NCBI GenBank assembly: GCA_903835685.1
Contig: CAILNX010000043.1
Location: 248,001 to 312,000 of the forward strand
Length of the DNA: 64,000 nucleotides
Reading direction: 5' to 3'
Source of the DNA: an uncultured delta proteobacterium
Lineage (GTDB): Bacteria > Desulfobacterota > Desulfovibrionia > Desulfovibrionales > Desulfovibrionaceae
The notes beneath the pieces were generated by a model, which saw only the letters and a program-made list of their open reading frames with translations, was not told the origin of the DNA and did no database searches. Position numbers and translations under genes: made by a program. Shown piece by piece: positions 1 through 64,000 of the stretch. The first letter of the stretch is position 1. Every line of letters starts with the position of its first letter.

Positions 1-281
1 CCGGTCAAAAGCTTGTGGGCGTAGGCCTGGTGCCCCACGTCCCAGACGATCTTGTCCTTCTCGAAATCAAAGGAGTGGAACAGGGCCAGGGTCAGTTCGA
101 TGACCCCCAGGGAAGGGGCCAGATGCCCGCCCACCCGGGAGACCGTGTCGATGATGGTGGCCCGAAGCTCCCCGGCCAGTTGGATCAGCTCCCGGGGGGT
201 GAGCTTGGCCACCTGCCCGGGGCGTTTGATGCTCGAAAGGATGGGGGTTTCCCCGTTCTGGGCCGGGATGTTCGTGCTCAT
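1..281 (-). CDS. dxs: 1-deoxy-D-xylulose-5-phosphate synthase, N-terminal part (cut by window edge)
   Basis: Thiamine-diphosphate enzyme that joins pyruvate and glyceraldehyde 3-phosphate in the first step of the MEP isoprenoid pathway. The 93 visible residues carry the family's opening pattern: ELIQLAGELR, IIDTVSRVGGHLAPSLG, then WDVGHQAYAHKLLTG just before the edge. The ATG at 281 follows TTGGAG with a 4-base gap. The gene lies 27 bases after ispA in the same direction, and ispG is also on this strand, so three isoprenoid genes sit within 7 kb. The protein is normally about 620-640 residues; the rest lies outside the window. Confidence 0.95.
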   Translation of the reverse strand, partial: MSTNIPAQNGETPILSSIKRPGQVAKLTPRELIQLAGELRATIIDTVSRVGGHLAPSLGVIELTLALFHSFDFEKDKIVWDVGHQAYAHKLLT

Positions 282-308
282 GGACTCCAACCGTTGAAAT
301 AAGGTGAG

Positions 309-1190
309 TTACTGGACCCGGTCCACGATGTAACGGGCCAGGGCGCGCAGGAAATCGGCCTGGACACCCTGGTAGGGGGCCAGGCATTCCAGAGCCTTGT
401 CCCGGTATTTCTCGGCCTGCCGCTTGCTTTCCTCCAGGCCCAGGAGCTTGGGGTAGGTGGTCTTGTCGTTGCCCTGGTCGCTGCCCACGGGCTTGCCCAG
501 GGTCTTCTCGTCGCCCACCACGTCCAGGATGTCGTCCACGATCTGGAAGGACACCCCGATGGCCCGGCCATAGCGGTCGGCCCGGCCCAGATCCTCGGCC
601 GAGGCCCCGGCCAGGATGGCTCCGGCCAGGCAGGACACGGTGATGAGCGCCCCGGTCTTCATGGAATGCATGGTTTTCAGCTCTTCCAGGCTCACGGCGT
701 CCTTGCCGGTGTACTGCATGTCCAGAACCTGGCCGCCGACCATGCCCCTGGCCCCGGCCGCCTCGGCCACGGCCTGGGCCGCGCTGACCACCCGCTCCGG
801 GGGAAGCGCGGCCGAGAGCATGAGCCCGAAGGCCTCGGTGAGCAGGCCGTCGCCAGCCAGGATGGCCGTGGCCTCGTCGAACTGCTTGTGGTTGGTGGGC
901 TTGCCCCGGCGCAGATCGTCGTTATCCATGGCCGGAAGGTCGTCGTGGATCAGGGAATAGGTGTGGATCAGCTCCAGGCTGGCCGCAAAGGGCATGGCCG
1001 CCTCGGGGTCCAGCCCGAGCAACTCGGCCCAGACCAGGACCAGGACCGGCCGCAGGCGCTTGCCCCCGGCCATGAGGCTGTAGTCCATGGCCGCCCGCAG
1101 GCGCTCGGGGATGTTGCGGTGGTTCAGACAATCAGCCAGAAAGGCCTCCACGTCCCGGGCCTTGGCTCTCAGTTCGTCCTTCACGTTCAT
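309..1190 (-). CDS. ispA: Farnesyl/geranyl diphosphate synthase (polyprenyl synthetase family)
   Basis: Condenses isopentenyl diphosphate with dimethylallyl or geranyl diphosphate to make C15 (or C20) prenyl diphosphates. At 293 residues the length is normal. The first Asp-rich motif is DDLPAMD at residues 83-89 with RRGKPT behind it, and the second is DDILD at 219-223, followed by GKPVGSD. These bind the Mg-diphosphate. The ATG overlaps the xseB stop as ATGA (1187-1190), so translation is probably coupled. dxs follows directly. Chain length cannot be fixed from sequence alone. Confidence 0.95.
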   Translation of the reverse strand: MNVKDELRAKARDVEAFLADCLNHRNIPERLRAAMDYSLMAGGKRLRPVLVLVWAELLGLDPEAAMPFAASLELIHTYSLIHDDLPAMDNDDLRRGKPTNHKQFDEATAILAGDGLLTEAFGLMLSAALPPERVVSAAQAVAEAAGARGMVGGQVLDMQYTGKDAVSLEELKTMHSMKTGALITVSCLAGAILAGASAEDLGRADRYGRAIGVSFQIVDDILDVVGDEKTLGKPVGSDQGNDKTTYPKLLGLEESKRQAEKYRDKALECLAPYQGVQADFLRALARYIVDRVQ

Positions 1191-1453
1191 GCCCCGTCCT
1201 CTCCCTCGCCGGGCGCGCGGCCCCCGGCCTCTTCGGCCCGGAAGGCCTCGAATTCCTGGATCAGCCCGTCGGCCGCCACCTTGACCTCGTTCCTGGCCTT
1301 TTTCAACTGTCCCGAGCAGGACTTGGCCAGTCCCAGGCCTTCCTTGAACAGGGCCACGCCGGACTCCAGGGGCAGGTCCCCCTGCTCCAACTGGGCCACG
1401 ATCTTTTTCAGGCGCTCCAGGTTCCGCTCGAATTCGTCCACGCGCTTGGCCAT
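1187..1453 (-). CDS. xseB: Exodeoxyribonuclease VII small subunit
   Basis: Small helical subunit that binds XseA to form exonuclease VII, which degrades single-stranded DNA to oligonucleotides. The family core is clear: FERNLERLKKIVAQLEQGDL followed by PLE and a GLGLAKSCSGQLKKA helix. I chose the ATG at 1453 because AGGA lies 8 bases upstream; an in-frame TTG at 1474 would add seven residues and has no better site. The 88-residue product has an acidic Gly/Glu tail. Its stop overlaps the ispA start. xseA lies two genes upstream, separated by the M23 peptidase. Confidence 0.93.
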   Translation of the reverse strand: MAKRVDEFERNLERLKKIVAQLEQGDLPLESGVALFKEGLGLAKSCSGQLKKARNEVKVAADGLIQEFEAFRAEEAGGRAPGEGEDGA

Positions 1454-1491
1454 GTTCTTCCTGCTGGATAACAAAAATTCACCGCCGGGCC

Positions 1492-2475
1492 TCAGCCCAG
1501 CAGCGGGGCCGGGTCCACCAGTCCGCCGGGCACGCGCAGGCCCAGGTGCAGATGCGGCCCCGTGGCCCTTCCGCTGGCCCCCACGGCCCCGAGCACGGTT
1601 CCGCGCCCCACTGTTTCCCCCTCTTTAACCGATATTTCCGAGAGGTGGAAGTACATGGAGAAGACCCCGCCGCCATGATCCAGGTATACGGATCGGCCCG
1701 AATAGTAGTGCTCGGCGGCCAGAACCACCTGTCCCTGGGCACAGGCCTGGACCGGCGTGCCCACTGCCCCGCGAAAATCCAGGCCCCGGTGTGGGGCCTT
1801 GGGCTTGTTGTTGAGCACCCGGCGCAGGCCGTAGGGGCTTAAAATCACGCCGTCCACGGGCCGCAAAAGGGGCAGGGTCCACAGCCTGCGCGCGCTGGCC
1901 TGGGCCAGGATGCGGGCCACGGCCTCGCGTTCGACGCGGGTGCGCTCCTCCACGGCCGGGCTCGGGGGCGTGACCATGGCCTCGGGCAGATTCAGTCTCT
2001 CCTGCGGATAGGCCCGGCCAATGATCTCCACCTTCTGCCGAAAGGTCCGCGCCCCGGACACGGACTCCAGGGACACGGCCAGGTCCCGGGTGGCGGTCCA
2101 GGTCTGGGCCTTGGCCGTCCCGCTCATGTGGGTCAGGTCCAGGCCGACGAGTTCCTGGGCCAGGCCCGGCTCGTTCGCCGGGCCCACCGGGTCAAGGCCC
2201 CGGTCCACGAAAAGCTCCAGCCGCGCCCCGTCCCAGTCCAGGAAGACCCTGGCCCGGGGCGGCACGTTCTCCACCCGGAGTTCAAAGGCTTGGCCCACGG
2301 CCGCCCGGGCCGGACAGACCAGCCAGGGCTCGGGCGTCCCGGTTGAGGCCGAATTGGTGGCCGGATTGGCGGCCCAAGTCATGGCCGGACAGGCCAGCCA
2401 GGCCCCGGCCAGGGCGGTTCGACCCAAAAGGCCCAGAAATTCGCGGCGATCCGAAATTCCTTGGGGATATTTCAC
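1492..2475 (-). CDS. M23-family metallopeptidase, probable Tat-exported murein hydrolase
   Basis: Predicted Zn endopeptidase acting on peptidoglycan cross-links outside the inner membrane. The C-terminal LytM/M23 domain spans about residues 205-327, with zinc and catalytic positions H229 and D233 (HRGLD) and H307/H309 (PHLHLG). The N-terminus reads DRREFLGLL then a hydrophobic stretch ending near AMTWA, which fits a twin-arginine signal. Residues 40-200 hold an unassigned Ig-like segment. It starts with GTG overlapping the xseA stop (GTGA). Whether it is catalytic or a regulator of amidases cannot be told, but all Zn ligands are present. Confidence 0.88.
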   Translation of the reverse strand: MKYPQGISDRREFLGLLGRTALAGAWLACPAMTWAANPATNSASTGTPEPWLVCPARAAVGQAFELRVENVPPRARVFLDWDGARLELFVDRGLDPVGPANEPGLAQELVGLDLTHMSGTAKAQTWTATRDLAVSLESVSGARTFRQKVEIIGRAYPQERLNLPEAMVTPPSPAVEERTRVEREAVARILAQASARRLWTLPLLRPVDGVILSPYGLRRVLNNKPKAPHRGLDFRGAVGTPVQACAQGQVVLAAEHYYSGRSVYLDHGGGVFSMYFHLSEISVKEGETVGRGTVLGAVGASGRATGPHLHLGLRVPGGLVDPAPLLG

Positions 2476-3902
2476 GGCCGCTCCCCCTCACCGTCCACCG
2501 TGGCCGCCACCTGGCCGTCGGCCACGGTGATGTCCAGGCCGTCCCCGGGCCGCACCTCGCCAGGGTGGCGCAGGAACCGGCCGGTGCGCCGCACCCGCAC
2601 CAGGCTGTAGCCCTGCTCCAGGGGCCGCATGGGGTCCAGGGGCAGGAACCCGGCCTGCAAGGTCCCGAAGCGGGCCTCGGTCGCGGCCAGATGGGCCTGC
2701 CCGGCCCGGCCCAGGCGTCCGGCCAAGGAAAAAAGATCGTTCTCGCGCGACGTGAGGTCCCGCAAAGGGGCGTCCAGTCTCAGGGCCGCCACCTGCCGGG
2801 CCAGGTCATCCTCGCGCACCCGCAGGAAATCCGTCCCGGCCCGGTTCAGGCCGGACAGGGCGTTCTCGAAACGCTCGGAAAGATTTTCCAGCCGTTTCCG
2901 CGGGGAGACCAGGCCAAGCGAGCGCACCAGCCGAGCCAAATCCTCGTGCTTGTCCGCGTGAAAATGGGCGAAGGCCCGGCGCACATCCAGCTCCAGGTCG
3001 TCCACGGCCTGGACCAGGGTGGCCCGCTCGGTCCACAGGAGCTGGGCCGCATGCGACGGCGTGGCTGCCCGCAGGTCGGCGCAATAATCCGCGATGGTCA
3101 CGTCCACCTCGTGCCCCACCCCGCAGACCACCGGGACCGGGCAGTCCTTCACGGCCCGGGCCACGGTCTCGGTGTTGAAGGCCCAGAGGTCCTCGATGGA
3201 CCCGCCGCCCCGGATCAGGGCCACGGCCTGGGGCCAACCCTGGGCGCAGGCCTCGCTCATGGCCCGGGCGATCATCTCCGGCGCAGCCTCGCCCTGGACC
3301 AGGGTGGGATGGATGCGTATTTCCGCGCCCAGGCCCCGGCCTTGAGCCAGGCGTAAAAAATCATGCACGGCCGCGCCGCCCAGGGCCGTGACCACGGCCA
3401 CCCGGGCCGGGTTCACGGGCAGGGGCCGCTTGCGGGCCGCGTCGAACCAGCCCCGCTCGGCCAGGTCGCGCTTCAAGGTCTCGAAAGCCAGGTACAGGTC
3501 GCCCAGGCCCTGGGGCTGGACCAGTTCGGCGGCCAGTTGGTAGGCCCCGCGCGGGGGATAGACCGTGAGCCGCCCGGCGCACAGGGCCTCGGCCCCGTCA
3601 GCCAGGACCGGCATCGGGCCTTCGATCACCTCTCCGGTCAGGGGATGCACCCGGGCCTGGCTCGAAACAGTGGCGTCCGCCCCGTCCCCGTCCTCCCCGT
3701 CACCGCCCAGGCCGAACTGGCGGTTGCGGAACCAGACCACGGACAGGGAGGCGTTCGTGTCCTTCAGGGTGAAGTATATATGCCCCGAGGAGGGCCGGGC
3801 CAGGTTGCTCACCTGGCCCTTGACCCAGACAAAAGGGAACTCGGCTTCCAGAGAGTCCTTGACCTGGCGGGTCAGTTCGGAGACGGAGAGGATGCGGGGC
3901 AT
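2472..3902 (-). CDS. xseA: Exodeoxyribonuclease VII large subunit
   Basis: Catalytic subunit of exonuclease VII (single-strand DNA degradation). The 476-residue protein has an N-terminal OB-fold (WVKGQVSNLARPSSGHIYFTL), the conserved core with VAVVTALGGAAVHDF and ALIRGGGSIEDLWAFN, and PVVCGVGHEVDVTIADYCAD before the long coiled-coil region. The C-terminus has the LEQGYSLVR motif. An Asp/Gly-rich insert near residues 65-80 is not typical. ATG start at 3902; the stop overlaps the next gene. It forms a cluster with xseB and ispA. Confidence 0.96.
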   Translation of the reverse strand: MPRILSVSELTRQVKDSLEAEFPFVWVKGQVSNLARPSSGHIYFTLKDTNASLSVVWFRNRQFGLGGDGEDGDGADATVSSQARVHPLTGEVIEGPMPVLADGAEALCAGRLTVYPPRGAYQLAAELVQPQGLGDLYLAFETLKRDLAERGWFDAARKRPLPVNPARVAVVTALGGAAVHDFLRLAQGRGLGAEIRIHPTLVQGEAAPEMIARAMSEACAQGWPQAVALIRGGGSIEDLWAFNTETVARAVKDCPVPVVCGVGHEVDVTIADYCADLRAATPSHAAQLLWTERATLVQAVDDLELDVRRAFAHFHADKHEDLARLVRSLGLVSPRKRLENLSERFENALSGLNRAGTDFLRVREDDLARQVAALRLDAPLRDLTSRENDLFSLAGRLGRAGQAHLAATEARFGTLQAGFLPLDPMRPLEQGYSLVRVRRTGRFLRHPGEVRPGDGLDITVADGQVAATVDGEGERP

Positions 3903-3911
3903 GGCGGCGGG

Positions 3912-4238
3912 TCAGGCGATATCCACCCGTACCCCATGACGCCGGGCCAGTTCGACCACCATGCTGGAATCGTCCTCGTCGTACTGGCGCTGACCGCAGG
4001 GTATGGGTTCGATACGGCTGTCCGTGCGGGCGGCCAGTCGCCACAGGGACTGGGCGTCGGCCCGGTCCCGGGGGCCGTCGTAACGCGGGGAGACCACCAG
4101 AAGATCAATGTCGCTCTCCCCGTGGGCCAGGCCGGTGGCCTGGGAGCCGAACACGACCCCATGGTCCACGGCGATTCCGCTGGCCTGCACGGCCCGCAAG
4201 AAAGTCCGCACCGACGTGATTACTGATTCATCAACCAT
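3912..4238 (-). CDS. Small MNT-type nucleotidyltransferase domain protein
   Basis: A 108-residue minimal nucleotidyltransferase of the Pol-beta superfamily. The catalytic pattern is present: GSQATG starting at residue 31 and the Asp pair at D43 and D45 (SDIDLLVVS). Such proteins usually transfer nucleotides to a partner and often form the MNT half of MNT/HEPN toxin-antitoxin pairs, but no HEPN gene lies next to it here. The ATG follows GGAGG with a 5-base gap. It sits between xseA and proS on the same strand. Substrate unknown. Confidence 0.8.
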   Translation of the reverse strand: MVDESVITSVRTFLRAVQASGIAVDHGVVFGSQATGLAHGESDIDLLVVSPRYDGPRDRADAQSLWRLAARTDSRIEPIPCGQRQYDEDDSSMVVELARRHGVRVDIA

Positions 4239-4264
4239 CGCGCCTCCGGTCTCTCGGACCAGGG

Positions 4265-6016
4265 TTACGCCCCCCAGCCCCCGTGCACGTCCTTGCGCCA
4301 GGCCGCGAATGCGGCCGCGAAATCAGCCACGGGAAGCTCGGTCTTGACGCCCGTGCGGCGGTCCTTGGCCTCCACGATGCCGTTGGCCAGGCCCTTGCCG
4401 CCCACCACGATCTGCATGGGATAGCCCACCAGGTCCGCGTCCTTGAACTTGACCCCGGGCCGCTCGTCCCGGTCGTCCAGGGCGGCCTCGATCCCGGCCT
4501 CGATCATGGCCAGGTACAGTTCCTCGGCCTTGGCCGCCACCTCGGGCTCCTTGCCGCCCAGGGACATGACCACCACCTCGAAGGGCGCGATGGCCGGGGG
4601 CCAGATGATCCCGTTCTCGTCGTGGTTCTGCTCAATGGCCGCGGCCACGATCCGGGACACCCCGATGCCGTAACAGCCCATGATCATGAACTGCTCGCGG
4701 CCATTCTCGTCCAGGAACTTGGCGTTCATGGTCTGGCTGTATTTCAAGCCCAGCTTGAACACGTGCCCGACCTCGATGCCCCGCTTGAACTCGATGCCGC
4801 CCCCGCAGCGCGGGCAGGGGTCCGTGGCCGCGATGACCCGCAGGTCGCCGAATTCGATGTTCGCCCCGCAATCCCGGGACAGGCTCACATTGGTGTAGTG
4901 GGCATCGGTCTTGTTGGCCCCGGTGACCCAGGCGTCACCGTGTTTCAGCTCGTTGTCGGCCAGGATGCGCGTGACCGAGAGCATGCCCCGCACCGGCCCG
5001 GCGAACCCGACCTCGGCCGAGGTCCAGGCCTTGACCTGCTCGGGCGTGGCCAGGGTCACGGTGGTGGCGTTCAAACGGTTCTTCAGCTTCACCTCGTTCA
5101 TCTCCCGGTCCCCGCGCACCAGGGCGGCCACTGCTTGTCCATCCACATCATAGAGCAGGGTCTTGATCAGCCGGGCGGCCGGAATCTTCAGAAAGGCGCA
5201 GACCTCCTCCACGGTGTGCTTGCCCGGGGTGGACACCTCGGCCAGGGCGCCGCAGCCGCAGGCCTCGCCGCTGGGCTTATCAGAGGACGGGGTGGCATCC
5301 ATCACCTCGGCCCGCTCCAGGTTGGCGGCGTAGGCGCAGGCCGTACAGGCCGCGATGGTGTCCTCGCCGGTCTCGGCCAGGACCATGAATTCGTGGGAGA
5401 AATTTCCGCCGATGGCCCCGGAGTCGGCCTCCACGGCCCGGAACATGAGGCCTAAGCGCCGGAAGGTCCGGTCATAGGCGTGGTACATGTCCCAGTAGCT
5501 CTTGTCCGCCCCGGCCTCGTCCTTGTCAAAGGAGTAGGCGTCCTTCATGACGAACTCCCGGCCGCGCATGAGCCCGAAACGGGGCCGGATCTCGTCCCGG
5601 AACTTGGTCTGGACCTGGTAGAGATTCAGTGGGAGCTGGCGGTAGGAGCGCACCTCGCCGCGCACCAGGTCCGTGACCACCTCCTCGTGGGTGGGTCCCA
5701 GGCAGTAGTCCCGGCCGTGGCGGTCGGCAAAACGCAGGAGCTCCTTGCCGTAGTACTCCCAGCGGCCGGTCTCGCGCCAGAGGTCAGCGGGCTGCACCGA
5801 GGGCATGAGAATTTCCTGAGCCCCGGCCCGGTTCATCTCGGCCCGGCAGATGTCCGCGACCTTGTTCAATATTTTCAGGCCCAGGGGCAGATAGGTGTAG
5901 ATGCCCGAGGTCAGTTTGCGGATCATCCCGGCCCGCAGAAGCAGTTTATGGCTGATGACCTCGGCCTCGGCCGGGACTTCCTTCAGGGTGGGGGCGTAGA
6001 AACGGCTCAAACGCAT
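4265..6016 (-). CDS. proS: Prolyl-tRNA synthetase, bacterial type
   Basis: Class II aminoacyl-tRNA synthetase charging tRNA-Pro. The 583 residues match the bacterial long form: catalytic motif 1 region from residue 1, motif 2 around [20 protein letters not shown], an INS editing domain in the middle (the YbaK-like segment with AACTACAY and GKHTVEEV), motif 3 [13 protein letters not shown], and a C-terminal anticodon-binding domain (VVMSLGG onward). ATG start at 6016, three bases after the ispG stop, so the two are likely co-transcribed. Confidence 0.97.
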
Positions 6017-6019
6017 GAC

Positions 6020-7111
6020 TTATGCTCTCCTTTCGGCCAAAAAAGCTTCCAGTTCCTTCATGAACTCAGGGATGAGGTTCTCCTCGCCCCGGATTTTCCG
6101 CACCACTTCGCCTTTCTTGAAAATGACCCCCAGGCCCCGGCCTCCGGCAATGCCGATGTCCGCCTCCCGGGCCTCGCCCGGGCCGTTCACCACGCAGCCC
6201 ATGACCGCCACGGAAAACACCTCGCTCACCCCACGCAGCTTGTCCTCCACAGCCTCGGCCAGCTCGATGAGCTCGATCTCGGTGCGGCCGCAGGTGGGGC
6301 AGGACACGATCTCCGGGCCGCGCGCGCGCAGGCCGAGGGCGCGGAGTATCTCCCAGGCCACCCCGATCTCGGCCACCGGGTCGTGGGTCAAAGACACCCG
6401 CAGGGTGTCGCCCAGGCCCTCGTGGAGCAGAATCCCAAGACCCACGGCGGATTTCACCGCGCCGCGCAACAACGTCCCGGCCTCGGTGATGCCGATGTGC
6501 AGGGGGTAGTCCACCCGGGTGGACAGCAGCCTATAGGCCGCGATGGTGTCCAGGACATTGGAGGATTTGAGGGAAATCTTGATGGCCTCGAAGTTGCGGT
6601 CCTCAAGCAGGCGCACGTGTTCGAGCGCGCTCTCGACCATGGCCTCGGGCGTGGGGCCGCCGAATTTCTCCAGGAGCTTCTTGTCCACGGACCCGCTGTT
6701 CACCCCGATGCGGATGGGCACGCCCGCCTTCTTGGCCGCGTCCACCACGGCGTCCACCTTGCGCTTGCCGCCGATGTTGCCCGGGTTGATGCGCAGGCCC
6801 TGGATGCCCGCGTCCACGGCAGTCAGGGCCAGGCGGTAGTCGAAATGGATGTCGGCCACCAGGGGCACGGGCGAGGCCTTGCACAGGTCGAACAGGGCCT
6901 TGGCCGCAGCCTCGTCGGGCACGGCCAGGCGCACGATCTCGCACCCGGCCTCGGCCAGGCGGCCAATCTGCCCGGACGTGGACAAGACGTCGCGGGTGTC
7001 CGTGTTGCACATGCTCTGCACCCGCACGGGGTTGTCCCCGCCGATGCCCACATTGCCGATGCTGATGGCCCGGGTTCGTTTGCGCTCGATCATCGGGAGG
7101 GGATACTTCAT
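6020..7111 (-). CDS. ispG: (E)-4-hydroxy-3-methylbut-2-enyl-diphosphate synthase
   Basis: Iron-sulfur enzyme of the MEP pathway that reduces the cyclic diphosphate MEcPP to HMBPP. The C-terminal half has the cluster ligands CPTCGR and CVVNGPGE; the N-terminal TIM barrel has VGIGGDNPVRVQSM and INPGNIG. I take the ATG at 7111, giving 363 residues; a TTG at 7150 would extend it and overlap the preceding gene, and the ATG at 7093 has no ribosome site. The GGGGAA next to the chosen ATG is very close, so the start is somewhat uncertain. Confidence 0.95.
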   Translation of the reverse strand: MKYPLPMIERKRTRAISIGNVGIGGDNPVRVQSMCNTDTRDVLSTSGQIGRLAEAGCEIVRLAVPDEAAAKALFDLCKASPVPLVADIHFDYRLALTAVDAGIQGLRINPGNIGGKRKVDAVVDAAKKAGVPIRIGVNSGSVDKKLLEKFGGPTPEAMVESALEHVRLLEDRNFEAIKISLKSSNVLDTIAAYRLLSTRVDYPLHIGITEAGTLLRGAVKSAVGLGILLHEGLGDTLRVSLTHDPVAEIGVAWEILRALGLRARGPEIVSCPTCGRTEIELIELAEAVEDKLRGVSEVFSVAVMGCVVNGPGEAREADIGIAGGRGLGVIFKKGEVVRKIRGEENLIPEFMKELEAFLAERRA

Positions 7112-7136
7112 TTCCCCGGGCAAGCCAAGATGGAGG

Positions 7137-8102
7137 CTACCCGACCACAAAATACCCCACCGTCACCAACGCGATGGAGGCGGCCCGCAGGAGCTGGTTC
7201 TGGAAGATGAGCTTGGCGGCCAGTCGGGGCTTGAAGATGCCCGCGTAGTAGGGGAACTGGTGGCGCACGGCGCGCATGGGTGAGGACAGGATGTTGCCCA
7301 AAAGCAGGGCCAGCACGGTCTGCTTGGCCGTGAGTCCGCCAGCGCCCAGGAGCGACCCGGCTGCGGCCAGACCGGCCGTGGATTCGGCCGCGATGTGGAA
7401 CACCACCACGCCCAAGGCCTCGGAGGGCAGCCAGGAGAAGAGCCCGCCGGTGCTATTCAGCAGGTCCTGGAGCCGGTCGAACAGCCCGTAGCGCTTGAGA
7501 AAAAAGAAGAGCACGAAGATGGGCGCGGTGATGAACACCACCTTGGGCAGACGGCGCAGAAAGCGTTTCCAGGCCTTGGCCAGGGCAGCCCGGAAGTCGG
7601 TCTTCTGCTCGTCTTTCAGCATGCAGGACACGCAACCCTCGGGCAGGGGCGGCAGAAGGACATGGCCCATGCAGACGATGAGCGCCGTACGCAGAACGGC
7701 CGCGAACAGGGTCAGGCCCACGTAGATGAAGGCGATCGGTCCCAGAAAGGGCGCGGCCACGAAGAAGATGGTGGGCAGGTGCAGAAAGAAGGTGGGCAGG
7801 CTGTTGAATAGGTTGGAGATGACCACCTCGCGCTCGGTGAGCTTTCCCTGTTCCAGGGCCTCGGAGAGCATGGAGTTGGAGGCCACCCCGGAAAAAAAGG
7901 CCATGGAAAAGCTGGCCCCGGAGATGTCTTTCAACCGAGCCCAGCGCACCAGGACCGAGGCAGGCCGGGCCATGGCCCGGGTCCAGTTCAGGGCCTCGAT
8001 GATGTTGCCGATAATCAGCCCAATGCTGATGGAAACCGTCAAGCTTATCAAAGGCTTGACAATAGCAGACCACAACAGGGTCACTGAGAGTTCAGCGTTC
8101 AT
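7137..8102 (-). CDS. Nucleoside-recognition (Gate) domain membrane protein
   Basis: Polytopic inner-membrane protein of the nucleoside-recognition/SpmA-SpmB-like family, function unproven. Several strongly hydrophobic helices are visible across the length, and the family pattern around FSMAFFSGVASNSMLSEAL, SNLFNSLPTFFLHL and HIAAESTAGLAAAGSLL is present. A short loop near residues 165-175 has CVSC. The start is ATG at 8102 with a purine-rich AAAGAGA just upstream; TTG at 8117 is the alternative. It lies 18 bases after rnr in the same direction. Transport of a small solute is plausible but inferred. Confidence 0.82.
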   Translation of the reverse strand: MNAELSVTLLWSAIVKPLISLTVSISIGLIIGNIIEALNWTRAMARPASVLVRWARLKDISGASFSMAFFSGVASNSMLSEALEQGKLTEREVVISNLFNSLPTFFLHLPTIFFVAAPFLGPIAFIYVGLTLFAAVLRTALIVCMGHVLLPPLPEGCVSCMLKDEQKTDFRAALAKAWKRFLRRLPKVVFITAPIFVLFFFLKRYGLFDRLQDLLNSTGGLFSWLPSEALGVVVFHIAAESTAGLAAAGSLLGAGGLTAKQTVLALLLGNILSSPMRAVRHQFPYYAGIFKPRLAAKLIFQNQLLRAASIALVTVGYFVVG

Positions 8103-8120
8103 TCTCTTTATACCCAAAAG

Positions 8121-10451
8121 TCAAATTATCTTCTTATAATCCACCCCGCCCTCGACCAGGGAGAGGGTCACTTCCAGCCGGGACAGGGAGGCCTCCTCCA
8201 GGCGCACGGTGATGCGTTCGCCCAGGCGGAAGGCCCGGCCCGAGCGTTCGCCCACGATGATCTGCCGGTCGGGCCAGAAGGCGTAGTAGTCGTCGTTCAA
8301 GGTGGACAGGCGGACCATGCCCTCGGCCATGACCTCGGTCAGCTCCACCCAGAACCCGTACTCGGCCATGGAGGAGATGATCCCGGTAAACTGCTGGCCG
8401 ATCTTGTCCCGCAGGAAGAGGATGGTCAGACGCTTCAAAATCTCGCGCTCGGCCTCCATGGCCACGCGCTCCCGGGCGCTGATGTGCTCGCAGTCCTGGG
8501 CCAGACGCTTCTGGCCGGGCACGTGGTCGTGAGCAGCCGCTCCTGACAAGGCGGTCTTGACCAGGCGGTGGACCATCAGGTCCGCGTAGCGCCGGATGGG
8601 CGAGGTGAAGTGGCAGTAGCACTCCGAGGCCAGGCCGAAATGGTGCTGGTTTTCCGGAGAGTATTTGGCCTGCTTCATGGAGCGCAGGGCCAGGCGGCTG
8701 ACCAAAAATTCCTGGTCCGTGCCCTGGGCGTCGTGCAAGAGGGCCTGGAGGGACTGGGGGGTGAACTCCTTGGGCAGCTTGGGGGCCAGCGGGGTCCCGG
8801 ACAAAAGCTTGGCCAGGGCGCGCAAACGGTCCCCGTCCGGCTCGGGATGGATGCGGTACACGCAGGGCAGGCCCTTTTCCTCCAGGAACGCAGCCACGGC
8901 CTCGTTGGCCGAGATCATGAACTCCTCGATGAGCTGGTGCCCGAAATGGCGCTGCTTGGGCTTAATGTCCAGGGTCTCGCCCTCGTCGCCCAGCACGATG
9001 CCCGCCTCGGGCAGGTCGAAGTCCAGGCTGCCGCGCTCGGTGCGCCGGGCGTTGATCAGCCGGGCCAATCTCTCGGCCTCTTCCAGCATGGGCAGGACCT
9101 CGGCCACGCGCTCCCGCTCCTCGGGCTCTTTCAGCAGGATGGCCCGGTTCACCTGACCGTAAGTCAGACGGGCCTGGCTCTGCATCACGGCGCTCATGAC
9201 CCGCTTGGAGCGCGGGCGGCCCTTGGAATCGAAGTCCATGGCCACGGCCATGCACAACCGGGGCACGGCCGGATTCAGGCTGCACAGGCCGTTGGACAGG
9301 GCGTGGGGGAGCATGGGCTCCACCGAGGCCGGAAAATAGTAGGAATTGCCGCGCTCGAAGGCCTCCTTGTCCAGGGCCGAGCCGGGCTTCACGTAATGGG
9401 CCACGTCCGCGATGGCCACGGTCAGGCGAAAGCCCGTGGGGGTCTTGGCCACGTGGATGGCGTCGTCGAAATCCCGGGCCGTGGCCCCGTCGATGGTCAC
9501 CAGTTGGAGCGGCCTCAGGTCCTCGCGTCCGGCGAAATCGGCCGGGGACGGCTCCACGGGAAGGACGGCGGCCTCGTCCAGGGCGGCCTGGGGAAAGGCG
9601 ATGGGGATGCGGCCGGACACCTTGACCAGGCGCTCCTGCACGGCCACATCCCCCTCGTCGCCCAATATCTCCAGGATGTGCCCCTCCCAGAGCCCCTGCT
9701 CCAGGCGCTCGCCCGGGGCCACCAGCACAATGTCCCCGCGCTTGGGGAGCTTTACGGGCTGGGGCCGGACCTCGGGCGCAGCCGGTTCAGTCCCGGCCTC
9801 ATCCTGGCGCGGCTTGCGGACCCGGGCCGGGGCCTGGCAGGTGGCCACCAGGGCGAAACCCAGGCGCGGGTCCGTGGGCCGGACCAGGAAGTCCGAGCGG
9901 CCCATGCCTTTGACCACCGTGCCGGGCAGCACCTGGCTGCCCCGCTCGATGACCCGGACCACGCGGCCCTCGGCGCTTTTTTTCTCCCCGCCCTCGCGGG
10001 TCAGGGCCACGGCCACCCGGTCCCCGTGCCAGGCGTCGCCGAAATTCCTGGGGTCGATGAAGATATCCTTGCGCCTGGGGTCCTCGGGAATGACGAAGCC
10101 CACGCCCGAACGGCGCACGTCCAGGCGGCCGGAGACCACGTTCATGCGGTCGGTGAGCCCGTAGGCCCCTTTCAGGCGGATGATCTTGCCCTGGTCCAGG
10201 AGCTGGAACAGGGCCTCGTCCAGGTCGCCCCGGTTCTTCTTGGACAGGTGCAGGAGGGAGAGAAGCTCGGCGCTGGACAGAGGCTTGTTGCCCTCCTTGA
10301 ACAGCTTGAGCAGGACAGCGGGGTTGATGCGGGAGGTGGACTTTCCGGCAGGACGCCTTCCCGGGGAGCGGGTCCCCTGGGATTGGGTCCCCTGGGGTCG
10401 GTTTCCCGTGGATTTCTTCGATTCTTGATTGGTCTTGGATCGTTTTCTCAT
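8121..10451 (-). CDS. rnr: Ribonuclease R
   Basis: 3'-5' exoribonuclease of the RNB family, acting on structured RNA and in quality control. A Lys/Arg/Ser-rich start is followed by a winged-helix region, cold-shock domains, the RNB domain with the catalytic TIDGATARDFDDAIHV motif, and a C-terminal S1 domain (FTGIISSMAEYGFWVEL). An unusual low-complexity insert near residue 210 contains KPRQDEAGTEPAAPE. I place the start at ATG 10451: the longer frame to 10532 would overlap the aminotransferase gene and lacks homology. Product about 776 residues. Confidence 0.95.
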   Translation of the reverse strand: MRKRSKTNQESKKSTGNRPQGTQSQGTRSPGRRPAGKSTSRINPAVLLKLFKEGNKPLSSAELLSLLHLSKKNRGDLDEALFQLLDQGKIIRLKGAYGLTDRMNVVSGRLDVRRSGVGFVIPEDPRRKDIFIDPRNFGDAWHGDRVAVALTREGGEKKSAEGRVVRVIERGSQVLPGTVVKGMGRSDFLVRPTDPRLGFALVATCQAPARVRKPRQDEAGTEPAAPEVRPQPVKLPKRGDIVLVAPGERLEQGLWEGHILEILGDEGDVAVQERLVKVSGRIPIAFPQAALDEAAVLPVEPSPADFAGREDLRPLQLVTIDGATARDFDDAIHVAKTPTGFRLTVAIADVAHYVKPGSALDKEAFERGNSYYFPASVEPMLPHALSNGLCSLNPAVPRLCMAVAMDFDSKGRPRSKRVMSAVMQSQARLTYGQVNRAILLKEPEERERVAEVLPMLEEAERLARLINARRTERGSLDFDLPEAGIVLGDEGETLDIKPKQRHFGHQLIEEFMISANEAVAAFLEEKGLPCVYRIHPEPDGDRLRALAKLLSGTPLAPKLPKEFTPQSLQALLHDAQGTDQEFLVSRLALRSMKQAKYSPENQHHFGLASECYCHFTSPIRRYADLMVHRLVKTALSGAAAHDHVPGQKRLAQDCEHISARERVAMEAEREILKRLTILFLRDKIGQQFTGIISSMAEYGFWVELTEVMAEGMVRLSTLNDDYYAFWPDRQIIVGERSGRAFRLGERITVRLEEASLSRLEVTLSLVEGGVDYKKII

Positions 10452-10495
10452 GGTCTCTCTTTGGGCCGTGGGGCAGGCCGTTTCCGGCCGGACCT

Positions 10496-11692
10496 TCAGG
10501 CCGCCCGGGCGTCCAGGAATTCCCGGATGCATTCGCCCAGGCGTTTGATGCCTTCCTCGATGCGCTCGGGGTCGGCGTTGGAAAAATTCAGGCGCATGGT
10601 GTTCTTTCCACCGCCATCAGCATAAAAAGGCGCGCCGGGCACAAAGGCCACCTTGCGGGTGACGGCCTTGTCGAACAGGTCCAGGGCCGAGCAGCCCTCG
10701 GGCAGCCGCACCCAGAGGAACATGCCCCCGTCGGGTTTCGAGCAGGTGACGGTCTCGGGGAAATGCCGCTCGATGGCCGCCACCATGGCGTCCCGCTGGG
10801 CGCCGTAGCGCTGCCGGATGCGTTCGATGTGGGCATCCAGGTCGTTGTCCGTCAGGTGCCGCCACATGATGCGCTGGGTCAGCGTGCTGGTGTGCAGGTC
10901 CGCGGCCTGCTTGGCCGTGACCAGCTTGTCCATGACCGGCTTTTCCGCCACCACCCAGCCGATGCGGAACCCCGGGGCGGCCACCTTGGAAAAGGACCCC
11001 AGAAGCAGGGAACGCGACCTCAAAAACGAGCGCACGGGCGGCAGATGGCGTCCCCGGAAGCGCAGCTCGCCGTAGGGGTCGTCCTCCACGAACAGGGTGG
11101 AGGAGTCGCGCAGAAGCTCGGCCACGGCCCGACGTTTCTCCTCGGAGTAGCTTAAGCCCGAGGGATTCTGGAAATTGGGCACGGCGTAGTAGAGCTTGGG
11201 TCCGGTGGCCAGGGCGGCTGCCAGGGCGTCCAGGTCCGGGCCGTCCTCCAGCAGGGGGATGCTTAAGAAAGTGGGCTCGAACAGGGAAAAGGCCTGGATG
11301 GCCCCCAGGTAGCCGGGCCGCTCGATAATCAGCCCGTCCCCCGGGTCCAGGAATATCTTCCCGATCAGGTCCAGGCCCTGCTGGGAGCCGGTGGTGATGA
11401 GGATTTCCTCGGGCTTGATGTCCAGGCCCCATTTCTCCCGATAGCGGCCCGCGATGAACTCCCGCAGGGGCGGATAGCCCTCGGTGGTGGAGTATTGCAG
11501 GGCGGCCCGGCCCCTGGACGCAAACGTGTCGGCCGAGGCCCGGGCGATGTCCTCCAGGGGGAAGAGCTCCGGGCTGGGCAGGCCCCCGGCAAAGGAGATG
11601 ATGGAGGGATCGGCCGTGACCTTCAAAATCTCACGGATGAAGGAGCGCTTCACGGCCGACATGCGTTTGGCAAAGGCAGGGGCCATGTTCAT
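10496..11692 (-). CDS. PLP-dependent aminotransferase, LysN/MocR-like class I fold
   Basis: Fold-type I aminotransferase of 398 residues resembling 2-aminoadipate/aromatic aminotransferases and the catalytic half of MocR regulators. Visible family marks are ISFAGGLPSPELFP near the N-terminus, TTGSQQGLDLIGK, VPNFQNPSGLSY and the PLP-lysine region GSFSKVAAPGFRIGWV. No DNA-binding domain is fused. The ATG is part of an ATGA overlap with lpxK. Likely a free-standing amino-acid transaminase; the substrate cannot be assigned. Confidence 0.9.
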   Translation of the reverse strand: MNMAPAFAKRMSAVKRSFIREILKVTADPSIISFAGGLPSPELFPLEDIARASADTFASRGRAALQYSTTEGYPPLREFIAGRYREKWGLDIKPEEILITTGSQQGLDLIGKIFLDPGDGLIIERPGYLGAIQAFSLFEPTFLSIPLLEDGPDLDALAAALATGPKLYYAVPNFQNPSGLSYSEEKRRAVAELLRDSSTLFVEDDPYGELRFRGRHLPPVRSFLRSRSLLLGSFSKVAAPGFRIGWVVAEKPVMDKLVTAKQAADLHTSTLTQRIMWRHLTDNDLDAHIERIRQRYGAQRDAMVAAIERHFPETVTCSKPDGGMFLWVRLPEGCSALDLFDKAVTRKVAFVPGAPFYADGGGKNTMRLNFSNADPERIEEGIKRLGECIREFLDARAA

Positions 11693-12810
11693 TCCTCGGA
11701 CGTTCGGGTTGCGGCCTCACGCTCGGCCGGAACCCGGGCCAGGGCCTTTTCCAGCCAGATATCGAAGGGGTCCTCGGACCACAGGCGCGGCCCCAGGGCC
11801 AGGTCCGGCACCAGGGACCAGACATTGTCCACGGCCATGCGCTCGATCTTCACCGAATCCTTGGGCGTGACCAGGATCACGGCCTGGTCCAGGGCCTCGG
11901 CCGCGCGGCCCACCTCGCGCAGGTCCGTGGCCGAAAAGGGATGGTGGTCCGGGAAAAAGAAGCGCTCGCGCGGCTCGTACCCGAGCAAGGCCCGAGCCGA
12001 GGCCTCCACGCTCTGGGGATCGGCCACGGCGGTCATGAGCACGTAGGGCGCGCCGCCCAAATCCGGGGCCGTGCGGCCGGTCTTCAGGCTGGCCAGGCGC
12101 TTGGAGGCCAGGGTGAAGCTGAACACCGGGCAGCCGTAAGGCCCCAGGCGGTCGGCCAGGCGCGGCCCCAGGTACTCAAACTCCCGGGGCTCGACCTTGA
12201 TGAGAAAGGCGTGGGCGCGGCCTAAGGCCGAGAGCCCCTCGCGCCAGGTCCCGGAGGGAAAGACCCGGCCCCAGTCCCGCTCCAGGTCCTCGGCCGTGAG
12301 CAGGACCAGGTCGAGGTCCCGCTTCAGGGCATGGTGCTGGAACCCGTCGTCCAGCACGATCAAGTCGGCCAGGAAGCGGCGCTCGGCCATTTCCGCGCCC
12401 CGGCAACGATCCGGGTCCACCAGGACCTTGGCCTTCTGGGCCATGCGGGACAAAAGCAGGGGCTCGTCCCCGGCCTGGACGGCCTGGCTGTCCGGCTCAA
12501 CCACAAAGGGCAGGCGGGGCGGATGCGCCCCGTAGCCCCGGGTGAGCAGGGCCGGGGTCAAGCCCTGGCGCACGGCCCAGGTCAGGATGTGGGCGCAGAC
12601 CGGGGTCTTGCCCGTGCCGCCCCAGGAAATGTTGCCCACGGACAGGCAGGGGGCCTGGGTGCCCTGGCTGGGCAGGGCCCCGCCCTGGTACAGGCGCAGA
12701 CGGACGTCCATGACCAGCCCCCACAGGGCGCCAAAGGGCAGGAGCAGGGGTCTCAGGAGGCGTTGCAGACGTAGGACCGAATGGGTGGGTGGGGTGGAGG
12801 ATGCCTTCAC
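11689..12810 (-). CDS. lpxK: Tetraacyldisaccharide 4'-kinase
   Basis: Inner-membrane kinase that phosphorylates the lipid A precursor disaccharide at the 4' position. The Walker A motif GGTGKT lies at residues 64-69 after SVGNIS; an N-terminal hydrophobic helix (residues 18-33) provides membrane association, and VLDDGFQHHALKRDLDLVLL carries the conserved DDGFQH. At 373 residues the length is normal. GTG start at 12810. Its presence shows an outer membrane with lipid A. The downstream aminotransferase overlaps by four bases. Confidence 0.95.
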   Translation of the reverse strand: MKASSTPPTHSVLRLQRLLRPLLLPFGALWGLVMDVRLRLYQGGALPSQGTQAPCLSVGNISWGGTGKTPVCAHILTWAVRQGLTPALLTRGYGAHPPRLPFVVEPDSQAVQAGDEPLLLSRMAQKAKVLVDPDRCRGAEMAERRFLADLIVLDDGFQHHALKRDLDLVLLTAEDLERDWGRVFPSGTWREGLSALGRAHAFLIKVEPREFEYLGPRLADRLGPYGCPVFSFTLASKRLASLKTGRTAPDLGGAPYVLMTAVADPQSVEASARALLGYEPRERFFFPDHHPFSATDLREVGRAAEALDQAVILVTPKDSVKIERMAVDNVWSLVPDLALGPRLWSEDPFDIWLEKALARVPAEREAATRTSEE

Positions 12811-12822
12811 GTGCTCTTTCCG

Positions 12823-12865
12823 AAAAAAAATATCGGGGAACCCCGGACCGGCCGAGGTTCCCCGA
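12823..12865 (-). terminator. Rho-independent terminator after the Bax-inhibitor-like gene
   Basis: On the minus strand a perfect 10-bp stem (TCGGGGAACC pairing with GGTTCCCCGA at 12833-12842 and 12856-12865) is followed by ATATTTTTTTT. It sits between the stop at 12896 and the lpxK start at 12810, so lpxK probably has its own promoter or depends on read-through. Confidence 0.9.
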
Positions 12866-12895
12866 AGCGTTCGCGTCAGTCGGTGGCCTCGGCCG

Positions 12896-13603
12896 TTAGT
12901 CCCTGCTGGAGCCGAACAGGCGGACCAGCATGAGGAAAAGATTGATGAAGTCCAGGTACAGGGTGAGCGCGCCCAGGATGGTGCCCCGGCGCACGGCCAA
13001 GGCGTCGTCCATGGGGGCCACGGAGCCCATGTCCTTGAGCTTCTGGGTGTCGTAGGCGGTTAAGCCCGTGAACACGATGACCCCGATGATGGAGATCACG
13101 AAGTCCATGCCCGGGCTGTGCAGGAACATGTTCACCACCGAGGCCAGCAGGATGCCGATGAGCCCCATGAACATGAACGCGCCCATGGAGGTCAGGTCCT
13201 TCTTGGTGGTCAGGCCGTACAGGGACATGGCCCCGAACATGCCGGCGCACACGATGAAGGCCTTGGCCACCGAGCCTCCGGTGTACACGATGAGCACCGA
13301 GGACAGGGTGATGCCCGTGAGCGCGCTGTAGAGCAGGAACAGGCCCGTGGCCGCGCCGCCCGAGAGCCGGTTCACCGCAGCCGAAAGGCCGATGACGATG
13401 CCCAGTTGGGCGATGATCAGCACGATGAGCAGCACGGGATTGCCGAAGATGGCGGTCAAGATGGTCGGGCTGGAAGCCACGTACAGGGCCACCACGGCCG
13501 TGACCCCGAGACCGGCGGTCATCCAGCCATAGATCCCGCGCATGAAGGCGTTGACCACCTCGGCCTGGGATTTGGCCGGGGACAGAGTACGATACTGGGT
13601 CAT
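12896..13603 (-). CDS. Bax inhibitor-1/YccA family membrane protein
   Basis: Seven-helix inner-membrane protein of the BI-1 (TMBIM) family, 235 residues. Hydrophobic segments run from about residue 32 to 225, with the family signature GLTAYDTQKLKDM near residue 180. Homologues act as pH-gated calcium leak channels or interact with FtsH (YccA), but the role here is not shown. The ATG follows AGGAGG with a 7-base gap. It is a single-gene unit: a strong terminator follows, and a divergent gene lies upstream. Confidence 0.92.
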   Translation of the reverse strand: MTQYRTLSPAKSQAEVVNAFMRGIYGWMTAGLGVTAVVALYVASSPTILTAIFGNPVLLIVLIIAQLGIVIGLSAAVNRLSGGAATGLFLLYSALTGITLSSVLIVYTGGSVAKAFIVCAGMFGAMSLYGLTTKKDLTSMGAFMFMGLIGILLASVVNMFLHSPGMDFVISIIGVIVFTGLTAYDTQKLKDMGSVAPMDDALAVRRGTILGALTLYLDFINLFLMLVRLFGSSRD

Positions 13604-13747
13604 GGGATACCTCCTCGGATCTCGTTTGAGAGCCGATCCTTATGTTCAATAATCATGTTCGCGCCGCTCGGCAAGGGGAAATGCCGCCCCTGGCCACGGG
13701 CCTGACCCCGGAAACCCTCCCCTGGCCGCCACTCCCGGTTCCCTGCA

Positions 13748-13776
13748 TTGACCCCGGCCAAAGTTCTGTATTATTT
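13748..13776 (+). promoter_or_regulatory. Possible sigma-70 promoter for the C_GCAxxG_C_C gene
   Basis: TTGACC at 13748-13753 and a TTATTT/TATTAT box at 13769-13776 (15-17 base spacer) lie about 35 bases upstream of the ATG at 13810. Only the similarity to consensus supports it. Confidence 0.35.
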
Positions 13777-13809
13777 TGCCTAAAAACTGTCCCGGCAAGG
13801 AGCCTGGTT

Positions 13810-14271
13810 ATGCCCGTCCCCCGCTCTTCCTCCTCCCGACCCCAGATGGTGGTGCAGACCTTCAGCCAGGGCTACAATTGTTCCCAGTCCATGCTCATGG
13901 TGCATGGCCCGGAGTTCGACCTGGACCCGGTCGCGGCCATGCGTCTGGCCACGGCTTTAGGCATCGGCTGCTCCCGGGGCGAACAGTGCGGAGCCGTGAC
14001 CGGGGCGCTGCTGGTTATCGGCCTGAAAAACGGGGACGGGGGAGCGGACGGGGCCGAGGGCAAGGCCTTCACCTACCACCTGGCCCGGGAATTCATGCGC
14101 CGGTTCACGGCCCGGCGCGGAACGCTCATCTGCCGGGAGATGCTCGGCCTGGACCCCTCCACCCCGGACGGTCTGCGCCAGGCCCGGGCCGAGGGCCGGT
14201 TCACCACCGTGTGCCACGGGGTGCTGACCGACGCGGCGGAAATCCTGGAGGAGATCCTGGCCATCGAATAG
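13810..14271 (+). CDS. C_GCAxxG_C_C family redox-type protein
   Basis: Member of the C_GCAxxG_C_C family (153 residues), small proteins with a conserved Cys pattern thought to bind a metal or act in redox chemistry; the biochemical role is unknown. Visible Cys are in GYNCSQSM, GIGCSRGEQCGAVTGALLV (the GCxxGxxCGAxxG core), GTLICREMLG and FTTVCHGVL, which matches the family spacing. ATG at 13810 with AAGGAG 7 bases upstream. Monocistronic, divergent from the BI-1 gene. Common in anaerobes, including sulfate reducers. Confidence 0.9.
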   Translation: MPVPRSSSSRPQMVVQTFSQGYNCSQSMLMVHGPEFDLDPVAAMRLATALGIGCSRGEQCGAVTGALLVIGLKNGDGGADGAEGKAFTYHLAREFMRRFTARRGTLICREMLGLDPSTPDGLRQARAEGRFTTVCHGVLTDAAEILEEILAIE

Positions 14272-14386
14272 GCCCGCGCGCCCCTGAAACAGAATTTTCA
14301 CGGACAAGCGGTTGCCAGAAGGTTGAAAAAGCATTACCAGTTAAGACATTGGGCCTTACCCCGCAACCTGTTCCCGGAAGGGTAGA

Positions 14387-15433
14387 ATGGTCGGCAAGAA
14401 AGCCAAACTGGAAGTTCCGGACCTGGTCAACGAGGAATACTACCAGATCAATACCGAGATTCTGGACAGCTTCCCCAAGTACCACCCCCCCTTGAACCTC
14501 TTCTTCTTCAAGGAGGACGTGTCCCGCATCGCCCCCTGGTTCACCATGGGCGGGCGCTTAAGGCCGGACCAAGTGGAAGAGCTGGCCCAGATGGTCAAGG
14601 ACGGGCTCATCTTCGTGTCCCGCGTGGACCACGCCGTGTATGTCAAGCACATCAGCTACCAGTTGGACCTGGTCCTTCTGGACAAGCACCTCATGGAAGG
14701 GGAGATCGCGGACATCTTCATGGAGGCCCTGACCATGCGGGTCAAGGACTTCTTCGACCAGCCCGTGAAGGTGGTCTTCGACAAGCTCCAGGCCGACGTG
14801 CTGGTGCTCACCGAATATCTGTTCAGCGACCTGTTCCGCATCAAGTCCCTGCTGCGGAGGATGAACATCGAGCACACCCTGGCCAACCACGCGGTGAACA
14901 CCACCCTGGTCGGCCTGGCCCTCTACGCCCAGGCCCGGGCCGAGGACTTCCAGCGCGGGCAGGTCAAGCGCAAGTATTACGACCTGATCGCCATGGGCCT
15001 CATGCTCCACGACTTAGGGATGAGCAAGGTGCCCACCTTCATCCTGGACAAAAACAAGCCGCTCACCCCGGACGAGAATCAGAAGATCATCCAGCACCCC
15101 AAGCTGGGCTTTGCCGCCCTGGCCAAACTGGATCTCAAGTACCCGGAAGTGGAGGAATGCGTCCTGGACCACCACGAACGCATGAACGGCACGGGCTATC
15201 CCCAGAAGAAGCAGGGCAAGGAGTTGGGCCTCTCCGGCAAGATCTGCGCCGTGGCCGACTCCTTTTGCGCCATGATCAGCATCCGCACGTACGCCTCGGC
15301 CGTGAGCAAGATCCAGGCCGCCACCTCCCTGGCCGACGACAAGCGCTACGACGCCCGCCTGACCAAGCTGCTTCAGGCCCTGATCGTGACCTATTTCAAG
15401 GACGAGACGGACAAGGCCCCGGCCAAGTCCTGA
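14387..15433 (+). CDS. HD-GYP domain phosphohydrolase (probable cyclic-di-GMP phosphodiesterase)
   Basis: A 348-residue cytoplasmic protein. The C-terminal part has HD-GYP marks: HTLANHAVN, then LHDLGMSKVP, then HHERMNGTGYP, and the ICAVADSFCAM helix. The GYP signature is kept (GTGYP) although the usual DG before it is NG. Residues 1-150 form a sensory or dimer region without a known domain. ATG at 14387 after GGAAGGG. Expected to hydrolyse c-di-GMP, but loop residues differ from the best-studied enzymes, so activity is inferred. The thioesterase follows 38 bases later. Confidence 0.85.
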   Translation: MVGKKAKLEVPDLVNEEYYQINTEILDSFPKYHPPLNLFFFKEDVSRIAPWFTMGGRLRPDQVEELAQMVKDGLIFVSRVDHAVYVKHISYQLDLVLLDKHLMEGEIADIFMEALTMRVKDFFDQPVKVVFDKLQADVLVLTEYLFSDLFRIKSLLRRMNIEHTLANHAVNTTLVGLALYAQARAEDFQRGQVKRKYYDLIAMGLMLHDLGMSKVPTFILDKNKPLTPDENQKIIQHPKLGFAALAKLDLKYPEVEECVLDHHERMNGTGYPQKKQGKELGLSGKICAVADSFCAMISIRTYASAVSKIQAATSLADDKRYDARLTKLLQALIVTYFKDETDKAPAKS

Positions 15434-15471
15434 ACCCGGCCCCGGCAAGCGGTTTGTTATCTGGAGAACTC

Positions 15472-15888
15472 ATGAATCCGGAAGAAATCCGGGAGCTTTT
15501 CTCCCAGAAGAACACCTTCGCCCGGGAAACCGGAGTGGTCATCGAGGAGCTTGAGCCGGGCCGGGCCGTGGCCTCCCTGGCCCTGGCCCCCCGGCACCTG
15601 AACCTCTTCGGCACGGCCAATGCCGGGGCCCTGTTCACCCTGGCCGAAACCGCCTTTGGGGCCGCGGCCAATTCCTGGGGCCAGGTGGCCGTGGCCGCCA
15701 GCTTCACCATCAGCTATCTGAAACCGGCCAGCGAGGGGACCCTGACCGCCCGGGCCGAGCAGGTGGCCGACAGCGGCCCCCTGGCCACCTACGCCATCAC
15801 CCTGCACGACCAGTCCGGGGCGACCGTCGCCCAGGCCCAGGGCCTGGCCTATCGCAAGAAGCAGTCCCTGGCCGATCTGGTCGGCTGA
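15472..15888 (+). CDS. PaaI-type hotdog-fold thioesterase
   Basis: A 138-residue hotdog-fold protein with the PaaI/YdiI layout: HLNLFGTANAGALFTLAETA contains the catalytic-loop Asn/Gly and the helix, and SFTISYLKPASEGTLTARA forms the sheet. It probably hydrolyses acyl-CoA or another thioester; substrate unknown. ATG at 15472 after CTGGAG. The canonical catalytic Asp/Glu on the helix appears as E in LAETA. Same direction as the HD-GYP gene, convergent with the CBS gene. Confidence 0.85.
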   Translation: MNPEEIRELFSQKNTFARETGVVIEELEPGRAVASLALAPRHLNLFGTANAGALFTLAETAFGAAANSWGQVAVAASFTISYLKPASEGTLTARAEQVADSGPLATYAITLHDQSGATVAQAQGLAYRKKQSLADLVG

Positions 15889-15945
15889 TCCTGGCCCAAA
15901 AAAGCCCCGAACCCAGCCCAGGCCTCCGGCCTTCCGCAGGCCCGG

Positions 15946-16452
15946 CTAGTCCCCGGTCTTGTCCGGGCTGAAGGTTTTCACCATCTCCCGGGCGAACTCC
16001 CGGTACAGGTCCAGGGCCAGGACCAGGCCGATGACCTTGCCCCCTTCCTCGACCACGGCATAGGAGCGGTTCTTGTCCAGAAAGGCCTGGAGCACGGTGA
16101 ACAGGCTGTCCGAGGGCTTGAGCACCGCGAAATCCGTGTCCATGACCCCTTCCAGGCCCACGTGGGTGCACACCGTGCAGGCCCGCTGGAAATTGCGGTC
16201 CCAGTCCTGTTCCGCAGAACGCAGCAATCCTGAATCCTTGATGATCCCATGCTCCACAGCCCGGAACATGGTCCAGGTGGACACCGCGCCCACGACCTGT
16301 CCGCGCGGCCCGGTGATGATGCAGACGTTCATCTCCGGGGTTTTCTTCATGAATTCGTAGAGGATGCGCCCGGCCTCGGCCAGGGTCACCGAGGCGTCGG
16401 CCTTGGGGAAATCCTCGCGCATCACGTCCCAGGCGCGTTTTCTTTGCAGCAT
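15946..16452 (-). CDS. Two-CBS-domain protein
   Basis: A 168-residue stand-alone pair of CBS motifs. CBS1 covers about residues 6-70 (VMREDFPKADASVTLAEAGR ... GQVVGAVSTWTMFRAVEHG) and CBS2 about 100-160 (VMDTDFAVLKPSDSLFTVLQ ... GKVIGLVLALDLYREF). Such proteins bind adenine nucleotides and regulate partners. Between them is a linker with two Cys (CTVCTH). ATG at 16452. No enzyme is fused. Another CBS gene follows about 330 bases away, divergently. Confidence 0.85.
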   Translation of the reverse strand: MLQRKRAWDVMREDFPKADASVTLAEAGRILYEFMKKTPEMNVCIITGPRGQVVGAVSTWTMFRAVEHGIIKDSGLLRSAEQDWDRNFQRACTVCTHVGLEGVMDTDFAVLKPSDSLFTVLQAFLDKNRSYAVVEEGGKVIGLVLALDLYREFAREMVKTFSPDKTGD

Positions 16453-16784
16453 GCATGGCTCCTTGTGGAATGGCTCGCGGCCAGGGCTGAACGGAAGGAA
16501 CCACCCCGCTCCCTTCCCTGCCCGGCATCTTTCCCTTTCTATCCTCCCAGGCCAGGAGAAATCAACCGCTCATCGCCCCAAAGTCCCGGTTTCCTGCCCA
16601 AGGACCCGAATTTTTCCTGTCCCCGGCCTTTCTGATGAGATTCCTTGGCCCAAGGAGGTATTGTTGATTCAAGTCATATTCCTGGCCCCGGGACCGGGGC
16701 AGACTGACCTCAATGGATCAGCCCCGGGGTCCGGGAGCAACAGCCGGGCGTCCGCGCCCGGCGCAACCCATTTGCGAGGTTTCC

Positions 16785-17411
16785 ATGCCGAACATCACTG
16801 CTTGTCCGGACCCGCTCCGGGACGTGGACGCCGGGGACATCCTGGCGGCCATGAAAGAGGCCAACGGGTACCTGGACATCACTCCGGCCGACGCCCTGGA
16901 GTTGTACCGGGCCGCCTATGCCCATGCGGAGGCCAGGATACGGGACAGCCTGGCCGTGGGCCGGATCATGACCCGTCAGGTGGTCAGCGCGCCCGAGGAC
17001 CTGCCTGCGGTCCAGGTGGCCCGGCTCCTGGCCCTGGCCGGGGTGTCCGGGCTCCCGGTCCTGCGTGGGGACGGACTGACCATGGAGTTGGCCGGGGTCA
17101 TCTCCATCAAGGATTTCCTCATCCGCCTGAGCCTCCCGAGGCAGGCCACGGCCATGACCCTGGTGGCCGAGCTGCTCTCGGGCGCCCTGGGCCCGGCCCC
17201 GGACTTAAGCCAGGCCGTGGCCCGAGAGATCATGAGCGCCCCGGCCGTGAGCATCTCGCCCGAGGTCTCCTCGGGCCAGGCCGCCGCCCTCATGCTGGAG
17301 CACGGCATCAACCGGCTTCCGGTCCTTCAGGACGGAAAGATCGTGGGCATGGTCACCCGGGGGGACCTGGTCCGGGCCTGCCACCTGAGCCTCCAGGAGA
17401 ACGGGGCATGA
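16785..17411 (+). CDS. Two-CBS-domain protein coupled to the HPP membrane protein
   Basis: A 208-residue protein with two CBS pairs: VGRIMTRQVVSAPEDLPAVQ near residue 57 and AREIMSAPAVSISPEVSSGQ near residue 150, each followed by the GLPVL/RLPVL-G-I sheet pattern. The ATG at 16785 follows a GAGG. The stop overlaps the HPP gene start as ATGA, which implies a joint function: the CBS unit may gate or sense for the membrane partner. HPP-CBS pairings, sometimes fused, are common; the ligand is not known here. Confidence 0.87.
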   Translation: MPNITACPDPLRDVDAGDILAAMKEANGYLDITPADALELYRAAYAHAEARIRDSLAVGRIMTRQVVSAPEDLPAVQVARLLALAGVSGLPVLRGDGLTMELAGVISIKDFLIRLSLPRQATAMTLVAELLSGALGPAPDLSQAVAREIMSAPAVSISPEVSSGQAAALMLEHGINRLPVLQDGKIVGMVTRGDLVRACHLSLQENGA

Positions 17412-17944
17412 ACATTTTCCGGAAGATGCAGGGCAAGGGCCAGAGCCCCCCGCGCGTGGCCTGGGCCGAGATCATGCACTCCTGGGTGGGGGCCGTGTGC
17501 GGCATGGCCGCGGTGGGGGTCTTGCACGAGCGGGTGGCCGACCCGGCCGACGCCGTGCTGCTCATCGGATCCTTCGGGGCCTCGGCCGTGCTGCTCTACG
17601 GAGCGCCCAAAAGCCCCCTGGCCCAGCCGCGCAACCTGGTGCTCGGGCACGTGCTCTCGGCCCTGGCCGGGGTCAGCCTGCGGCTGCTGATGCCCGGGCC
17701 GGTCTGGCTCTGCGCGGCCCTGGCCGTGGCCACGGCCATTGCGCTCATGCACTGGGCCAAGGCCCTGCACCCGCCGGGCGGGGCCACGGCCCTCATCGCG
17801 GTCATCGGCGGGCCGAAAATCGCGGCCCTGGGCTACTGGTACGCCCTGGTCCCGGCCGGGGCCGGAGCCCTGATCATGCTCGGCGTGGCCCTGGTGGCCA
17901 ACAACCTGGCCCGGAACCGGAGCTATCCGGAATATTGGCGGTGA
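17408..17944 (+). CDS. HPP-family integral membrane protein
   Basis: A 178-residue protein with four hydrophobic helices and the HPP signature LHPPGGATALIAVIGG at about residue 120. The family includes nitrite transporters of chloroplasts and cyanobacteria, and bacterial members of unknown role. It begins inside the CBS gene's last codons (ATGA). Function as a transporter regulated by the CBS partner is inferred from this coupling. Confidence 0.87.
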   Translation: MNIFRKMQGKGQSPPRVAWAEIMHSWVGAVCGMAAVGVLHERVADPADAVLLIGSFGASAVLLYGAPKSPLAQPRNLVLGHVLSALAGVSLRLLMPGPVWLCAALAVATAIALMHWAKALHPPGGATALIAVIGGPKIAALGYWYALVPAGAGALIMLGVALVANNLARNRSYPEYWR

Positions 17945-18037
17945 GGACGCATGGAAGGATGGGTTGCGATGTGACCTGAGGGAAACGGGCTTGATTTCTC
18001 CCGGTGTTGGCTTATCCTGACCGGGAAGGAGACCACC

Positions 18038-18274
18038 ATGCCCGAAAAATTCACCATCAACGCCAGTTGGGATGACCAGGCCAAGGTCTGGATCGCCACC
18101 AGCGAGGACGTGCCCGGCCTGTGCTGCGAGGATAAGTCCCTGGAAGGGCTCATTGAGGTCGTGACCGGCCTGGTTCCTGAGTTGCTGGCCGCCAACGGGA
18201 TCGTGACCGATGCCCGGGACATCCCGTTGAACGTCCTGGCCCAACGCCAGACCACCATCCACCGGGCCGCCTGA
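18038..18274 (+). CDS. HicB-like antitoxin (DUF1902)
   Basis: A 78-residue protein of the DUF1902/HicB type: a beta-alpha-beta sheet with WDDQAKVWIATSEDVPGLCC and a downstream helix (LEGLIEVVTGLVPELL). It should bind and neutralise the HicA toxin encoded one base later and repress the operon. ATG at 18038 after AAGGAG. No ribbon-helix-helix is obvious in the short C-terminus, so DNA binding is uncertain. Confidence 0.85.
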   Translation: MPEKFTINASWDDQAKVWIATSEDVPGLCCEDKSLEGLIEVVTGLVPELLAANGIVTDARDIPLNVLAQRQTTIHRAA

Positions 18275-18468
18275 TGCCCGAACTGTACCGGGACCTGGCC
18301 CGGCTCCTGCGGGAGGCGGGCTGTTCTTTTTTGCGGGAGGGCAAGGGCAGCCATGAGATATGGCGCAGCCCCCTTTCCGGCCGGACCTTCACGGTCCCGG
18401 CCAACATCACTTCCAGGGTTCTGGCCAACGCCATCCTGAAGCAGGCCGGTCTGCCCAAGGCCTTTTGA
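18274..18468 (+). CDS. hicA: HicA-type toxin (mRNA interferase)
   Basis: A 64-residue HicA: a double-stranded RNA-binding-like fold with the catalytic His in GKGSHEIW (H27) and the sequence SGRTFTVPANITSRVLANAI. It cleaves mRNA when free of antitoxin. Its ATG shares a base with the antitoxin stop (TGATG), which gives coupled translation. The unit sits beside an AT-rich foreign gene, consistent with a mobile module. Confidence 0.87.
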   Translation: MPELYRDLARLLREAGCSFLREGKGSHEIWRSPLSGRTFTVPANITSRVLANAILKQAGLPKAF

Positions 18469-18540
18469 CCGACGACCAAACAGGCAAGGCCCTCATAGGT
18501 TAACCGCTGCGAACCTTGTGCATCGCAAAAATTTGTGGTG

Positions 18541-19332
18541 TCAGTATTTGTACATTTCGCACAGCCGTTCCGACAGACCATCTAGATCTGGGAACGCAAT
18601 AGCCGCGTGTATTCCACATCGGTCCAGTTCTGTTTTCATTTGAAATATTTTACGCATACTTATTTCTATTTTTGTTATACGACTCCGTTGCATCTTTATC
18701 TTTTCTAAGGGAATAAATCTATTTTCTTCTTCTATATATTTATGGACAGTAAATGCTCCAGACTGCGCCCTTATTCTTGGTATTACATGTCGTGGTACAA
18801 ATATTTTCGTCTTATCGCCGCTAAATGGTTTTTCTCCCTTAGCTACATCATGTATAATATCATTTTTTCTGGGCTCAAACACCCAAACACTAGGACATAA
18901 TTTCATACTATCATTGCACTTGGCTTCACCCTCTTCGTTTTCATTGAATTTTTCTATTATAGATTCTGTGACCCCTCTAAGTGCAAACCAAATTGCCAAT
19001 AGCGGATTAGTTGTCCAATCCAATAATCTTGTTGCCAATCCATGGTGTTGGGCAATTGCAAGCCAGTCCCAGTCATTATTCGGAATTTTCTCAAGAAAAA
19101 ATCTTGCTTCTCGCTTAAATTGATCAAACATTTCCATTTCATCGCTGATATTGAACAGAGATGCTGAACGGCGGGCAATTTTTGGCAGAAGAGGCCAATC
19201 ACGCGATTGTCCTCGAAAATATGCATCTTTGGTCTCTATCTTTCTCTGGCAAAATTCTATCAAATCAGAGACATCGGTAATATGCCAAACAGGATAGCCC
19301 CTTGTTATTTGTGAGACTTTATTTAGTGCCAA
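18541..19332 (-). CDS. FRG-domain protein (AT-rich, likely acquired)
   Basis: A 263-residue protein with the FRG domain: YFRGQSRDWPLLPKIAR at about 38-54 and LAIAQHHGLATRLLDWTTN at about 90-108, then AIWFAL. FRG proteins appear in phage-defence and mobile contexts and are thought to be effectors, but no biochemistry can be claimed. Start is TTG at 19332 with AAGGTG 9 bases before it. Base composition is far lower in GC than all neighbours, which signals horizontal transfer. It is convergent with HicBA. Confidence 0.75.
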   Translation of the reverse strand: MALNKVSQITRGYPVWHITDVSDLIEFCQRKIETKDAYFRGQSRDWPLLPKIARRSASLFNISDEMEMFDQFKREARFFLEKIPNNDWDWLAIAQHHGLATRLLDWTTNPLLAIWFALRGVTESIIEKFNENEEGEAKCNDSMKLCPSVWVFEPRKNDIIHDVAKGEKPFSGDKTKIFVPRHVIPRIRAQSGAFTVHKYIEEENRFIPLEKIKMQRSRITKIEISMRKIFQMKTELDRCGIHAAIAFPDLDGLSERLCEMYKY

Positions 19333-19431
19333 CTCGAGACACCTTGTATTTTATTTCATTTTCCGTTTCAGTTGCTGCCTGGGGCCATTCCATCTGTAGA
19401 TTGTACAAACTCAGCATTAGGCTCAACTGAC

Positions 19432-20697
19432 TCAGTCGAAATCAGCCAACAACGCGCCCACGTGGATGCCGGCCACCAGGCTCTGCTGCTGGTACTGCTT
19501 GCGCAGCCGCCAGATGGCCTCCTGGAGCTGGTCCGAGGTGATGCCGTTGCGCACGGCCGTGTAGGCCTCGATGAAGGCGGCCAAGGAGTCGCAGACCTTG
19601 ACCAGCTCCCCGTCCCGGGGGTCCAGGCGGTCCTCGTTGGCCTGGGCCTGAAGCTCCTCGCTGTGCATGACTCGAGTGACGCCGTTCTCCCGGCAGGTGG
19701 CCTTGAACTCGCTGCCCACGTCCAGGCCCAGGAAATAGCGCAGGCGGTCGGCGATGTCCTGGTATCCGCCCTGGTCCAGGGGGGTGAGCACCCGGGAGAG
19801 CAGCTCCCGCTCCTCGTATTCCCGGATCAGATCGCCTATGGCCCGGGCCGAGCGCTTGACCGGGGAGATGATGTCCCGGGTCAAAAGCTCGGGCAGGTCG
19901 TGGAACAGCCCGGCGAAGAAATTGTTCTGCAAGCCCGCCTGGCAGAACCCGATCTCCAGGCTGAAGAACCAGGAATAGGCGGCCACGATGAACATGTGCC
20001 CCAGGACCGAGGTCTCCGGGATGCGCGGGGTCTGGGACCAGCGGGTCTGGTAGCGCAGGCGGCCGCAGAGCTGGGCGAAACGACCGAACTCCCCAGGCGT
20101 GGGGCTCAAGAGGTCGGCCACCCCGGGCAGGTGCAGGTGCCGGGCCAGGCCGTCCTTGAAGCTCTTCTCAATGTCTTTGAGCTCCTCGTCCTCGCTGTTC
20201 ACGCTTTTGATGAGCAAAAATTCCGAATAGCTGGCGTAGAGGTGGGCGGCGGACAGGATGGAGCGGGCCAGGCCCGTGGTCTCGGGCTCGGTCCAGTAGG
20301 CCGCGAAATCGTTCCAGAAGGCCTCGCCCAGGGGCAGGAGCCGGGGTTTGAGCTGCTCCAGGACCCAGTCGGACAGGAGCTTGAAATGCTCGGGGTTCTC
20401 CTTGATGCGATAGAAAACCGGGGGCTTGATGTCCGTGATGACCAGGCGGAAGAGGTAGTCGTAGAGCCCGCCCTCCACGATCTCCCGGCCCAGGGTCAGG
20501 CGCTCCTGCTCACCCATGCCCCGGCTGGCGAGCATGAACAGGAGCCAGGCGGTCATCATCTTGTGGGCCTGCTTGTCCATCTCCACCAGGTTCATGGGAC
20601 GGAGCTTGTCGTTCCAGCGCTTCATGTACGCGCCGGTAAAAAGGAGCTGGAGCAGGCTCTTGCGGATGGCCGGGGTCTCACGCAGGTTTCTACTCAT
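19432..20697 (-). CDS. HD-domain phosphohydrolase (YfbR/DUF-type HD protein)
   Basis: A 421-residue soluble protein. The middle carries an HD-type metal motif: VLGHMFIVAAYSWFFSLEIG followed by NNFFAGLFHDLPELLTRDI, where HD is in FHDLPE, and a later EELQAQANEDR stretch. HD proteins of this kind are often nucleotide monophosphatases, but the substrate is not known. The ATG at 20697 overlaps the sppA stop by eight bases, so the two are co-translated. Confidence 0.78.
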   Translation of the reverse strand: MSRNLRETPAIRKSLLQLLFTGAYMKRWNDKLRPMNLVEMDKQAHKMMTAWLLFMLASRGMGEQERLTLGREIVEGGLYDYLFRLVITDIKPPVFYRIKENPEHFKLLSDWVLEQLKPRLLPLGEAFWNDFAAYWTEPETTGLARSILSAAHLYASYSEFLLIKSVNSEDEELKDIEKSFKDGLARHLHLPGVADLLSPTPGEFGRFAQLCGRLRYQTRWSQTPRIPETSVLGHMFIVAAYSWFFSLEIGFCQAGLQNNFFAGLFHDLPELLTRDIISPVKRSARAIGDLIREYEERELLSRVLTPLDQGGYQDIADRLRYFLGLDVGSEFKATCRENGVTRVMHSEELQAQANEDRLDPRDGELVKVCDSLAAFIEAYTAVRNGITSDQLQEAIWRLRKQYQQQSLVAGIHVGALLADFD

Positions 20698-21586
20698 AGG
20701 AGAACACCCAGCGCGGGCCGTACGCGGAATTCTGGGGATCAAAGCCCAGGATGCTCAAGATGCGCTCCACCAGGCCGCGCTTTTCCTTGGGGGCTTCCAG
20801 AAGCGGGACCTTGCCCGAGAGGTCGCACCTGGCCTTGAGCAAGGCCACGGCCTCATCGCGGCCGCCCAGGCGGTCCACCAGCTTGAGCGCCAGGGCCTGG
20901 CGTCCGGTGAAGCCCCGGCCGTCGGCCACGCTCTCCACCTCGGCCCGGGTCATATTGCGGGCCTTGGCCACGTCGTCCACGAACTGGTCGTGCAGGTCCA
21001 TGACCATGGTTTGGAGATAGGCCCGATCCTCCGGGGTCAGCGGCCGCATGGGCGAACCCGCGCCCTTGAACTTGCCCGAGGCGATGAGCTCCTGGCGGAT
21101 GCCCAGCTTGTCCATGAGGGAGGAGACATCGGCCAGTTCGGCCTTGACCCCGATGGAGCCCGTGACCGTGCCGGGATTGGCGAAAATGACCGTGGCCGGT
21201 GCTGCGGCGTAGTAGCCGCCCGAGGCAGCCACATTGCCCATGGAGACCACCACGGGCTTGGCCAGGGCCAGGTCCTTCACGGCCCGGTACAGCTCCTGGG
21301 ACGGGGCCACCAGCCCGCCGGGGGAATCCACACGCAGCAGCACGCCCTTGACCTCGGGGTCGTCGGCCAGCTTGCTCATCCACTCGGTGGCCGGTCCGGA
21401 ATCCGTGATGAGCCCCTCGATCCGGACCAGCCCGATCTTGCCGGACGAGCCGAAGGAGAAGTCCCCCTCCCCGGTCATGATCCGAAAAAAGGCCATGGTC
21501 CCGAAGAACAGGACCATGGCCGTGGCTATCAGAATGAGACCGAAGAGCAGCGGATGGCGCTGGGAGAAACTAGCCTTCCTTTCCAT
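20690..21586 (-). CDS. sppA: Signal peptide peptidase SppA (S49 family)
   Basis: Short-form SppA of 298 residues: an N-terminal membrane anchor (LLFGLILIATAMVLFFGTM) and an S49 catalytic domain with VDSPGGLVAPSQELYRAV and the Ser nucleophile region SMGNVAASGGYYAA. It degrades signal peptides cleaved from exported proteins, with the active site facing the periplasm. The ATG at 21586 lies inside the rpsA 3' end (17-base overlap); GGAAG is upstream. The usual Lys of the dyad is not pinned here. Confidence 0.93.
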   Translation of the reverse strand: MERKASFSQRHPLLFGLILIATAMVLFFGTMAFFRIMTGEGDFSFGSSGKIGLVRIEGLITDSGPATEWMSKLADDPEVKGVLLRVDSPGGLVAPSQELYRAVKDLALAKPVVVSMGNVAASGGYYAAAPATVIFANPGTVTGSIGVKAELADVSSLMDKLGIRQELIASGKFKGAGSPMRPLTPEDRAYLQTMVMDLHDQFVDDVAKARNMTRAEVESVADGRGFTGRQALALKLVDRLGGRDEAVALLKARCDLSGKVPLLEAPKEKRGLVERILSILGFDPQNSAYGPRWVFSYE

Positions 21587-23321
21587 CTGCTTCGGCTTCC
21601 GAGGCGCTTTCCTGGGCATCCTCGAACTTGGCCCGGATCAAGTCGCCCAGGTTGCTGCCGGTCTCGCCGCCAGCGCGGAACTCCTTGGGCTTCTTGCGCT
21701 CTTCTTCTTCCTTGAGCTGCTTGATGGACAGACCCAGGCGGCGCTCGTCGGCCGAGACGTGGATGACCTTGGCCTGGATGGTGGCCCCTTCGGCATAGGC
21801 CTCGGAGGGGCTCTTGATCTTCTTGCGGCTGATCTCGGACACGTGGACCAGGCCCTCGATGCCCTCTTCCACTTCCACGAACAGGCCGAAGTCGGTGATG
21901 TTGGTCACCACGCCGTTGACCAGCGCGCCCACGGGGTATTTGCTGGGCACCATGGACCAGGGGTCCTCGGTGAGCTGCTTGACGCCCAGGGTGAACTTCT
22001 CGTTCTCCTTGTCCACGGTGAGCACCTTGGCCTGGACCGCGTCCCCGACCTTGTACAGCTCGTTGGGATGGCGGATCTTCTTGGTCCAGGAGATGTCGGA
22101 CACGTGGATCAGGCCGTCGATGCCGTCCTCGATGCCGATGAACACGCCGAATTCGGTGATGTTCTTGATCACGCCCTCAAGCACGGTGCCCTCGGGGTAC
22201 TTCTCGGCCACCACGTCCCAGGGATTGGGCTTGACCTGCTTCATGCCCAGGGAGATGCGCTTCTTGCCCGGGTCCACGCCGAGCACCACCACTTCCACCT
22301 CATCGCCCACGCGAACCATCTGGGAGGGATGACGGAGCTTTCTGGTCCAGGACATCTCGGAGATGTGCACCAGGCCTTCCACGCCGGGCTCCAGCTCCAC
22401 GAAGGCGCCGTAGTCGGTCAAATTGGTGACCTTGCCGGTGAACTTTCCGTCCGGCGGGTACTTGGCGGCGATGTTCTCCCAGGGATCGGGAACGAGCTGC
22501 TTTAAGCCCAGGGAGACCTTCTGGCCTTCGCGGTCGAAATTGAGGACCTTGAGCTCCAGTTCCTGGCTGAGCTGGACCATCTCCTTGGGATGCTTGATGC
22601 GCTTCCAGGACATGTCCGTGATGTGCAACAGGCCGTCCAGGCCGCCTAAGTCGATGAACACGCCGTATTCGGTGATGTTCTTGACCTTGCCGATGACCGT
22701 CTGGCCCTCGGACAGGGTGGTGAGCAGTTCGGAGCGCATCTGGCTGCGGGCGGCTTCGAGCAGCACGCGGCGGGACACGATGACGTTGCTGCGACGGCGA
22801 TTTATCTTCAGGACCTTGAATTCGAACTCCTGACCGACGAGTGCGTCCATGTCCGGGACCGGACGCAGATCCACATGGGAGCCGGGAAGGAAGGCTTCGA
22901 CCCCGCCCAGATCGACGGTGTAGCCGCCCTTGATGCGGCGGACGATCTTGCCGGTGACAATGGCCTCGCCCTCCTGGATGTCCTCCAGGCGGTCGAAAAG
23001 CTGCATGCGCTTGGCCTTGTCCCGGGACAGGTGGATGGTGCCCTCGGACTCGTTCTTGTTCACCACGAACACGTCCACCCGGTCGCCCACGGCAACGGTG
23101 ACGTTGCCCTCGATGTCCAGGAATTCGTGCAGGGGAATCTGTCCTTCGGACTTGAAATTCACGTCCACCAGGATGTGGTCTTTCTCCACCCTGACCACCG
23201 TGCCCGGGACGATGCTGCCTTCGTCCAGGTCCCCGAAATCGGGTTGCAGGTAGTTTTCCAGAGCGTCTTCAAAGCTCAGTTCCATGTCTGGGGATTCGGT
23301 CTTTTCAGGAGTATTTTCCAT
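21570..23321 (-). CDS. rpsA: 30S ribosomal protein S1
   Basis: Large RNA-binding ribosomal protein that recruits mRNA. The 583 residues hold six S1 repeats; examples are GEAIVTGKIVRRIKGGYTVD, GKVKNITEYGVFIDLGGLDG, GKVTNLTDYGAFVELEPGVE and GVVTNITDFGLFVEVEEGIE, with an acidic Asp/Glu-rich N-terminus (residues 1-40). The ATG at 23321 has a GGAGG 7 bases upstream; an earlier in-frame start at 23366 lacks support. Normal length is about 550-600. It shares its 3' end with sppA. Confidence 0.97.
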   Translation of the reverse strand: MENTPEKTESPDMELSFEDALENYLQPDFGDLDEGSIVPGTVVRVEKDHILVDVNFKSEGQIPLHEFLDIEGNVTVAVGDRVDVFVVNKNESEGTIHLSRDKAKRMQLFDRLEDIQEGEAIVTGKIVRRIKGGYTVDLGGVEAFLPGSHVDLRPVPDMDALVGQEFEFKVLKINRRRSNVIVSRRVLLEAARSQMRSELLTTLSEGQTVIGKVKNITEYGVFIDLGGLDGLLHITDMSWKRIKHPKEMVQLSQELELKVLNFDREGQKVSLGLKQLVPDPWENIAAKYPPDGKFTGKVTNLTDYGAFVELEPGVEGLVHISEMSWTRKLRHPSQMVRVGDEVEVVVLGVDPGKKRISLGMKQVKPNPWDVVAEKYPEGTVLEGVIKNITEFGVFIGIEDGIDGLIHVSDISWTKKIRHPNELYKVGDAVQAKVLTVDKENEKFTLGVKQLTEDPWSMVPSKYPVGALVNGVVTNITDFGLFVEVEEGIEGLVHVSEISRKKIKSPSEAYAEGATIQAKVIHVSADERRLGLSIKQLKEEEERKKPKEFRAGGETGSNLGDLIRAKFEDAQESASEAEADGKEG

Positions 23322-23636
23322 GGGTTGCCTCCAACGACAATTTCCTCGGACAAGCAAGCAGTTCAAAGGTTGCCTGTGGTCCAGCGGGGCCGAACCCGCT
23401 GTCGCCTGTGCCCGGTTTTGAGTGATACGCCCGCATGGCCCCGTTCAAGACCCCGCCTCCGCGTGATGCGGTCGGCCGGAACCTGGACCCGTCTCCATTC
23501 AGGAAGCCCGCTCTTATCCGAATTCCCAACGGCTGTAAACCGTTTTCCGTATGAAACAGGCCGTGCTTTCCCGGAGGGCGCGGCCTTTTTCGGCGGGGCG
23601 GGCGGCCGCTTCCCGAAAGCAGGCTTAAAGGCCCTT
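23322..23636. other. rpsA leader and LysE-fusion 3' region
   Basis: Apart from the hairpin listed separately this 315-base stretch has no convincing gene. On the minus strand it is the leader of rpsA. A small inverted repeat AACGG...CCGTT lies near 23528-23543. No riboswitch was recognised. Confidence 0.4.
23559..23590 (+). terminator. GC-rich hairpin with T tract between LysE fusion and rpsA
   Basis: GGCCGTGC (23559-23566) pairs with GCGCGGCC (23578-23585) with one wobble pair, followed by TTTTT on the plus strand; the minus strand shows TGTTTC after the stem. Both flanking genes are on the minus strand, so its orientation is unexplained unless it works as a weak bidirectional stop. Confidence 0.55.
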
Positions 23637-24887
23637 TCAGGGCGCTGGGGTAAGGCCGAGCAGGCGCGGCCCCTGGTACACCTTGCGGCGGTCGAAGACA
23701 TGGGCCACCCGGGCAGTCCCGGCCCGCTCGCAGGCGTGGCAGCCGTCCAGCAGGGGATAGGCGAACACGAAACGCTGACCGCCCCCGGGTTCGCCCTCCC
23801 GGGCCAGGAACTCGGGCTCCACGGTCCACAGCTCGGCCTGGGGAAAGCGCGCCCGGATGGCTGGGAACTCGGGGTCGGCCGAGAGGTCCAGGTCGGTGGC
23901 CGAAAACTCCGTGGACACCATGGCCGGGCGGCCGCCCAGGATGCAGGGCACATTGTTGGTGTTGGCTCGGGCCGGATAGGTCAGCACGGCCAGGCCCAGG
24001 TCGCCCATGGGGGTGTACTGGCTGACGTAGGCCTCGCCCTGGGCCAGACGGGCGGCGGCCAGGGCCTGGGACGAGGCCCCGGTGGCCCGCATGATCCGCC
24101 GCAGGCAGGGAACCACGCCCTGCCCCCGGTCCAGGCAGGCCCGGAAGTCCCTGACCAGGGCCGGGGCCTGCTTCTCGTCCGGGAAACGCCAGATGAGCGC
24201 GGACTCGAGCTCTGCCGCCCACAGGGGCTGGCCCGCCAGGACAACGAGCAACGCGGCCGCGCCCCCGGCCCGGGCCAGAAGGCCCAGAAGCCGGAGCCCG
24301 TCGCGGGCCAGAAGGACGGCAAAACCCAGGAGCAGCGCGCCCAGCACGCGCATGGCCCAGGCATAGGCCTGGCCCTGGAACAGGCCCCGGGAGCGAGCCG
24401 CCAGCCAGGCCACCAGGATCTTCGCGCCCACCAGGCAGACGAAAAACCCGGCCAGGAAGGCGACCACGGTCCCAGGCCCCTGGGCCTGGCCCTGGATGAG
24501 CAGGGGAACCCCGACCATGAGCCAGAACAGGTAGGGGTGGGGGGAGAGCAGGTTCACCAGGGTGCCCTTGACCAGGGAGCGGGGCGCCTGGGCCGGGGGC
24601 AGGACCGGAATCCCCCTGGCTCGGAAGCCCTCCAGCCCGAGCCAGGCCACGAAGCATCCTCCGGCCAGGGAGAGCAGGCCCAGCACGGACTGGTGCCCGG
24701 ACCAGCGGGAGAGGATGAGCAGGCAGATCAGGATGATGAAGGTGTCCGTGACCAGGGGGGTGAGGGCCACCTTGAGGCCTTCGACAAAGCCGTGGCGCAG
24801 GGACTGGGAGACCACCAGGGCCAGGAGCGGCCCGGGGGTCAGCCCGGCGGACAGACCCAGGAGGATTCCGGCGGCGAGAAGCTCCAT
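23637..24887 (-). CDS. LysE-family exporter fused to an unassigned C-terminal domain
   Basis: A 416-residue fusion. Residues 1 to about 215 are a LysE/RhtB exporter: GLSAGLTPGPLLALVVSQSL, then several helices and VNLLSPHPYLFWLMVGVPLL. Residues 216-416 form an extra domain of unknown fold with paired Cys (ACLDR, VPCLRR, NVPCIL, DGCHAC) and YTPMGDLGLAVLTYPARANT, bounded by a hydrophobic hinge (AALLVVLAGQPLWAAE) that looks like a signal anchor. Usual LysE proteins have about 210 residues. The C-terminal part would face the periplasm if the topology is canonical. Probably co-transcribed with the FCD gene. Confidence 0.85.
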   Translation of the reverse strand: MELLAAGILLGLSAGLTPGPLLALVVSQSLRHGFVEGLKVALTPLVTDTFIILICLLILSRWSGHQSVLGLLSLAGGCFVAWLGLEGFRARGIPVLPPAQAPRSLVKGTLVNLLSPHPYLFWLMVGVPLLIQGQAQGPGTVVAFLAGFFVCLVGAKILVAWLAARSRGLFQGQAYAWAMRVLGALLLGFAVLLARDGLRLLGLLARAGGAAALLVVLAGQPLWAAELESALIWRFPDEKQAPALVRDFRACLDRGQGVVPCLRRIMRATGASSQALAAARLAQGEAYVSQYTPMGDLGLAVLTYPARANTNNVPCILGGRPAMVSTEFSATDLDLSADPEFPAIRARFPQAELWTVEPEFLAREGEPGGGQRFVFAYPLLDGCHACERAGTARVAHVFDRRKVYQGPRLLGLTPAP

Positions 24888-24903
24888 CAGGATCGACCCC
24901 TGC

Positions 24904-25368
24904 TCATCGCTTCAGGGCAGCGGACTCGATGTCCTTCAGGTGGGCGCGCATGGCCTCCCGGGCCGCGTCCGGGTCCCGGGCCTGAAGGGCCGCCAGGATG
25001 CGGCCGTGGCCCTGAAGGGACAGGCGCTTGCGCTCGGGGCTCTGGAGCGGAGGCACCCGGCTTTCCCGCAACAGGTCGTGGAGCACGGCCACGGTTTCCC
25101 GGATGACCTCGTTCTTGGTGGCCCGGGCCAGGGCCAGGTGGAAGCGTTGATCGGCTTCCCCGTCGCCCGTGGCGTCAGACTCCTGGTCCGGGGCCTGGGC
25201 GTTCAGGATGGCGTCCAGGCGGGCCAAGTCCTTTTCATCGGCGTTCCGGGCGGCCAGGGCCGCGATTTCCGGCTCCAGGAGGCTGCGGAATTCGATGATC
25301 TCCGCCTGCCGCTTGCTGTTGCGGGCTATGACCTGGTCCGCGAGCAGGGAATGAAGGGCGTCACGCAT
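24904..25368 (-). CDS. FCD-domain (FadR/GntR-type) protein lacking the winged helix
   Basis: A 154-residue effector-binding domain of FadR-family GntR regulators: EFRSLLEPEIAALAARNA, then FHLALARATKNEVIRETV with the metal His, and RDPDAAREAMRAHLKDIE at the C-terminus. GntR proteins normally have an N-terminal winged helix of about 70 residues, which is missing. Reading backward, the frame stays open but includes no HTH before the neighbouring gene's stop at 25474. The ATG at 25368 has only a distant GAGG. Probably a 5'-deleted regulator; whether it is still made is open. Confidence 0.75.
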   Translation of the reverse strand: MRDALHSLLADQVIARNSKRQAEIIEFRSLLEPEIAALAARNADEKDLARLDAILNAQAPDQESDATGDGEADQRFHLALARATKNEVIRETVAVLHDLLRESRVPPLQSPERKRLSLQGHGRILAALQARDPDAAREAMRAHLKDIESAALKR

Positions 25369-25473
25369 GGTCGGGGCAACCTCGCTGAAAAATATCCGCG
25401 CCTGGTGCGGGCGCGACGGGTCCAGGATAACGCGGCGGGCGGCCCCAGGGCAAGCCCGGATACGGCCCAGGGC

Positions 25474-27123
25474 CTATTGGGGGACAGGACCCGAATCCGG
25501 CTGGGAGTCCTGGCTGACCGCCGGGTCCCGGGGGAGGTTGCGCGTCAGGACCTGGGAAAGCTGGGCCAGGTCCACGGGCTTGGAAATATAGTCGTTCAAC
25601 CCGGCCGAGAGGAACAACTCCCGGTCCCCGTCCATGGCGTGGGCGGTCATGGCGATGACCGGGACGTCCCGCCAGGGCTTGTCCGATTCCCGGATGAGCT
25701 TGGTGGCCGTGATCCCGTCCATGTTCGGCATCTGGATGTCCATGAGCACGCAGTCGTAGGCCTCGGCCTCCAGGGCGTCCAGCACTTGGGACCCGTCGGC
25801 CAGGGAGACGTGGCTTAAGCCCAGCATGTCCAGAAATTTTTCTGCGGACAACCGGTTGATCTGGTCGTCCTCGACCACCAGGACCCGCCCGCCTCCAGGC
25901 AGGACGCCGATTTCAGGCCGCTGGTCCAGGACCTGGGCATACTCCCCGGCCACCCCGTGCTCCAAGCAGACCGAGAAGGACACCGTGGTGCCCTGGCCCG
26001 GGGAGCTTTCCACCTGAACATAACCGCCCATGAGCTCGATGAGCTTCTTGACGATGCTGAGTCCCAGGCCGATCCCTCCGAACTTGCGGGTCAGGGAGCC
26101 GTCCACCTGGGTGAAGGGCTCGAAGATGAAGTCGAGTTTGTCACCCGGAATGCCGATGCCCGTGTCCCGGACCTGGAAGAGCAGATGGACCTGGCCCTGG
26201 ACCCGGGACAGGAGGCGCACCTCAGTGGTGATGTCCCCGCGCACGGTGAACTTGGCCGCATTGCCGACCAGGTTGAACAGGACCTGGCGCAGCCTGGCCT
26301 GGTCCCCGATCAGGTCGTCGGGCACCTCCTCGTGCACTACGGCCGTGATCCCCACCATGGGGTTCCGGCCGGAATACCGGAAGGAGTCCACCACATCCCG
26401 CACCAGGCTGCGCACCCTGACCGGGCCGGAATGCAGGCGCACCATGCCCCGCTCGATGCGGGACAGGTCCAGGATGTCCGCGATGATCTGGGCCAGGGCC
26501 CGGGAGGACCCCAGGGCCACCTGGACCAGCTCCTTCTGCTCCTGGGCCAGCGCGCCCATATCCAGGAGCTGGAGCATACCCATGATGCCGTTCAAGGGGG
26601 TGCGAATCTCATGGCTCACGTTGGCCAGGAATTCCGATTTGGCCCGGTTGGCGGCCTCGGCCGCCTCCTTGGCCAGAAACAGCTCGTGCTGGGCTCTTTT
26701 GCGTTCGGAAATGTCCCGGTTGCACCCCCGCCGCCCCAAAAAAACCCCTTCGGGGCTGTGGATGGGCTTGCAGGTGTGGGCGATCCAGACCACCTCGCCC
26801 GTGGGTTTGATGATCCGAAAATCGATCTCCCGATGGCCCGGGCGCTCGCTGTCCACCTCATGGATATGGTCGAACCAGATGGCTGCGTCCTCGGGATGGA
26901 GGATCTGGCGCACCGTGGCCCCGCCCCCGGCCAGAAAGGCCTCGGGAGGATATCCGCTGATGGCTTCGCAGGACGGGGAGACCCACAGATACTCCCCCTG
27001 GGGGGACCGCCAATATTCCCAGTCGAAGGTGTTGTCAGCGATGATGCGCAGGCGCTCCTCGGTCTGGAGCCGGGAGGCCAGGGCAGACACCTCGACATCG
27101 GGGTCCTGGCTGAAATGGGCCAC
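25474..27123 (-). CDS. Hybrid sensor histidine kinase (PAS-HisKA-HATPase-REC)
   Basis: A 549-residue cytoplasmic kinase. A PAS domain at about 24-140 (AISGYPPEAFL, IDFRIIKPTGEVVWIAHTCK) is followed by the phosphoacceptor H171 (SHEIRTPLNG), an ATPase with LFNLVGNAAKFT and DTGIGIP, GGIGLGLSIVKKLI, and a C-terminal receiver with acidic VVEDDQIN and LMDIQMPNMDG. No transmembrane helix, so it senses an internal cue such as redox or a small molecule. GTG start at 27123 after AGGAG. It lies downstream of the unknown 27788 gene but is separated by a terminator. Confidence 0.93.
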   Translation of the reverse strand: MAHFSQDPDVEVSALASRLQTEERLRIIADNTFDWEYWRSPQGEYLWVSPSCEAISGYPPEAFLAGGGATVRQILHPEDAAIWFDHIHEVDSERPGHREIDFRIIKPTGEVVWIAHTCKPIHSPEGVFLGRRGCNRDISERKRAQHELFLAKEAAEAANRAKSEFLANVSHEIRTPLNGIMGMLQLLDMGALAQEQKELVQVALGSSRALAQIIADILDLSRIERGMVRLHSGPVRVRSLVRDVVDSFRYSGRNPMVGITAVVHEEVPDDLIGDQARLRQVLFNLVGNAAKFTVRGDITTEVRLLSRVQGQVHLLFQVRDTGIGIPGDKLDFIFEPFTQVDGSLTRKFGGIGLGLSIVKKLIELMGGYVQVESSPGQGTTVSFSVCLEHGVAGEYAQVLDQRPEIGVLPGGGRVLVVEDDQINRLSAEKFLDMLGLSHVSLADGSQVLDALEAEAYDCVLMDIQMPNMDGITATKLIRESDKPWRDVPVIAMTAHAMDGDRELFLSAGLNDYISKPVDLAQLSQVLTRNLPRDPAVSQDSQPDSGPVPQ

Positions 27124-27256
27124 TGAGCGCTCCTGGATGCACGACGTGGGATCCTGGACTTCGCAATGCCTTATTCCGCTGATGAATAGCCATTATAACT
27201 GGTATTATTACACTTGGGAAGTAGGAAATGCAGAAGGGTCCCGATCCGCGGCCCCA

Positions 27257-27282
27257 AAAGAAAAGGGCCGGACATCCGGCCC
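27257..27282 (-). terminator. Rho-independent terminator before the hybrid kinase
   Basis: On the minus strand a perfect 7-bp stem GGGCCGG/CCGGCCC (27276-27282 with 27265-27271) with an ATGT loop is followed by TTTTCTTTT. It follows the 27303-27788 gene and should separate it from the kinase. Confidence 0.85.
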
Positions 27283-27302
27283 CTTCCCTTGTCCGTGGAT
27301 GG

Positions 27303-27788
27303 CTAGAGGTAGTCTCCCCGATTGAACTTGACCTTTTCGGTGGCCAGCACCGTGTCCAAGTTCTGGAAGATTTCCTTCAATTTCGGGCTCTTGTCAGCCA
27401 GGTCCTGGTATTTTTCCTTGAGCGCCGCGGTCTGGACCGAGGCGGCCTCGAGCTGCCCGTAGGCGGCCTTCAGGCTGTCGCTGCTCTTGGAATTTCCAAG
27501 CTTTTCGGCATAATCCGACCACTTGTCCAGCACCTTCTCCACCGATTGAACCACCTCGTCCTCCGTCCCGGAGGTCGCATCCACCGCGCTGGTGGACTGA
27601 ACCCCCAGCAGGGGATTCATGGTGAAGAGTCCGCCCGGGGGAGGAGGCGCAACGGCCTTGGTCCCGGTCTTGGACACTTCCTGGCTCAACAGGTCTCCGA
27701 AAGCCTGGCCGGTGGGGGCCGCCGTCCTGGTCTTGGCCTGCTCCCGATTGAGGGCCTCCACGGATTGATCAGAGTGGATCTTGACCAT
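27303..27788 (-). CDS. Unknown protein with coiled-coil C-terminal half
   Basis: A 161-residue protein I do not recognise. It starts MVKIHSDQS and has a low-complexity middle (AVAPPPPGGLF); residues 85-161 are predicted helical with charged Lys/Glu and regular heptad-like hydrophobics (VEKVLDKWSDYAEKL, LKEKYQDLADKS). No signal peptide or TM helix is seen. The ATG at 27788 has GAGG with a 5-base gap. It could be a structural or chaperone-like protein (flagellar-type helical bundles look similar), but this is not claimed. Confidence 0.6.
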   Translation of the reverse strand: MVKIHSDQSVEALNREQAKTRTAAPTGQAFGDLLSQEVSKTGTKAVAPPPPGGLFTMNPLLGVQSTSAVDATSGTEDEVVQSVEKVLDKWSDYAEKLGNSKSSDSLKAAYGQLEAASVQTAALKEKYQDLADKSPKLKEIFQNLDTVLATEKVKFNRGDYL

Positions 27789-28068
27789 AGGCACCTCACT
27801 CTGTTTGCACATGTTCAGCAATAAGCTTGCCAAAAGCGGGCCAAGAGAAACGCTTTGAAATCATTGCATTTTGATTTCTGGACCGGGCATTTTTTTCCGG
27901 CCACTCCCTGGGCTTGGGCGGTCTGGACCATAATCCACAAAAAAAACCTTGTCTATCCGGGCGGATTCTGGCAAATAAAATATGGAAAACATTGACGGGA
28001 AGGCCCATGGCGGACCACTCCCGGACCCTGGCCGAACACCCGCTGATCCTTCAAAGGAGGCGAAGCAT

Positions 28069-28509
28069 ATGGCTGAGATCAAGAAGATCCTGTGCGCCGT
28101 TGACTTTTCCGAACACAGCCCGCGCGTGGCCGATTACGCGGCCACCCTGGCCCGGACCACCGGGGCCTCCATCATCTGTCTGTACGTGGCCCCGTCTTTG
28201 AGCCAGTACGTCGGATTCCACGTGCCCCCGAGCTCCATCGAGAATTTCGTGGGCGAGATCGTGGCTGGCGCGGACTCCACCATGAACGCCTTTTTGAACG
28301 AGAATTTCAAGGACCTGGAAGTGGTCAGCAAGGTGGTCACGGGCTATGCGGCCGAGGAGATCATCTCCCTGGCCGAGAGCGAGAACGCGGATCTCATCAT
28401 CATGGGCACCCACGGCCGCAAGGGCATCGACCGCATCCTCTTCGGGTCCGTGGCTGAAAAGGTGGTCAAGACCGCCCGCTGCCCGGTGATGACCGTCCGC
28501 CCCGCGTAG
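28069..28509 (+). CDS. Universal stress protein (UspA family)
   Basis: A 146-residue single-domain Usp. N-terminal IKKILCAVDFSEHSPRVADY and the nucleotide-binding motif IIMGTHGRKGIDRILFGSVA with VMTV at the C-terminus (GxxG-9-G[ST] type, which implies ATP binding). A 25-residue insert near 50-75 (QYVGFHVPPSSIENFVGEI) is typical of sulfate-reducer Usps. ATG at 28069 after an excellent AAAGGAGG. Monocistronic; an AT-rich hairpin follows. Confidence 0.92.
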   Translation: MAEIKKILCAVDFSEHSPRVADYAATLARTTGASIICLYVAPSLSQYVGFHVPPSSIENFVGEIVAGADSTMNAFLNENFKDLEVVSKVVTGYAAEEIISLAESENADLIIMGTHGRKGIDRILFGSVAEKVVKTARCPVMTVRPA

Positions 28510-28534
28510 TACGGCGTCGACGAGATAACCAATC

Positions 28535-28559
28535 AGAAAATAAAGGAAAAATATTTTCT
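28535..28559. terminator. AT-rich hairpin after uspA
   Basis: AGAAAATA (28535-28542) is the exact inverse of TATTTTCT (28552-28559) with a 9-base loop, followed by TCTTCTTG. Weak as a terminator but it matches the style of other AT-rich hairpins in this window (33704, 45242). Confidence 0.5.
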
Positions 28560-28661
28560 TCTTCTTGTTGCGCCGCCCTGGGAGTGACAAAATTCGATGA
28601 CCCGGCGCTGGCCGCCAGCGGCCCCCCCGTCGGCCCTTTACGGCCGGACCTGAAGACGATA

Positions 28662-28687
28662 GAAGAACGGCCCCTTGGCCGTTCTTC
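28662..28687 (+). promoter_or_regulatory. Perfect 11-bp hairpin in the hisC leader
   Basis: GAAGAACGGCC (28662-28672) pairs perfectly with GGCCGTTCTTC (28677-28687) around a CCTT loop, ending 24 bases before the hisC ATG. The following sequence GTATTTC is only weakly T-rich. It could be a uspA terminator or an attenuator-like leader stem; no leader peptide was found. Confidence 0.6.
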
Positions 28688-28711
28688 GTATTTCTAGACC
28701 TGGAGAAAGAC

Positions 28712-29818
28712 ATGAGCCTTTTCAACGGGATCCGTCCCGAACTTCTGGACATGGAGCCCTACAAGCCCGGGCTGACCGTGGAGGAGATCAAAGCCCGCTA
28801 CGGGCTGTCCCGGGTCATCAAGCTGGCGGGCAACGAGAACCCCCTGGGCGTCTCGGCCCGGGTCCTTGAGGCCCTCACGCAGTCCCTGCCCTCGGCCCAT
28901 CAGTATCCGCAGAACGGCAGCCCCCGGCTGAAAGCCGCCTTGGCCCGGGAGCTGGACGTGGACCCGGCCCGGCTGGTGGTGGGCTGCGGCTCTGACGAGC
29001 TCATCGACCTGATCGTCCGGGTCAAGGCCCGGCCAGGCCTGGATCACGTCCTGGCCCACGAGAAATGTTTCAGCGTGTACGGCGCGGTCTGCCTCTTAAG
29101 CGGGGTCGAGTACCGCCAGATCCCCCGGGACGAGGGTTACGGCGTGCCCGTGGCCGCTCTGGCCGAGGCGGCCGACGAGCACACGGCCGTGGTCTTTGTC
29201 ACCTCCCCGGACAACCCCACGGGAGATGCGCCCTCGGCCGACGAACTCTCGGTCCTGGCCGGAGCCTTGCCCACGTCCACGCTGCTGGTGGTGGACGAGG
29301 CCTACATCGATTTCGCCTGGCCGCCCGAGCAGTATTCCCTCCTGGCTTTCCTGGATAATCTGCCCAATGTGGCCATCATCCGGACCATGTCCAAGGCCTA
29401 TGGCCTGGCCGGGCTGCGCGTGGGCTACGCGGTCCTGCCCCCGGACCTGGCCCGGGCCGTGGAGGCGGTGCGCATTCCCTTTACCGTGAACCGTCCGGCC
29501 GAGGACGCGGCCCTGGCCGCCTTGGAGGATAAGGACTTCTCCCTGTCCACCCTGGACGTGGTGCTGAAAGGTCGCACCTTCCTGACCCAGGCCCTGACCC
29601 GCCTGGGCTGCGAGCCCCTGCCCAGCCAGGGCAATTTCATCATGTTCAAGCCCACCAGGCCCGTGCCCCTGGTCTTCGAGGAACTTCTCCAGCGCGGGGT
29701 CATCGTGCGGCCCCTGGCCAGCTTCGGATTTCCGGAGCACATCCGGGTCACGGTGGGCACCCAGGAGGACAACGCCTTGTTCCTGGCCGCCCTGGAAGAG
29801 GCCCTGGCTCATGCCTGA
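28712..29818 (+). CDS. hisC: Histidinol-phosphate aminotransferase
   Basis: PLP enzyme of histidine synthesis converting imidazole acetol phosphate and glutamate to histidinol phosphate. 368 residues; KLAGNENPLGVS near residue 38, FVTSPDNPTGDAP in the middle, the PLP Lys K228 in MSKAYGLAGLRVGY, and the closing region HIRVTVGTQEDNALFL. ATG at 28712 after TGGAG. Its end overlaps the cmk start by eight bases, so the two are translationally linked although they serve different pathways. Confidence 0.95.
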   Translation: MSLFNGIRPELLDMEPYKPGLTVEEIKARYGLSRVIKLAGNENPLGVSARVLEALTQSLPSAHQYPQNGSPRLKAALARELDVDPARLVVGCGSDELIDLIVRVKARPGLDHVLAHEKCFSVYGAVCLLSGVEYRQIPRDEGYGVPVAALAEAADEHTAVVFVTSPDNPTGDAPSADELSVLAGALPTSTLLVVDEAYIDFAWPPEQYSLLAFLDNLPNVAIIRTMSKAYGLAGLRVGYAVLPPDLARAVEAVRIPFTVNRPAEDAALAALEDKDFSLSTLDVVLKGRTFLTQALTRLGCEPLPSQGNFIMFKPTRPVPLVFEELLQRGVIVRPLASFGFPEHIRVTVGTQEDNALFLAALEEALAHA

Positions 29819-30476
29819 CTCCACGATCGTCACCCTGGACGGCCCGGCCGGAGTGGGCAAGACCACCCTGGCCAAGCGCCTGGCCGAGCACCTGGGCCTG
29901 GCCTATCTGGACACCGGGGCCATGTTCCGGGCCACGGCCTGCGCCCTGGGCCAGGATTCCTGGACCTGGCCCGAGGAGAAACTGCGCCAGGCCCTGTCCG
30001 GCCTGCACTTCACCCTGTCCGGCGCGGGCGCGGCCTCGATCCTGGCCGTGAACGGCGCGTCCCTGACCGAGGCCATCCGCACCGAGACCGTGGCCATGTG
30101 GGCCTCGAACCTGGCCGCCCTGCCCGTGGTCCGCGAGTTCCAGAAGATCGCCCAGCAGGACATCGGCCAAGGCTCCTCCCTGGTGGCCGAGGGCCGGGAC
30201 ATGGGCACGGTGATCTTCCCGACGGCCCGATGCAAGTTCTTCCTGGACGCCACGCCCGAGGAACGGGGCCGCCGCCGTTTCCTCCAGCTTGAGGCCCAGG
30301 GCCAGCCCGCCGATCTGGCCGGCATCATTGAGCAGATCCGCGCCCGGGACCTTCAGGACCGAACGAGGGCCACCGCCCCCCTGGTCCCGGCCGTTGACGC
30401 GGTGCTCATCGACACCACCAGCCTCGATCAGGACCAGGTCTTTGCGGCCATGGTCCAGGCCCTGAACCAGGGCTGA
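29811..30476 (+). CDS. cmk: Cytidylate kinase
   Basis: Phosphorylates CMP and dCMP with ATP. 221 residues; Walker A GPAGVGKTT at 11-19, DTGAMFRA (CMP-binding start of the NMP domain) near residue 37, VAEGRDMGTVIFPTA, and the LID-type Arg-rich stretch RGRRRFLQLEAQG. Begins inside the hisC 3' end. Ends close to the convergent ornithine-cyclodeaminase homologue. Confidence 0.94.
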   Translation: MPDSTIVTLDGPAGVGKTTLAKRLAEHLGLAYLDTGAMFRATACALGQDSWTWPEEKLRQALSGLHFTLSGAGAASILAVNGASLTEAIRTETVAMWASNLAALPVVREFQKIAQQDIGQGSSLVAEGRDMGTVIFPTARCKFFLDATPEERGRRRFLQLEAQGQPADLAGIIEQIRARDLQDRTRATAPLVPAVDAVLIDTTSLDQDQVFAAMVQALNQG

Positions 30477-30516
30477 ACCACTCCGACCGAACAAGACGGG
30501 ATTTTGTTGCGGGAGA

Positions 30517-31446
30517 CTATCCCCGACCGAAAGCCAAGCGCGCGGCCGCCAGGTCGAACATGGCGTGGCCCACGCTCTTGAACAGAACCGGGGCCGGGCC
30601 GGGCTCGGGGCGGGCCTTGGCCAGGGCCTCGCGCAAGGGCGTGACGGCCTTGAAGTCCACCCCGGCCAAAAGCAGGTCCCCGGCCTCGCGCATGGCCCCT
30701 TCCAGGGTATCCACATACAGCGTGCAGCGGCGCACCAGGGAGGCCGGAATCTCGGCCGTGTGCGGGGTGTAGGCCCCCACGGCGGCGATGAAACAGCCGT
30801 CCGGGACTTGGCCCGGGAGCACGGGCGTGGGGCTGGTGGTGGCCGTGACCACGATTCGGACATCGGCCAGGGCCTCGTCCAAAACCTCGGCCGGGCTCTC
30901 CTTCACCCGCACCCGCATCCCCCAGGCCTCGGCCTCCCGGGCCAGAGTCTGGGCGCGAGGCAGGGACCGGGAGCAGACCAAGGCCTCGGTGAACCCGAGC
31001 CCCAGGGCAAAGGCCTCCAGATGCGCCCGAGCCTGGGTGCCGGCCCCGACAACCAGCAGCGGCCCCTTGGCCGCCACCTGCGGAGCGGCCAGATGGGAGG
31101 CGGCCAGGAGGGTCAAGGCCGCCGTGCGCCGGGCCGTGACCGTGGGGCCGTCCAAAAGGCCCAGGGGCTGGCCCGTGGCCGGGTCCAGGCAGAGGACCGA
31201 GCCCTGGATGGTGGGCAGGCCCAGGCCGGAATTTTTCGGATGCACGGTGATGAGCTTGGTGATGGCCATGTCCCCCGTGGCCGCAGGCATGATGAGCAGC
31301 ATGCCCTCCTGGCTCAGGGCCATGTGCTGGCGGGCCGGGGCCTGAACCTGGCCCTTGCGGCGCAAGGCCAGGATGGCGGCCACGGCCCGGGCCAGGTCCG
31401 GATAGGGCAGCAGGCGAGCCGTGGCTTCAGCGTCGAAAATGTCCAT
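30517..31446 (-). CDS. Ornithine cyclodeaminase / mu-crystallin family protein
   Basis: A 309-residue NAD(P)-binding protein of the OCD/mu-crystallin family. MPAATGDMAITKLITVHPKN near residue 53, TARRTAALTLLAASHL near 105, the Rossmann motif LLVVGAGTQARAHLEAF at about 130, and VTATTSPTPVLPGQVPDGCF. Relatives include ornithine cyclodeaminase, alanine dehydrogenase and ketimine reductase; the substrate here is not defined. The ATG at 31446 is nine bases after the DUF554 stop, and both genes share a strand. Confidence 0.88.
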   Translation of the reverse strand: MDIFDAEATARLLPYPDLARAVAAILALRRKGQVQAPARQHMALSQEGMLLIMPAATGDMAITKLITVHPKNSGLGLPTIQGSVLCLDPATGQPLGLLDGPTVTARRTAALTLLAASHLAAPQVAAKGPLLVVGAGTQARAHLEAFALGLGFTEALVCSRSLPRAQTLAREAEAWGMRVRVKESPAEVLDEALADVRIVVTATTSPTPVLPGQVPDGCFIAAVGAYTPHTAEIPASLVRRCTLYVDTLEGAMREAGDLLLAGVDFKAVTPLREALAKARPEPGPAPVLFKSVGHAMFDLAAARLAFGRG

Positions 31447-31455
31447 GCCCGCGCC

Positions 31456-32139
31456 CTACCCGAAACACAGGGTCAAGACAACGGCCACCACCAGGGAGGG
31501 CAGCAGATTGGAGAGCTTGATGCGCTTTATGTCCAGAAGGGTGATCCCGATGCCCAGGATGAGCACCCCGCCCACGGCCGTGAGCTGGGCGATCAAGGCT
31601 TCCGAGAACACGGACTGGAAGGCCCCGGCGAACAGGGTCAGGGCGCTCTGATAGACGAGGACCGGCACGAAGGAGAAGATCACCCCGGCCCCGAAACTCG
31701 AGGCCAGGGCCAGGGAGGCGAACCCGTCCAGCACGGATTTGGTGATCAGGATGGAGGGGTCCCCGCGCAGGCCTTCGTCGAAGGAGCCCACGATGGCCAT
31801 GGCCCCGATGCAAAAAATCAGGGAGGCGGTGACCAGGCCCTCGGTGAACCGGGGGTTTTTCGAGCGCATGAGGCCCTTGACCCGGTCGCCCAGGCCCTCC
31901 AGGCGCTCCTCCAGGCGCAAGGCCTCGCCCGCCAGCCCGCCGATGAGCAGGCTGAAGATGACCACCAGGATGTTCTGGGCTTTCAAGGCCATTTGCAGCC
32001 CGAGCACGGTGACGCACAGGCCCAGACCCTGGAAGACCACCAGGCGGAAGCGTTCGGGAAAGCGGCCGTGGAGCAGAAGCCCCACCGTGCCGCCGCCGAT
32101 GATGGCCAGGGCGTTGACCAGGGAGCCGACCGGGAGCAT
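31456..32139 (-). CDS. DUF554 (YqgA-like) membrane protein
   Basis: A 227-residue polytopic protein of the DUF554 family: VGSLVNALAIIGGGTVGLLL at the start and Gly-rich helices through the length, including GVLILGIGITLLDIKRI close to the C-terminus. Family function unknown; many genomes place it near amino-acid enzymes. ATG at 32139 with AAGGA 7 bases upstream. Confidence 0.85.
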   Translation of the reverse strand: MLPVGSLVNALAIIGGGTVGLLLHGRFPERFRLVVFQGLGLCVTVLGLQMALKAQNILVVIFSLLIGGLAGEALRLEERLEGLGDRVKGLMRSKNPRFTEGLVTASLIFCIGAMAIVGSFDEGLRGDPSILITKSVLDGFASLALASSFGAGVIFSFVPVLVYQSALTLFAGAFQSVFSEALIAQLTAVGGVLILGIGITLLDIKRIKLSNLLPSLVVAVVLTLCFG

Positions 32140-32361
32140 GGGGAAATCCTTGTTGATTGTTCGACGGGAGAGAGGAAGTAGCAAGTTCCCGCCCGGCCCG
32201 CAACAACCAGGCCCAAGGCCAAGGCCATTGCCTCCCGGCCCGATATTGATTAGTCAGGGTTGGCCCGGCCAATTGGCCCGGCCCATCGGCTCGAGCCGTC
32301 GACCTTGGGCCAAAAAAATGGAATCACCACCCGGCTTCGCCCGGATCGCAAGGAGGACGAA

Positions 32362-32919
32362 ATGAAAAAGCTTCTGGCCGCCGCCCTGTGCGCGGTGCTG
32401 TTCGTGACCGGCTGCGCGGGCAGCAACCTGATCAATCTGAAATTCGCGCCCGTGGGGGCGGGCGGAGCCACCTGCTCCAAGACCGCCTCGGTGGTGCGTT
32501 TCGCCGATCCCAACGCGGGCAAGTCCATCGGCATGCGCGAGGGCAACGTGGCCCTGTACGCAGCCAACATGGAAGTGGGCGAATGGGTGGCCAAGGCCGT
32601 GAAGACCCAGCTCGCCGCCATCGGCTGCACGGCCGAATACCACGACGCCGACGGGGTGTTCAAATCCGACTACACCGTGGTCGGGTCCATCACCAAATGC
32701 CGGGTCGTTCAGCCCTCGAACACCGAGGTCAACGTGGACCTGCGCTTCAGCGTGACCGTGCTGAAAAAAGGCGAGAAGGTCTTCACCTACGAATATTCCA
32801 GCTCGGTGCAGAACAAGCAGCTCCCCTCCTCCACCCTGGTGGCCGACTCCATGGAGCAGTGCCTGCAGGAGATCATGCAGAAGCAGGTCATGCCGGACCT
32901 GGCCAAGGTCATGGGCTAG
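32362..32919 (+). CDS. Outer-membrane-type lipoprotein (YajG-like)
   Basis: A 185-residue lipoprotein: LLAAALCAVLFVTGC ends a type II signal with Cys at residue 19, followed by a serine-type outer-membrane sorting context (AGSNLIN). The rest has the YajG-like sheet pattern (VVGSITKCRVVQPSNTEVNV, LRFSVTVLKKGEKVF). Function unknown; homologues are conserved outer-membrane lipoproteins. ATG at 32362 after AAGGAGGA. The TPR gene starts five bases after its stop. Confidence 0.85.
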   Translation: MKKLLAAALCAVLFVTGCAGSNLINLKFAPVGAGGATCSKTASVVRFADPNAGKSIGMREGNVALYAANMEVGEWVAKAVKTQLAAIGCTAEYHDADGVFKSDYTVVGSITKCRVVQPSNTEVNVDLRFSVTVLKKGEKVFTYEYSSSVQNKQLPSSTLVADSMEQCLQEIMQKQVMPDLAKVMG

Positions 32920-32923
32920 CTCG

Positions 32924-33658
32924 ATGAGCAGGCATCCCGAAGGGTTCGTGCGCCGCTCGACCATGATCGTCGCGGTCATCGTGGCGCTGGTGGCCGGGGC
33001 CTATGTGGGCGGCATGTCCGTTCTGCTGTACCAGTCCAGCCAGTCCGACCAGGCCGGACAGTTCGGCCAGGATTCCGGGGGCGAGGCAGGCCTGCCGCCC
33101 GGAATGCCAGGAGCCATGCCCGGGGGCAAACCCCAGGGCATGCCCCCCGGTATGCCTGGCGGTGCGCCTGGCGGAATGCCAGGGAGCATGGGCCAGACCT
33201 CCTCGGACCTGACGCCCCACATCCTGGAGCTGGAAAAGGACCTGGCCCTCTCCCCGGGCAAGACCGACCAGTGGGTGGAGCTGGGCAACCTGTATTACGA
33301 CGCGGACCAGCCCGCCAAATCCATCGCGGCCTACGACAAGGCCCTGGCCCTGGGCCTGAAGAACCCGGACGTGTATACGGACATGGGGGTCATGTACCGC
33401 CGCCTGGGCCAGCCGGAAAAAGCCATCGAGTACTTCGACCGGGCCATTGCCCTGGACCCCGGCCACGAGGTGGCCCACTACAACAAGGGCGTGGTGGCCC
33501 TGCATGACTTAAACAGCCCCGAGACAGCCATGAAGACCTGGGAGGTGCTCCTGGCCAAGAAGCCCCTGGCCAAGACCCCGGACGGACGGCCCCTGGCCGA
33601 TCTTCTGGCCGAGATGAAGAAGAAGGCCGGAGCAGGGGTCGCAGCCCCCAAGCCCTGA
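32924..33658 (+). CDS. Membrane-anchored TPR protein with a Gly/Met/Pro-rich linker
   Basis: A 244-residue protein. An N-terminal helix (residues 14-36, STMIVAVIVALVAGAYVGGM) anchors it; residues 55-88 form a linker of repeated GMPG/AMPGG/GMPPGMPGG units; residues 105-200 hold two TPR repeats (WVELGNLYYDADQPAKSIAAY, YTDMGVMYRRLGQPEKAIEY). It resembles cytochrome c biogenesis-type or zinc-ribbon TPR proteins. ATG at 32924 directly after the lipoprotein gene. Confidence 0.8.
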   Translation: MSRHPEGFVRRSTMIVAVIVALVAGAYVGGMSVLLYQSSQSDQAGQFGQDSGGEAGLPPGMPGAMPGGKPQGMPPGMPGGAPGGMPGSMGQTSSDLTPHILELEKDLALSPGKTDQWVELGNLYYDADQPAKSIAAYDKALALGLKNPDVYTDMGVMYRRLGQPEKAIEYFDRAIALDPGHEVAHYNKGVVALHDLNSPETAMKTWEVLLAKKPLAKTPDGRPLADLLAEMKKKAGAGVAAPKP

Positions 33659-33703
33659 CGGGGCGTTCCGGGATGAACCAGGTCTTCGCAAACAAATAAG
33701 GAT

Positions 33704-33760
33704 AAGAAATAATTATTTTTATTTCTTCATCTCGCTTGTGCGCCGTTCCGGAACCTGATC
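33704..33760 (+). repeat. AT-rich dispersed repeat, copy 1
   Basis: AAGAAATAA (33704-33712) and its inverse TTATTTCTT (33719-33727) form a 9-bp hairpin with a 6-base loop, continuing into CATCTCGCTTGTGCGCCGTTCCGG. The stretch AATTATT-TTATTT-CTTCAT resembles the elements at 34727-34798 (opposite strand) and 45226-45291. Confidence 0.5.
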
Positions 33761-33791
33761 CGAAGGTCCGTTTCTCAACGCACCATCCCCA

Positions 33792-33820
33792 GGGCCGGGG
33801 GACATCCCCCGGCCCTTTTT
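33792..33820 (+). terminator. Strong intrinsic terminator immediately before the hydrolase start
   Basis: Perfect 10-bp stem GGGCCGGGGG / CCCCCGGCCC (33792-33801, 33806-33815) with an ACAT loop and five T's. It would end the lipoprotein-TPR transcript. It lies four bases upstream of the next start codon, which leaves little room for a promoter after it. Confidence 0.92.
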
Positions 33821-33824
33821 GGCC

Positions 33825-34730
33825 ATGGTCATGACCCTGATCCTCATCCTGCTCCTGGGCCTGCCCCTGGGCCTGACCGCCCTGTCCATGGTCCTGTTCC
33901 TGCGCCAGTCCCGGCGCGACGGGCATTGGGAGCGGCTGGGCCGGGAATGCGGCTCACCCTGGCGGGCCGTGCCCCGGGCCCTGGTCCTGGGCTGGGCCAG
34001 CATGGTCCTGGCCCTCATCCTGCTGCCCCTGCGCTTCGTCCGCTTTTCAGACCGGACCGCCGGGACGACCCCGGACAGCGACCCCGCGCCCTCGGTGATT
34101 CTGGTGCACGGCATCTTTCACAACGCCTCGGCCTGGCTCCTGTACCGCCCGATCCTGTCCCGGGCCGGGCTCAGACACCATTTCTTCCTGGAATACAACA
34201 GCGCCACGTCCATTTTCGCCGAGGCCGAGGACCGGCTGGCCGCCCTGACCGCAAAGGTCCTTCAGGCCCGACCCGGCCGCCAGGTGATCCTCATCGGCCA
34301 CAGCCTGGGCGGACTCCTGGCCCGGACCACGGCCTCCCGGCCCGAGTTCGCCCCCCATCTGGCCGGGCTCATCACCCTGACCACCCCGCATGGGGGCTCG
34401 ATTCTGGGCCGACTGGGGCTCACCCGCCTGGCCCGCTCCCTGCATCCGGACTCCGCGCTCATGCGCTCCCTGGCCCAGCGCCTCCCGCCCGCGAATCTGC
34501 CCAAGCTGGCCGTGGTCGTGCCCACGGACGGCCTGGTCCTGCCCAATACCGCAGCCGACCCGCCCGGCCCGGGCTGGACCGTGCGCCGCACCCCGCCCAT
34601 GGGCCATATCGACGTGCTCTACCACCTGCCCACGGCCCGGCTGACGGCCGAGTTCGCGGCCCGGGCCTGGCAGGGCGGGCCAGGACAGGATGGGCCAGAG
34701 TCCGGGGTCTCCTGCCGGGACCTCATCTAG
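33825..34730 (+). CDS. Membrane-anchored alpha/beta hydrolase (lipase-like)
   Basis: About 301 residues. Two N-terminal hydrophobic segments (LILILLLGLPLGLTALSMVL and ALVLGWASMVLALILL) anchor it; then a lipase-type domain: VILVHGIFHNASAWLLYRPI (oxyanion HG), the nucleophile elbow GHSLGGLLARTTA with Ser in GHSLGG, and a late PMGHIDVLYHLP with the His. It probably hydrolyses an ester at the membrane. Starts at ATG 33825 or 33831; neither has an SD, and a terminator directly precedes, so a leader promoter must lie further upstream or the start is misplaced. The stop (TAG) lies inside a palindrome. Confidence 0.8.
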   Translation: MVMTLILILLLGLPLGLTALSMVLFLRQSRRDGHWERLGRECGSPWRAVPRALVLGWASMVLALILLPLRFVRFSDRTAGTTPDSDPAPSVILVHGIFHNASAWLLYRPILSRAGLRHHFFLEYNSATSIFAEAEDRLAALTAKVLQARPGRQVILIGHSLGGLLARTTASRPEFAPHLAGLITLTTPHGGSILGRLGLTRLARSLHPDSALMRSLAQRLPPANLPKLAVVVPTDGLVLPNTAADPPGPGWTVRRTPPMGHIDVLYHLPTARLTAEFAARAWQGGPGQDGPESGVSCRDLI

Positions 34731-34798
34731 TGTGGCGTTCCAGAAATATGAGCAACCAAGAATGAAGAATAAGAATAATTTCCGGAACGTGACACTAG
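34727..34798. repeat. 72-bp imperfect palindromic element at the hydrolase stop codon
   Basis: The left arm CTAGTGTGGCGTTCCAGAAA (34727 on) and the right arm ending GGAACGTGACACTAG (34778-34798) pair over 21 bases with three mismatches around an AT-rich centre (GAATGAAGAATAAGAATAAT). It includes the stop codon. Reversed, the centre resembles the AT-rich repeats at 33704 and 45242. It may be a terminator or a small dispersed repeat. Confidence 0.6.
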
Positions 34799-34808
34799 GA
34801 CGGCCGCC

Positions 34809-37025
34809 ATGTCCTGCGCCCTCGGAAGCAGCCCGCTGGCGCGCACCATGACCCAAGGCTTCAGGCGCTTCTGCGGCCACCCTCTCTTCCTGGGTTTTCT
34901 CCTGCTAGCGGCCAAATCCGCCTGGGAATACGGGACCGGCCCGGACCTTTTGGGCGACTCCTTCCAGGCCTACGCCTTTTTCAACACCTGCCTGGGCAAT
35001 CTCCTGGCCGCCGGGGAGTTCCCCCTCTGGCTGCCCCATGCGGCCTGGGGCATCCCGGCCGGGTCCTACGCCCTGACCTTCCTCGGCCCCTTCCAGGTCC
35101 TGGCCGCCCTGATCGCTGCGGCCCTGAAGATCACCGACGCCTGGCCGCCCTTTTTCTGCTCCGTGCTCCTGGACCTGGCCGTCTTTGTGGTCTCGGCCTA
35201 TCTCCTGGCCCGGGAGTGCTATGAAGAGTACGCCCCGCGCCTGGCCGTGACCCTGGGCGCCGTGCTCATGACCTATTGGCAGGCCCAGTATTTCTGGCCG
35301 CACAAGATGATCCTGCATCTGCCGCTCATCCTCTTCCTGCTCCTGCGCTTCTTTCGCGAGGGCCAGGCGGCCCGGCTCTGGCAGGCCGGAGTGGCCGCCC
35401 TGGCCTTTCTGTCCGGGAACCTGGCCTACACGGCCCCCATCCTGGCCATGCTCGGCCTGGTGTTCATGGCCGGGCTGGCCCTGTTCTCCGGGGCCTGGCC
35501 CCGGCTGCGACTCGCTGGGCTCCTGTCCCGGCCCTCGGTGCTCTGGTTCCTCATCCTGGCCGCCCTGGCCGCTTGTTACGCCCATCTCCTGGCCGCCAGC
35601 CTGGAAGGGGTGGTCATCTTGGCCCCGGGCCGGGGGCCGGGCGGGGTCGTGCCCCTGGACGCCTTCCTGGACTACGGCTACCCGGCCCTGGCCCGCCTGC
35701 CTGATTTCTTCCTGGGCCAGCCCGTGGCCGATCTGGAGATGAACGTGTTTGTCGGGATCGCGGCCTCGGCCCTGGCCGGGCTGGCCTGGACCCGGCCCCG
35801 CAGCCCGGTGCTCAAGGCCCTGGGCCTGCTGACCCTGTTCCTGCTCCTTCTGTCCCTGGGCCGGGCCGGGCTGGTGGCTTATGGGGCCTATCATTTCCCC
35901 CTGGCCGACCGCTTCCGGCACCTGGGCCATCTCCTGCCCCTGGTCCGAGTCCTGCTCCTGTTTTTGGCCGGATTCGGGCTGGAGGCCCTGGCCCGGGACC
36001 CCGACCGGAAGCGGGCATGGCGAAACGGGGCGCTTTTCGCCCTGGCCGCGATCCTGGTCTTCGCCGGGGCCAAATGGGGCCTGTACCGCCACTTGATCCC
36101 CCAGTCCGGGCTGAACCTGGCCCCGGAAACCGGCGCAGCCCTCCTGGTCCTGGGACTTTTGGCCGCTGCCTGGCGCAGATTGGGCGGCCGGTCCCTGGCC
36201 CTGGTCTTCGGCCTGGTCCTGACTGTCGAGTTGGCCCTGTCCCAACTGGCCCTGGACCGGGAGCTGCGGCCCCTGCTGGCCTCTGATCCGTCTGGCGGGG
36301 TTCACCTGTCGGGCCTCGACCTGCGCACGGCTCGGGCGCCGGCCTTCCATCCCCTGCGCCTGGCCGATCCGGCCACCGAGCCCCGCTGGCAGGGCTTGGC
36401 CGATCTGGCCTTGTACCGCTGGCCGGTGAACACCACCCTGTTCGAGTTCCTGGGCCTGGACCCCTGCCTGCCCCTGCTGCGCACGGACTTCCTCTGCCAG
36501 ACCGTGGCCGACCGGGGCGGGCCGGGCCTGCTGGCCGCCCTCGCGGCCGTGAACCAGGAGATGGACCCCCGAGTCCTGCTCTCGGGACGGCACTGGGCGG
36601 CCTTCCGGGCCGAGGAGGCCTTCTTGTCCGCCTCGGGCTGCGGCTTTCCCAAGCTGACCCTGTGGACTGGCCCGCCCTCGTCCCCGCCTCGGGACTTGGG
36701 GCCGGACATCAATCATTTCTCGGCCAACCGGCTGGTGCTGGCCGTGGAGCATGCCAACCCGGCCGGGGCCACCCTGGCCTACGGGGACGCCTTTCACCCG
36801 GGCTGGAAGGCCTTTGTGGACGGACGGGCCGTGCCCCTGGCCCGGGCCGAGGGGGCCTTCAAGGCCCTGTTCGTGCCCCCGGGCCGCCACCGGGTGGAGT
36901 TCGTCTTTGGCCAGGCCTCGGATCGCCTGGAGATCCCGGTCCTGGGCCTGGGGCTGGCGGCCGCCCTGCTCCTGATCCAGGGCGCGGCCCTGAAGGGTCC
37001 CCGGAACCGGGAACGGGCGGCCTGA
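34809..37025 (+). CDS. YfhO-like multi-pass membrane protein
   Basis: A 738-residue protein with about a dozen hydrophobic helices over residues 1-480 and a C-terminal soluble part with the YfhO signature: FHPGWKAFVDGRAVPLARAE, then GAFKALFVPPGRHRVEFVFG. YfhO-type proteins resemble GT-C glycosyltransferases and act in wall-polymer glycosylation in Firmicutes; the role here is unknown, probably an envelope glycan. ATG at 34809. It lies 76 bases before the acyltransferase gene, possibly one envelope unit. Confidence 0.8.
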   Translation: MSCALGSSPLARTMTQGFRRFCGHPLFLGFLLLAAKSAWEYGTGPDLLGDSFQAYAFFNTCLGNLLAAGEFPLWLPHAAWGIPAGSYALTFLGPFQVLAALIAAALKITDAWPPFFCSVLLDLAVFVVSAYLLARECYEEYAPRLAVTLGAVLMTYWQAQYFWPHKMILHLPLILFLLLRFFREGQAARLWQAGVAALAFLSGNLAYTAPILAMLGLVFMAGLALFSGAWPRLRLAGLLSRPSVLWFLILAALAACYAHLLAASLEGVVILAPGRGPGGVVPLDAFLDYGYPALARLPDFFLGQPVADLEMNVFVGIAASALAGLAWTRPRSPVLKALGLLTLFLLLLSLGRAGLVAYGAYHFPLADRFRHLGHLLPLVRVLLLFLAGFGLEALARDPDRKRAWRNGALFALAAILVFAGAKWGLYRHLIPQSGLNLAPETGAALLVLGLLAAAWRRLGGRSLALVFGLVLTVELALSQLALDRELRPLLASDPSGGVHLSGLDLRTARAPAFHPLRLADPATEPRWQGLADLALYRWPVNTTLFEFLGLDPCLPLLRTDFLCQTVADRGGPGLLAALAAVNQEMDPRVLLSGRHWAAFRAEEAFLSASGCGFPKLTLWTGPPSSPPRDLGPDINHFSANRLVLAVEHANPAGATLAYGDAFHPGWKAFVDGRAVPLARAEGAFKALFVPPGRHRVEFVFGQASDRLEIPVLGLGLAAALLLIQGAALKGPRNRERAA

Positions 37026-37101
37026 TCCCAGGGCAGACCGGGGAAACGGCCGGAACCGGTCCTTGAATCCCGACCCGGTACGCGGTATAGGTTTCAGTCC
37101 C

Positions 37102-38253
37102 ATGCCCAAACAGCACACCAAGAGACCCCGGCCCCACAAAGCAGTGGCCCTGGCAGGCAAGCAACGGTTCTTGTCCGTGGATTTCCTGCGCGGCCTGGCT
37201 GTGGCGGGCATGATCCTGGCCAACAATCCCGGGGACTACCAGTACGTCTATGAGCAGTTGACCCATGCCCAATGGCATGGCTGGACGGCCACGGACTTCA
37301 TCTTTCCCCTGTTCCTGTTCCTGGTCGGGGTGTCCCTGGGCCTGACCGTGGACCGGGAGAAGGCCGAATACACCCCGGGTTTCTGGCCCAAGGCCTTGCG
37401 GCGCGCGGTCATCCTCTTCCTGCTCGGCCTGTTCGAGAACGGATTCCCGGATTTCAACCTGGAGAGCCTGCGCATCCCCGGGGTGCTCCAGCGCATCGCC
37501 GTGGTCTACATCATCGCCCTCTGGCTGCACGTCCGGCTGGACCGGCGCAAGATCCTGGCCCTCATCGTGGTCGTGCTCCTGGGCTACTGGGTGGCCCTGG
37601 AGCTGGTCCCGGTTCCCGGCCTGGGGTATCCGAGCCTGGGACCGGACAAGAACCTGGAGGGCTGGCTGGATCAGGTGCTCCTGCGCGGCCACCTGTGGAC
37701 CCAGGACCGCGACTGGGACCCCGAGGGCATCTTGAGCACCTTCCCGGCCGTGACCCTGGCCCTGGTCGGCACCCTGGGCGGCTGCTGGCTCAAGAACAGC
37801 CGTGGCGAGGGCGCGGAACGGATATTCCGCTACGGTATCCTCCTCCTGCTGATCGGGCGCATCTGGAACGAATTCCTGCCCATCAATAAGATGCTCTGCA
37901 CCAGCTCCTTTGTGACCTTCGTGTGCGGGGCCGGCCTCTTGGCCCTGGCCATGGGCCATCGCCTTCTGGACCGGGGTTTTCCCCGGATGTGGGCCAGGCC
38001 CTTTTTGGCCCTGGGCTCCAATTCCCTGGCCCTGTACATCACCTCGGAGACGTTTGAGCGCATTCTCTACGTCATCCATGTCCAGATCGGTCCGGGCCAG
38101 TCCATGGACCTGCACTCCTTCCTCTTCGAGTCCCTGTTCGGCACCGTGGAAAGCCGGGAAATGGCCTCTCTCCTCTGGTCCGCCTCCATTTTGACCCTGA
38201 TGCTGAGCCTGGCCTGGGTGCTGCATGCCCGCAAGATATTCATCAAATTATAA
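37102..38253 (+). CDS. HGSNAT/NagX-like membrane acyltransferase (DUF5009/DUF1624)
   Basis: A 383-residue multi-helix protein related to heparan-alpha-glucosaminide N-acetyltransferase. Signatures: RFLSVDFLRGLAVAGMILAN at the start, ATDFIFPLFLFLVGVSLGLT, and RIPGVLQRIAVVYIIALWLH at about 130. It probably transfers an acetyl group across the membrane to a sugar. ATG at 37102 or an earlier TTG at 37063; I prefer the ATG although its SD is weak. Confidence 0.85.
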   Translation: MPKQHTKRPRPHKAVALAGKQRFLSVDFLRGLAVAGMILANNPGDYQYVYEQLTHAQWHGWTATDFIFPLFLFLVGVSLGLTVDREKAEYTPGFWPKALRRAVILFLLGLFENGFPDFNLESLRIPGVLQRIAVVYIIALWLHVRLDRRKILALIVVVLLGYWVALELVPVPGLGYPSLGPDKNLEGWLDQVLLRGHLWTQDRDWDPEGILSTFPAVTLALVGTLGGCWLKNSRGEGAERIFRYGILLLLIGRIWNEFLPINKMLCTSSFVTFVCGAGLLALAMGHRLLDRGFPRMWARPFLALGSNSLALYITSETFERILYVIHVQIGPGQSMDLHSFLFESLFGTVESREMASLLWSASILTLMLSLAWVLHARKIFIKL

Positions 38254-38283
38254 AATCCTTTCCCCAACCAGCCGGAGACCCCA

Positions 38284-38901
38284 TTGAACGGACCGCTTCC
38301 CGACTCGCCGGTCACTGAATCAGAACTGGACCTTTTGCGCGAACTCATCAACATCGGGGTGGGCCGCGCCGTGGGCATGCTGAACCAGATGGTCAGCTCC
38401 CACATCACCATGAACGTCCCCCAGATCGCGGTCCTGCACCCCGAGGACCTGGCCCGCCTCCAGTACGCCTCCTGGAGCCAGAAGGTGGCCGGCATCCGGC
38501 TGCCCTTCCAGGGGGCCATCGGGGGCACGGCGGTCCTGGCCTTCCCCCCGGACAGCGCCGCCCGGCTGGTGTCGGTCATCATCGGGGCCGAGGACGCCCC
38601 CCTGGACACCGACTCCCTGCGCGTGGCCACCCTGCAGGAGATCGGCAACATCGTGCTCAACGGGGTCATGGGCTCCATCGGCAACATCCTGGGCGAGCAC
38701 ATCGCCTACATCCCCCCGGACTATTTCGAGGGCGGCCTGGCCACCATGATCGACCTGGTCGAGACCCGCTTCGTCATCCTCTACGTGCGCACCCGCTTTG
38801 AAATCGAACGCCTGGACGTGGGCGGGGACATCATCGTCTTCTTCCATCTGGAGTCTTTTGACCTGCTGCTTTCGGCCATGAACGCCCTGCTCGAAAACTA
38901 G
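38284..38901 (+). CDS. CheC-like phosphatase of chemotaxis signalling
   Basis: A 205-residue CheC/CheX/FliY-type protein. Two phosphatase half-sites: LRELINIGVGRAVGMLNQM near residue 20 and LQEIGNIVLNGVMGSIGNIL near 118, both with the E-x2-N pattern that attacks phospho-CheY. TTG start at 38284 with GGAG 9 bases upstream; no good ATG exists in frame. It stands alone from other che genes; the glnN gene follows 390 bases later. Confidence 0.85.
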   Translation: MNGPLPDSPVTESELDLLRELINIGVGRAVGMLNQMVSSHITMNVPQIAVLHPEDLARLQYASWSQKVAGIRLPFQGAIGGTAVLAFPPDSAARLVSVIIGAEDAPLDTDSLRVATLQEIGNIVLNGVMGSIGNILGEHIAYIPPDYFEGGLATMIDLVETRFVILYVRTRFEIERLDVGGDIIVFFHLESFDLLLSAMNALLEN

Positions 38902-39289
38902 GTCCGGCGCAGCCAGCAGGAACCGGCCCGGGTTGGGCCTTGCCGCCTATTCAACAAATTTGTTACACTCCTCACGGCGCCCCCTTGCGTGTTTTCCAAA
39001 AAAGTGAAATAAAAGTCCTGACCTGAGGGGACATTCGTCGGCTATCCTTTTGAAATCAAAGCTTCCTTGGTTTTGGCCCGATTCTTGATCCATAAACGGG
39101 CCAGGGGTCGGGGAAACCTCCTTCGGCCGAGATTGTCGCCTGGAGGACCGAGCCGTTTTTTCGGTCAGGCCGGGCCTTGGGGGGCATCGGGGACCAGGGC
39201 TCCCAGGCCTTGCCCGGTTCTGGGGTTCACGGGCTTCCAACAATTTTGCAAAGAAACGTTTAACGCCATATCCACAGGAGAAATCCACT
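38902..39289 (+). promoter_or_regulatory. Long leader of the glutamine synthetase gene
   Basis: A 388-base gap without a gene. It contains a perfect 12-bp palindrome AACAAATTTGTT (38953-38964), and TGGCCCGATTCTTGAT (39074-39089), which fits a sigma-54 site (TGGCACG-N4-TTGC) except at the -12 C. Nitrogen control of glnN by NtrC would suit this, but no NtrC box was found. Confidence 0.4.
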
Positions 39290-41467
39290 ATGAGCGGAAT
39301 CAAGGCACGCCTCAACGCCATCTCGGCTGTTATCAACTACAAACCGGCCCACGCCCCCTTAAACTTCCACGAAACCAAACCCACCGATGTTTTTGGCTCC
39401 AACGTGTTTAGCGAGATCGTCATGAAGGAGCGCCTGCCCAAGGAGGTATTCAAGTCTCTGAAGAAGACCATCGACCAGGGCCAGAAGCTCGATCCCACCA
39501 TTGCCGACGTAGTGGCCAACGCCATGAAGGACTGGGCCATCGAGAAGGGGGCCACCCACTTCACCCACGTTTTCTACCCCCTGACCGGCCAGACCGCCGA
39601 GAAGCACGACGCCTTCCTGGTGCCGGACGGCAAGGGCAGCGCCGTGGCCGAGTTCAGCGGCAAGATGCTCATCCAGGGCGAGCCCGACGCCTCCAGCTTC
39701 CCCTCGGGCGGACTGCGCTCCACCTTCGAGGCTCGCGGCTACACCGCCTGGGACGTGACCAGCCCGGCCTTCCTCCTGGAGAATCCCAACGGCACGTTTT
39801 TGTGCATCCCCACGGCCTTCTTGTCCTGGACCGGCGAGGCCCTGGACAAGAAGACCCCGCTTTTGCGCGCCTCCCAGACCCTGAACAAGCAGGCCAAGCG
39901 CGTGCTCAAGCTGTTCGGGACCAAGACCACCCTGCCCGTGGTGTCCTATGCCGGTCCGGAGCAGGAATACTTCCTCATCGACCGCAATTTCGTGTTCTCC
40001 CGCCCGGACCTGCTCATCGCCGGCCGCACCCTGTTCGGGGCCAAACCGGCCAAGGGCCAGGAGTTCGAGGACCAGTACTTCGGGGTCATTCCCCGCCGGG
40101 TCCTGTCCTTCATGATGGAAGTGGAGAACCAACTGTTCAAGCTGGGCGTGCCGGTCAAGACCCGGCACAACGAAGTGGCCCCCAGCCAGTTCGAGATCGC
40201 GCCCATCTACGAGCAGAGCAACCTGGCCACGGACCACAACCAGTTGGTCATGACCACCATGCGCAGCGTGGCCAAGCGCTACGGCATGATCTGCCTGCTG
40301 CACGAGAAGCCCTTTGCGGGCATCAACGGCTCGGGCAAGCACTTGAACTACTCCATCGGCAACGCCGAGCTGGGCAGCCTGTTTGATCCGGGCGAGACCC
40401 CGCACAAAAATGCCCAGTTCCTGGTCTTCTGCGCTGCGGCCATCCGCGCCCTGCACAAGTACAGCACCCTCCTGCGGGCCACGGTGGCCACCCCCTCCAA
40501 CGACCATCGCCTGGGCGCCAACGAGGCCCCGCCGGCCATCATGTCCATGTATCTGGGCGAGCAGCTCACCGACGTGTTCGAGCAGATCAAGAAAGGCGGG
40601 GCCAAGGGCTCCAAGCAGAAGGGCGTGATGACCGTGGGTGTGGACACCCTGCCCCCCCTGCCCATGGATCCGGGCGACCGCAACCGCACCAGCCCGTTTG
40701 CCTTCACCGGCAACCGCTTCGAGTTCCGGGCCGTGGGCTCCTCCCAGTCCATCGCCGGACCCCAGGTGGCCTTGAACTCCATGATGTCCGAGGCCCTGGA
40801 CTACATCGCCACGGAGCTGGAAAAGGCCAAGGCCAAGGGCGTGAAACTCAATGACGCCGTGCAGACCGTGCTCCAGAAGATCATGAAGGACCACGACGCC
40901 ATCATCTTCAACGGCGACAACTACTCCGAGGCCTGGCACAAGGAAGCGGCCAAGCGCGGCCTGCCCAACTTGAAGACCACCCCCGAGGCCCTGCCCGTGC
41001 TCACCAGCAAGCCCGTGGTCGATCTGTTCACCAAGTACGGGGTCTTCTCCGAGGCCGAACTGAAATCCCGCGAGGAAATCTACCTCGAACAGTACAACAA
41101 GACCCTGCTGACCGAGGCCAACCTCATGGTCCGCATGGCCCGGACCATCATCTTCCCGGCCGCCATGCGCTACCAGGGAGAACTGGCCTCCACCTGCACG
41201 GCCTTAAAGGGCATCGGGCACGACTTCAAGATGACCACCCTGGAGGACGTGACCGCCAAACTGCGCTCCCTGCAGGAGAGCGTGAGCAAGCTGGAGAAGC
41301 TCCTGGACCACAGCTCCGCCTCCACCCACGCCGAGGCCAAGTACCTCTGCGACAAGGTCCTGCCGGGCATGGCCGACGTGCGCTCCTGGGCCGACGCCCT
41401 GGAGGCCGTGGTGGCCGATGACCTGTGGGCCCTGCCCAGCTACCAGGAGATGCTGTTCATCCGCTAG
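39290..41467 (+). CDS. glnN: Glutamine synthetase type III
   Basis: ATP-dependent synthesis of glutamine from glutamate and ammonia. At 725 residues it is the type III length. Marks: [40 protein letters not shown] near residue 125, [57 protein letters not shown], and [23 protein letters not shown] at 39290 after ACAGGAGAAA. A strong terminator follows. Its long leader suggests nitrogen regulation. Confidence 0.96.
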
Positions 41468-41502
41468 TTCCCTGATCCCGCCTCTGACCACACACACATC
41501 AA

Positions 41503-41531
41503 GGGCCGCCTCTTTTGGGGCGGCCCTTTTT
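41503..41531 (+). terminator. Rho-independent terminator of glnN
   Basis: Stem GGGCCGCC (41503-41510) and GGCGGCCC (41519-41526) with an 8-base loop, then five T's. It lies 36 bases after the glnN stop. Confidence 0.93.
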
Positions 41532-41549
41532 GTTTGGCCCTGGCCTGGA

Positions 41550-42209
41550 TCAGCGGCCCAGGCGTTCCAGGACCGCGCGCAGGCGGCGCGCCCCCGGGCT
41601 TGCCCGCAGCCGGTGCAGGTCTTCCAGGGTGTCCAGGTCCGCGTGTTCGGGCAGGAGACGGGCCTGAAGCCCCTGGGCCGAAAGCGCGGCCAGGGTGCGG
41701 GCCAGGGTGTCCGGGCGGCTCATGGGGATGTCCGCAAAGGCGGCGGGGGTCAGGGACTGCGGGGTGAACCCGGCCAGATAGTAGCCGCCGTCCGGGGCCG
41801 GACCGAAGACCGGGGCCGGGCCGGTGGAAAGCCAATCCAGGGCCAGGGCCAGGTGCCCGGCAGGCAGGTCCGGCAGGTCCGAGCCCACCAGCACGGCCCG
41901 CCCAGCCCCCTGGGCAAAGGCCTGCTCAAAGGCGGCCAGCATGCGCGCCCCAAGCCCCTGGCCCGCCTGGGCCGCATAGTCCAGACCCGGTCCCAGCCAG
42001 GAGAGCACGGCCTCGCGGGCCGAGGCCGGGGCGAAACAGACGGTGATCGGGACAGGGACCTGAAGGGAATGCAGGACCTCCAGGGTGTCCTCGGCCATGG
42101 CCCGGTACAGGTCGGCCGCGGCCTGGTCGCCGACCTCCCGGGCCAGGCGGGTTTTCACCGCGCCGGGCCGGGGCTCCTTGAGAAAGAAGAGGATGCGGGC
42201 CGGGCTCAT
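41550..42209 (-). CDS. TIGR04282-family (DUF2064) glycosyltransferase-like protein
   Basis: A 219-residue nucleotidyl/glycosyltransferase-fold protein: FFLKEPRPGAVKTRLAREVG near the start, GLGARMLAAFEQAF, VLVGSDLPDLPAGHL and APDGGYYLAGF. The family name refers to an arsenosugar context, but most members lack biochemical proof. It overlaps the next gene by ATGA (42206-42209), matching the usual TIGR04282/TIGR04283 pairing. Confidence 0.88.
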   Translation of the reverse strand: MSPARILFFLKEPRPGAVKTRLAREVGDQAAADLYRAMAEDTLEVLHSLQVPVPITVCFAPASAREAVLSWLGPGLDYAAQAGQGLGARMLAAFEQAFAQGAGRAVLVGSDLPDLPAGHLALALDWLSTGPAPVFGPAPDGGYYLAGFTPQSLTPAAFADIPMSRPDTLARTLAALSAQGLQARLLPEHADLDTLEDLHRLRASPGARRLRAVLERLGR

Positions 42210-42988
42210 GGATGGTCCGAATGGTCGGTGCCCGGGCCGTCTGCGCCCTGCCCGCCGCTGCCCTGTCCGCCCGTGTCTGCTCCAGGCTGGTCCGGGTAGA
42301 AGGCCTTGAGCCGTTCCGGGGACAGCCCAAGATAAAAGCCCAGGCGCAGGGTCAGGTTGCGCAGGGCCTGGGTCCAGATTCCGGCCCCCTCGAAACGCCG
42401 GGCCGAGGTTCTGGCCCGCTCGGTCAGGATGGCCACGTCCTCTCCGGAGCGGCGCAGGCGCAGGAAAAAATCCACGTCCTCCATGAGGGGCATGTCCCCG
42501 AACCCGCCCAGGTCCCGGAACAGGTCGGCCAGGACAAAGACCCCCCGGTCGCCGTAGGGGATGCGCTCGGCCCGAGCGCGCAGCCGGGCGGCCCAGGCCA
42601 GGGCCGAGAGTCCGGCCCGATCCGAATCGAACTCCAGGTCAAAGGCCCCGGCCCGCACAAGCCCGCAGGACAGGACCCGGCCCAGGGCCACCAGGGCTGT
42701 TTCCGGCAGCCGGGTGTCCGCGTGCAGGAAGAGCAGGACCCGGCCGCAGGCCCGGGCCGCGCCCGCGTTCATCTGCGCGGCCCGGCCCCGGGGCGCGGTG
42801 ATCCCCAGAACCCCGGGACGGTCCAGGCAAGCCAGGGTGTCGCCCCGGTCCTCCCCGTCCACCACGATGATCTCCAGATCCGCTCCGTGCGCCAGGGAGC
42901 GCAGATGGTCCACCACGGCGTTCACCCCTGGCCCTTCGCCCAGGACCGGGATGATCACCGATATGTGCGCGCGGCCTTCCTGTTCCAT
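42206..42988 (-). CDS. TIGR04283-family glycosyltransferase (GT2)
   Basis: A 260-residue GT2 protein: HISVIIPVLGEGPGVNAVVD, LEIIVVDGEDRGDTLACLDR, APRGRAAQMNAGAARACGRV, VLLFLHADTRLPETALVAL with the Asp for metal, and VFVLADLFRDLGGFGDMPLM. The start is ATG at 42988; a longer frame upstream lies across a different gene's leader. Paired with the TIGR04282 gene; product unknown. Confidence 0.88.
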   Translation of the reverse strand: MEQEGRAHISVIIPVLGEGPGVNAVVDHLRSLAHGADLEIIVVDGEDRGDTLACLDRPGVLGITAPRGRAAQMNAGAARACGRVLLFLHADTRLPETALVALGRVLSCGLVRAGAFDLEFDSDRAGLSALAWAARLRARAERIPYGDRGVFVLADLFRDLGGFGDMPLMEDVDFFLRLRRSGEDVAILTERARTSARRFEGAGIWTQALRNLTLRLGFYLGLSPERLKAFYPDQPGADTGGQGSGGQGADGPGTDHSDHP

Positions 42989-43114
42989 GGCCCGAGCATA
43001 GCCAAAACCCGTCTGGGGGGGAAGGGCCGCCAGGACCGCGCAGAGGCCGTATTGCCAGGACCGGGCCCAGGCCTTACTGTATGCTTTGATCGCGTTTTTG
43101 CCATGGAGGCACAT

Positions 43115-43660
43115 ATGCGCACCACATTGTTCGCCGTGTTGGCGGTCCTGATCCTGGTGGCCGGGTGTTCCCTTAAAACCCAGGGGGGCATGGCCATGAG
43201 TCGGCGCGACTACCCCCGGGCCATTGAGTTGTACACCCAGGCCATGACCGAGGACCCCTCGGATATGTTCGCCAAGCGCAAGCTGGGCCAGGCCCTGTTC
43301 TACAAGGGGGACTACGCCCCGGCCGAGACCCAGTTCCGCGAGTCCCTGGTGAAGATACCGAACGACTGGTTCTCCACCTTCTACCTGGGCCTGTCCCTCA
43401 TCGGCCGGGGGGAAAGGGACCAGGGCTTCGATGTCCTGGCCGGGTACAAGAACCTCTGGGGCCACGAGGAGCAGCGCCTGGTGCTCGAGGCGGTCGCCTC
43501 CTTCCGGGCCAAGACCGAGATGCCGGTCCCGGAGGTCTTGAGCGGACTGGAGCAGGCCCTGGCCAAGGCCCAGGACGCCCAGGTCCAGTATGACCGGGAC
43601 TCGGCCTCGGATGGAGGGATCGGGGGCCGCAACGAGGTGAAGTACCTGACCCCCATGTAG
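43115..43660 (+). CDS. TPR lipoprotein
   Basis: A 181-residue lipoprotein: LFAVLAVLILVAGCS gives a Cys at residue 17 after a signal. Then TPR-like units: MSRRDYPRAIELYTQAMTED, AKRKLGQALFYKGDYAPAET. ATG at 43115 with GGAGG 5 bases before it. Single gene, divergent from the glycosyltransferase pair. Probably an outer-membrane assembly or scaffold factor; the role is not known. Confidence 0.82.
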   Translation: MRTTLFAVLAVLILVAGCSLKTQGGMAMSRRDYPRAIELYTQAMTEDPSDMFAKRKLGQALFYKGDYAPAETQFRESLVKIPNDWFSTFYLGLSLIGRGERDQGFDVLAGYKNLWGHEEQRLVLEAVASFRAKTEMPVPEVLSGLEQALAKAQDAQVQYDRDSASDGGIGGRNEVKYLTPM

Positions 43661-43954
43661 TTGGATCGGAACAAGGCTGATATGGGACGGCCCTTTTCCA
43701 GGCCCGGCAAACAGGCTCGGAAGGGGGCTGTTTTCTTTCCCCGCGCCTGGACCGGAATCCGGGCCTCTCCCGCCCGAAGCCCGATCCGACACCCCTCCTG
43801 CCCGGAACCGGGGCCGTTTCGCCCGTTGCTCCAGGGCTGGGCAAACAGCCTGGGAAAACAGTTGCGGCCATCCATTGAATCACGTATAAATATTGTCAGA
43901 GCGATATATTCTCATTGTTGCGCCTGAACCGCCCTGCGCTGGCCAGGAGGCTTC

Positions 43955-45157
43955 ATGTCCGCTGCTCCCAAGTGCCTGCGCTCCCTGTTCTGGCTCCCGG
44001 CCGGGGCCTTCGTCCTGTTCCTGACCCTGTATCTCGGCATGCACGGCAACCTGAGCCTGCTCTGGCAGCCCGCAATCGTGCTCATCTGTCTGGGGCTGTG
44101 CTGGTTGGCCAGGGGGATCGGCGGCTGGGCCGGACTGGTCCCCTTGAGCCGGGCGGCGGCCAAAGACCCGCACCTCCGGCTGACCAAGGCGCTCCTCTCG
44201 GCCCGGGCCATCCCCACAGCCCTGGCGGCATACGCACTGATCTCAACCGGCATCCTGCTCTTCACCAACCTGGGCAACCCTCCGGAAGTTCTCGGCCATG
44301 TGGCCGGAGCGTTCCTGACGGGCGCCATCTATCTCTGCTTCGCCTTTCTTCTGTGCCTCCCCCGCATCCGCATCCTTGAGGCCCGGATTCCAGCTGGAAC
44401 CGGCCCCCGTATCTCCCTGGCCGGGCCGACAGGGACCATGGTGGCGGGCATGGCCTTCATGCTGGCCTTCAACTCCCTGTTCCTGGACGCCTGCTTTCTG
44501 AATGTGGTGCAGGAGGGGACGGCCCTGGACCGTTTCGCCCTCTCCCTGCCCGTGAGTTGGGATGTCCTCAGCCTGGACGGCCTGGCCGAGGGTGCGGATC
44601 GGGTCCTGTCGGACGGACTCATCCCTTTGGTGGTCATGACTGTGGGAATATTGGGGCTTGTCCTGGGAATCGGAGGGCTCCGGGCCTTCCCCGGCCTGCG
44701 GAACACCGCCCGGGCCGTGGGTCATTCCGGGCTCTGCGCCGTCCTCCTGTTCAGCCCGGTCCTGGGCATGCAGGCCTACGGCCGCCTGGTCGAAGAATAC
44801 TCCGGGTCGGTGTTCGCGGCCCTGATCCTGCTGCTGGTCCTGGACGCAGTGGCGGCAGCCCTGGGCCGCTGGCTCTTGCGGGACCCGAGCAGCGCGGTGA
44901 TAAGAGAACCGGAGCCGGGCCAGGATCATGACCCAAGCCAGGCCCCGGAGCCGCGCCCCTCCCTTCGGGTCCAGCGACGTCGGCCGGTGCACAGGGACCT
45001 GGCCAGGACTTGCGCCGGTATCGCCGCCGAGACCGCTCCCAGACCAATCTTCGCGCCCTCGCGGACCACGGCCCTGGCCTGCGCCTTCCTGGCTCTGGCC
45101 GTGACCGCCCTTGGGCTGTACCTGCTCAATCTACCCGAGCTGTTCCGCGCGCCCTGA
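43955..45157 (+). CDS. Unknown multi-pass membrane protein
   Basis: A 400-residue protein I do not recognise. It has about eight hydrophobic helices (e.g. LPAGAFVLFLTLYLG, AAYALISTGILLFTNLG, LIPLVVMTVGILGLVLGIGG, SVFAALILLLVLDAVAAALG), then a charged Pro/Arg-rich linker (residues 311-360) and one final helix (LACAFLALAVTALGLYLLNL). The pattern fits an envelope transporter or assembly protein, but no motif identifies it. ATG at 43955 after AGGAGG. Confidence 0.55.
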   Translation: MSAAPKCLRSLFWLPAGAFVLFLTLYLGMHGNLSLLWQPAIVLICLGLCWLARGIGGWAGLVPLSRAAAKDPHLRLTKALLSARAIPTALAAYALISTGILLFTNLGNPPEVLGHVAGAFLTGAIYLCFAFLLCLPRIRILEARIPAGTGPRISLAGPTGTMVAGMAFMLAFNSLFLDACFLNVVQEGTALDRFALSLPVSWDVLSLDGLAEGADRVLSDGLIPLVVMTVGILGLVLGIGGLRAFPGLRNTARAVGHSGLCAVLLFSPVLGMQAYGRLVEEYSGSVFAALILLLVLDAVAAALGRWLLRDPSSAVIREPEPGQDHDPSQAPEPRPSLRVQRRRPVHRDLARTCAGIAAETAPRPIFAPSRTTALACAFLALAVTALGLYLLNLPELFRAP

Positions 45158-45225
45158 GCCGGACCCAAGCCGGAATCACGAACGCCCCGGCCGTGGAGCG
45201 GGCGGAAAGAGGCGCGTCCCTGAGC

Positions 45226-45291
45226 GGGAACGCACTATCATGAAATAATTATTCTTATTTATTTCTTGATCTGGTTTGAGAGACGCTTCCC
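45226..45291. repeat. AT-rich dispersed repeat, copy 3, between convergent genes
   Basis: GC-rich ends (GGGAACGC ... GACGCTTCCC) flank GAAATAATTATTCTTATTTATTTC, where GAAATAA (45242-45248) and TTATTTC (45259-45265) are inverse. It sits between the ends of two convergent genes, so a bidirectional terminator role is plausible. Related in core sequence to 33704 and 34727. Confidence 0.5.
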
Positions 45292-46136
45292 TACCGCGAA
45301 AGCCTGGGGTCCAGCCAGTCGCGCAGGGCCTCGCCCAGGAGGTTGTAGCCCAGGACCGTGAACAGGATGGCCAGGCCCGGGAAGAGCGACTGCCAGGGCG
45401 CGATCTCCAGCACGTCCTTGCCCTCCATGAGCATGTTGCCCCAGGAAGGCGAGGGCGGCTGCACGCCCAGGCCGAGGAAGCTTAAGGCCGATTCCGTGAG
45501 GATGGCCCCGGCCACGCCCAGGGTGGCCGAGACCAGGACCGGGGCCACGGCATTGGGCAGGATGTGGCCGAAGATGATGCGGCCCGCACCAGCCCCGGCC
45601 AGGCGGGCTGCGGATACGAAGTCCCGCTCGCGCAGGGAAAGGGTCTCGGCCCGCACCAGCCGCGCGATGCCCATCCAGGAGGTCAGGCCGATGACGGCCA
45701 TGATGGTCACCAGGCTGGGCTCCAGAAAGGCGATGACCGCCAGGATCAAAAAGAACGAGGGGAAGCAGAGCATGATGTCCACCCCGCGCATGACGATCTC
45801 GTCGGTGATCCCGCCGAAATAGCCCGAAGCCAGGCCCAGGACCAGGCCGATGGACACGGCCAGGCCCACGGACACGAACCCCACCCAAAGCGAGACCCGC
45901 GCGCCAAAGAGCATGCGCGAGAGGATGTCCCGGCCCAGGGCGTCGGTGCCCAGGGGATGCCCGGCCGAAGGCCCGCTGAGGGCGTTCATCACGTCCAGGG
46001 AGGTGGGGTCGAACGGGGCCAGGACCGGGGCCAGGAGCGCGGCCAGGGTCATGCCGCCGACCAGAAAGAGCCCCACGAAGAGCATGGCGTTGCGGCCGAG
46101 AAACGAGGGCCGGGCCGGCGCCTCGCGGGTCTTCAC
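45291..46136 (-). CDS. Peptide/nickel ABC transporter permease (OppC/DppC type)
   Basis: A 281-residue inner-membrane permease: N-terminal helix ([20 protein letters not shown]), [24 protein letters not shown], and the EAA loop around [20 protein letters not shown] with [11 protein letters not shown]. It pairs with the OppB-type gene by a GTGA overlap. No binding protein or ATPases are in view, so the solute (oligopeptide, dipeptide or nickel) is open. Confidence 0.93.
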
Positions 46137-47128
46137 GAGCGCTCCCCGGTCGAACGGATGCGCGGGTCGGCCAGGGCGTAGCCCGTGTCAGCCAGGAGGT
46201 TCCCGGCCAGGGTGAGCACGGCCCCGAGCACCAGATTGCCCATGATCAGCGGGTAGTCCCGGGCCATGACCCCCTGGTAGAAGAGCTGGCCCAGGCCGGG
46301 CAGGGCGAAGATGGATTCGATGATCACGCTCCCGCCGATAAGCCCGGGCACGGACAGGCCCAGGATGGTGATGACCGGCAACAACGCGTTGCGCAGGGCG
46401 TGCTTGTACACCACCACCCGCTCGGACAGGCCCTTGGCCCGGGCGGTCATGACATAGTCCTGGCGCAGGACCTCCAGCATGCTGGCCCGCATGAACCGGG
46501 ACATGCCCGCCAGGCTCCCGAAGGTGTAGATGAAGATGGGCATGGCCAGGTGGCGGCTTAAGTCCGCCAACTTGCCCCAGGCCGAGAACTGGTCGTAGTC
46601 CAGGGAGGTCAGCCCGGAGATGGGCAGGATGGGGATGGCGATGCCAAAGGCCAACATGAGCAAGAGGGCCAGCCAGAATCCGGGCATGGCGAACCCCAGG
46701 AAGACGAAGACCGTGAGGGCCTTGTCCAGGGCCGCCCCCCTTCGGCGCGCGGACACGATGCCGATGGGCACGGCCACGATCAGGGTCAGGGCCAGGGCCA
46801 CCACGTTCATGCCGAAGGTGAGCGGCAGGCGCTCCTTGATCTTGTCCCAGACCGGCCGGGAGTCGCTGGACATGGACCGGCCGAAGTCCAGGGCGGCCAG
46901 GCGGCCCACCCAGCGGAAGTACTGCACGTGCAGGGGCTGGTCCAGGCCGTAGAGCTTCTCCAGGCGCTCCCGGGACTCCTGGGAGGCGTAAGGATTCAAG
47001 GTGGTCTGCAAATCCGTGGGCTTGCCCGGGGCCAGGTGGATGACCCAGAAGCTCAAGATCGTGATGCCCGCAAAGGTCACGGCCACGGACAGGACCTTGG
47101 TCAGGAGGCGGAGCAGGAGTTTGGGCAT
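46133..47128 (-). CDS. Peptide/nickel ABC transporter permease (OppB/DppB type)
   Basis: A 331-residue permease: [19 protein letters not shown] at the N-terminus and the EAA region [20 protein letters not shown] followed by [13 protein letters not shown]. Partner of the OppC-type gene (overlap). ATG at 47128; a divergent tRNA promoter lies upstream. The remaining subunits must be outside this orientation or elsewhere in the genome. Confidence 0.93.
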
Positions 47129-47230
47129 GGGGAAGCATAGCCTGCCTGGGCTTGCGAGGCAATGGCGGGCCAGCGCGGCCTTGAAATTTCAAAGGGCAAG
47201 GGAAAAATGGCCGGGGAGAAAACTTTTTCG

Positions 47231-47258
47231 TTGACAGCCCGGGCCTGGTCTCTATATA
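47231..47258 (+). promoter_or_regulatory. Sigma-70 promoter of the tRNA-Ala gene
   Basis: TTGACA (47231-47236), a 16-base spacer and TATATA (47253-47258), about 20 bases before the tRNA. Near-consensus in both boxes. Confidence 0.88.
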
Positions 47259-47277
47259 CGCATTTCTCCCGATGCGT

Positions 47278-47353
<76 letters not shown>

Positions 47354-47728
47354 CGCAAATCAAAGGGTTATCCAGCAATGGGTAACCCTTTTTTTATTGC
47401 CCGCCACACCGGAAAGTGTTGGCGGATGTTGGCTCCAGGTGATTCGGGGTATCAGCGAGGATGAATTACGAACGATGGGGGCTCTGGAGTAGAATTCAAG
47501 GGGCCATGGCCATGCCCCTTACACATTCGCCACCAACAACGCTTAAACATGTTCCTTTTGCCAGGGTCTTGGTAGCGGGGGGGGGGGGGTAGCGTACGGC
47601 ATACTATACGCATCACCAAATTTTCATTTGACAAAAATATCTATTTGGCCCCAACTTGGTTTGCGATAGGTGAACCCCAACGTTACCTTCGGCACTCATC
47701 AATTTGCCCCACTCCATAGGAGCCCTCC
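47354..47728. other. Gene-free stretch at the island's left edge
   Basis: Besides the tRNA terminator this contains a GC-rich palindrome AAGGGGCCATGGCCATGCCCCTT (47498-47520, one unpaired base) and a run of 13 G's (47577-47589) about 140 bases before the hybrid kinase. No gene is evident, and no partial tRNA-Ala copy was seen. Confidence 0.5.
47362..47397 (+). terminator. Terminator after tRNA-Ala
   Basis: AAAGGGTTA (47362-47370) pairs with TAACCCTTT (47383-47391), followed by TTTTT. Located 9 bases after the tRNA. Confidence 0.92.
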
Positions 47729-50700
47729 ATGCAGGATTCCGACAAGGCCAAAGAGCACGAACAACAGCGGCGAGGCAATCTAGTGGGCGCTCACTTTTTC
47801 TCGAGCATCAGCCGTAGCCTGTATGCACTGGTGGCTTGCGCAATCCTTCCATCCCTGTTGATCCTCCTGTATTCCGGCCTGACCCAAAGAAACAATGCCA
47901 TGGAACTGGCAGATGACAAGCTTGACGACCTCACAAACAGCATCGCCAGCATGCAGTATGAAAGGGTTGAGATTGCGAAATTGCTTTTAACAACTCTTTC
48001 AGTATTGCCTGAAGTGCAAAATATAGACATTGAAAAATGCACTGCTCTTTTTCGAAGAATGGTGCAAGATAATAATGATCTCGCAAACATGTCATTATTG
48101 GATACGAATGGATTTGTGGTCGCTGCAGCCTTACCTTTGCCTGCCAACCGTGATCTTTCAGACCGAACATCCTTCAAGGATGCAATACGAACAAAGAAAT
48201 TTAGCGTAGGTGACTACGTAATAAGTAGAATGGCAAATGTTCCTGTATTGCAGTATTGCTATCCAGTTGTCTCTGGTGAAGGAACATTACGTGGAGTTAT
48301 ATATGCAGTGTATAGCCTTGAAAAATATAAGGACTATTTCAACCGCATCAAACTCCTGCCAGGAAGTGCAGCAACGTTACTAGATCGAAATGGTGCGAGA
48401 TTAATCTCCATGGCCATGCAGTCCGCTCCATCTCAGATTGGTGAACGGATTCCCTCTAGGAATTGGAACACCATTTCGAATTCAGACAGTGACACGGGCA
48501 AGTTCATTGGGACAAGGTTTGACGGGGCAGAAGGCATTTTTCATTTTAAAAAGTTGCGATTGAGGCCCGAAGAACAGCCATATATGATTGTGTTTATGAG
48601 CACACCCCTTGCTGTTGTATTTTCGGGTGCGAACTGGGCACTTATGGCGAATCTCTCGCTCTTGGTTCTGGTCTCTCTGCTAGCCATGTTCATCGCCCGG
48701 GTACTCGGCCGCCTTCTTGTCGGACGCCAAGTAGAGGTACTCCGAGAGAGCGAGATGCGACTGAACAAATCTCAAGAGATCGCCCATCTCGGAAGTTGGG
48801 AACTGGATATTGAAACCAACAGCCTCATATGGTCGGATGAGGTGTACCGCATTTTTGGCTTGCAACCCCAAGATTTTTCCGCATCGTATGAGGCTTTTCT
48901 TCAGGCCGTCCACCCAGAAGACCAGGACGCTGTGAATAGGGCGTATTCGGACTCGCTACAACATGGTGATGATAGCTATAACATTGAGCACAGGATCATT
49001 CGTAGACATACCGGTGAGATTCGAATCGTTCATGAAAGATGTGAGCACATAAAGGACACATCTGGGCGTATCATTCGTTCTGTTGGCATGGTGCAAGATA
49101 TCACCTCAAGTAAACAGATTGGTGAACAGTTACGGACATCCAGTGCAATGCTGAAATCGGTCATTGACACCATCCCACATTACCTGTGTTGGAAGGACAC
49201 TAACTCCGTATTTTTGGGATGCAACGCCAACTACGCCCGCCTGGTGGGCTTGGAAAGCCCTGATGAAATCGTGGGCAAGACCGACTGGGATCTTCCATGG
49301 AAAAAGGAGGAGACGGAGTTCTTTTTAGCCTGCGACAGACGGATCATAGAGTCAGACATCCCAGAGTTTCACATCGTTGAACAGGCTCTCAACGCATTAG
49401 GACAGGAATGCTGGTTGGACACGAATAAGGCACCATTGCATGATGCTGATGGGCTGGTAAAAGGTATTTTGGTGGCATTTGAAGACATCACAGATCGCAA
49501 AAAAGCCCTGGATGCTCTCCAGGCTAGTGAAAATCGGTTCAACCTCTTTATGCAGCATCTCCCCGCCGCCGTATTCATCAAGGATGACACGGAAAGGGTT
49601 CTCTTTGCTAACGCGTACTTGAGTGACATGTTCGGATGGAGTGACCCGGTGGGCAAGACGACCCAGGACTTGTTCCCGCCTGAAACAGCACAGAAAATGT
49701 TGGAGGGGGATAGACGGGCGACCGCCGCCGGGTATGTCCGCATTGAGATTGAACTGCCTGATCGGAATGGACAGTCCCTCACGTTTGCCACCCACAAATT
49801 CCTCATACCCGTGTCTACAGGAAAATCACTTCTGGGATGCATCGGAATTGACATCACTGCCCAAAAAGCGACCGAAGAGGCGCTGGAAAAGCGCATTGTG
49901 ACGCTGACTCTCCCGCTGGATGCGACGGATGGTATCACCTTTGGGGACTTGTTCAGCCCAGAGGACATACAGCGGTTACAGGACGAGTTTGCCAGAGCCA
50001 CCAACGTGGCATCCATTATCACCCACCCAGATGGCACTCCCATCACCGCCCCCAGCAACTTCAGCCGCCTATGCAAAGACATTATTCGCAACACCGAAAA
50101 AGGGCTAAAGAACTGCTTTGCTTCAGATGCGGTCATCGGAAAGTATTCCACAACGGGGCCAACCGTACGAAGGTGCATAAGTGGAGGCCTCTGGGACGCC
50201 GGAGCTGGTATCTCAGTGGGCGGGCGGCATATTGCCAACTGGTTAATCGGACAAGTACGTGACGAAGCTCAAACCGAAGACCAGATACGCCACTATGCGC
50301 GTGAAATCGGAGCTGACGAGGCATTGGCGGTTGAAGCCTTTCTTGAAATCCCGGCCATGTCCCATGAGCATTTTGTACAGGTAGCTCAGGCTCTGTTCAC
50401 TCTGACCAACCAGCTTTCATCCATCGCCTACCAGAATATTCAGCAGGCACGCTTCATCACCGAACGAAAGTTGGTCGAGACTCAACTCATCGAATTGAAG
50501 GACAAGGCCGAAGCAGCCAACAAAGCGAAGAGCGAGTTTCTGGCCAACATGTCTCACGAGATACGTACCCCACTCAACGGGATTGTTGGCATGCTGCAAA
50601 TAGTCCAAATGAGCGGACCTACTCCGGATCAGGCTGAATATCTGACCATGGCGCAGGTCTCGAGCCAGCGCTTGGCGCAGCTTCTGTCTGATATTTTGGA

Positions 50701-51664
50701 TATCTCACGCCTTGAAGTTGGGAAGATTATTATTGTCGCGAAGGAGTTCTCTCCGGCGGCAACGTGTAAAGGAGTGAAGGATATTTTCTTGGCGGTGAGC
50801 AGGGAGAAGAATCTCCCCCTACGAACGATCCTCGAGCCTTCCGTGCCCAAGACCCTAGTGGGTGACGAACTACGCATCACCCAGATTCTGACCAATCTTG
50901 TGGGCAACTCATTCAAATACACGGACCACGGAGAAGTGAAAGTAACTTTAGCCACCCTACCAGGTGAGATACCCACCAAATGCCGCCTGCTTATGACCGT
51001 CAGCGATACAGGTATCGGCATACCAGAGGGCAAACTGATTGATATTTTTGAGCCATTTACGCAGGCTGATGGTTCATACACCCGAAAGTATCAAGGCGCA
51101 GGGTTGGGGCTCTCCATTGTACATCGTCTGACCAAAATAATGAATGGGAATATTTCCGTTGAAAGTGAGGTCGGGAAGGGAACTACTTTTCATTGCTGGG
51201 TAGAGTGCGGCCTATCTCACCCTGTTGGATTTGTTAAATCCAATCAAGCTGAATCAAAGACGATTAGAACCATGACCGGAAAAACTAAATTTAAAATCCT
51301 TCTGGCCGAAGATGATGCAGTGAACCTGATATCTACCAAGCGGTTGATGGAGAACGAAGGGCACACAGTCCTAGCCGTTACAGATGGGCAATTAGCTCTG
51401 CAAGCTCTGGTCAGTAACGACTTCGACCTCATCTTCATGGATATTCAAATGCCGGTCATGGATGGTGTTGAGGCTACCAGGGCTATCAGGAGTTCAACCA
51501 TGCTGGGGGCAAAAACTCACATACCGATCATTGCCATGACTGCCTTCGCCATGGTCGGCGACAAAGAGAAGTTTTTAGAAGCTGGGATGGACGACTATAT
51601 TTCGAAACCAGTCGATATTGATGCACTCAATCAATCAATTGAGCGAGTCGTGGCAACCAAGTGA
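47729..51664 (+). CDS. Large hybrid histidine kinase with PAS and PocR sensor domains
   Basis: A 1311-residue membrane kinase. An N-terminal helix (VACAILPSLLILLYSG) and a second near residue 300 enclose a Cache-like periplasmic region; three PAS domains follow at about 345-725; a PocR ligand-binding domain starts near 734 (GDLFSPEDIQRL, ITAPSNFSRLCKDIIRNTEK); then the phosphoacceptor H943 (SHEIRTPLNG), an ATPase (LTNLVGNSFKYT, DTGIGIP), and a receiver with D1238 (FMDIQMPVMDG). ATG at 47729 after AGGAG. Its stop overlaps the hemerythrin gene (GTGA). Heads a four-partner signalling cassette. Confidence 0.9.
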   Translation: MQDSDKAKEHEQQRRGNLVGAHFFSSISRSLYALVACAILPSLLILLYSGLTQRNNAMELADDKLDDLTNSIASMQYERVEIAKLLLTTLSVLPEVQNIDIEKCTALFRRMVQDNNDLANMSLLDTNGFVVAAALPLPANRDLSDRTSFKDAIRTKKFSVGDYVISRMANVPVLQYCYPVVSGEGTLRGVIYAVYSLEKYKDYFNRIKLLPGSAATLLDRNGARLISMAMQSAPSQIGERIPSRNWNTISNSDSDTGKFIGTRFDGAEGIFHFKKLRLRPEEQPYMIVFMSTPLAVVFSGANWALMANLSLLVLVSLLAMFIARVLGRLLVGRQVEVLRESEMRLNKSQEIAHLGSWELDIETNSLIWSDEVYRIFGLQPQDFSASYEAFLQAVHPEDQDAVNRAYSDSLQHGDDSYNIEHRIIRRHTGEIRIVHERCEHIKDTSGRIIRSVGMVQDITSSKQIGEQLRTSSAMLKSVIDTIPHYLCWKDTNSVFLGCNANYARLVGLESPDEIVGKTDWDLPWKKEETEFFLACDRRIIESDIPEFHIVEQALNALGQECWLDTNKAPLHDADGLVKGILVAFEDITDRKKALDALQASENRFNLFMQHLPAAVFIKDDTERVLFANAYLSDMFGWSDPVGKTTQDLFPPETAQKMLEGDRRATAAGYVRIEIELPDRNGQSLTFATHKFLIPVSTGKSLLGCIGIDITAQKATEEALEKRIVTLTLPLDATDGITFGDLFSPEDIQRLQDEFARATNVASIITHPDGTPITAPSNFSRLCKDIIRNTEKGLKNCFASDAVIGKYSTTGPTVRRCISGGLWDAGAGISVGGRHIANWLIGQVRDEAQTEDQIRHYAREIGADEALAVEAFLEIPAMSHEHFVQVAQALFTLTNQLSSIAYQNIQQARFITERKLVETQLIELKDKAEAANKAKSEFLANMSHEIRTPLNGIVGMLQIVQMSGPTPDQAEYLTMAQVSSQRLAQLLSDILDISRLEVGKIIIVAKEFSPAATCKGVKDIFLAVSREKNLPLRTILEPSVPKTLVGDELRITQILTNLVGNSFKYTDHGEVKVTLATLPGEIPTKCRLLMTVSDTGIGIPEGKLIDIFEPFTQADGSYTRKYQGAGLGLSIVHRLTKIMNGNISVESEVGKGTTFHCWVECGLSHPVGFVKSNQAESKTIRTMTGKTKFKILLAEDDAVNLISTKRLMENEGHTVLAVTDGQLALQALVSNDFDLIFMDIQMPVMDGVEATRAIRSSTMLGAKTHIPIIAMTAFAMVGDKEKFLEAGMDDYISKPVDIDALNQSIERVVATK

Positions 51665-52086
51665 GCGATTCAAGGATTTATTTCATAAACATAGTCAACT
51701 GGGACGAATCGCTTTCAGTCGGCAACGACAAAATAGACGCGCAGCACAAGTGGCTTATTTGTCTTATCAATAAGCTTCATGACCACATGGGCAAAGACAG
51801 CGAAGGTTTAATGAACAAGTCAATAATTGACTTATATAATTACGTTATAACACACTTTGAAGATGAAGACAGAATGATGGAGAAGTCAAAATACTCAAAT
51901 ATGGCTGAGCACAAAAAAGAACATGAATCTTTTATAATGACATTAAACAAACTGTTTTCCAGGTTTAACAGAAAAGAAGAGCACATAACAGAATCAATTG
52001 TAGCCTTCCTTGTTGACTGGTTCATCGACCATATTTCTAATACTGACAAAAAATTTGGCGAGTATCTTAAGAATCTCCAAACTTGA
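51661..52086 (+). CDS. Bacteriohemerythrin
   Basis: A 141-residue O2-binding diiron protein. All expected ligands are present: H29 (DAQHKWL), H65 and E69, H84 and H88, H124 and D129. It starts with GTG overlapping the hybrid kinase stop, which ties oxygen binding to this signalling cassette. Possible roles are O2 delivery, scavenging or a direct O2 sensor for the kinase. Confidence 0.9.
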   Translation: MSDSRIYFINIVNWDESLSVGNDKIDAQHKWLICLINKLHDHMGKDSEGLMNKSIIDLYNYVITHFEDEDRMMEKSKYSNMAEHKKEHESFIMTLNKLFSRFNRKEEHITESIVAFLVDWFIDHISNTDKKFGEYLKNLQT

Positions 52087-52506
52087 ATGGGACTATCCAT
52101 GGCACGAATCTTAATAGCTGAAGACGACATGTTCAGCCGCAAAGTCTGCTTCAAGCTTATCGACAAGATGGGTCACACGCCCATCTGTAGTCCTGATGGC
52201 AAACACGCGTACCAGACACTGTTGTCTGACAACAGCATTGACCTACTGATCACCGACATCATGATGCCAGAGATGGATGGTCGGACTTTGATCAAGACGC
52301 TTCGCGGAAACTCAAGTTTCATGAAGCTACCTCTAATCATTATGTCTGCTGTTGTTAGCATCGCTGAAATTGACGACCTAATCAAGTTAGGAGCGGACTT
52401 CTTTCTACCAAAGCCAATAGATAGCAAGCATCTTACTGAATATGTCGAGAGATGTTTGAAATTCAATTCAAACAGTAACTCCCTAGCGGTAGAAAACCAT
52501 ATGTGA
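52087..52506 (+). CDS. Stand-alone response regulator (receiver only)
   Basis: A 139-residue receiver: acidic pair AEDD at 11-14, phospho-Asp D57 (LLITDIMMPEMDG), S87 and K109 (LPKPID). No output domain. The ATG at 52087 (or MAR at 52099) directly follows the hemerythrin stop. Likely an intermediate of the phosphorelay between the hybrid kinase receiver and the HPt protein, or a CheY-like output. Confidence 0.9.
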   Translation: MGLSMARILIAEDDMFSRKVCFKLIDKMGHTPICSPDGKHAYQTLLSDNSIDLLITDIMMPEMDGRTLIKTLRGNSSFMKLPLIIMSAVVSIAEIDDLIKLGADFFLPKPIDSKHLTEYVERCLKFNSNSNSLAVENHM

Positions 52507-52510
52507 TCCC

Positions 52511-52966
52511 ATGAATAGTATAATAACTTGGGATGAATCTCTATCCACTGGGATTGCTGAATTCGATTGTCAGCTTAAGTGGATCGTCAAGTATTTAAAT
52601 TCATTAATTATGACGTCCGACTATGGCACTGACTCTAGCTTTATGTCCTCGCTACCTGAACTTCATGAATTTCTCATAGCCCACTCAGAAAATGAAGAAA
52701 TTTTGATGAAAGAAATTGCATATCCTGGGTTAGATAGTCACAAGCATGAGCACAGATTTCTTTTAACTGCTTTTGATGAGATAATTCAGCGTCTAAATTC
52801 AAGAGAAAAATACTCAAACCAATCAGCAGTCGCTTTTATGGTTGACTGGTTTAATAACCATATATATAAATCTGACAGAGAGCTTGCAGCGCATTTAATA
52901 TCAGTTGGATTTACAAACGAACAATACAAACACTTGCTCTCATGTGGAGAGGAGTCAGACAACTAA
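52511..52966 (+). CDS. Hemerythrin-like protein lacking one iron ligand
   Basis: A 151-residue hemerythrin fold. Compared with the neighbour, H58, E62, H77, H81, H117 and D122 are kept at canonical numbers, but the first His is Leu (L22 in FDCQLKW), next to a Cys (C20). It may bind iron differently or have become a regulatory or structural partner. Longer C-terminal tail than usual. ATG at 52511. Confidence 0.85.
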   Translation: MNSIITWDESLSTGIAEFDCQLKWIVKYLNSLIMTSDYGTDSSFMSSLPELHEFLIAHSENEEILMKEIAYPGLDSHKHEHRFLLTAFDEIIQRLNSREKYSNQSAVAFMVDWFNNHIYKSDRELAAHLISVGFTNEQYKHLLSCGEESDN

Positions 52967-52967
52967 T

Positions 52968-53285
52968 ATGAAAATTTCAAAGTCAATAGTTGACAAAATA
53001 ACTGAAAAGTTTAAATACGACGAGAATGACGCTGTGCAATTTTCTACAGTTGCTATTGAATCAATTGAAAGGAACATCGCAAAGATAGAAGAGTGTATTT
53101 TCAAAGGTGACTACGCAAATCTAATTTTCCCTGTTCATAATCTCAAAGGGAACTTGGGGACCATGGGACTGACTGAAGAAGCAAGTATGGCATCGAGGAT
53201 ACAAAGTCTGATTGAATTTGGAGATATATCTAAGGCGATCCAACTCTGTGCTGAATTGAAATCTAGGTTAATTGAGGTTGACTAG
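52968..53285 (+). CDS. HPt phosphotransfer protein
   Basis: A 105-residue helical-bundle protein with the HPt signature HNLKGNLGTMGL and phospho-His H57, K60 and G61 as in canonical HSLKG. It provides the phosphotransfer step for the kinase and receivers of this cassette. ATG at 52968 with GGAG 14 bases upstream. The last gene of the cassette. Confidence 0.83.
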   Translation: MKISKSIVDKITEKFKYDENDAVQFSTVAIESIERNIAKIEECIFKGDYANLIFPVHNLKGNLGTMGLTEEASMASRIQSLIEFGDISKAIQLCAELKSRLIEVD

Positions 53286-53359
53286 AATTTTCTGGTCTCA
53301 TACCAAGATCCGAATTGAGTTGATGGGTTTAGTCGGCGGAAAACAGCTTCAGGCCCTCA

Positions 53360-53518
53360 TCAACGCCGTTCCTTTTCCTTGCTCTTGTGATGCGCGAAGT
53401 TCACACTTGACAGGTATTGGCCATCCTCGCCCCTGCCGCGCCCAGACAAGTACATCACCAAGCTCAGGATCCCGATCAACAGCAAGCCACCGATGAGCCA
53501 CCAACTGATTGTGTCCAT
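53360..53518 (-). CDS. Single-pass membrane microprotein, family member A
   Basis: A 52-residue protein beginning MDTISWWLIGGLLLIGILSL: a Trp-Trp pair, one membrane helix, then LSG and a charged tail with SSVNFAHHK and KEKERR. It matches the products at 59772 and 56091 along its length. No enzyme motif; the C-terminus is probably cytoplasmic. Convergent with the HPt gene. ATG at 53518 without a clear SD. Confidence 0.65.
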   Translation of the reverse strand: MDTISWWLIGGLLLIGILSLVMYLSGRGRGEDGQYLSSVNFAHHKSKEKERR

Positions 53519-54049
53519 AATCAGGAGCCTACACCTTTCCATCGACCAAGCCCATCCCCCCGGGTGGTCCCCTCCAGTCCCGGCCCTCGGGTCAGGGCCG
53601 GGCTGCTCCATATCTTGAGTCTACGGGATTTTTGGGGCTGTGGCATAGGGCTGGGCTACCCCATCAGGGGATCGGGCAGGAGAAGCGATTTTAGGGCCAA
53701 TGTCCGATTTTACTGAGTACTGCCAGTCCAGTCCTGACTGCAAGAACCCGCCGTACCCCAAAATTCCCCCCCAAAATAGCACCCCTTCAACGCGAAATGG
53801 CCCAGTACAAACTGATAACTGATAACTTATGAGGAGAGCGGATTTACCTGAAGACCCAGTGTAGATTCAGACGGCCCCTCAAGAAATGGCACATGACCCA
53901 ATAGGCGTGATGACCAACCGAATCGAGGTTGCCTGCTGAAAGAGGATTGGATATCGAAGGATATCGGACAGGCTGGCGAGTGATGGGAAAGAATCTCACC
54001 TGGACCTACCAAGCATCCAACCCGCGCAGACCACGGATGGAGAATCGCC
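53519..54049. other. 531-base stretch between microprotein A and the S24-like repressor
   Basis: No convincing gene. It has a short direct repeat CTGATAACTGATAAC near 53812-53826, and GGATATCGAAGGATATCGG near 53948. It probably holds the repressor's promoter, but no box could be fixed. Confidence 0.4.
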
Positions 54050-54721
54050 ATGACCGATTTCGAAGTGATTCTTGCCCGCATCCATCAGGTGGCCGGGACG
54101 AAGACCCAGGTTCAACTGGCCGCCGTCCTCGGTATCCGGCAATCATCAATTTCAGATGCCAAACGTCGTGGAAGTGTACCTTCGGACTGGGTGCTCAAAG
54201 TGTTCGAGCGTTTCGGCGTCAACCCGGAGTGGCTGAAGGCGGGTCACGGTGACATCTATCTCATCCCAGGCCGGGCCATTGTTAGCCAGGACTCCATTCG
54301 GCAGAACTTCCCTCGGGCCATGGAGTACAATCAATCAGTGGTGGTCCCGGTACAAGCCATGAACGCCTGCGACAGCACGACTCTGGATCACGCTGTCCTT
54401 GCCCATCTAGCAATCCCCGCGCCCATGAACTGTGAAGGGCTTCAGGTCTTCAAGGTTGGCGACTCTGCGATGGAGCCGCAGATCACACGGACGGCATTTG
54501 TAGGTGTGGACACCAGGCAGAAGAACATCGTGGCCGGTGAACTCTACATCTTTGCAGTGATGGATTCCCGGCTGGTTCTGCGGAGGGTTTACTTTGACCA
54601 GGCTACAAACTCCTTCCTCCTCCGGGCTGCCAAAGAGGATCACCCCGATATCAAGGTGGCCGTCGAGAACGCGAAGTCAGCGGCGTTGGGCCGAGTTGCC
54701 TGGATTATCCAGGAAGTGTAG
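54050..54721 (+). CDS. Phage-repressor-like regulator with a degenerate S24 domain
   Basis: A 223-residue CI-type regulator: HTH around residues 19-45 (QVQLAAVLGIRQSSISDAKR), then WLKAGHGD, and a C-terminal S24/LexA-like domain with S139 (VGDSAMEP, an extra Ala between GDS and MEP) and V-L-R-R at 176-179 where a catalytic Lys is expected. Self-cleavage is therefore doubtful. ATG at 54050 after GGAG. It may act on the repeat cluster upstream of the 55070 gene. Confidence 0.8.
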   Translation: MTDFEVILARIHQVAGTKTQVQLAAVLGIRQSSISDAKRRGSVPSDWVLKVFERFGVNPEWLKAGHGDIYLIPGRAIVSQDSIRQNFPRAMEYNQSVVVPVQAMNACDSTTLDHAVLAHLAIPAPMNCEGLQVFKVGDSAMEPQITRTAFVGVDTRQKNIVAGELYIFAVMDSRLVLRRVYFDQATNSFLLRAAKEDHPDIKVAVENAKSAALGRVAWIIQEV

Positions 54722-55069
54722 GCCCGTTTCTAATCGAGCAGACCTTCCGGATGGGCGGCTCTTTTTCGGGATGCACGCTGAAAGCCATTGCGCACGGCAA
54801 TTCCATATTAAAACAATATGAAACTGCATGTCCCAGCCAAGTGTAGGTAGCCGATTGATACCAAAAAATGCACATCAAAATAGTATGAATTGTTTGTGCA
54901 ATGCAAAAGTGCAATATGCACAACTTCCGCGCAATAAATTGCACGAGTATGGCTTTAATCCTCATCGCCATCCCACTAACCCAATGGAATAATACGATGC
55001 TATACGCTGGCACATTAAGTGCTAGTCCTCTCTTGCGTTTGGTTCATCTAACCGGACAAGGAGGATATC
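54722..55069 (+). promoter_or_regulatory. Repeat-rich control region before the ZraP-like gene
   Basis: Inverted repeats: CATATT/AATATG (54804-54820), TTGTGCA/TGCACAA (54894-54900 and 54917-54923) and GCAAT/ATTGC (54931-54942). GTGCAAT half-sites recur on both strands between 54894 and 54945. It looks like a multi-site operator, perhaps for the S24-like regulator. Confidence 0.5.
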
Positions 55070-55495
55070 ATGAAAAAGCTTCTCGCCGTACTTTGTCTCG
55101 TTCTGTTGACTTCCCTTGCTGTTAACACCGCAATGGCCGCAAAGAATGATCAAAAGCAAACTCAAGACTCACAAGACTCTGCGACTTACCAAAAGTATCT
55201 TTCTGATACGGTTACAATTCGCCAGGAACTGGCAAGCAAGCGAGCTGAATTCCAAGCTCTTATGAGTGGCCAGAATCCAGACCCGGCTGCAGCTGCTAGC
55301 CTTTCCAAAGAAATATTCAATTTGCAGGAGAAGCTCCGCGCTCAAGCTCCTTCTAGAGGGTTTGGGCGTGGCGGTGGATATGGATATGGCGGTTGCCCTG
55401 GCTCTGGTGGATACGGAGTCGGTTGCGCAGTTGGTGGTGGGGGTGGCTGCGGAGGTGGAAACGGAGGACATGGTCGAGGCATGGGCTGGTATTAA
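55070..55495 (+). CDS. ZraP/Spy-like periplasmic protein with a Gly/Cys-rich tail
   Basis: A 141-residue exported protein: signal LLAVLCLVLLTSLAVNTAMA, then a Gln-rich helical region (TIRQELASKRAEFQALMSG, NLQEKLRAQ) typical of zinc-resistance/CpxP-type chaperones, and a C-terminal Gly-rich tail with Cys (GGCPGSGG, GVGCAVGGGGGCGG) and a final His-containing HGRGMGWY, which may bind metal. ATG at 55070 after AGGAGG. Metal or envelope stress role inferred. Confidence 0.78.
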   Translation: MKKLLAVLCLVLLTSLAVNTAMAAKNDQKQTQDSQDSATYQKYLSDTVTIRQELASKRAEFQALMSGQNPDPAAAASLSKEIFNLQEKLRAQAPSRGFGRGGGYGYGGCPGSGGYGVGCAVGGGGGCGGGNGGHGRGMGWY

Positions 55496-55591
55496 CCACG
55501 GGTGGATAGCCAACAAATAGCCCAAATAACCCGCAACATCTCAATTTTAAATGACTTGCCTTCTGTGTTCAACTGATTATTTATGCACCAA

Positions 55592-55670
55592 GGGAAGGGT
55601 CCTCTTCCCCCCGGCAAGGGGCCTCAGGCCGACCGTTCTCGCCCCACCTTTCGGTCAGGCTTGAGGCCCC
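55592..55670. other. Two consecutive stable hairpins
   Basis: GGGAAG/CTTCCC (55592-55609) then GGGGCCTCA (55618-55626) with its exact inverse TGAGGCCCC (55662-55670), the latter also having GCC/GGC and CCG/CGG inner pairs. No T tract follows. Could be a transcript end, a repeat or a structured RNA; no small RNA family recognised. Confidence 0.5.
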
Positions 55671-55782
55671 AATAGTTGATGGTTTCCTGACGAAACCACA
55701 CAATTCCGGGGACCAATTGAAAATCTTTCAGGACCTTATGCTCCCCATCGGTTGATTGGTAGTGGCCAGTGCGGAAAACCCG

Positions 55783-56085
55783 CTATCTCGAACTGATCCG
55801 CAGCATCGTCTCATCGACGTGGATATCTACTTCAACGTTCTGAAATCGTCCGAGGGCAAGGGTCCATGGCAATATGACTCGCTGCTGTTCGGAGTTTGAA
55901 AAGACCGCCCATCCTTGATCCAGCATCTGTACCCTCTCCATCCGGCATCCAATCAGCTTTCCCGATTTGGGCTCCCATTCCAAGATGGCCTTGGCCTGTT
56001 CAACTTCTTCCTGGGTGGGACCACGGCGCTTAAACTCTGTCACTCCGCTTAAGGGGCGAATCTTCGAGAAATTTGGTAGGCGCAT
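55783..56085 (-). CDS. Unknown small protein
   Basis: A 100-residue product starting MRLPNFSKIRPLSGVTEF, with a mixed charged helix (PTQEEVEQAKAILEWEPKSG) and a sheet-rich end (VILPWTLALG, VEVDIHVDE). No family recognised. The start is uncertain: AAGGAG lies 14 bases upstream of ATG 56085. Its 5' end collides with the degenerate microprotein on the other strand. Confidence 0.45.
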   Translation of the reverse strand: MRLPNFSKIRPLSGVTEFKRRGPTQEEVEQAKAILEWEPKSGKLIGCRMERVQMLDQGWAVFSNSEQQRVILPWTLALGRFQNVEVDIHVDETMLRISSR

Positions 56086-56090
56086 AGAGA

Positions 56091-56231
56091 TGGTGGTTTC
56101 TCCTTGCCGGGGCGGCTCTTTTCGTGGGCCTGCTCCTGGTGTTTGTGCTGTCCAGGCCACAACAGGACGATGTCCACCTTCACTGCGTGGACTTCGGTAG
56201 GCACAAGGGCAAGGAGAACGAGAGAAGATAG
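56091..56231 (+). pseudogene. Microprotein family member C, without a start codon
   Basis: Reading in frame from TGG at 56091 gives WWFLLAGAALFVGLLLVFVL then SRPQQDD, CVDFGRHK and KENERR before TAG, clearly a third homologue. An in-frame TAG (56085-56087) stands before it with no start between. Either a decayed copy or the start was altered; a stop-proximal ATG at 56090 is in another frame. Confidence 0.6.
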
Positions 56232-56399
56232 CCGCCACCATGAGGTCTGGGGAGCAACGGAACACGGCTTAAGGACTGCGGATGGGGGCCACTTTGGGGG
56301 CATATGGCAGACAGCACAAAAATAATATCTGCAAATTCATCTAGTTAAAATATTGATTCGATTCCTAGTATGAAATGTGATTGAACCCTCTGGTTTCTG

Positions 56400-56720
56400 C
56401 TAAAAGGTCAGCACCTTGTCCGATTCCTGGATAATGTCGAGCATGGTGCGCATATTGGACAGCGGGCAGAGTTCGGTCCCCTCCTTGGAATGGAGTTTAA
56501 GACAAGTCCCGCAGGCGAACACCCGCCCTCCGGCCTCGACGAATCCTCGCATCATCTCCATCACCTTGAACTGATCAGTGTCCAGATTTTCCGCCTCGAC
56601 GCCCTTGCCGGTCAGGAAGCATTTCACGCTCTCTCCCTGCTTCAGCGAGAATGAGCCGAAGCGAAAGGCGTTCCAAACAGTCTCCGGATCGTTCGAGTAG
56701 AGTATGATGCCGATCTTCAT
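56400..56720 (-). CDS. DsrE/TusD-family sulfur-transfer protein
   Basis: A 106-residue DsrE-fold protein: MKIGIILYSNDPETVWNAFR, a long helix, then GRVFACGTCLKLHSKEGTEL with Cys pairs (CGTC and ELCPLS). Such proteins pass persulfide sulfur in oxidation or tRNA-thiolation pathways. The ATG overlaps the VTT gene's stop (ATGA) and an AAGGAG lies 8 bases upstream. Final gene of the operon that starts with the UGA-containing rhodanese. Confidence 0.85.
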   Translation of the reverse strand: MKIGIILYSNDPETVWNAFRFGSFSLKQGESVKCFLTGKGVEAENLDTDQFKVMEMMRGFVEAGGRVFACGTCLKLHSKEGTELCPLSNMRTMLDIIQESDKVLTF

Positions 56721-57397
56721 GCGGAATCTCCTTTCAATCTCTTGATGATCGCCGGAATGAAGAAGGAAAAGATGAACAGCCCGACAGCAAAGAGGACCCG
56801 CCATCCGAGAAGCTCCGCCCATTGCCCGCTGGCCCAAATTTCCTTGATCGTGCCGATGGCGAAGGTGAAAATGAATGTTCCAACCAGGATTCCCACGGCT
56901 GTTCCGAAGAAGTAATCCCGAAAACGAACACCGGTCAATCCCATGCCGAAATTCATGACGTTGAAGGGGAAGTAGATGAGCCTCAAGTACAGGGTGGTGG
57001 CAAATCCGTTCCGCTCGATGGCCGCATCGTACCGCTTCAGCCCTTGGCCGATCATGGAGGCCGCGAAGTCGCGTCCCAGATGCCTGCCAATGAGAAAGGC
57101 CAGGGTCGGGCCGATCATGGCCCCCAGCCAGACATAGAGAAAGCCCAGATAGGGGCCGGCGACTGCGCCGACAACGGCCAGGAGTGTGCCCGGAGCGAGC
57201 AGGCAGACCCCGGCTGCGTAGCCCAGAATGTATATGATCGGTCCCCATATGCCCGCCCCCTCGATGAGCCCGCCGAGATGATCTGCCGTAAGATAGGACA
57301 GAAGCAGAGTGAACCGGACCAGTCCGAGGGCTGCCAGCAGAAAGGCTATGAAAAGCGCAGCGTTCCAGATTGTCTTTTTTGGTCTGGGGATTTCCAT
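56717..57397 (-). CDS. TVP38/TMEM64 (VTT/DedA-like) membrane protein
   Basis: A 226-residue inner-membrane protein: N-terminal helix, then GTLLAVVGAVAGPYLGFLYV, FLIGRHLGRDFAASMIG and YLRLIYFPFNVMNFGMGLTG, the VTT signature. Homologues are lipid scramblases or selenite/metalloid-transport related. ATG at 57397, 13 bases after the thioredoxin-like gene. Its place in a sulfur/selenium operon makes a transport role for such oxyanions plausible but unproven. Confidence 0.85.
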   Translation of the reverse strand: MEIPRPKKTIWNAALFIAFLLAALGLVRFTLLLSYLTADHLGGLIEGAGIWGPIIYILGYAAGVCLLAPGTLLAVVGAVAGPYLGFLYVWLGAMIGPTLAFLIGRHLGRDFAASMIGQGLKRYDAAIERNGFATTLYLRLIYFPFNVMNFGMGLTGVRFRDYFFGTAVGILVGTFIFTFAIGTIKEIWASGQWAELLGWRVLFAVGLFIFSFFIPAIIKRLKGDSA

Positions 57398-57410
57398 GAT
57401 CGCAGCCCGG

Positions 57411-57722
57411 CTAACGTTTGAAGAGCCTGCCGAACAGACCCTTGGAAGACGGCTCGGGAAGCCCGAGATGCCTGCATATGCATGCCTCCAACTTGCCTTC
57501 GGACAGGTCGGAGCCTTCAACCACAATTTCGTCCCCGACCATGACTGCCGGAGCGGCCGGAAGATCCAACTCGAAATACTCGTCTGTCTGGTATTCAGCA
57601 TTCGGCTTCGAAACAACTTCGAACTCCACCGCGTATTTGCTGCCCAACCTGGGCATCATGTCCTTAAAATGCTTTCAGGGCTTACCGTTTGGCTCGTTGA
57701 GAAAAAATCTGACCGTGAGCAT
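57411..57722 (-). CDS. Thioredoxin-fold protein with in-frame UGA (probable selenoprotein)
   Basis: A 103-residue product if UGA at 57675-57677 (residue 16) reads as selenocysteine. Before it is MLTVRFFLNEPNGKP; after it KHF and the thioredoxin-type sheet with cis-Pro (LPAAPAVMVGDEIVVEG). The UGA falls where a redox Cys is expected after the first strand. The first ATG has a textbook AGGAGG 5 bases upstream; the internal ATG-ATG at 57662 does not. A hairpin 24 bases after the UGA suits a bacterial SECIS. Follows the DsbD gene by eight bases. Confidence 0.8.
57641..57677 (-). promoter_or_regulatory. Candidate SECIS element, thioredoxin-like gene
   Basis: The stem TGCCCA/TGGGCA (57641-57655) has apical loop GGT, or AGGTT with a shorter stem, giving a G in the first two loop positions. 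The loop lies 24-25 bases after the UGA (57675-57677), within the usual 16-37. Confidence 0.7.
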
Positions 57723-57730
57723 GAAGCCTC

Positions 57731-59467
57731 CTATTGTGTCTTCTTGAGTTGTTCCATCCGCTTCAGAAACTCATCGGGGGGCAGGTAGTCCACGAGCCGC
57801 AGATCGCGCCGTTCCTTGCCATGGCCATCAATGAAGATCACCGTGGGCACCCCCTTCACCGCGTACTCCGAGAGGAGCCGTTCATGCACGGGGTCGCCGC
57901 TCCGGGTGAGGTCAATCTTGACCATGACCACACCCTTTTCCGCCACCCGGACGATGGCCGGATCGTGGAAGGTTTTCTCGTCAAGCTCCCGGCACGGGGT
58001 GCACCAGGTGGCTGAAAAATCAATGATGACCGGACGCCCGGCAGCCTTCGACTGGGACAGAAGGGAATCCGAATAGGGCTGCCACGGAACGCTCGGCCCC
58101 GTAAGAATCCACGATCCGGTAAGCACCACAGCCAGGACGATGGCACTTATTCCGACCCCATCCTTGGTGAAGGCGAAGGCCTTGAATCCGGCCTTGGATT
58201 TGTCTATCCACCCGAGATGCACACCGGCGGCCAGGGCGACCCCGGACATGGCCAACACTGCCATTGATTCAGAGAGGAGCGGCCGGATGAAATAGGCCGC
58301 CATGCCCACGAGCACCCAGCCCATGAGCTTGCGCACCCAGAGCATCCATTCGCCCGATCTTGGCAGCTTTTCCAGCTTGCCTGAAAACATGGCCAGAAAG
58401 AAAAGCGGCAGGCCGAGACCCAGGCTCAAGGTGAAGAAGACGAGGAACCCAAGCCAGGGACTGCCCATACTGGCAACCCAGGTCAAAAGCCCCAGGACGA
58501 ACGGGCCAAGGCATGGAGCCGCGACAATGCCAAGGGTGAGCCCCATGAAGAAGGTGCCAAAATACCCCGCATGGGATTTCGAGGCCACCCTGGTCAGCCC
58601 GGCCGGGAGGCGCAGCTCCCAGAATCCGAACAGGCTCGTGGAGAACACGACCAGCAGCAGGGCGATGACCATGAGCACGAGAGGGCTCTGGAGCATGGCC
58701 CCCATCATCCCTCCGGTCAGGGCCGCGACCACGCCGAGAACCGAGTTCGTCAGGGCCAGCCCGATCATGTACAGCAACCCGTGCCCAACCAGGTTCCCAT
58801 GGGCCTGTCCACTCCTCCCGCCGAAGTAGGATACCGTGATGGGGATGAGGGGATAGACGCAGGGCGTCATATTCAAAGCCATCCCGCCCAGAAAGATTCC
58901 GAGCAGGGTCCAGAGCATGCCCCATCCATAGAGAGGGCCAGGGGGAGCCTGATCTTGTACTCCTGATTGGTCCGGCGAGGCGCTTTCTATCGGCAGACCG
59001 GCCTCCTGCAACTCTGGAAAGCCTTTGGGGTCGCGGAAGATGTTTTTGTAACCTAAGGAGACGGCCACACGGGCCGCCGAGTCGCTGCGGACTCAAGTCA
59101 GGCCCGCTCAGTAAAAGACAATCGTCCGATTTTTGTTTGGACCAAGCGCTATCGCCAGTTCGTCTGCTTTCTTCCACCTGGCCCAGGCGGTCGGCTCCAT
59201 CGAAAAAAGAACTGCTCCCTCGATGTGACCGGCCCAATATTCCCAATCTTGACGCGTATCCACCAGTAGAAATCCGTCCCGATCTTTCTGGTAGAGTTCA
59301 GCCAAACCTTCGGTTGTGATAATCTTATAGTTACCGGCCTTAGCTTCGGCCACAACGTCGTCCCAAGTCGGTGTCTTGGGCGTGACGGCGTTATTGGTGA
59401 GCCAAAGAGCGGTAATGGTAACGACTATGACTACGGAAGCCGAGAGGATGAAGGATTTGTTTCGCAC
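57731..59467 (-). CDS. Membrane-anchored rhodanese-DsbD-thioredoxin fusion with two in-frame UGAs (probable selenoprotein)
   Basis: One open frame of 578 residues if two UGAs (59108-59110, 59093-59095; residues 120 and 125) are read as selenocysteine. Order: N-terminal helix (LSASVVIVVTITALWL), rhodanese with LVDTRQDWEYWAGHIEGAV, catalytic loop RTIVFY-U-AGLT-U-VRS, YKNIF, then DsbD helices from about residue 178 (MLWTLLGIFLGGMALNMTPC), and a C-terminal thioredoxin with WCTPC (C489, C492). GTG start at 59467 after AGGAG. It should carry thiol electrons or sulfur across the membrane. Two stop codons by chance at exactly these Cys positions are unlikely. Confidence 0.82.
59060..59078 (-). promoter_or_regulatory. 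Candidate SECIS element, rhodanese-DsbD gene
   Basis: A 7-bp stem GGCGGCC/GGCCGTC (one wobble pair) with loop CGTGT, a G in second position. It lies 21 bases after the second UGA and 36 after the first, so one element could serve both. Confidence 0.65.
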
Positions 59468-59771
59468 AGCCAACTCCTGGAGTGGGCAAGTTCTATGAGA
59501 GCGCCCACATACCAACCATAGCTGACCTCAATCAGAATGCCAAGTATGCATAGATTTGCTCAATAGGTTGAAGGGGCAGCCTCCAATCCCGCGCCTCTTG
59601 ACCACTCTTCTCTTTCTGGTAGTAGTGCAGTTTGAACTGGCACAGACCATTCTGCCCCTGCCCCCCCCGGCCTATTTCCGGCTGCATCGAGGCGCTCAGG
59701 CCAGGCGCGTGGGTAGTCTGGCCACGCTCTCGATGATTGAAGCGACTGGTGTAACAGGGTAAGGTCCGTCC
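59468..59771. other. Divergent control region between the selenoprotein operon and microprotein B
   Basis: 304 bases with no clear gene. A frame from TTG 59556 has a hydrophobic stretch but no SD or homology. Promoters in both directions are expected; none could be set with confidence. Confidence 0.4.
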
Positions 59772-59915
59772 ATGGATATCCCGTGGTGGTTCATAGCCCT
59801 CGGCCTGCTTGTTATCGCCGCCTTGGGCTTCGCATTTGCCCTGTCCGGCCCAGTCAAGCAGGACGACGACCTATCCGGCGTGGACTTCTCCAGGTATAAG
59901 GACAGGGAGAAGTGA
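59772..59915 (+). CDS. Single-pass membrane microprotein, family member B
   Basis: A 47-residue protein: MDIPWWFIALGLLVIAALGF, then LSG, an Asp cluster (QDDDLSG) and a tail VDFSRYKDREK. It matches the products at 53518 and 56091 in the WW pair, helix, LS and VxFxxxK positions. ATG at 59772 with AAGG 7 bases upstream. It stands divergent to the UGA-containing operon. Confidence 0.7.
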   Translation: MDIPWWFIALGLLVIAALGFAFALSGPVKQDDDLSGVDFSRYKDREK

Positions 59916-60223
59916 TAGCCTTACGGGATGTTGGCCGCCCCCAGGGCTGTCCAACAAGATCATAGACCGTTCTGGGATTGCCCATTATTTAGTCCTCCTA
60001 TACTCCCAACCAACCGTAATCATTAGCCGCAGTCCACTTCAAAAAATGCATCAATGTAGGGTTTATCAAATAGACTCAAGCGCCTTGCGCCCTGTGCGTT
60101 GTTCTTTCCTTTCTCGCAAATCCCTGAGAGATATCCTCGCTCAAAAATGAACTTGCCCAAGTGGTTGGTTGTGGGTAACAAGCATAAAGTCTGGAAAGGG
60201 CTTGCCCGGGGGAGGATTGCCAT
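59916..60223. other. Gene-free stretch before the 60224 gene
   Basis: About 308 bases with no supported gene on either strand. It ends in the GGGGGAGG site of the next gene. Confidence 0.4.
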
Positions 60224-60499
60224 ATGAACCAGCCAACCATAGAAGTCGTCATTGAGTACATCTACCAAAATATGTCTGCCATGGCTGGCGAGTTGGATCG
60301 ACTCAAAACGGACCTGGACACTACTTTGGCCAATGAGGACAACCGTGGAAACCCTGAACTGCTTCAAGTCTTTTCCGGATACATGTTGACCATCCAAGGT
60401 TATGCGTCCGTCTTGAAGGATGTTTGCCATATGCTTCAGTCAATTGGCGCTTGTCCCGACTTGAGTGACCCAAGGGGACATTGCAATCTTAGGCACTAG
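60224..60499 (+). CDS. Conserved-looking small helical protein
   Basis: A 91-residue acidic protein: [20 protein letters not shown], then predicted helices ([40 protein letters not shown]). No family recognised. A strong GGGGGAGG lies 8 bases before ATG 60224. It lies 38 bases before the chemoreceptor, so it may be part of that transcript. Confidence 0.55.
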
Positions 60500-60537
60500 A
60501 AAACAACCTTGCCACAACCAAGCTTACCGGAGGGAAT

Positions 60538-62571
60538 ATGCTGAAGAATCTGAAACTCGGGATCAAGATCGGTGGGGGATTCGGCGTGCTCATCATCCTG
60601 GCGGCATTCCTCGGGGGCTTGGCAATCCTGAACATGAGCAGGGTGGGGCATGACGCCACGCGTTTGGCCAATGAGTATGTGCCGGAAGTCGCTGTGGCCA
60701 ACGAGGTGGAGCGCAACTCATTTGAAACCATGTACGCGATGCGGGGTTATGGTCTTACAGCGGACAAAGGCTACCTTGAATCGGCCAAAAAGCACTTCGT
60801 TGATGTGAGCAACAAGCTCAAGGCAGCCAAGGAACTGGCCACCAAGTATCCGGCCCTGGTCACGCTCAAGGAAGGGGCGGACAAGGCTGAGGCCAAGGTC
60901 ACCGAATACGCTAAGCTGATAGACCAGACCGAGGCTCTCAACACTGCCATGGACAAGGACCGCCTTGAGATGGATGTCTCGGCCAAAGAGTTCATGGACA
61001 ATTGCTATGCTTATTTAAAGACCCAGCAAGAAAGCTTGGACCAGGAAGTCAAGGGCGGGACGGCTGCGGCCAAGCTCTTGGAACGGATCAAGCAGGTCGA
61101 CCTGATCAACGATGTCATAGACCTGGGTAATGATACGCGGATCAAGAACTTCAAGGCCCAGGCCCTGCGCAATCCCGAGCTGGTCCAAGAGGCCAAGAAG
61201 AACTTCCCGAAGATGGACGCCGTATTGGCTGAACTCAAGCCAATTACGCTCTTGCCCGTGGCCATCAAGCAGCTTGAGCAGGTCAAGATTTCAGCTGATC
61301 GTTATGGCAAGGCTCTCAATGGGTTTCTGGAAAACTGGCTGAAGATGCAGGAGGTGAACAAAAATCGCGGGGAGACCGGGGCTCAGGTGCTGCACGAGGC
61401 GCAAGTGGTGGCCAAGGGCGGCATCGACCAAACCAATGAGATTGCCAAGGAGGCCGTTGCCAACCTGGGCTCAGCCTCCACGGTCATGGTGGTGGGCTTG
61501 GTCATTGCCCTGATCATCGGTGTCCTTGTGGCCTTCTTCCTGACCAAGGGCATCACCGGCCCGGTTATCCTGGGCGTGGAGTTCGCCCGGCGCATGGCCC
61601 AGGGCGACTTCACCCAGACCCTGGCCATTGACCAGAACGACGAGATCGGCATCCTGGCCGCCTCCTTGAACGAGATGGTGGACAAGCTCTCCCAGGTGGT
61701 GGGCGACGTGTCCTCGGCCACCAGCAACGTGGCTTCGGGCAGTGAGGAATTGTCCGCCTCCTCCCAGACCCTATCACAGGGCGCCACGGAACAGGCCGCC
61801 AGCCTGGAGGAGGTCTCCTCCAGCATGGAGCAGATGACCTCCAACATCAAGCAGACCGCGAATAACGCTCAGCAGACCGAGAAGATTGCCCAGCAGGCCG
61901 CTAAGGATGCCCAGGAGTCAGGCCAGGCTGTCATCCAAGCTGTGGTCGCCATGAAGAACATCGCCGAGAAGATCTCCATTATCGAGGAGATCGCCCGCCA
62001 GACCAATCTGTTGGCGCTGAACGCGGCCATCGAGGCAGCCCGGGCGGGGGAGCACGGCAAGGGCTTCGCTGTGGTGGCCGCCGAGGTGCGCAAGCTGGCA
62101 GAACGCAGCGGCGCGGCCGCAGGCGAGATCGGCGAACTGTCAACCTCCACCGTGGCCATTTCGGAAAAGGCCGGAGCCATGCTCACCAAACTGGTCCCGG
62201 ACATTCAGAAGACCGCAGACCTGGTCCAGGAGATCACGGCGGCCAGCAACGAGCAGAACACCGGGGCCGAGCAGATCAACAAGGCCCTCCAGCAGCTCGA
62301 CCAAGTGGTGCAGCAGAACGCCGCAGCCTCGGAGGAGATGGCCTCCACGGCCGAGGAGCTTTCCAGCCAGGCTGTGCAGCTCCAGGAAACCATGTCCTTC
62401 TTTCAGGTCAGCAACCACGAAGGCAGCGGCCGCAGCCCAGTCAAACGGCCTGCGGCCCGAAAGATGGTCACGGCCCATGCCGCGCCCAAGCCCAAGCTGA
62501 GCCAGAAGAAGAGCGCCCTGGCCCTGGACATGGGCAGTGATGAGGGCGACCCCGGATTCGAGAAGTTCTAG
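60538..62571 (+). CDS. Methyl-accepting chemotaxis protein with an HBM-like sensor
   Basis: A 677-residue chemoreceptor: N-terminal helix ([17 protein letters not shown]), a long helical periplasmic sensor (about 35-310, HBM type), second helix ([20 protein letters not shown]), HAMP ([19 protein letters not shown]), and the signalling hairpin with [20 protein letters not shown] near residue 483. ATG at 60538 after GGAGGG. The 3' part is richer in GC than the 5' part. A cheW-like start follows 11 bases later. Confidence 0.93.
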
Positions 62572-62582
62572 GGGGCGGGTCA

Positions 62583-62626
62583 TGGCTGAAACAGACACGA
62601 ATCAGTACTTGATTTTCATTCTAGGG
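62583..62626 (+). pseudogene. cheW-like gene start, disrupted after about 15 codons
   Basis: MAETDTNQYLIFILG resembles the N-terminus of CheW (NQYLxFxLG). The next bases are the terminal sequence of an IS-like element, and no CheW continuation was found to its right. A cheW after a receptor gene would be normal context. ATG at 62583. Confidence 0.55.
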
Positions 62627-63090
62627 CCTGTTTCTAAATTATCGCATCATGAACTGTTCTTTCAACTCGGTGCCTTGGTGAACAACATGCTCCGGGTGGT
62701 GGGTGAAGCCCTGCTCGACACCGGGATCATTGGATTGAAGAAGGCAACCCGCCGTCGCCTGCGCACGGTCATGCAAGGAATCATGTATTTGTGCGGGCGG
62801 TTGGTCCAGCATGCGCGACGCGTTGTTGTGAAGGTGATCTCCGGCGGAGGATTTGGTGAGGCGCTTATTGGCCTCCACCGCCGTCTTGTAGCAGCTTGAA
62901 TCCACCAATGGTGGGTAAGACAGATGGGAGTTGTGCCACTGAAAAACACCACATTTTGCCCTGGAGCATGAAAAAGCTTCCGGAATAAGAGCGCAAGCCC
63001 GGCTCTCAAGGTTGAAACCGGTGTTGGTGGAGTAATCAGCCACTATGAAAGCCTTTTCGGGGGACAACAGGGGCTACTTGCAGAAACAGG
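62627..63090 (+). mobile_element. Internally deleted IS1380-type element
   Basis: A 464-base element with inverted 9-bp ends (CCTGTTTCT at 62627-62635; AGAAACAGG at 63082-63090). Its only coding remnant is the C-terminus of an IS1380-like transposase, so it is not autonomous. No target-site duplication was recognised. Confidence 0.65.
62640..62899 (+). pseudogene. IS1380-family transposase, C-terminal remnant
   Basis: The frame reads LGALVNNMLRVVGEALL, then RRRLRTVMQGIMYLCGRLVQ and HARRVVVKV, followed by a stop, which is the closing pattern of IS1380 transposases. The N-terminal catalytic portion is absent. Confidence 0.6.
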
Positions 63091-63347
63091 TTACGGATTC
63101 AGGGAAATTCTTAACGATCGCTCGCTTGGATATGTTTTTCCATCTTTGATTCTCAGTTTTCTGAAATTTATTTCGGCGGAAACATTGCCAAGTAGGGGAT
63201 ACCCCAACGGTTTTGTCATCAGCGGCAAATCGCCTGGATTAGATCGGAACGTCTCCGGAAGCAGCACAAGCCGTGAGTAGAACGTCATGAAATAGCACAT
63301 TTTTTTGCACCTAGCTATTTTTGGCTTCTGAAAGAACACAGGCTTGA

Positions 63348-63593
63348 TTAGCCCATCCTGCTGTTTACCGCGATCAAGCTGCTATCCCCGGGAAACAAGA
63401 GGGGCCAACACAAATCAACCTGGATTTGCGGCTGGTAGCAGAAAGGTTGGGGTACCCCCAACTTGCTGCGCGCCAGGCCAAGGTGCAGCAGGCGGTGATG
63501 GCCCACCTTCTCGATGTCAAAGCCATTCTGACCCCGGCGCAACGGACGGTATTTTTTCAAATGGTGCGGCAGGCCATGAACCAGATGAACTGA
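63348..63593 (+). pseudogene. 5'-truncated periplasmic metal-sensor (Spy/CpxP-type) fragment
   Basis: The open frame after a TGA at 63345 has no early start but encodes INLDLRLVAERLGYPQLA, AVMAHLLDVKAILTPAQRTV and FFQMVRQAMNQMN, the C-terminal pattern of periplasmic heavy-metal-sensor proteins. The signal peptide and first half are missing, probably by the nearby IS event. It precedes the HlyD gene as intact versions do in metal-efflux operons. Confidence 0.6.
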
Positions 63594-63606
63594 CCCGAGG
63601 TGTTTG

Positions 63607-64000
63607 ATGCGATTTTTTGTCTCCCTGTTCAAGAACAAGAAGTACCTCCTCCTGGCCGCAACCGCCCTGGGCGGAATTCTGCTCGTAAAACTGCTGTTTT
63701 TCTCTCCCATGGGCGTCAAGGGCGTTCGCCTGGCAAACCGAGACCTGAAGGCCCAGGTGTATGGGAATGGCCAGGTCGAGGCCAAGATCGTGGTGGGGGT
63801 CTCCAGCAAGATCACCGGGCGCATCGTGGAGGTGTTCTTTGACCAGGGCGACTCGGTCAAGCGCGGACAACTGATGGCCAGACTGGAGAACGAGGATTTC
63901 GCTCAGCAGGTCCAACAGGCCAGCGCCACCGCACTCAAGGGGGGCTCTGACCGGGAGGTGGAAGTCGCCAATTACAAGAAGGCCTTGGCCAACCTGAAGC
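63607..64000 (+). CDS. HlyD-family membrane fusion protein, N-terminal part (cut by window edge)
   Basis: 131 visible residues: an N-terminal anchor (YLLLAATALGGILLVKLLFF) and the biotinyl-lipoyl-like region VEAKIVVGVSSKITGRIVEV and FDQGDSVKRGQLMARLENED with a following coiled coil. A periplasmic adaptor of an ABC or RND-type exporter. ATG at 63607 with GAGG 7 bases upstream. Continues beyond the window. Confidence 0.88.
   Translation, partial: MRFFVSLFKNKKYLLLAATALGGILLVKLLFFSPMGVKGVRLANRDLKAQVYGNGQVEAKIVVGVSSKITGRIVEVFFDQGDSVKRGQLMARLENEDFAQQVQQASATALKGGSDREVEVANYKKALANLK

Follow-up and report, generated by a model that had tools for sequence, protein, structure and literature searches.

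On the minus strand of the window, the 64,000-nt stretch of DNA analysed here as a whole, lies tsoB, a gene with two in-frame UGA codons that is followed by tsoC and by genes for a VTT-domain membrane protein and a small DsrE-family protein. The genes and the two recoded positions are as follows:

57731..59467 (-): tsoB, encoding an N-terminal hydrophobic stretch, a rhodanese domain, a DsbD transmembrane domain and a DsbD-gamma-like thioredoxin domain, with predicted Sec120 and Sec125
59108..59110 (-): UGA1, predicted Sec120, at the catalytic position of the rhodanese loop; all 41 loop-bearing loci have TGA here, the L116 paralogue TGC
59093..59095 (-): UGA2, predicted Sec125; again TGA in each of the 41 loop-bearing loci, and TGT in the L116 paralogue
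57411..57722 (-): tsoC, encoding a predicted 103-aa thioredoxin-like selenoprotein with the motif NEPNGKPU; its UGA is codon 16, at 57677-57675
56717..57397 (-): VTT-domain membrane protein (PF09335), next downstream; its relatives are also found after tsoB/tsoC at several further loci
56400..56720 (-): DsrE-family small protein (PF02635), whose start overlaps the preceding stop (ATGA)

The tsoB frame extends over 578 residues, from a GTG start at 59467 with AGGAG directly upstream to a TAG stop at 57731. As the original prediction had stated, it is open except for the UGAs at codons 120 and 125 in the rhodanese loop, and TGA occurs nowhere else in the frame. Translation table 11 cuts the gene into two ORFs (59515-59108 and 59068-57731). 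The proposal that the rhodanese continues in frame past the UGAs and is joined to DsbD and thioredoxin is borne out by Pfam, which places Rhodanese (residues 57-153), DsbD_TM (186-397) and thioredoxin (about 462-570) in a single frame. In Foldseek searches the N-terminal domain matched rhodaneses (6mxv, Alr3790 3ilm, GlpE 1gmx), and the best matches of the C-terminal domain were to DsbD-gamma (1uc7, 2fwg). The AF2 model of TsoB has a pLDDT of 71.8 and a pTM of 0.52, with low confidence across much of the membrane part, so the domain arrangement that it displays is not trustworthy.

The protein had been presented as new. Judged by family models, it belongs to a family that is already known and catalogued as TsoB: the product scores 977.8 bits over residues 7-574 against NCBIfam NF045694 (rhodanese/DsbD fusion-like selenoprotein TsoB; cut-off 805), and 236.2 bits against the DsbD model NF001419, a match that covers only residues 184-575 and lies below the cut-off of 330. 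In its accessible part, a 2026 review (PMC13188914) lists TsoB as “rhodanese-like domain-containing protein form 5,” with the motif UxxxxU and 2 Sec, and expands Tso to three selenoprotein operon, with Haft and Tolstoy 2025 (mSystems 10:e0141724) as its source. No tested function of TsoB is given in that part of the review.

TsoC, the product of the next gene, scores 151.3 bits against NF045708 (cut-off 45). Its structural model has a thioredoxin-like fold (pLDDT 82.9), whose matches are all weak, with no E value reaching 0.001; the first is ArsD (E 1.3e-3), followed among others by a glutaredoxin and thioredoxins. A sequence search of solved structures returned a single match for TsoC, which was set aside as chance-like (E 0.041). 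Among 29 listed copies of TsoC, the UGA is in many cases followed by a hairpin. A relative of the DsrE-family gene also occurs after tsoC in L030. Six loci (L023, L025, L031, L034, L045, and L054) have a short frame with the motif N[DE]PCGLTU between tsoB and tsoC, about 1.4 kb after Sec120, perhaps one more gene with an in-frame UGA. Elsewhere in the window, a Metal_resist-like protein at 55070-55495 scores 26.6 bits, under the Pfam cut-off of 29.2, and a CI-type repressor with an S24 peptidase domain is encoded at 54050-54721 (+), perhaps a vestige of a prophage or of a mobile element.

Conservation of the UGA codons and selenocysteine machinery

A scan of a genome collection of 84,980 species recovered 49 tsoB-like loci. 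Eight of these (L058-L061 and L063-L066) are without the rhodanese loop; among them L059, in which an apparent signal peptide aligned across the two positions reads TGT/ATT, was not counted. TGA is present at both positions in all 41 homologous loci that have the loop. Thirty-seven of the 41, at 57-73% identity, were aligned and with the window make up the 38 sequences of the protein alignment, which also served for the codon-constraint scan and the tree; L047, L054, L056, and L062 were excluded for being partial, carrying a deletion or having a frameshift. Carriers of tsoB are mostly metagenome-assembled genomes titled Desulfo- or Deltaproteobacteria, and two of the loci handled here, L025 and L117, are one identical stretch.

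The rhodanese loop of the window's TsoB reads IVFY-U-AGLT-U-VRSDSAARVAVSLGY. Across the 38 sequences three residues next to the loop, Ser128, Asp129, and Arg133, do not vary, and a fourth, Arg127, is almost invariant. The protein has six Cys or Sec residues in total (U120, U125, C203, C319, C489, and C492), every one of them invariant in the same alignment.

Family-model searches were run on two further sets of genomes. Among 59 genomes (the window's own and relatives), six, the window's included, have a TsoB match above the cut-off, each with exactly two TGAs. Among 395 genomes of the phylum, TsoB is found above the cut-off in 22, at 23 places, of which 22 have exactly two TGAs and one has none. 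The TGA-free place (L116:2993-4762 (+); 913.3 bits, TsoB cut-off 805) reads FY-C-AGPD-C-VRSD, with codons TGC and TGT. The Sec form is present in its genome as well, making this the second copy there, and it perhaps reflects a Sec-to-Cys change. This paralogue supplies the homologue with Cys at residues 120 and 125 that the original prediction had said to look for, and homologues with residues other than Cys in place of the two selenocysteines did not appear.

The machinery for selenocysteine insertion, also named in the original prediction as something to look for, is complete in the window's genome. The matches to selA (607.9 bits), selB (368.4 bits), and selD (347 bits) and to the tRNA-Sec gene selC (82.7 bits) each exceed their cut-offs. 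The selD match (L125; G000:C43:153392-154312 (-), where G000 is the window's genome) contains one in-frame TGA, and SelD of this genome is therefore probably itself a selenoprotein. Separately, ARAGORN reports a tRNA-like element whose anticodon has two bases at 24445-24532 (-) of the window, where Rfam gives none at its gathering score.

Because the UGA pair is conserved, a Cys/Cys paralogue exists, the Sec machinery is complete and the hairpins described below are conserved, TsoB is almost certainly a dual-selenocysteine protein and no pseudogene, as originally argued. We rejected as exceedingly improbable the alternative that both UGAs are chance events in a defunct gene, whether by pseudogene formation or sequencing error: it would fit the appearance of the two halves as separate ORFs under table 11, but the identical UGA pair recurs in 41 of 41 loop-bearing loci and in 22 of the 23 above-cut-off places in the phylum, one paralogue has Cys at both positions, the RNA structure is conserved, and sequencing error in particular is very unlikely because the same two UGAs stand in 41 other loci.

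Tandem hairpins after the UGA codons

The original prediction had pointed to a hairpin at SECIS distance after the UGAs. Such a hairpin is present, and there are actually two:

59079..59094 (-): hairpin 1, GAGUC-CGCAGC-GACUC, proposed SECIS of UGA1; 5 bp with a 6-nt loop, loop start 18 nt after UGA1
59062..59076 (-): hairpin 2, CGGCC-CGUGU-GGCCG, proposed SECIS of UGA2; 5 bp with a 5-nt loop, loop start 21 nt after UGA2

Hairpin 1 starts inside UGA2, its 5' arm including the GA of that codon. As evidence from a single sequence the original observation is weak, and a hairpin of this sort was rejected as proof of a SECIS: a 5-bp hairpin of like kind is found 16-37 nt after 406 of the 1807 TGAs on both strands of the window. 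For this reason the hairpins were tested by conservation. From 47 segments (the window, 40 GTDB loci and six from the search of relatives) three identical copies were removed to leave 44 distinct ones; L054, which has a deletion right after the loop, took no part in these tests. All five pairs are kept in 41 of the 44 segments for hairpin 1 and in 42 for hairpin 2. With synonymous codons redrawn from the usage of each gene, the expected numbers are 13.4 and 5.3 of 44, and the maxima in 2000 redraws were 24 and 14, respectively. Among 17 further segments (22 minus five identical to those already used), all from the same phylum and possibly close kin of the first set, hairpin 1 is fully paired in 14 and hairpin 2 in 16.

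At the level of single codons, Ser128 is AGY in 44 of 44 segments, and residue 130 is Ser encoded by TCN in 43 and Ala in the other, with both kinds of Ser codon common elsewhere in these genes. For Asp129 the codon is GAC in 43 of 44 segments, although the rest of these genes use GAC and GAT with about equal frequency, and for Val126 it is GTC in 39 of 44. Of all 12-codon windows of tsoB, the twelve under the strongest codon constraint start at residues 117-130 (38 sequences). The loop of hairpin 2 is CGGGU, CGUGU or AGGGU in all 44 segments.

Covariation was measured in 61 segments, 60 of them distinct. The proportion of paired cells is 98.5%, compared with 22.7-57.8% when the partner is slid by 1-3 columns. 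Three of five measures exceed all 500 shuffles: this proportion, the 30 double-change cells (7.3 in shuffles) and the covariation score of 0.168 (0.076 in shuffles). The two that do not are the number of pairs changed on both sides (2 vs. 1.7 shuffled, a value equalled or passed in 348 of 500 shuffles) and that of further pair types (8 vs. 8.2, equalled or passed in 423 of 500), both in a setting where few columns can vary. No pair of hairpin 1 has a double change in any of the 61 segments, and the support for hairpin 1 is therefore that of codon choice. In hairpin 2, joint changes occur at two of the five pairs, at third codon positions. On the 38-sequence protein tree, one of these pairs takes 3 left, 3 right, and 3 joint steps, where shuffles of the right side take at least 7 joint steps; the other takes 4 left, 6 right, and 6 joint steps, where the shuffles take at least 13. 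Several separate paired changes, as reconstructed on this tree, support hairpin 2. The Cys/Cys paralogue was discarded as a negative control because both hairpins still pair in it, hairpin 1 with two G-U among its five pairs.

The bSECIS model in the accessible part of PMC13188914 has a loop of 3-9 nt, a stem of 4-16 bp, a G in the first two loop positions and a spacing of 16-37 nt, with an MFE of -7.5 kcal/mol or lower. Both hairpins of the window satisfy this geometry in stem, loop, G in the first two loop places and spacing. Folded alone, hairpin 1 has an MFE of -6.3 and hairpin 2 of -9.6 kcal/mol, to be set against the threshold of -7.5, and the loop of hairpin 1 is without the preferred G[G/U]. 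In the window, the 33 nt after UGA1 fold differently. Over the 44 segments, the mean pair probability in a free 75-nt RNA is 0.70 for hairpin 1 and 0.26 for hairpin 2; when the first 27 nt are omitted, to mimic roughly a ribosome that has reached UGA2, the value for hairpin 2 is 0.65. These modeled probabilities suit a sequential reading of the hairpins.

On the evidence of conservation, the tandem hairpins are very probably recoding signals. How they divide the work is a closer call, and we lean toward one dedicated SECIS per UGA, two in tandem for UGAs 12 nt apart and read in turn. Hairpin 1 would recruit SelB for UGA1, the ribosome moving on to UGA2 would melt hairpin 1, and the freed hairpin 2 would then serve UGA2. 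It seems rather unlikely that hairpin 2 is instead the sole SelB-binding element for both UGAs, with hairpin 1 acting as a spacer or as a stem that slows the ribosome. Hairpin 2 does have the better loop, the paired changes and, in the window, the lower energy, and since its loop lies 36 nt from UGA1, inside the range of 16-37 nt in the accessible part of the review (PMC13188914), it might serve both codons. Yet hairpin 1 is also kept beyond the needs of the protein, in the codons of Ser128 (AGY, 44 of 44), Asp129 (GAC, 43 of 44) and Val126 (GTC, 39 of 44), and its loop stands at the usual distance from UGA1.

If each UGA does have its own SECIS, the arrangement would act as a ratchet, built into the mRNA, by which two selenocysteines are inserted close together. 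The tandem hairpins make two questions testable, namely whether bacteria require a separate SECIS for each UGA when two are close and how SelB passes from one element to the next. With the protein family itself known, the conserved tandem hairpins are apparently the undescribed part of this system. Among the matches listed in a literature search that fell short of most subscription papers, none described tandem or overlapping SECIS elements by title or abstract; nor was a description of the tsoB hairpin signal found in that search, whose reach did not extend to Haft and Tolstoy 2025.

Gene neighborhood and predicted function

Eighteen of the 41 loci encode the LULAxC motif, the mark of TsoA, at a distance of 634-791 nt ahead of the loop and, before it, an unfused ArsR regulator; among the 41 the loci with an unfused ArsR are exactly these 18. 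The regulator in L020 scores as TsoR (NF045707; 149.9 bits, cut-off 115), and the product in L018 as TsoA (NF045695; 209.3 bits, cut-off 170). The window locus is unusual in being without TsoA and its regulator next door. The TsoA model (NF045695) finds no match in the window's genome, which is 97.6% complete, and matches five of the five other genomes in the same search. A tblastn search for a TsoA remnant upstream of tsoB with two shortened queries (130 and 65 aa) gave no match there, the best E anywhere being 0.19, and the absence of TsoA from the genome rests mainly on the family-model searches. In the 4.9 kb upstream of tsoB within the window, tblastn found no match to the L020 ArsR (E 1e-4).

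Nineteen genomes were chosen for having no LULAxC beside tsoB. TsoA occurs elsewhere in three of them, in two of these near another tsoB copy, and gave no match in the other 16 (completeness unstated). Because the window's genome and these 16 of 19 have tsoB and no TsoA match, the distribution suggests that TsoB is able to function in the absence of TsoA. L072 has no LULAxC motif, but a TsoA model match lies 72 nt from its tsoB. In two cases of two tsoB loci per genome (L049 and L056, from one isolate, and L037 and L129), TsoA is beside or near only one of them.

In the place of the unfused ArsR and tsoA of other loci, an ArsR-rhodanese fusion is encoded directly before tsoB, about 1 kb upstream of Sec120, in nine loci (L026, L035, L037, L038, L041, L042, L043, L046, and L055), all nine without LULAxC next door; three of the fusions were checked against Pfam and all three have both domains. 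The idea that the fusion replaces TsoA and its ArsR was dropped: the LULAxC search misses variants, and TsoA occurs elsewhere in two of the nine fusion genomes (those of L026 and L037, for the latter near its other tsoB copy, L129).

DsbD passes electrons from cytosolic thioredoxin to a membrane Cys pair, then to the CxxC of its gamma domain and on to the alpha pair. We take C203, C319, C489, and C492 of TsoB to be the membrane- and gamma-domain Cys pairs of DsbD. By this analogy TsoB would have three redox pairs, Sec120/Sec125, Cys203/Cys319 in the membrane and Cys489/Cys492 in the thioredoxin domain, with an outward-facing (extracytoplasmic) rhodanese in the place of DsbD-alpha. Electrons would travel from cytosolic thioredoxin through C203/C319 and C489/C492 to the Sec120/Sec125 bond. 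A DsbD-like flow of this kind is probable, and the thiol or sulfur relay proposed at the outset is a reasonable reading of the TsoB anatomy, which predicts a membrane relay with selenium in place of sulfur at both would-be substrate-contacting residues.

The chemistry at the selenocysteines is the weakest part of the scheme. Sec120 might accept sulfane sulfur from polysulfide, persulfide or thiosulfate; Sec125 might free it as sulfide and close a Sec-Sec bond, which the relay would then reset; and TsoC might be a partner carrier of thiol or selenol type. Sulfane sulfur is a tentative prediction for the substrate, with chances a little under even. A role in sulfur chemistry gains side support from the DsrE-family gene, from the thioredoxin-reductase-like gene upstream of tsoB in L025 and L045, and from the ArsR-rhodanese fusions in the nine loci.

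The main rival to sulfane sulfur is a metalloid or metal complex (arsenic, mercury or selenite), which the same dual-Sec protein would handle as the relay of a detoxification reductase; we consider this unlikely. By its name the TsoR upstream of tsoB in L020 is an ArsR/SmtB-type metalloregulator, the fold nearest to TsoC is that of the arsenic chaperone ArsD, and the sub-cut-off Metal_resist-like protein lies in the window. However, no TsoR-like regulator is found beside the window locus, the ArsD match is weak and is followed by glutaredoxin and thioredoxins, and the rhodanese domain and the ArsR-rhodanese fusions indicate sulfur.

Less likely again is a selenocysteine version of the DsbD-alpha function only, in which the rhodanese fold would be a bare carrier of reductant to periplasmic thiols and would transfer no sulfur. 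The DsbD-like anatomy would suit such a carrier, as would L063, where a stretch that we read as DsbD-alpha-like has CxxxxC, with spacing equal to UxxxxU. Against it, the invariant Ser128, Asp129, and Arg133 and the near-invariant Arg127 of the 38 sequences exceed what a bare carrier would apparently need. Taken as a whole, a dual-selenocysteine TsoB with tandem hairpins as recoding signals, a DsbD-like relay and a rhodanese that might act on sulfane sulfur is the best explanation of the locus, and we regard it as quite probable.

Comparison with known systems

The window's TsoB resembles the family described by NF045694 in its domain order, in both Sec positions, in a score far above the cut-off and in the adjoining tsoC. 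It differs in that the locus is not preceded by an ArsR regulator or by tsoA, and the genome has no tsoA match. With DsbD (NF001419) it shares DsbD_TM with both membrane cysteines, a gamma-like thioredoxin domain with CxxC and, by analogy, three redox pairs; unlike DsbD, it has a rhodanese domain instead of DsbD-alpha, and predicted Sec120/Sec125 instead of the Cys pair of that domain.

Rhodaneses of known structure (6mxv, Alr3790 3ilm, and GlpE 1gmx) have the fold of the N-terminal domain, whereas TsoB has a predicted Sec at the catalytic position, a second one five residues on, and a membrane-bound fusion. The tsoB hairpins agree with the bSECIS consensus, as set out in the accessible part of PMC13188914, in their short stem, small loop, G in the first two loop places and distance of 16-37 nt from the UGA. 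They depart from that consensus in standing in tandem, with the first overlapping the second UGA, and in that hairpin 1 alone misses the energy threshold.
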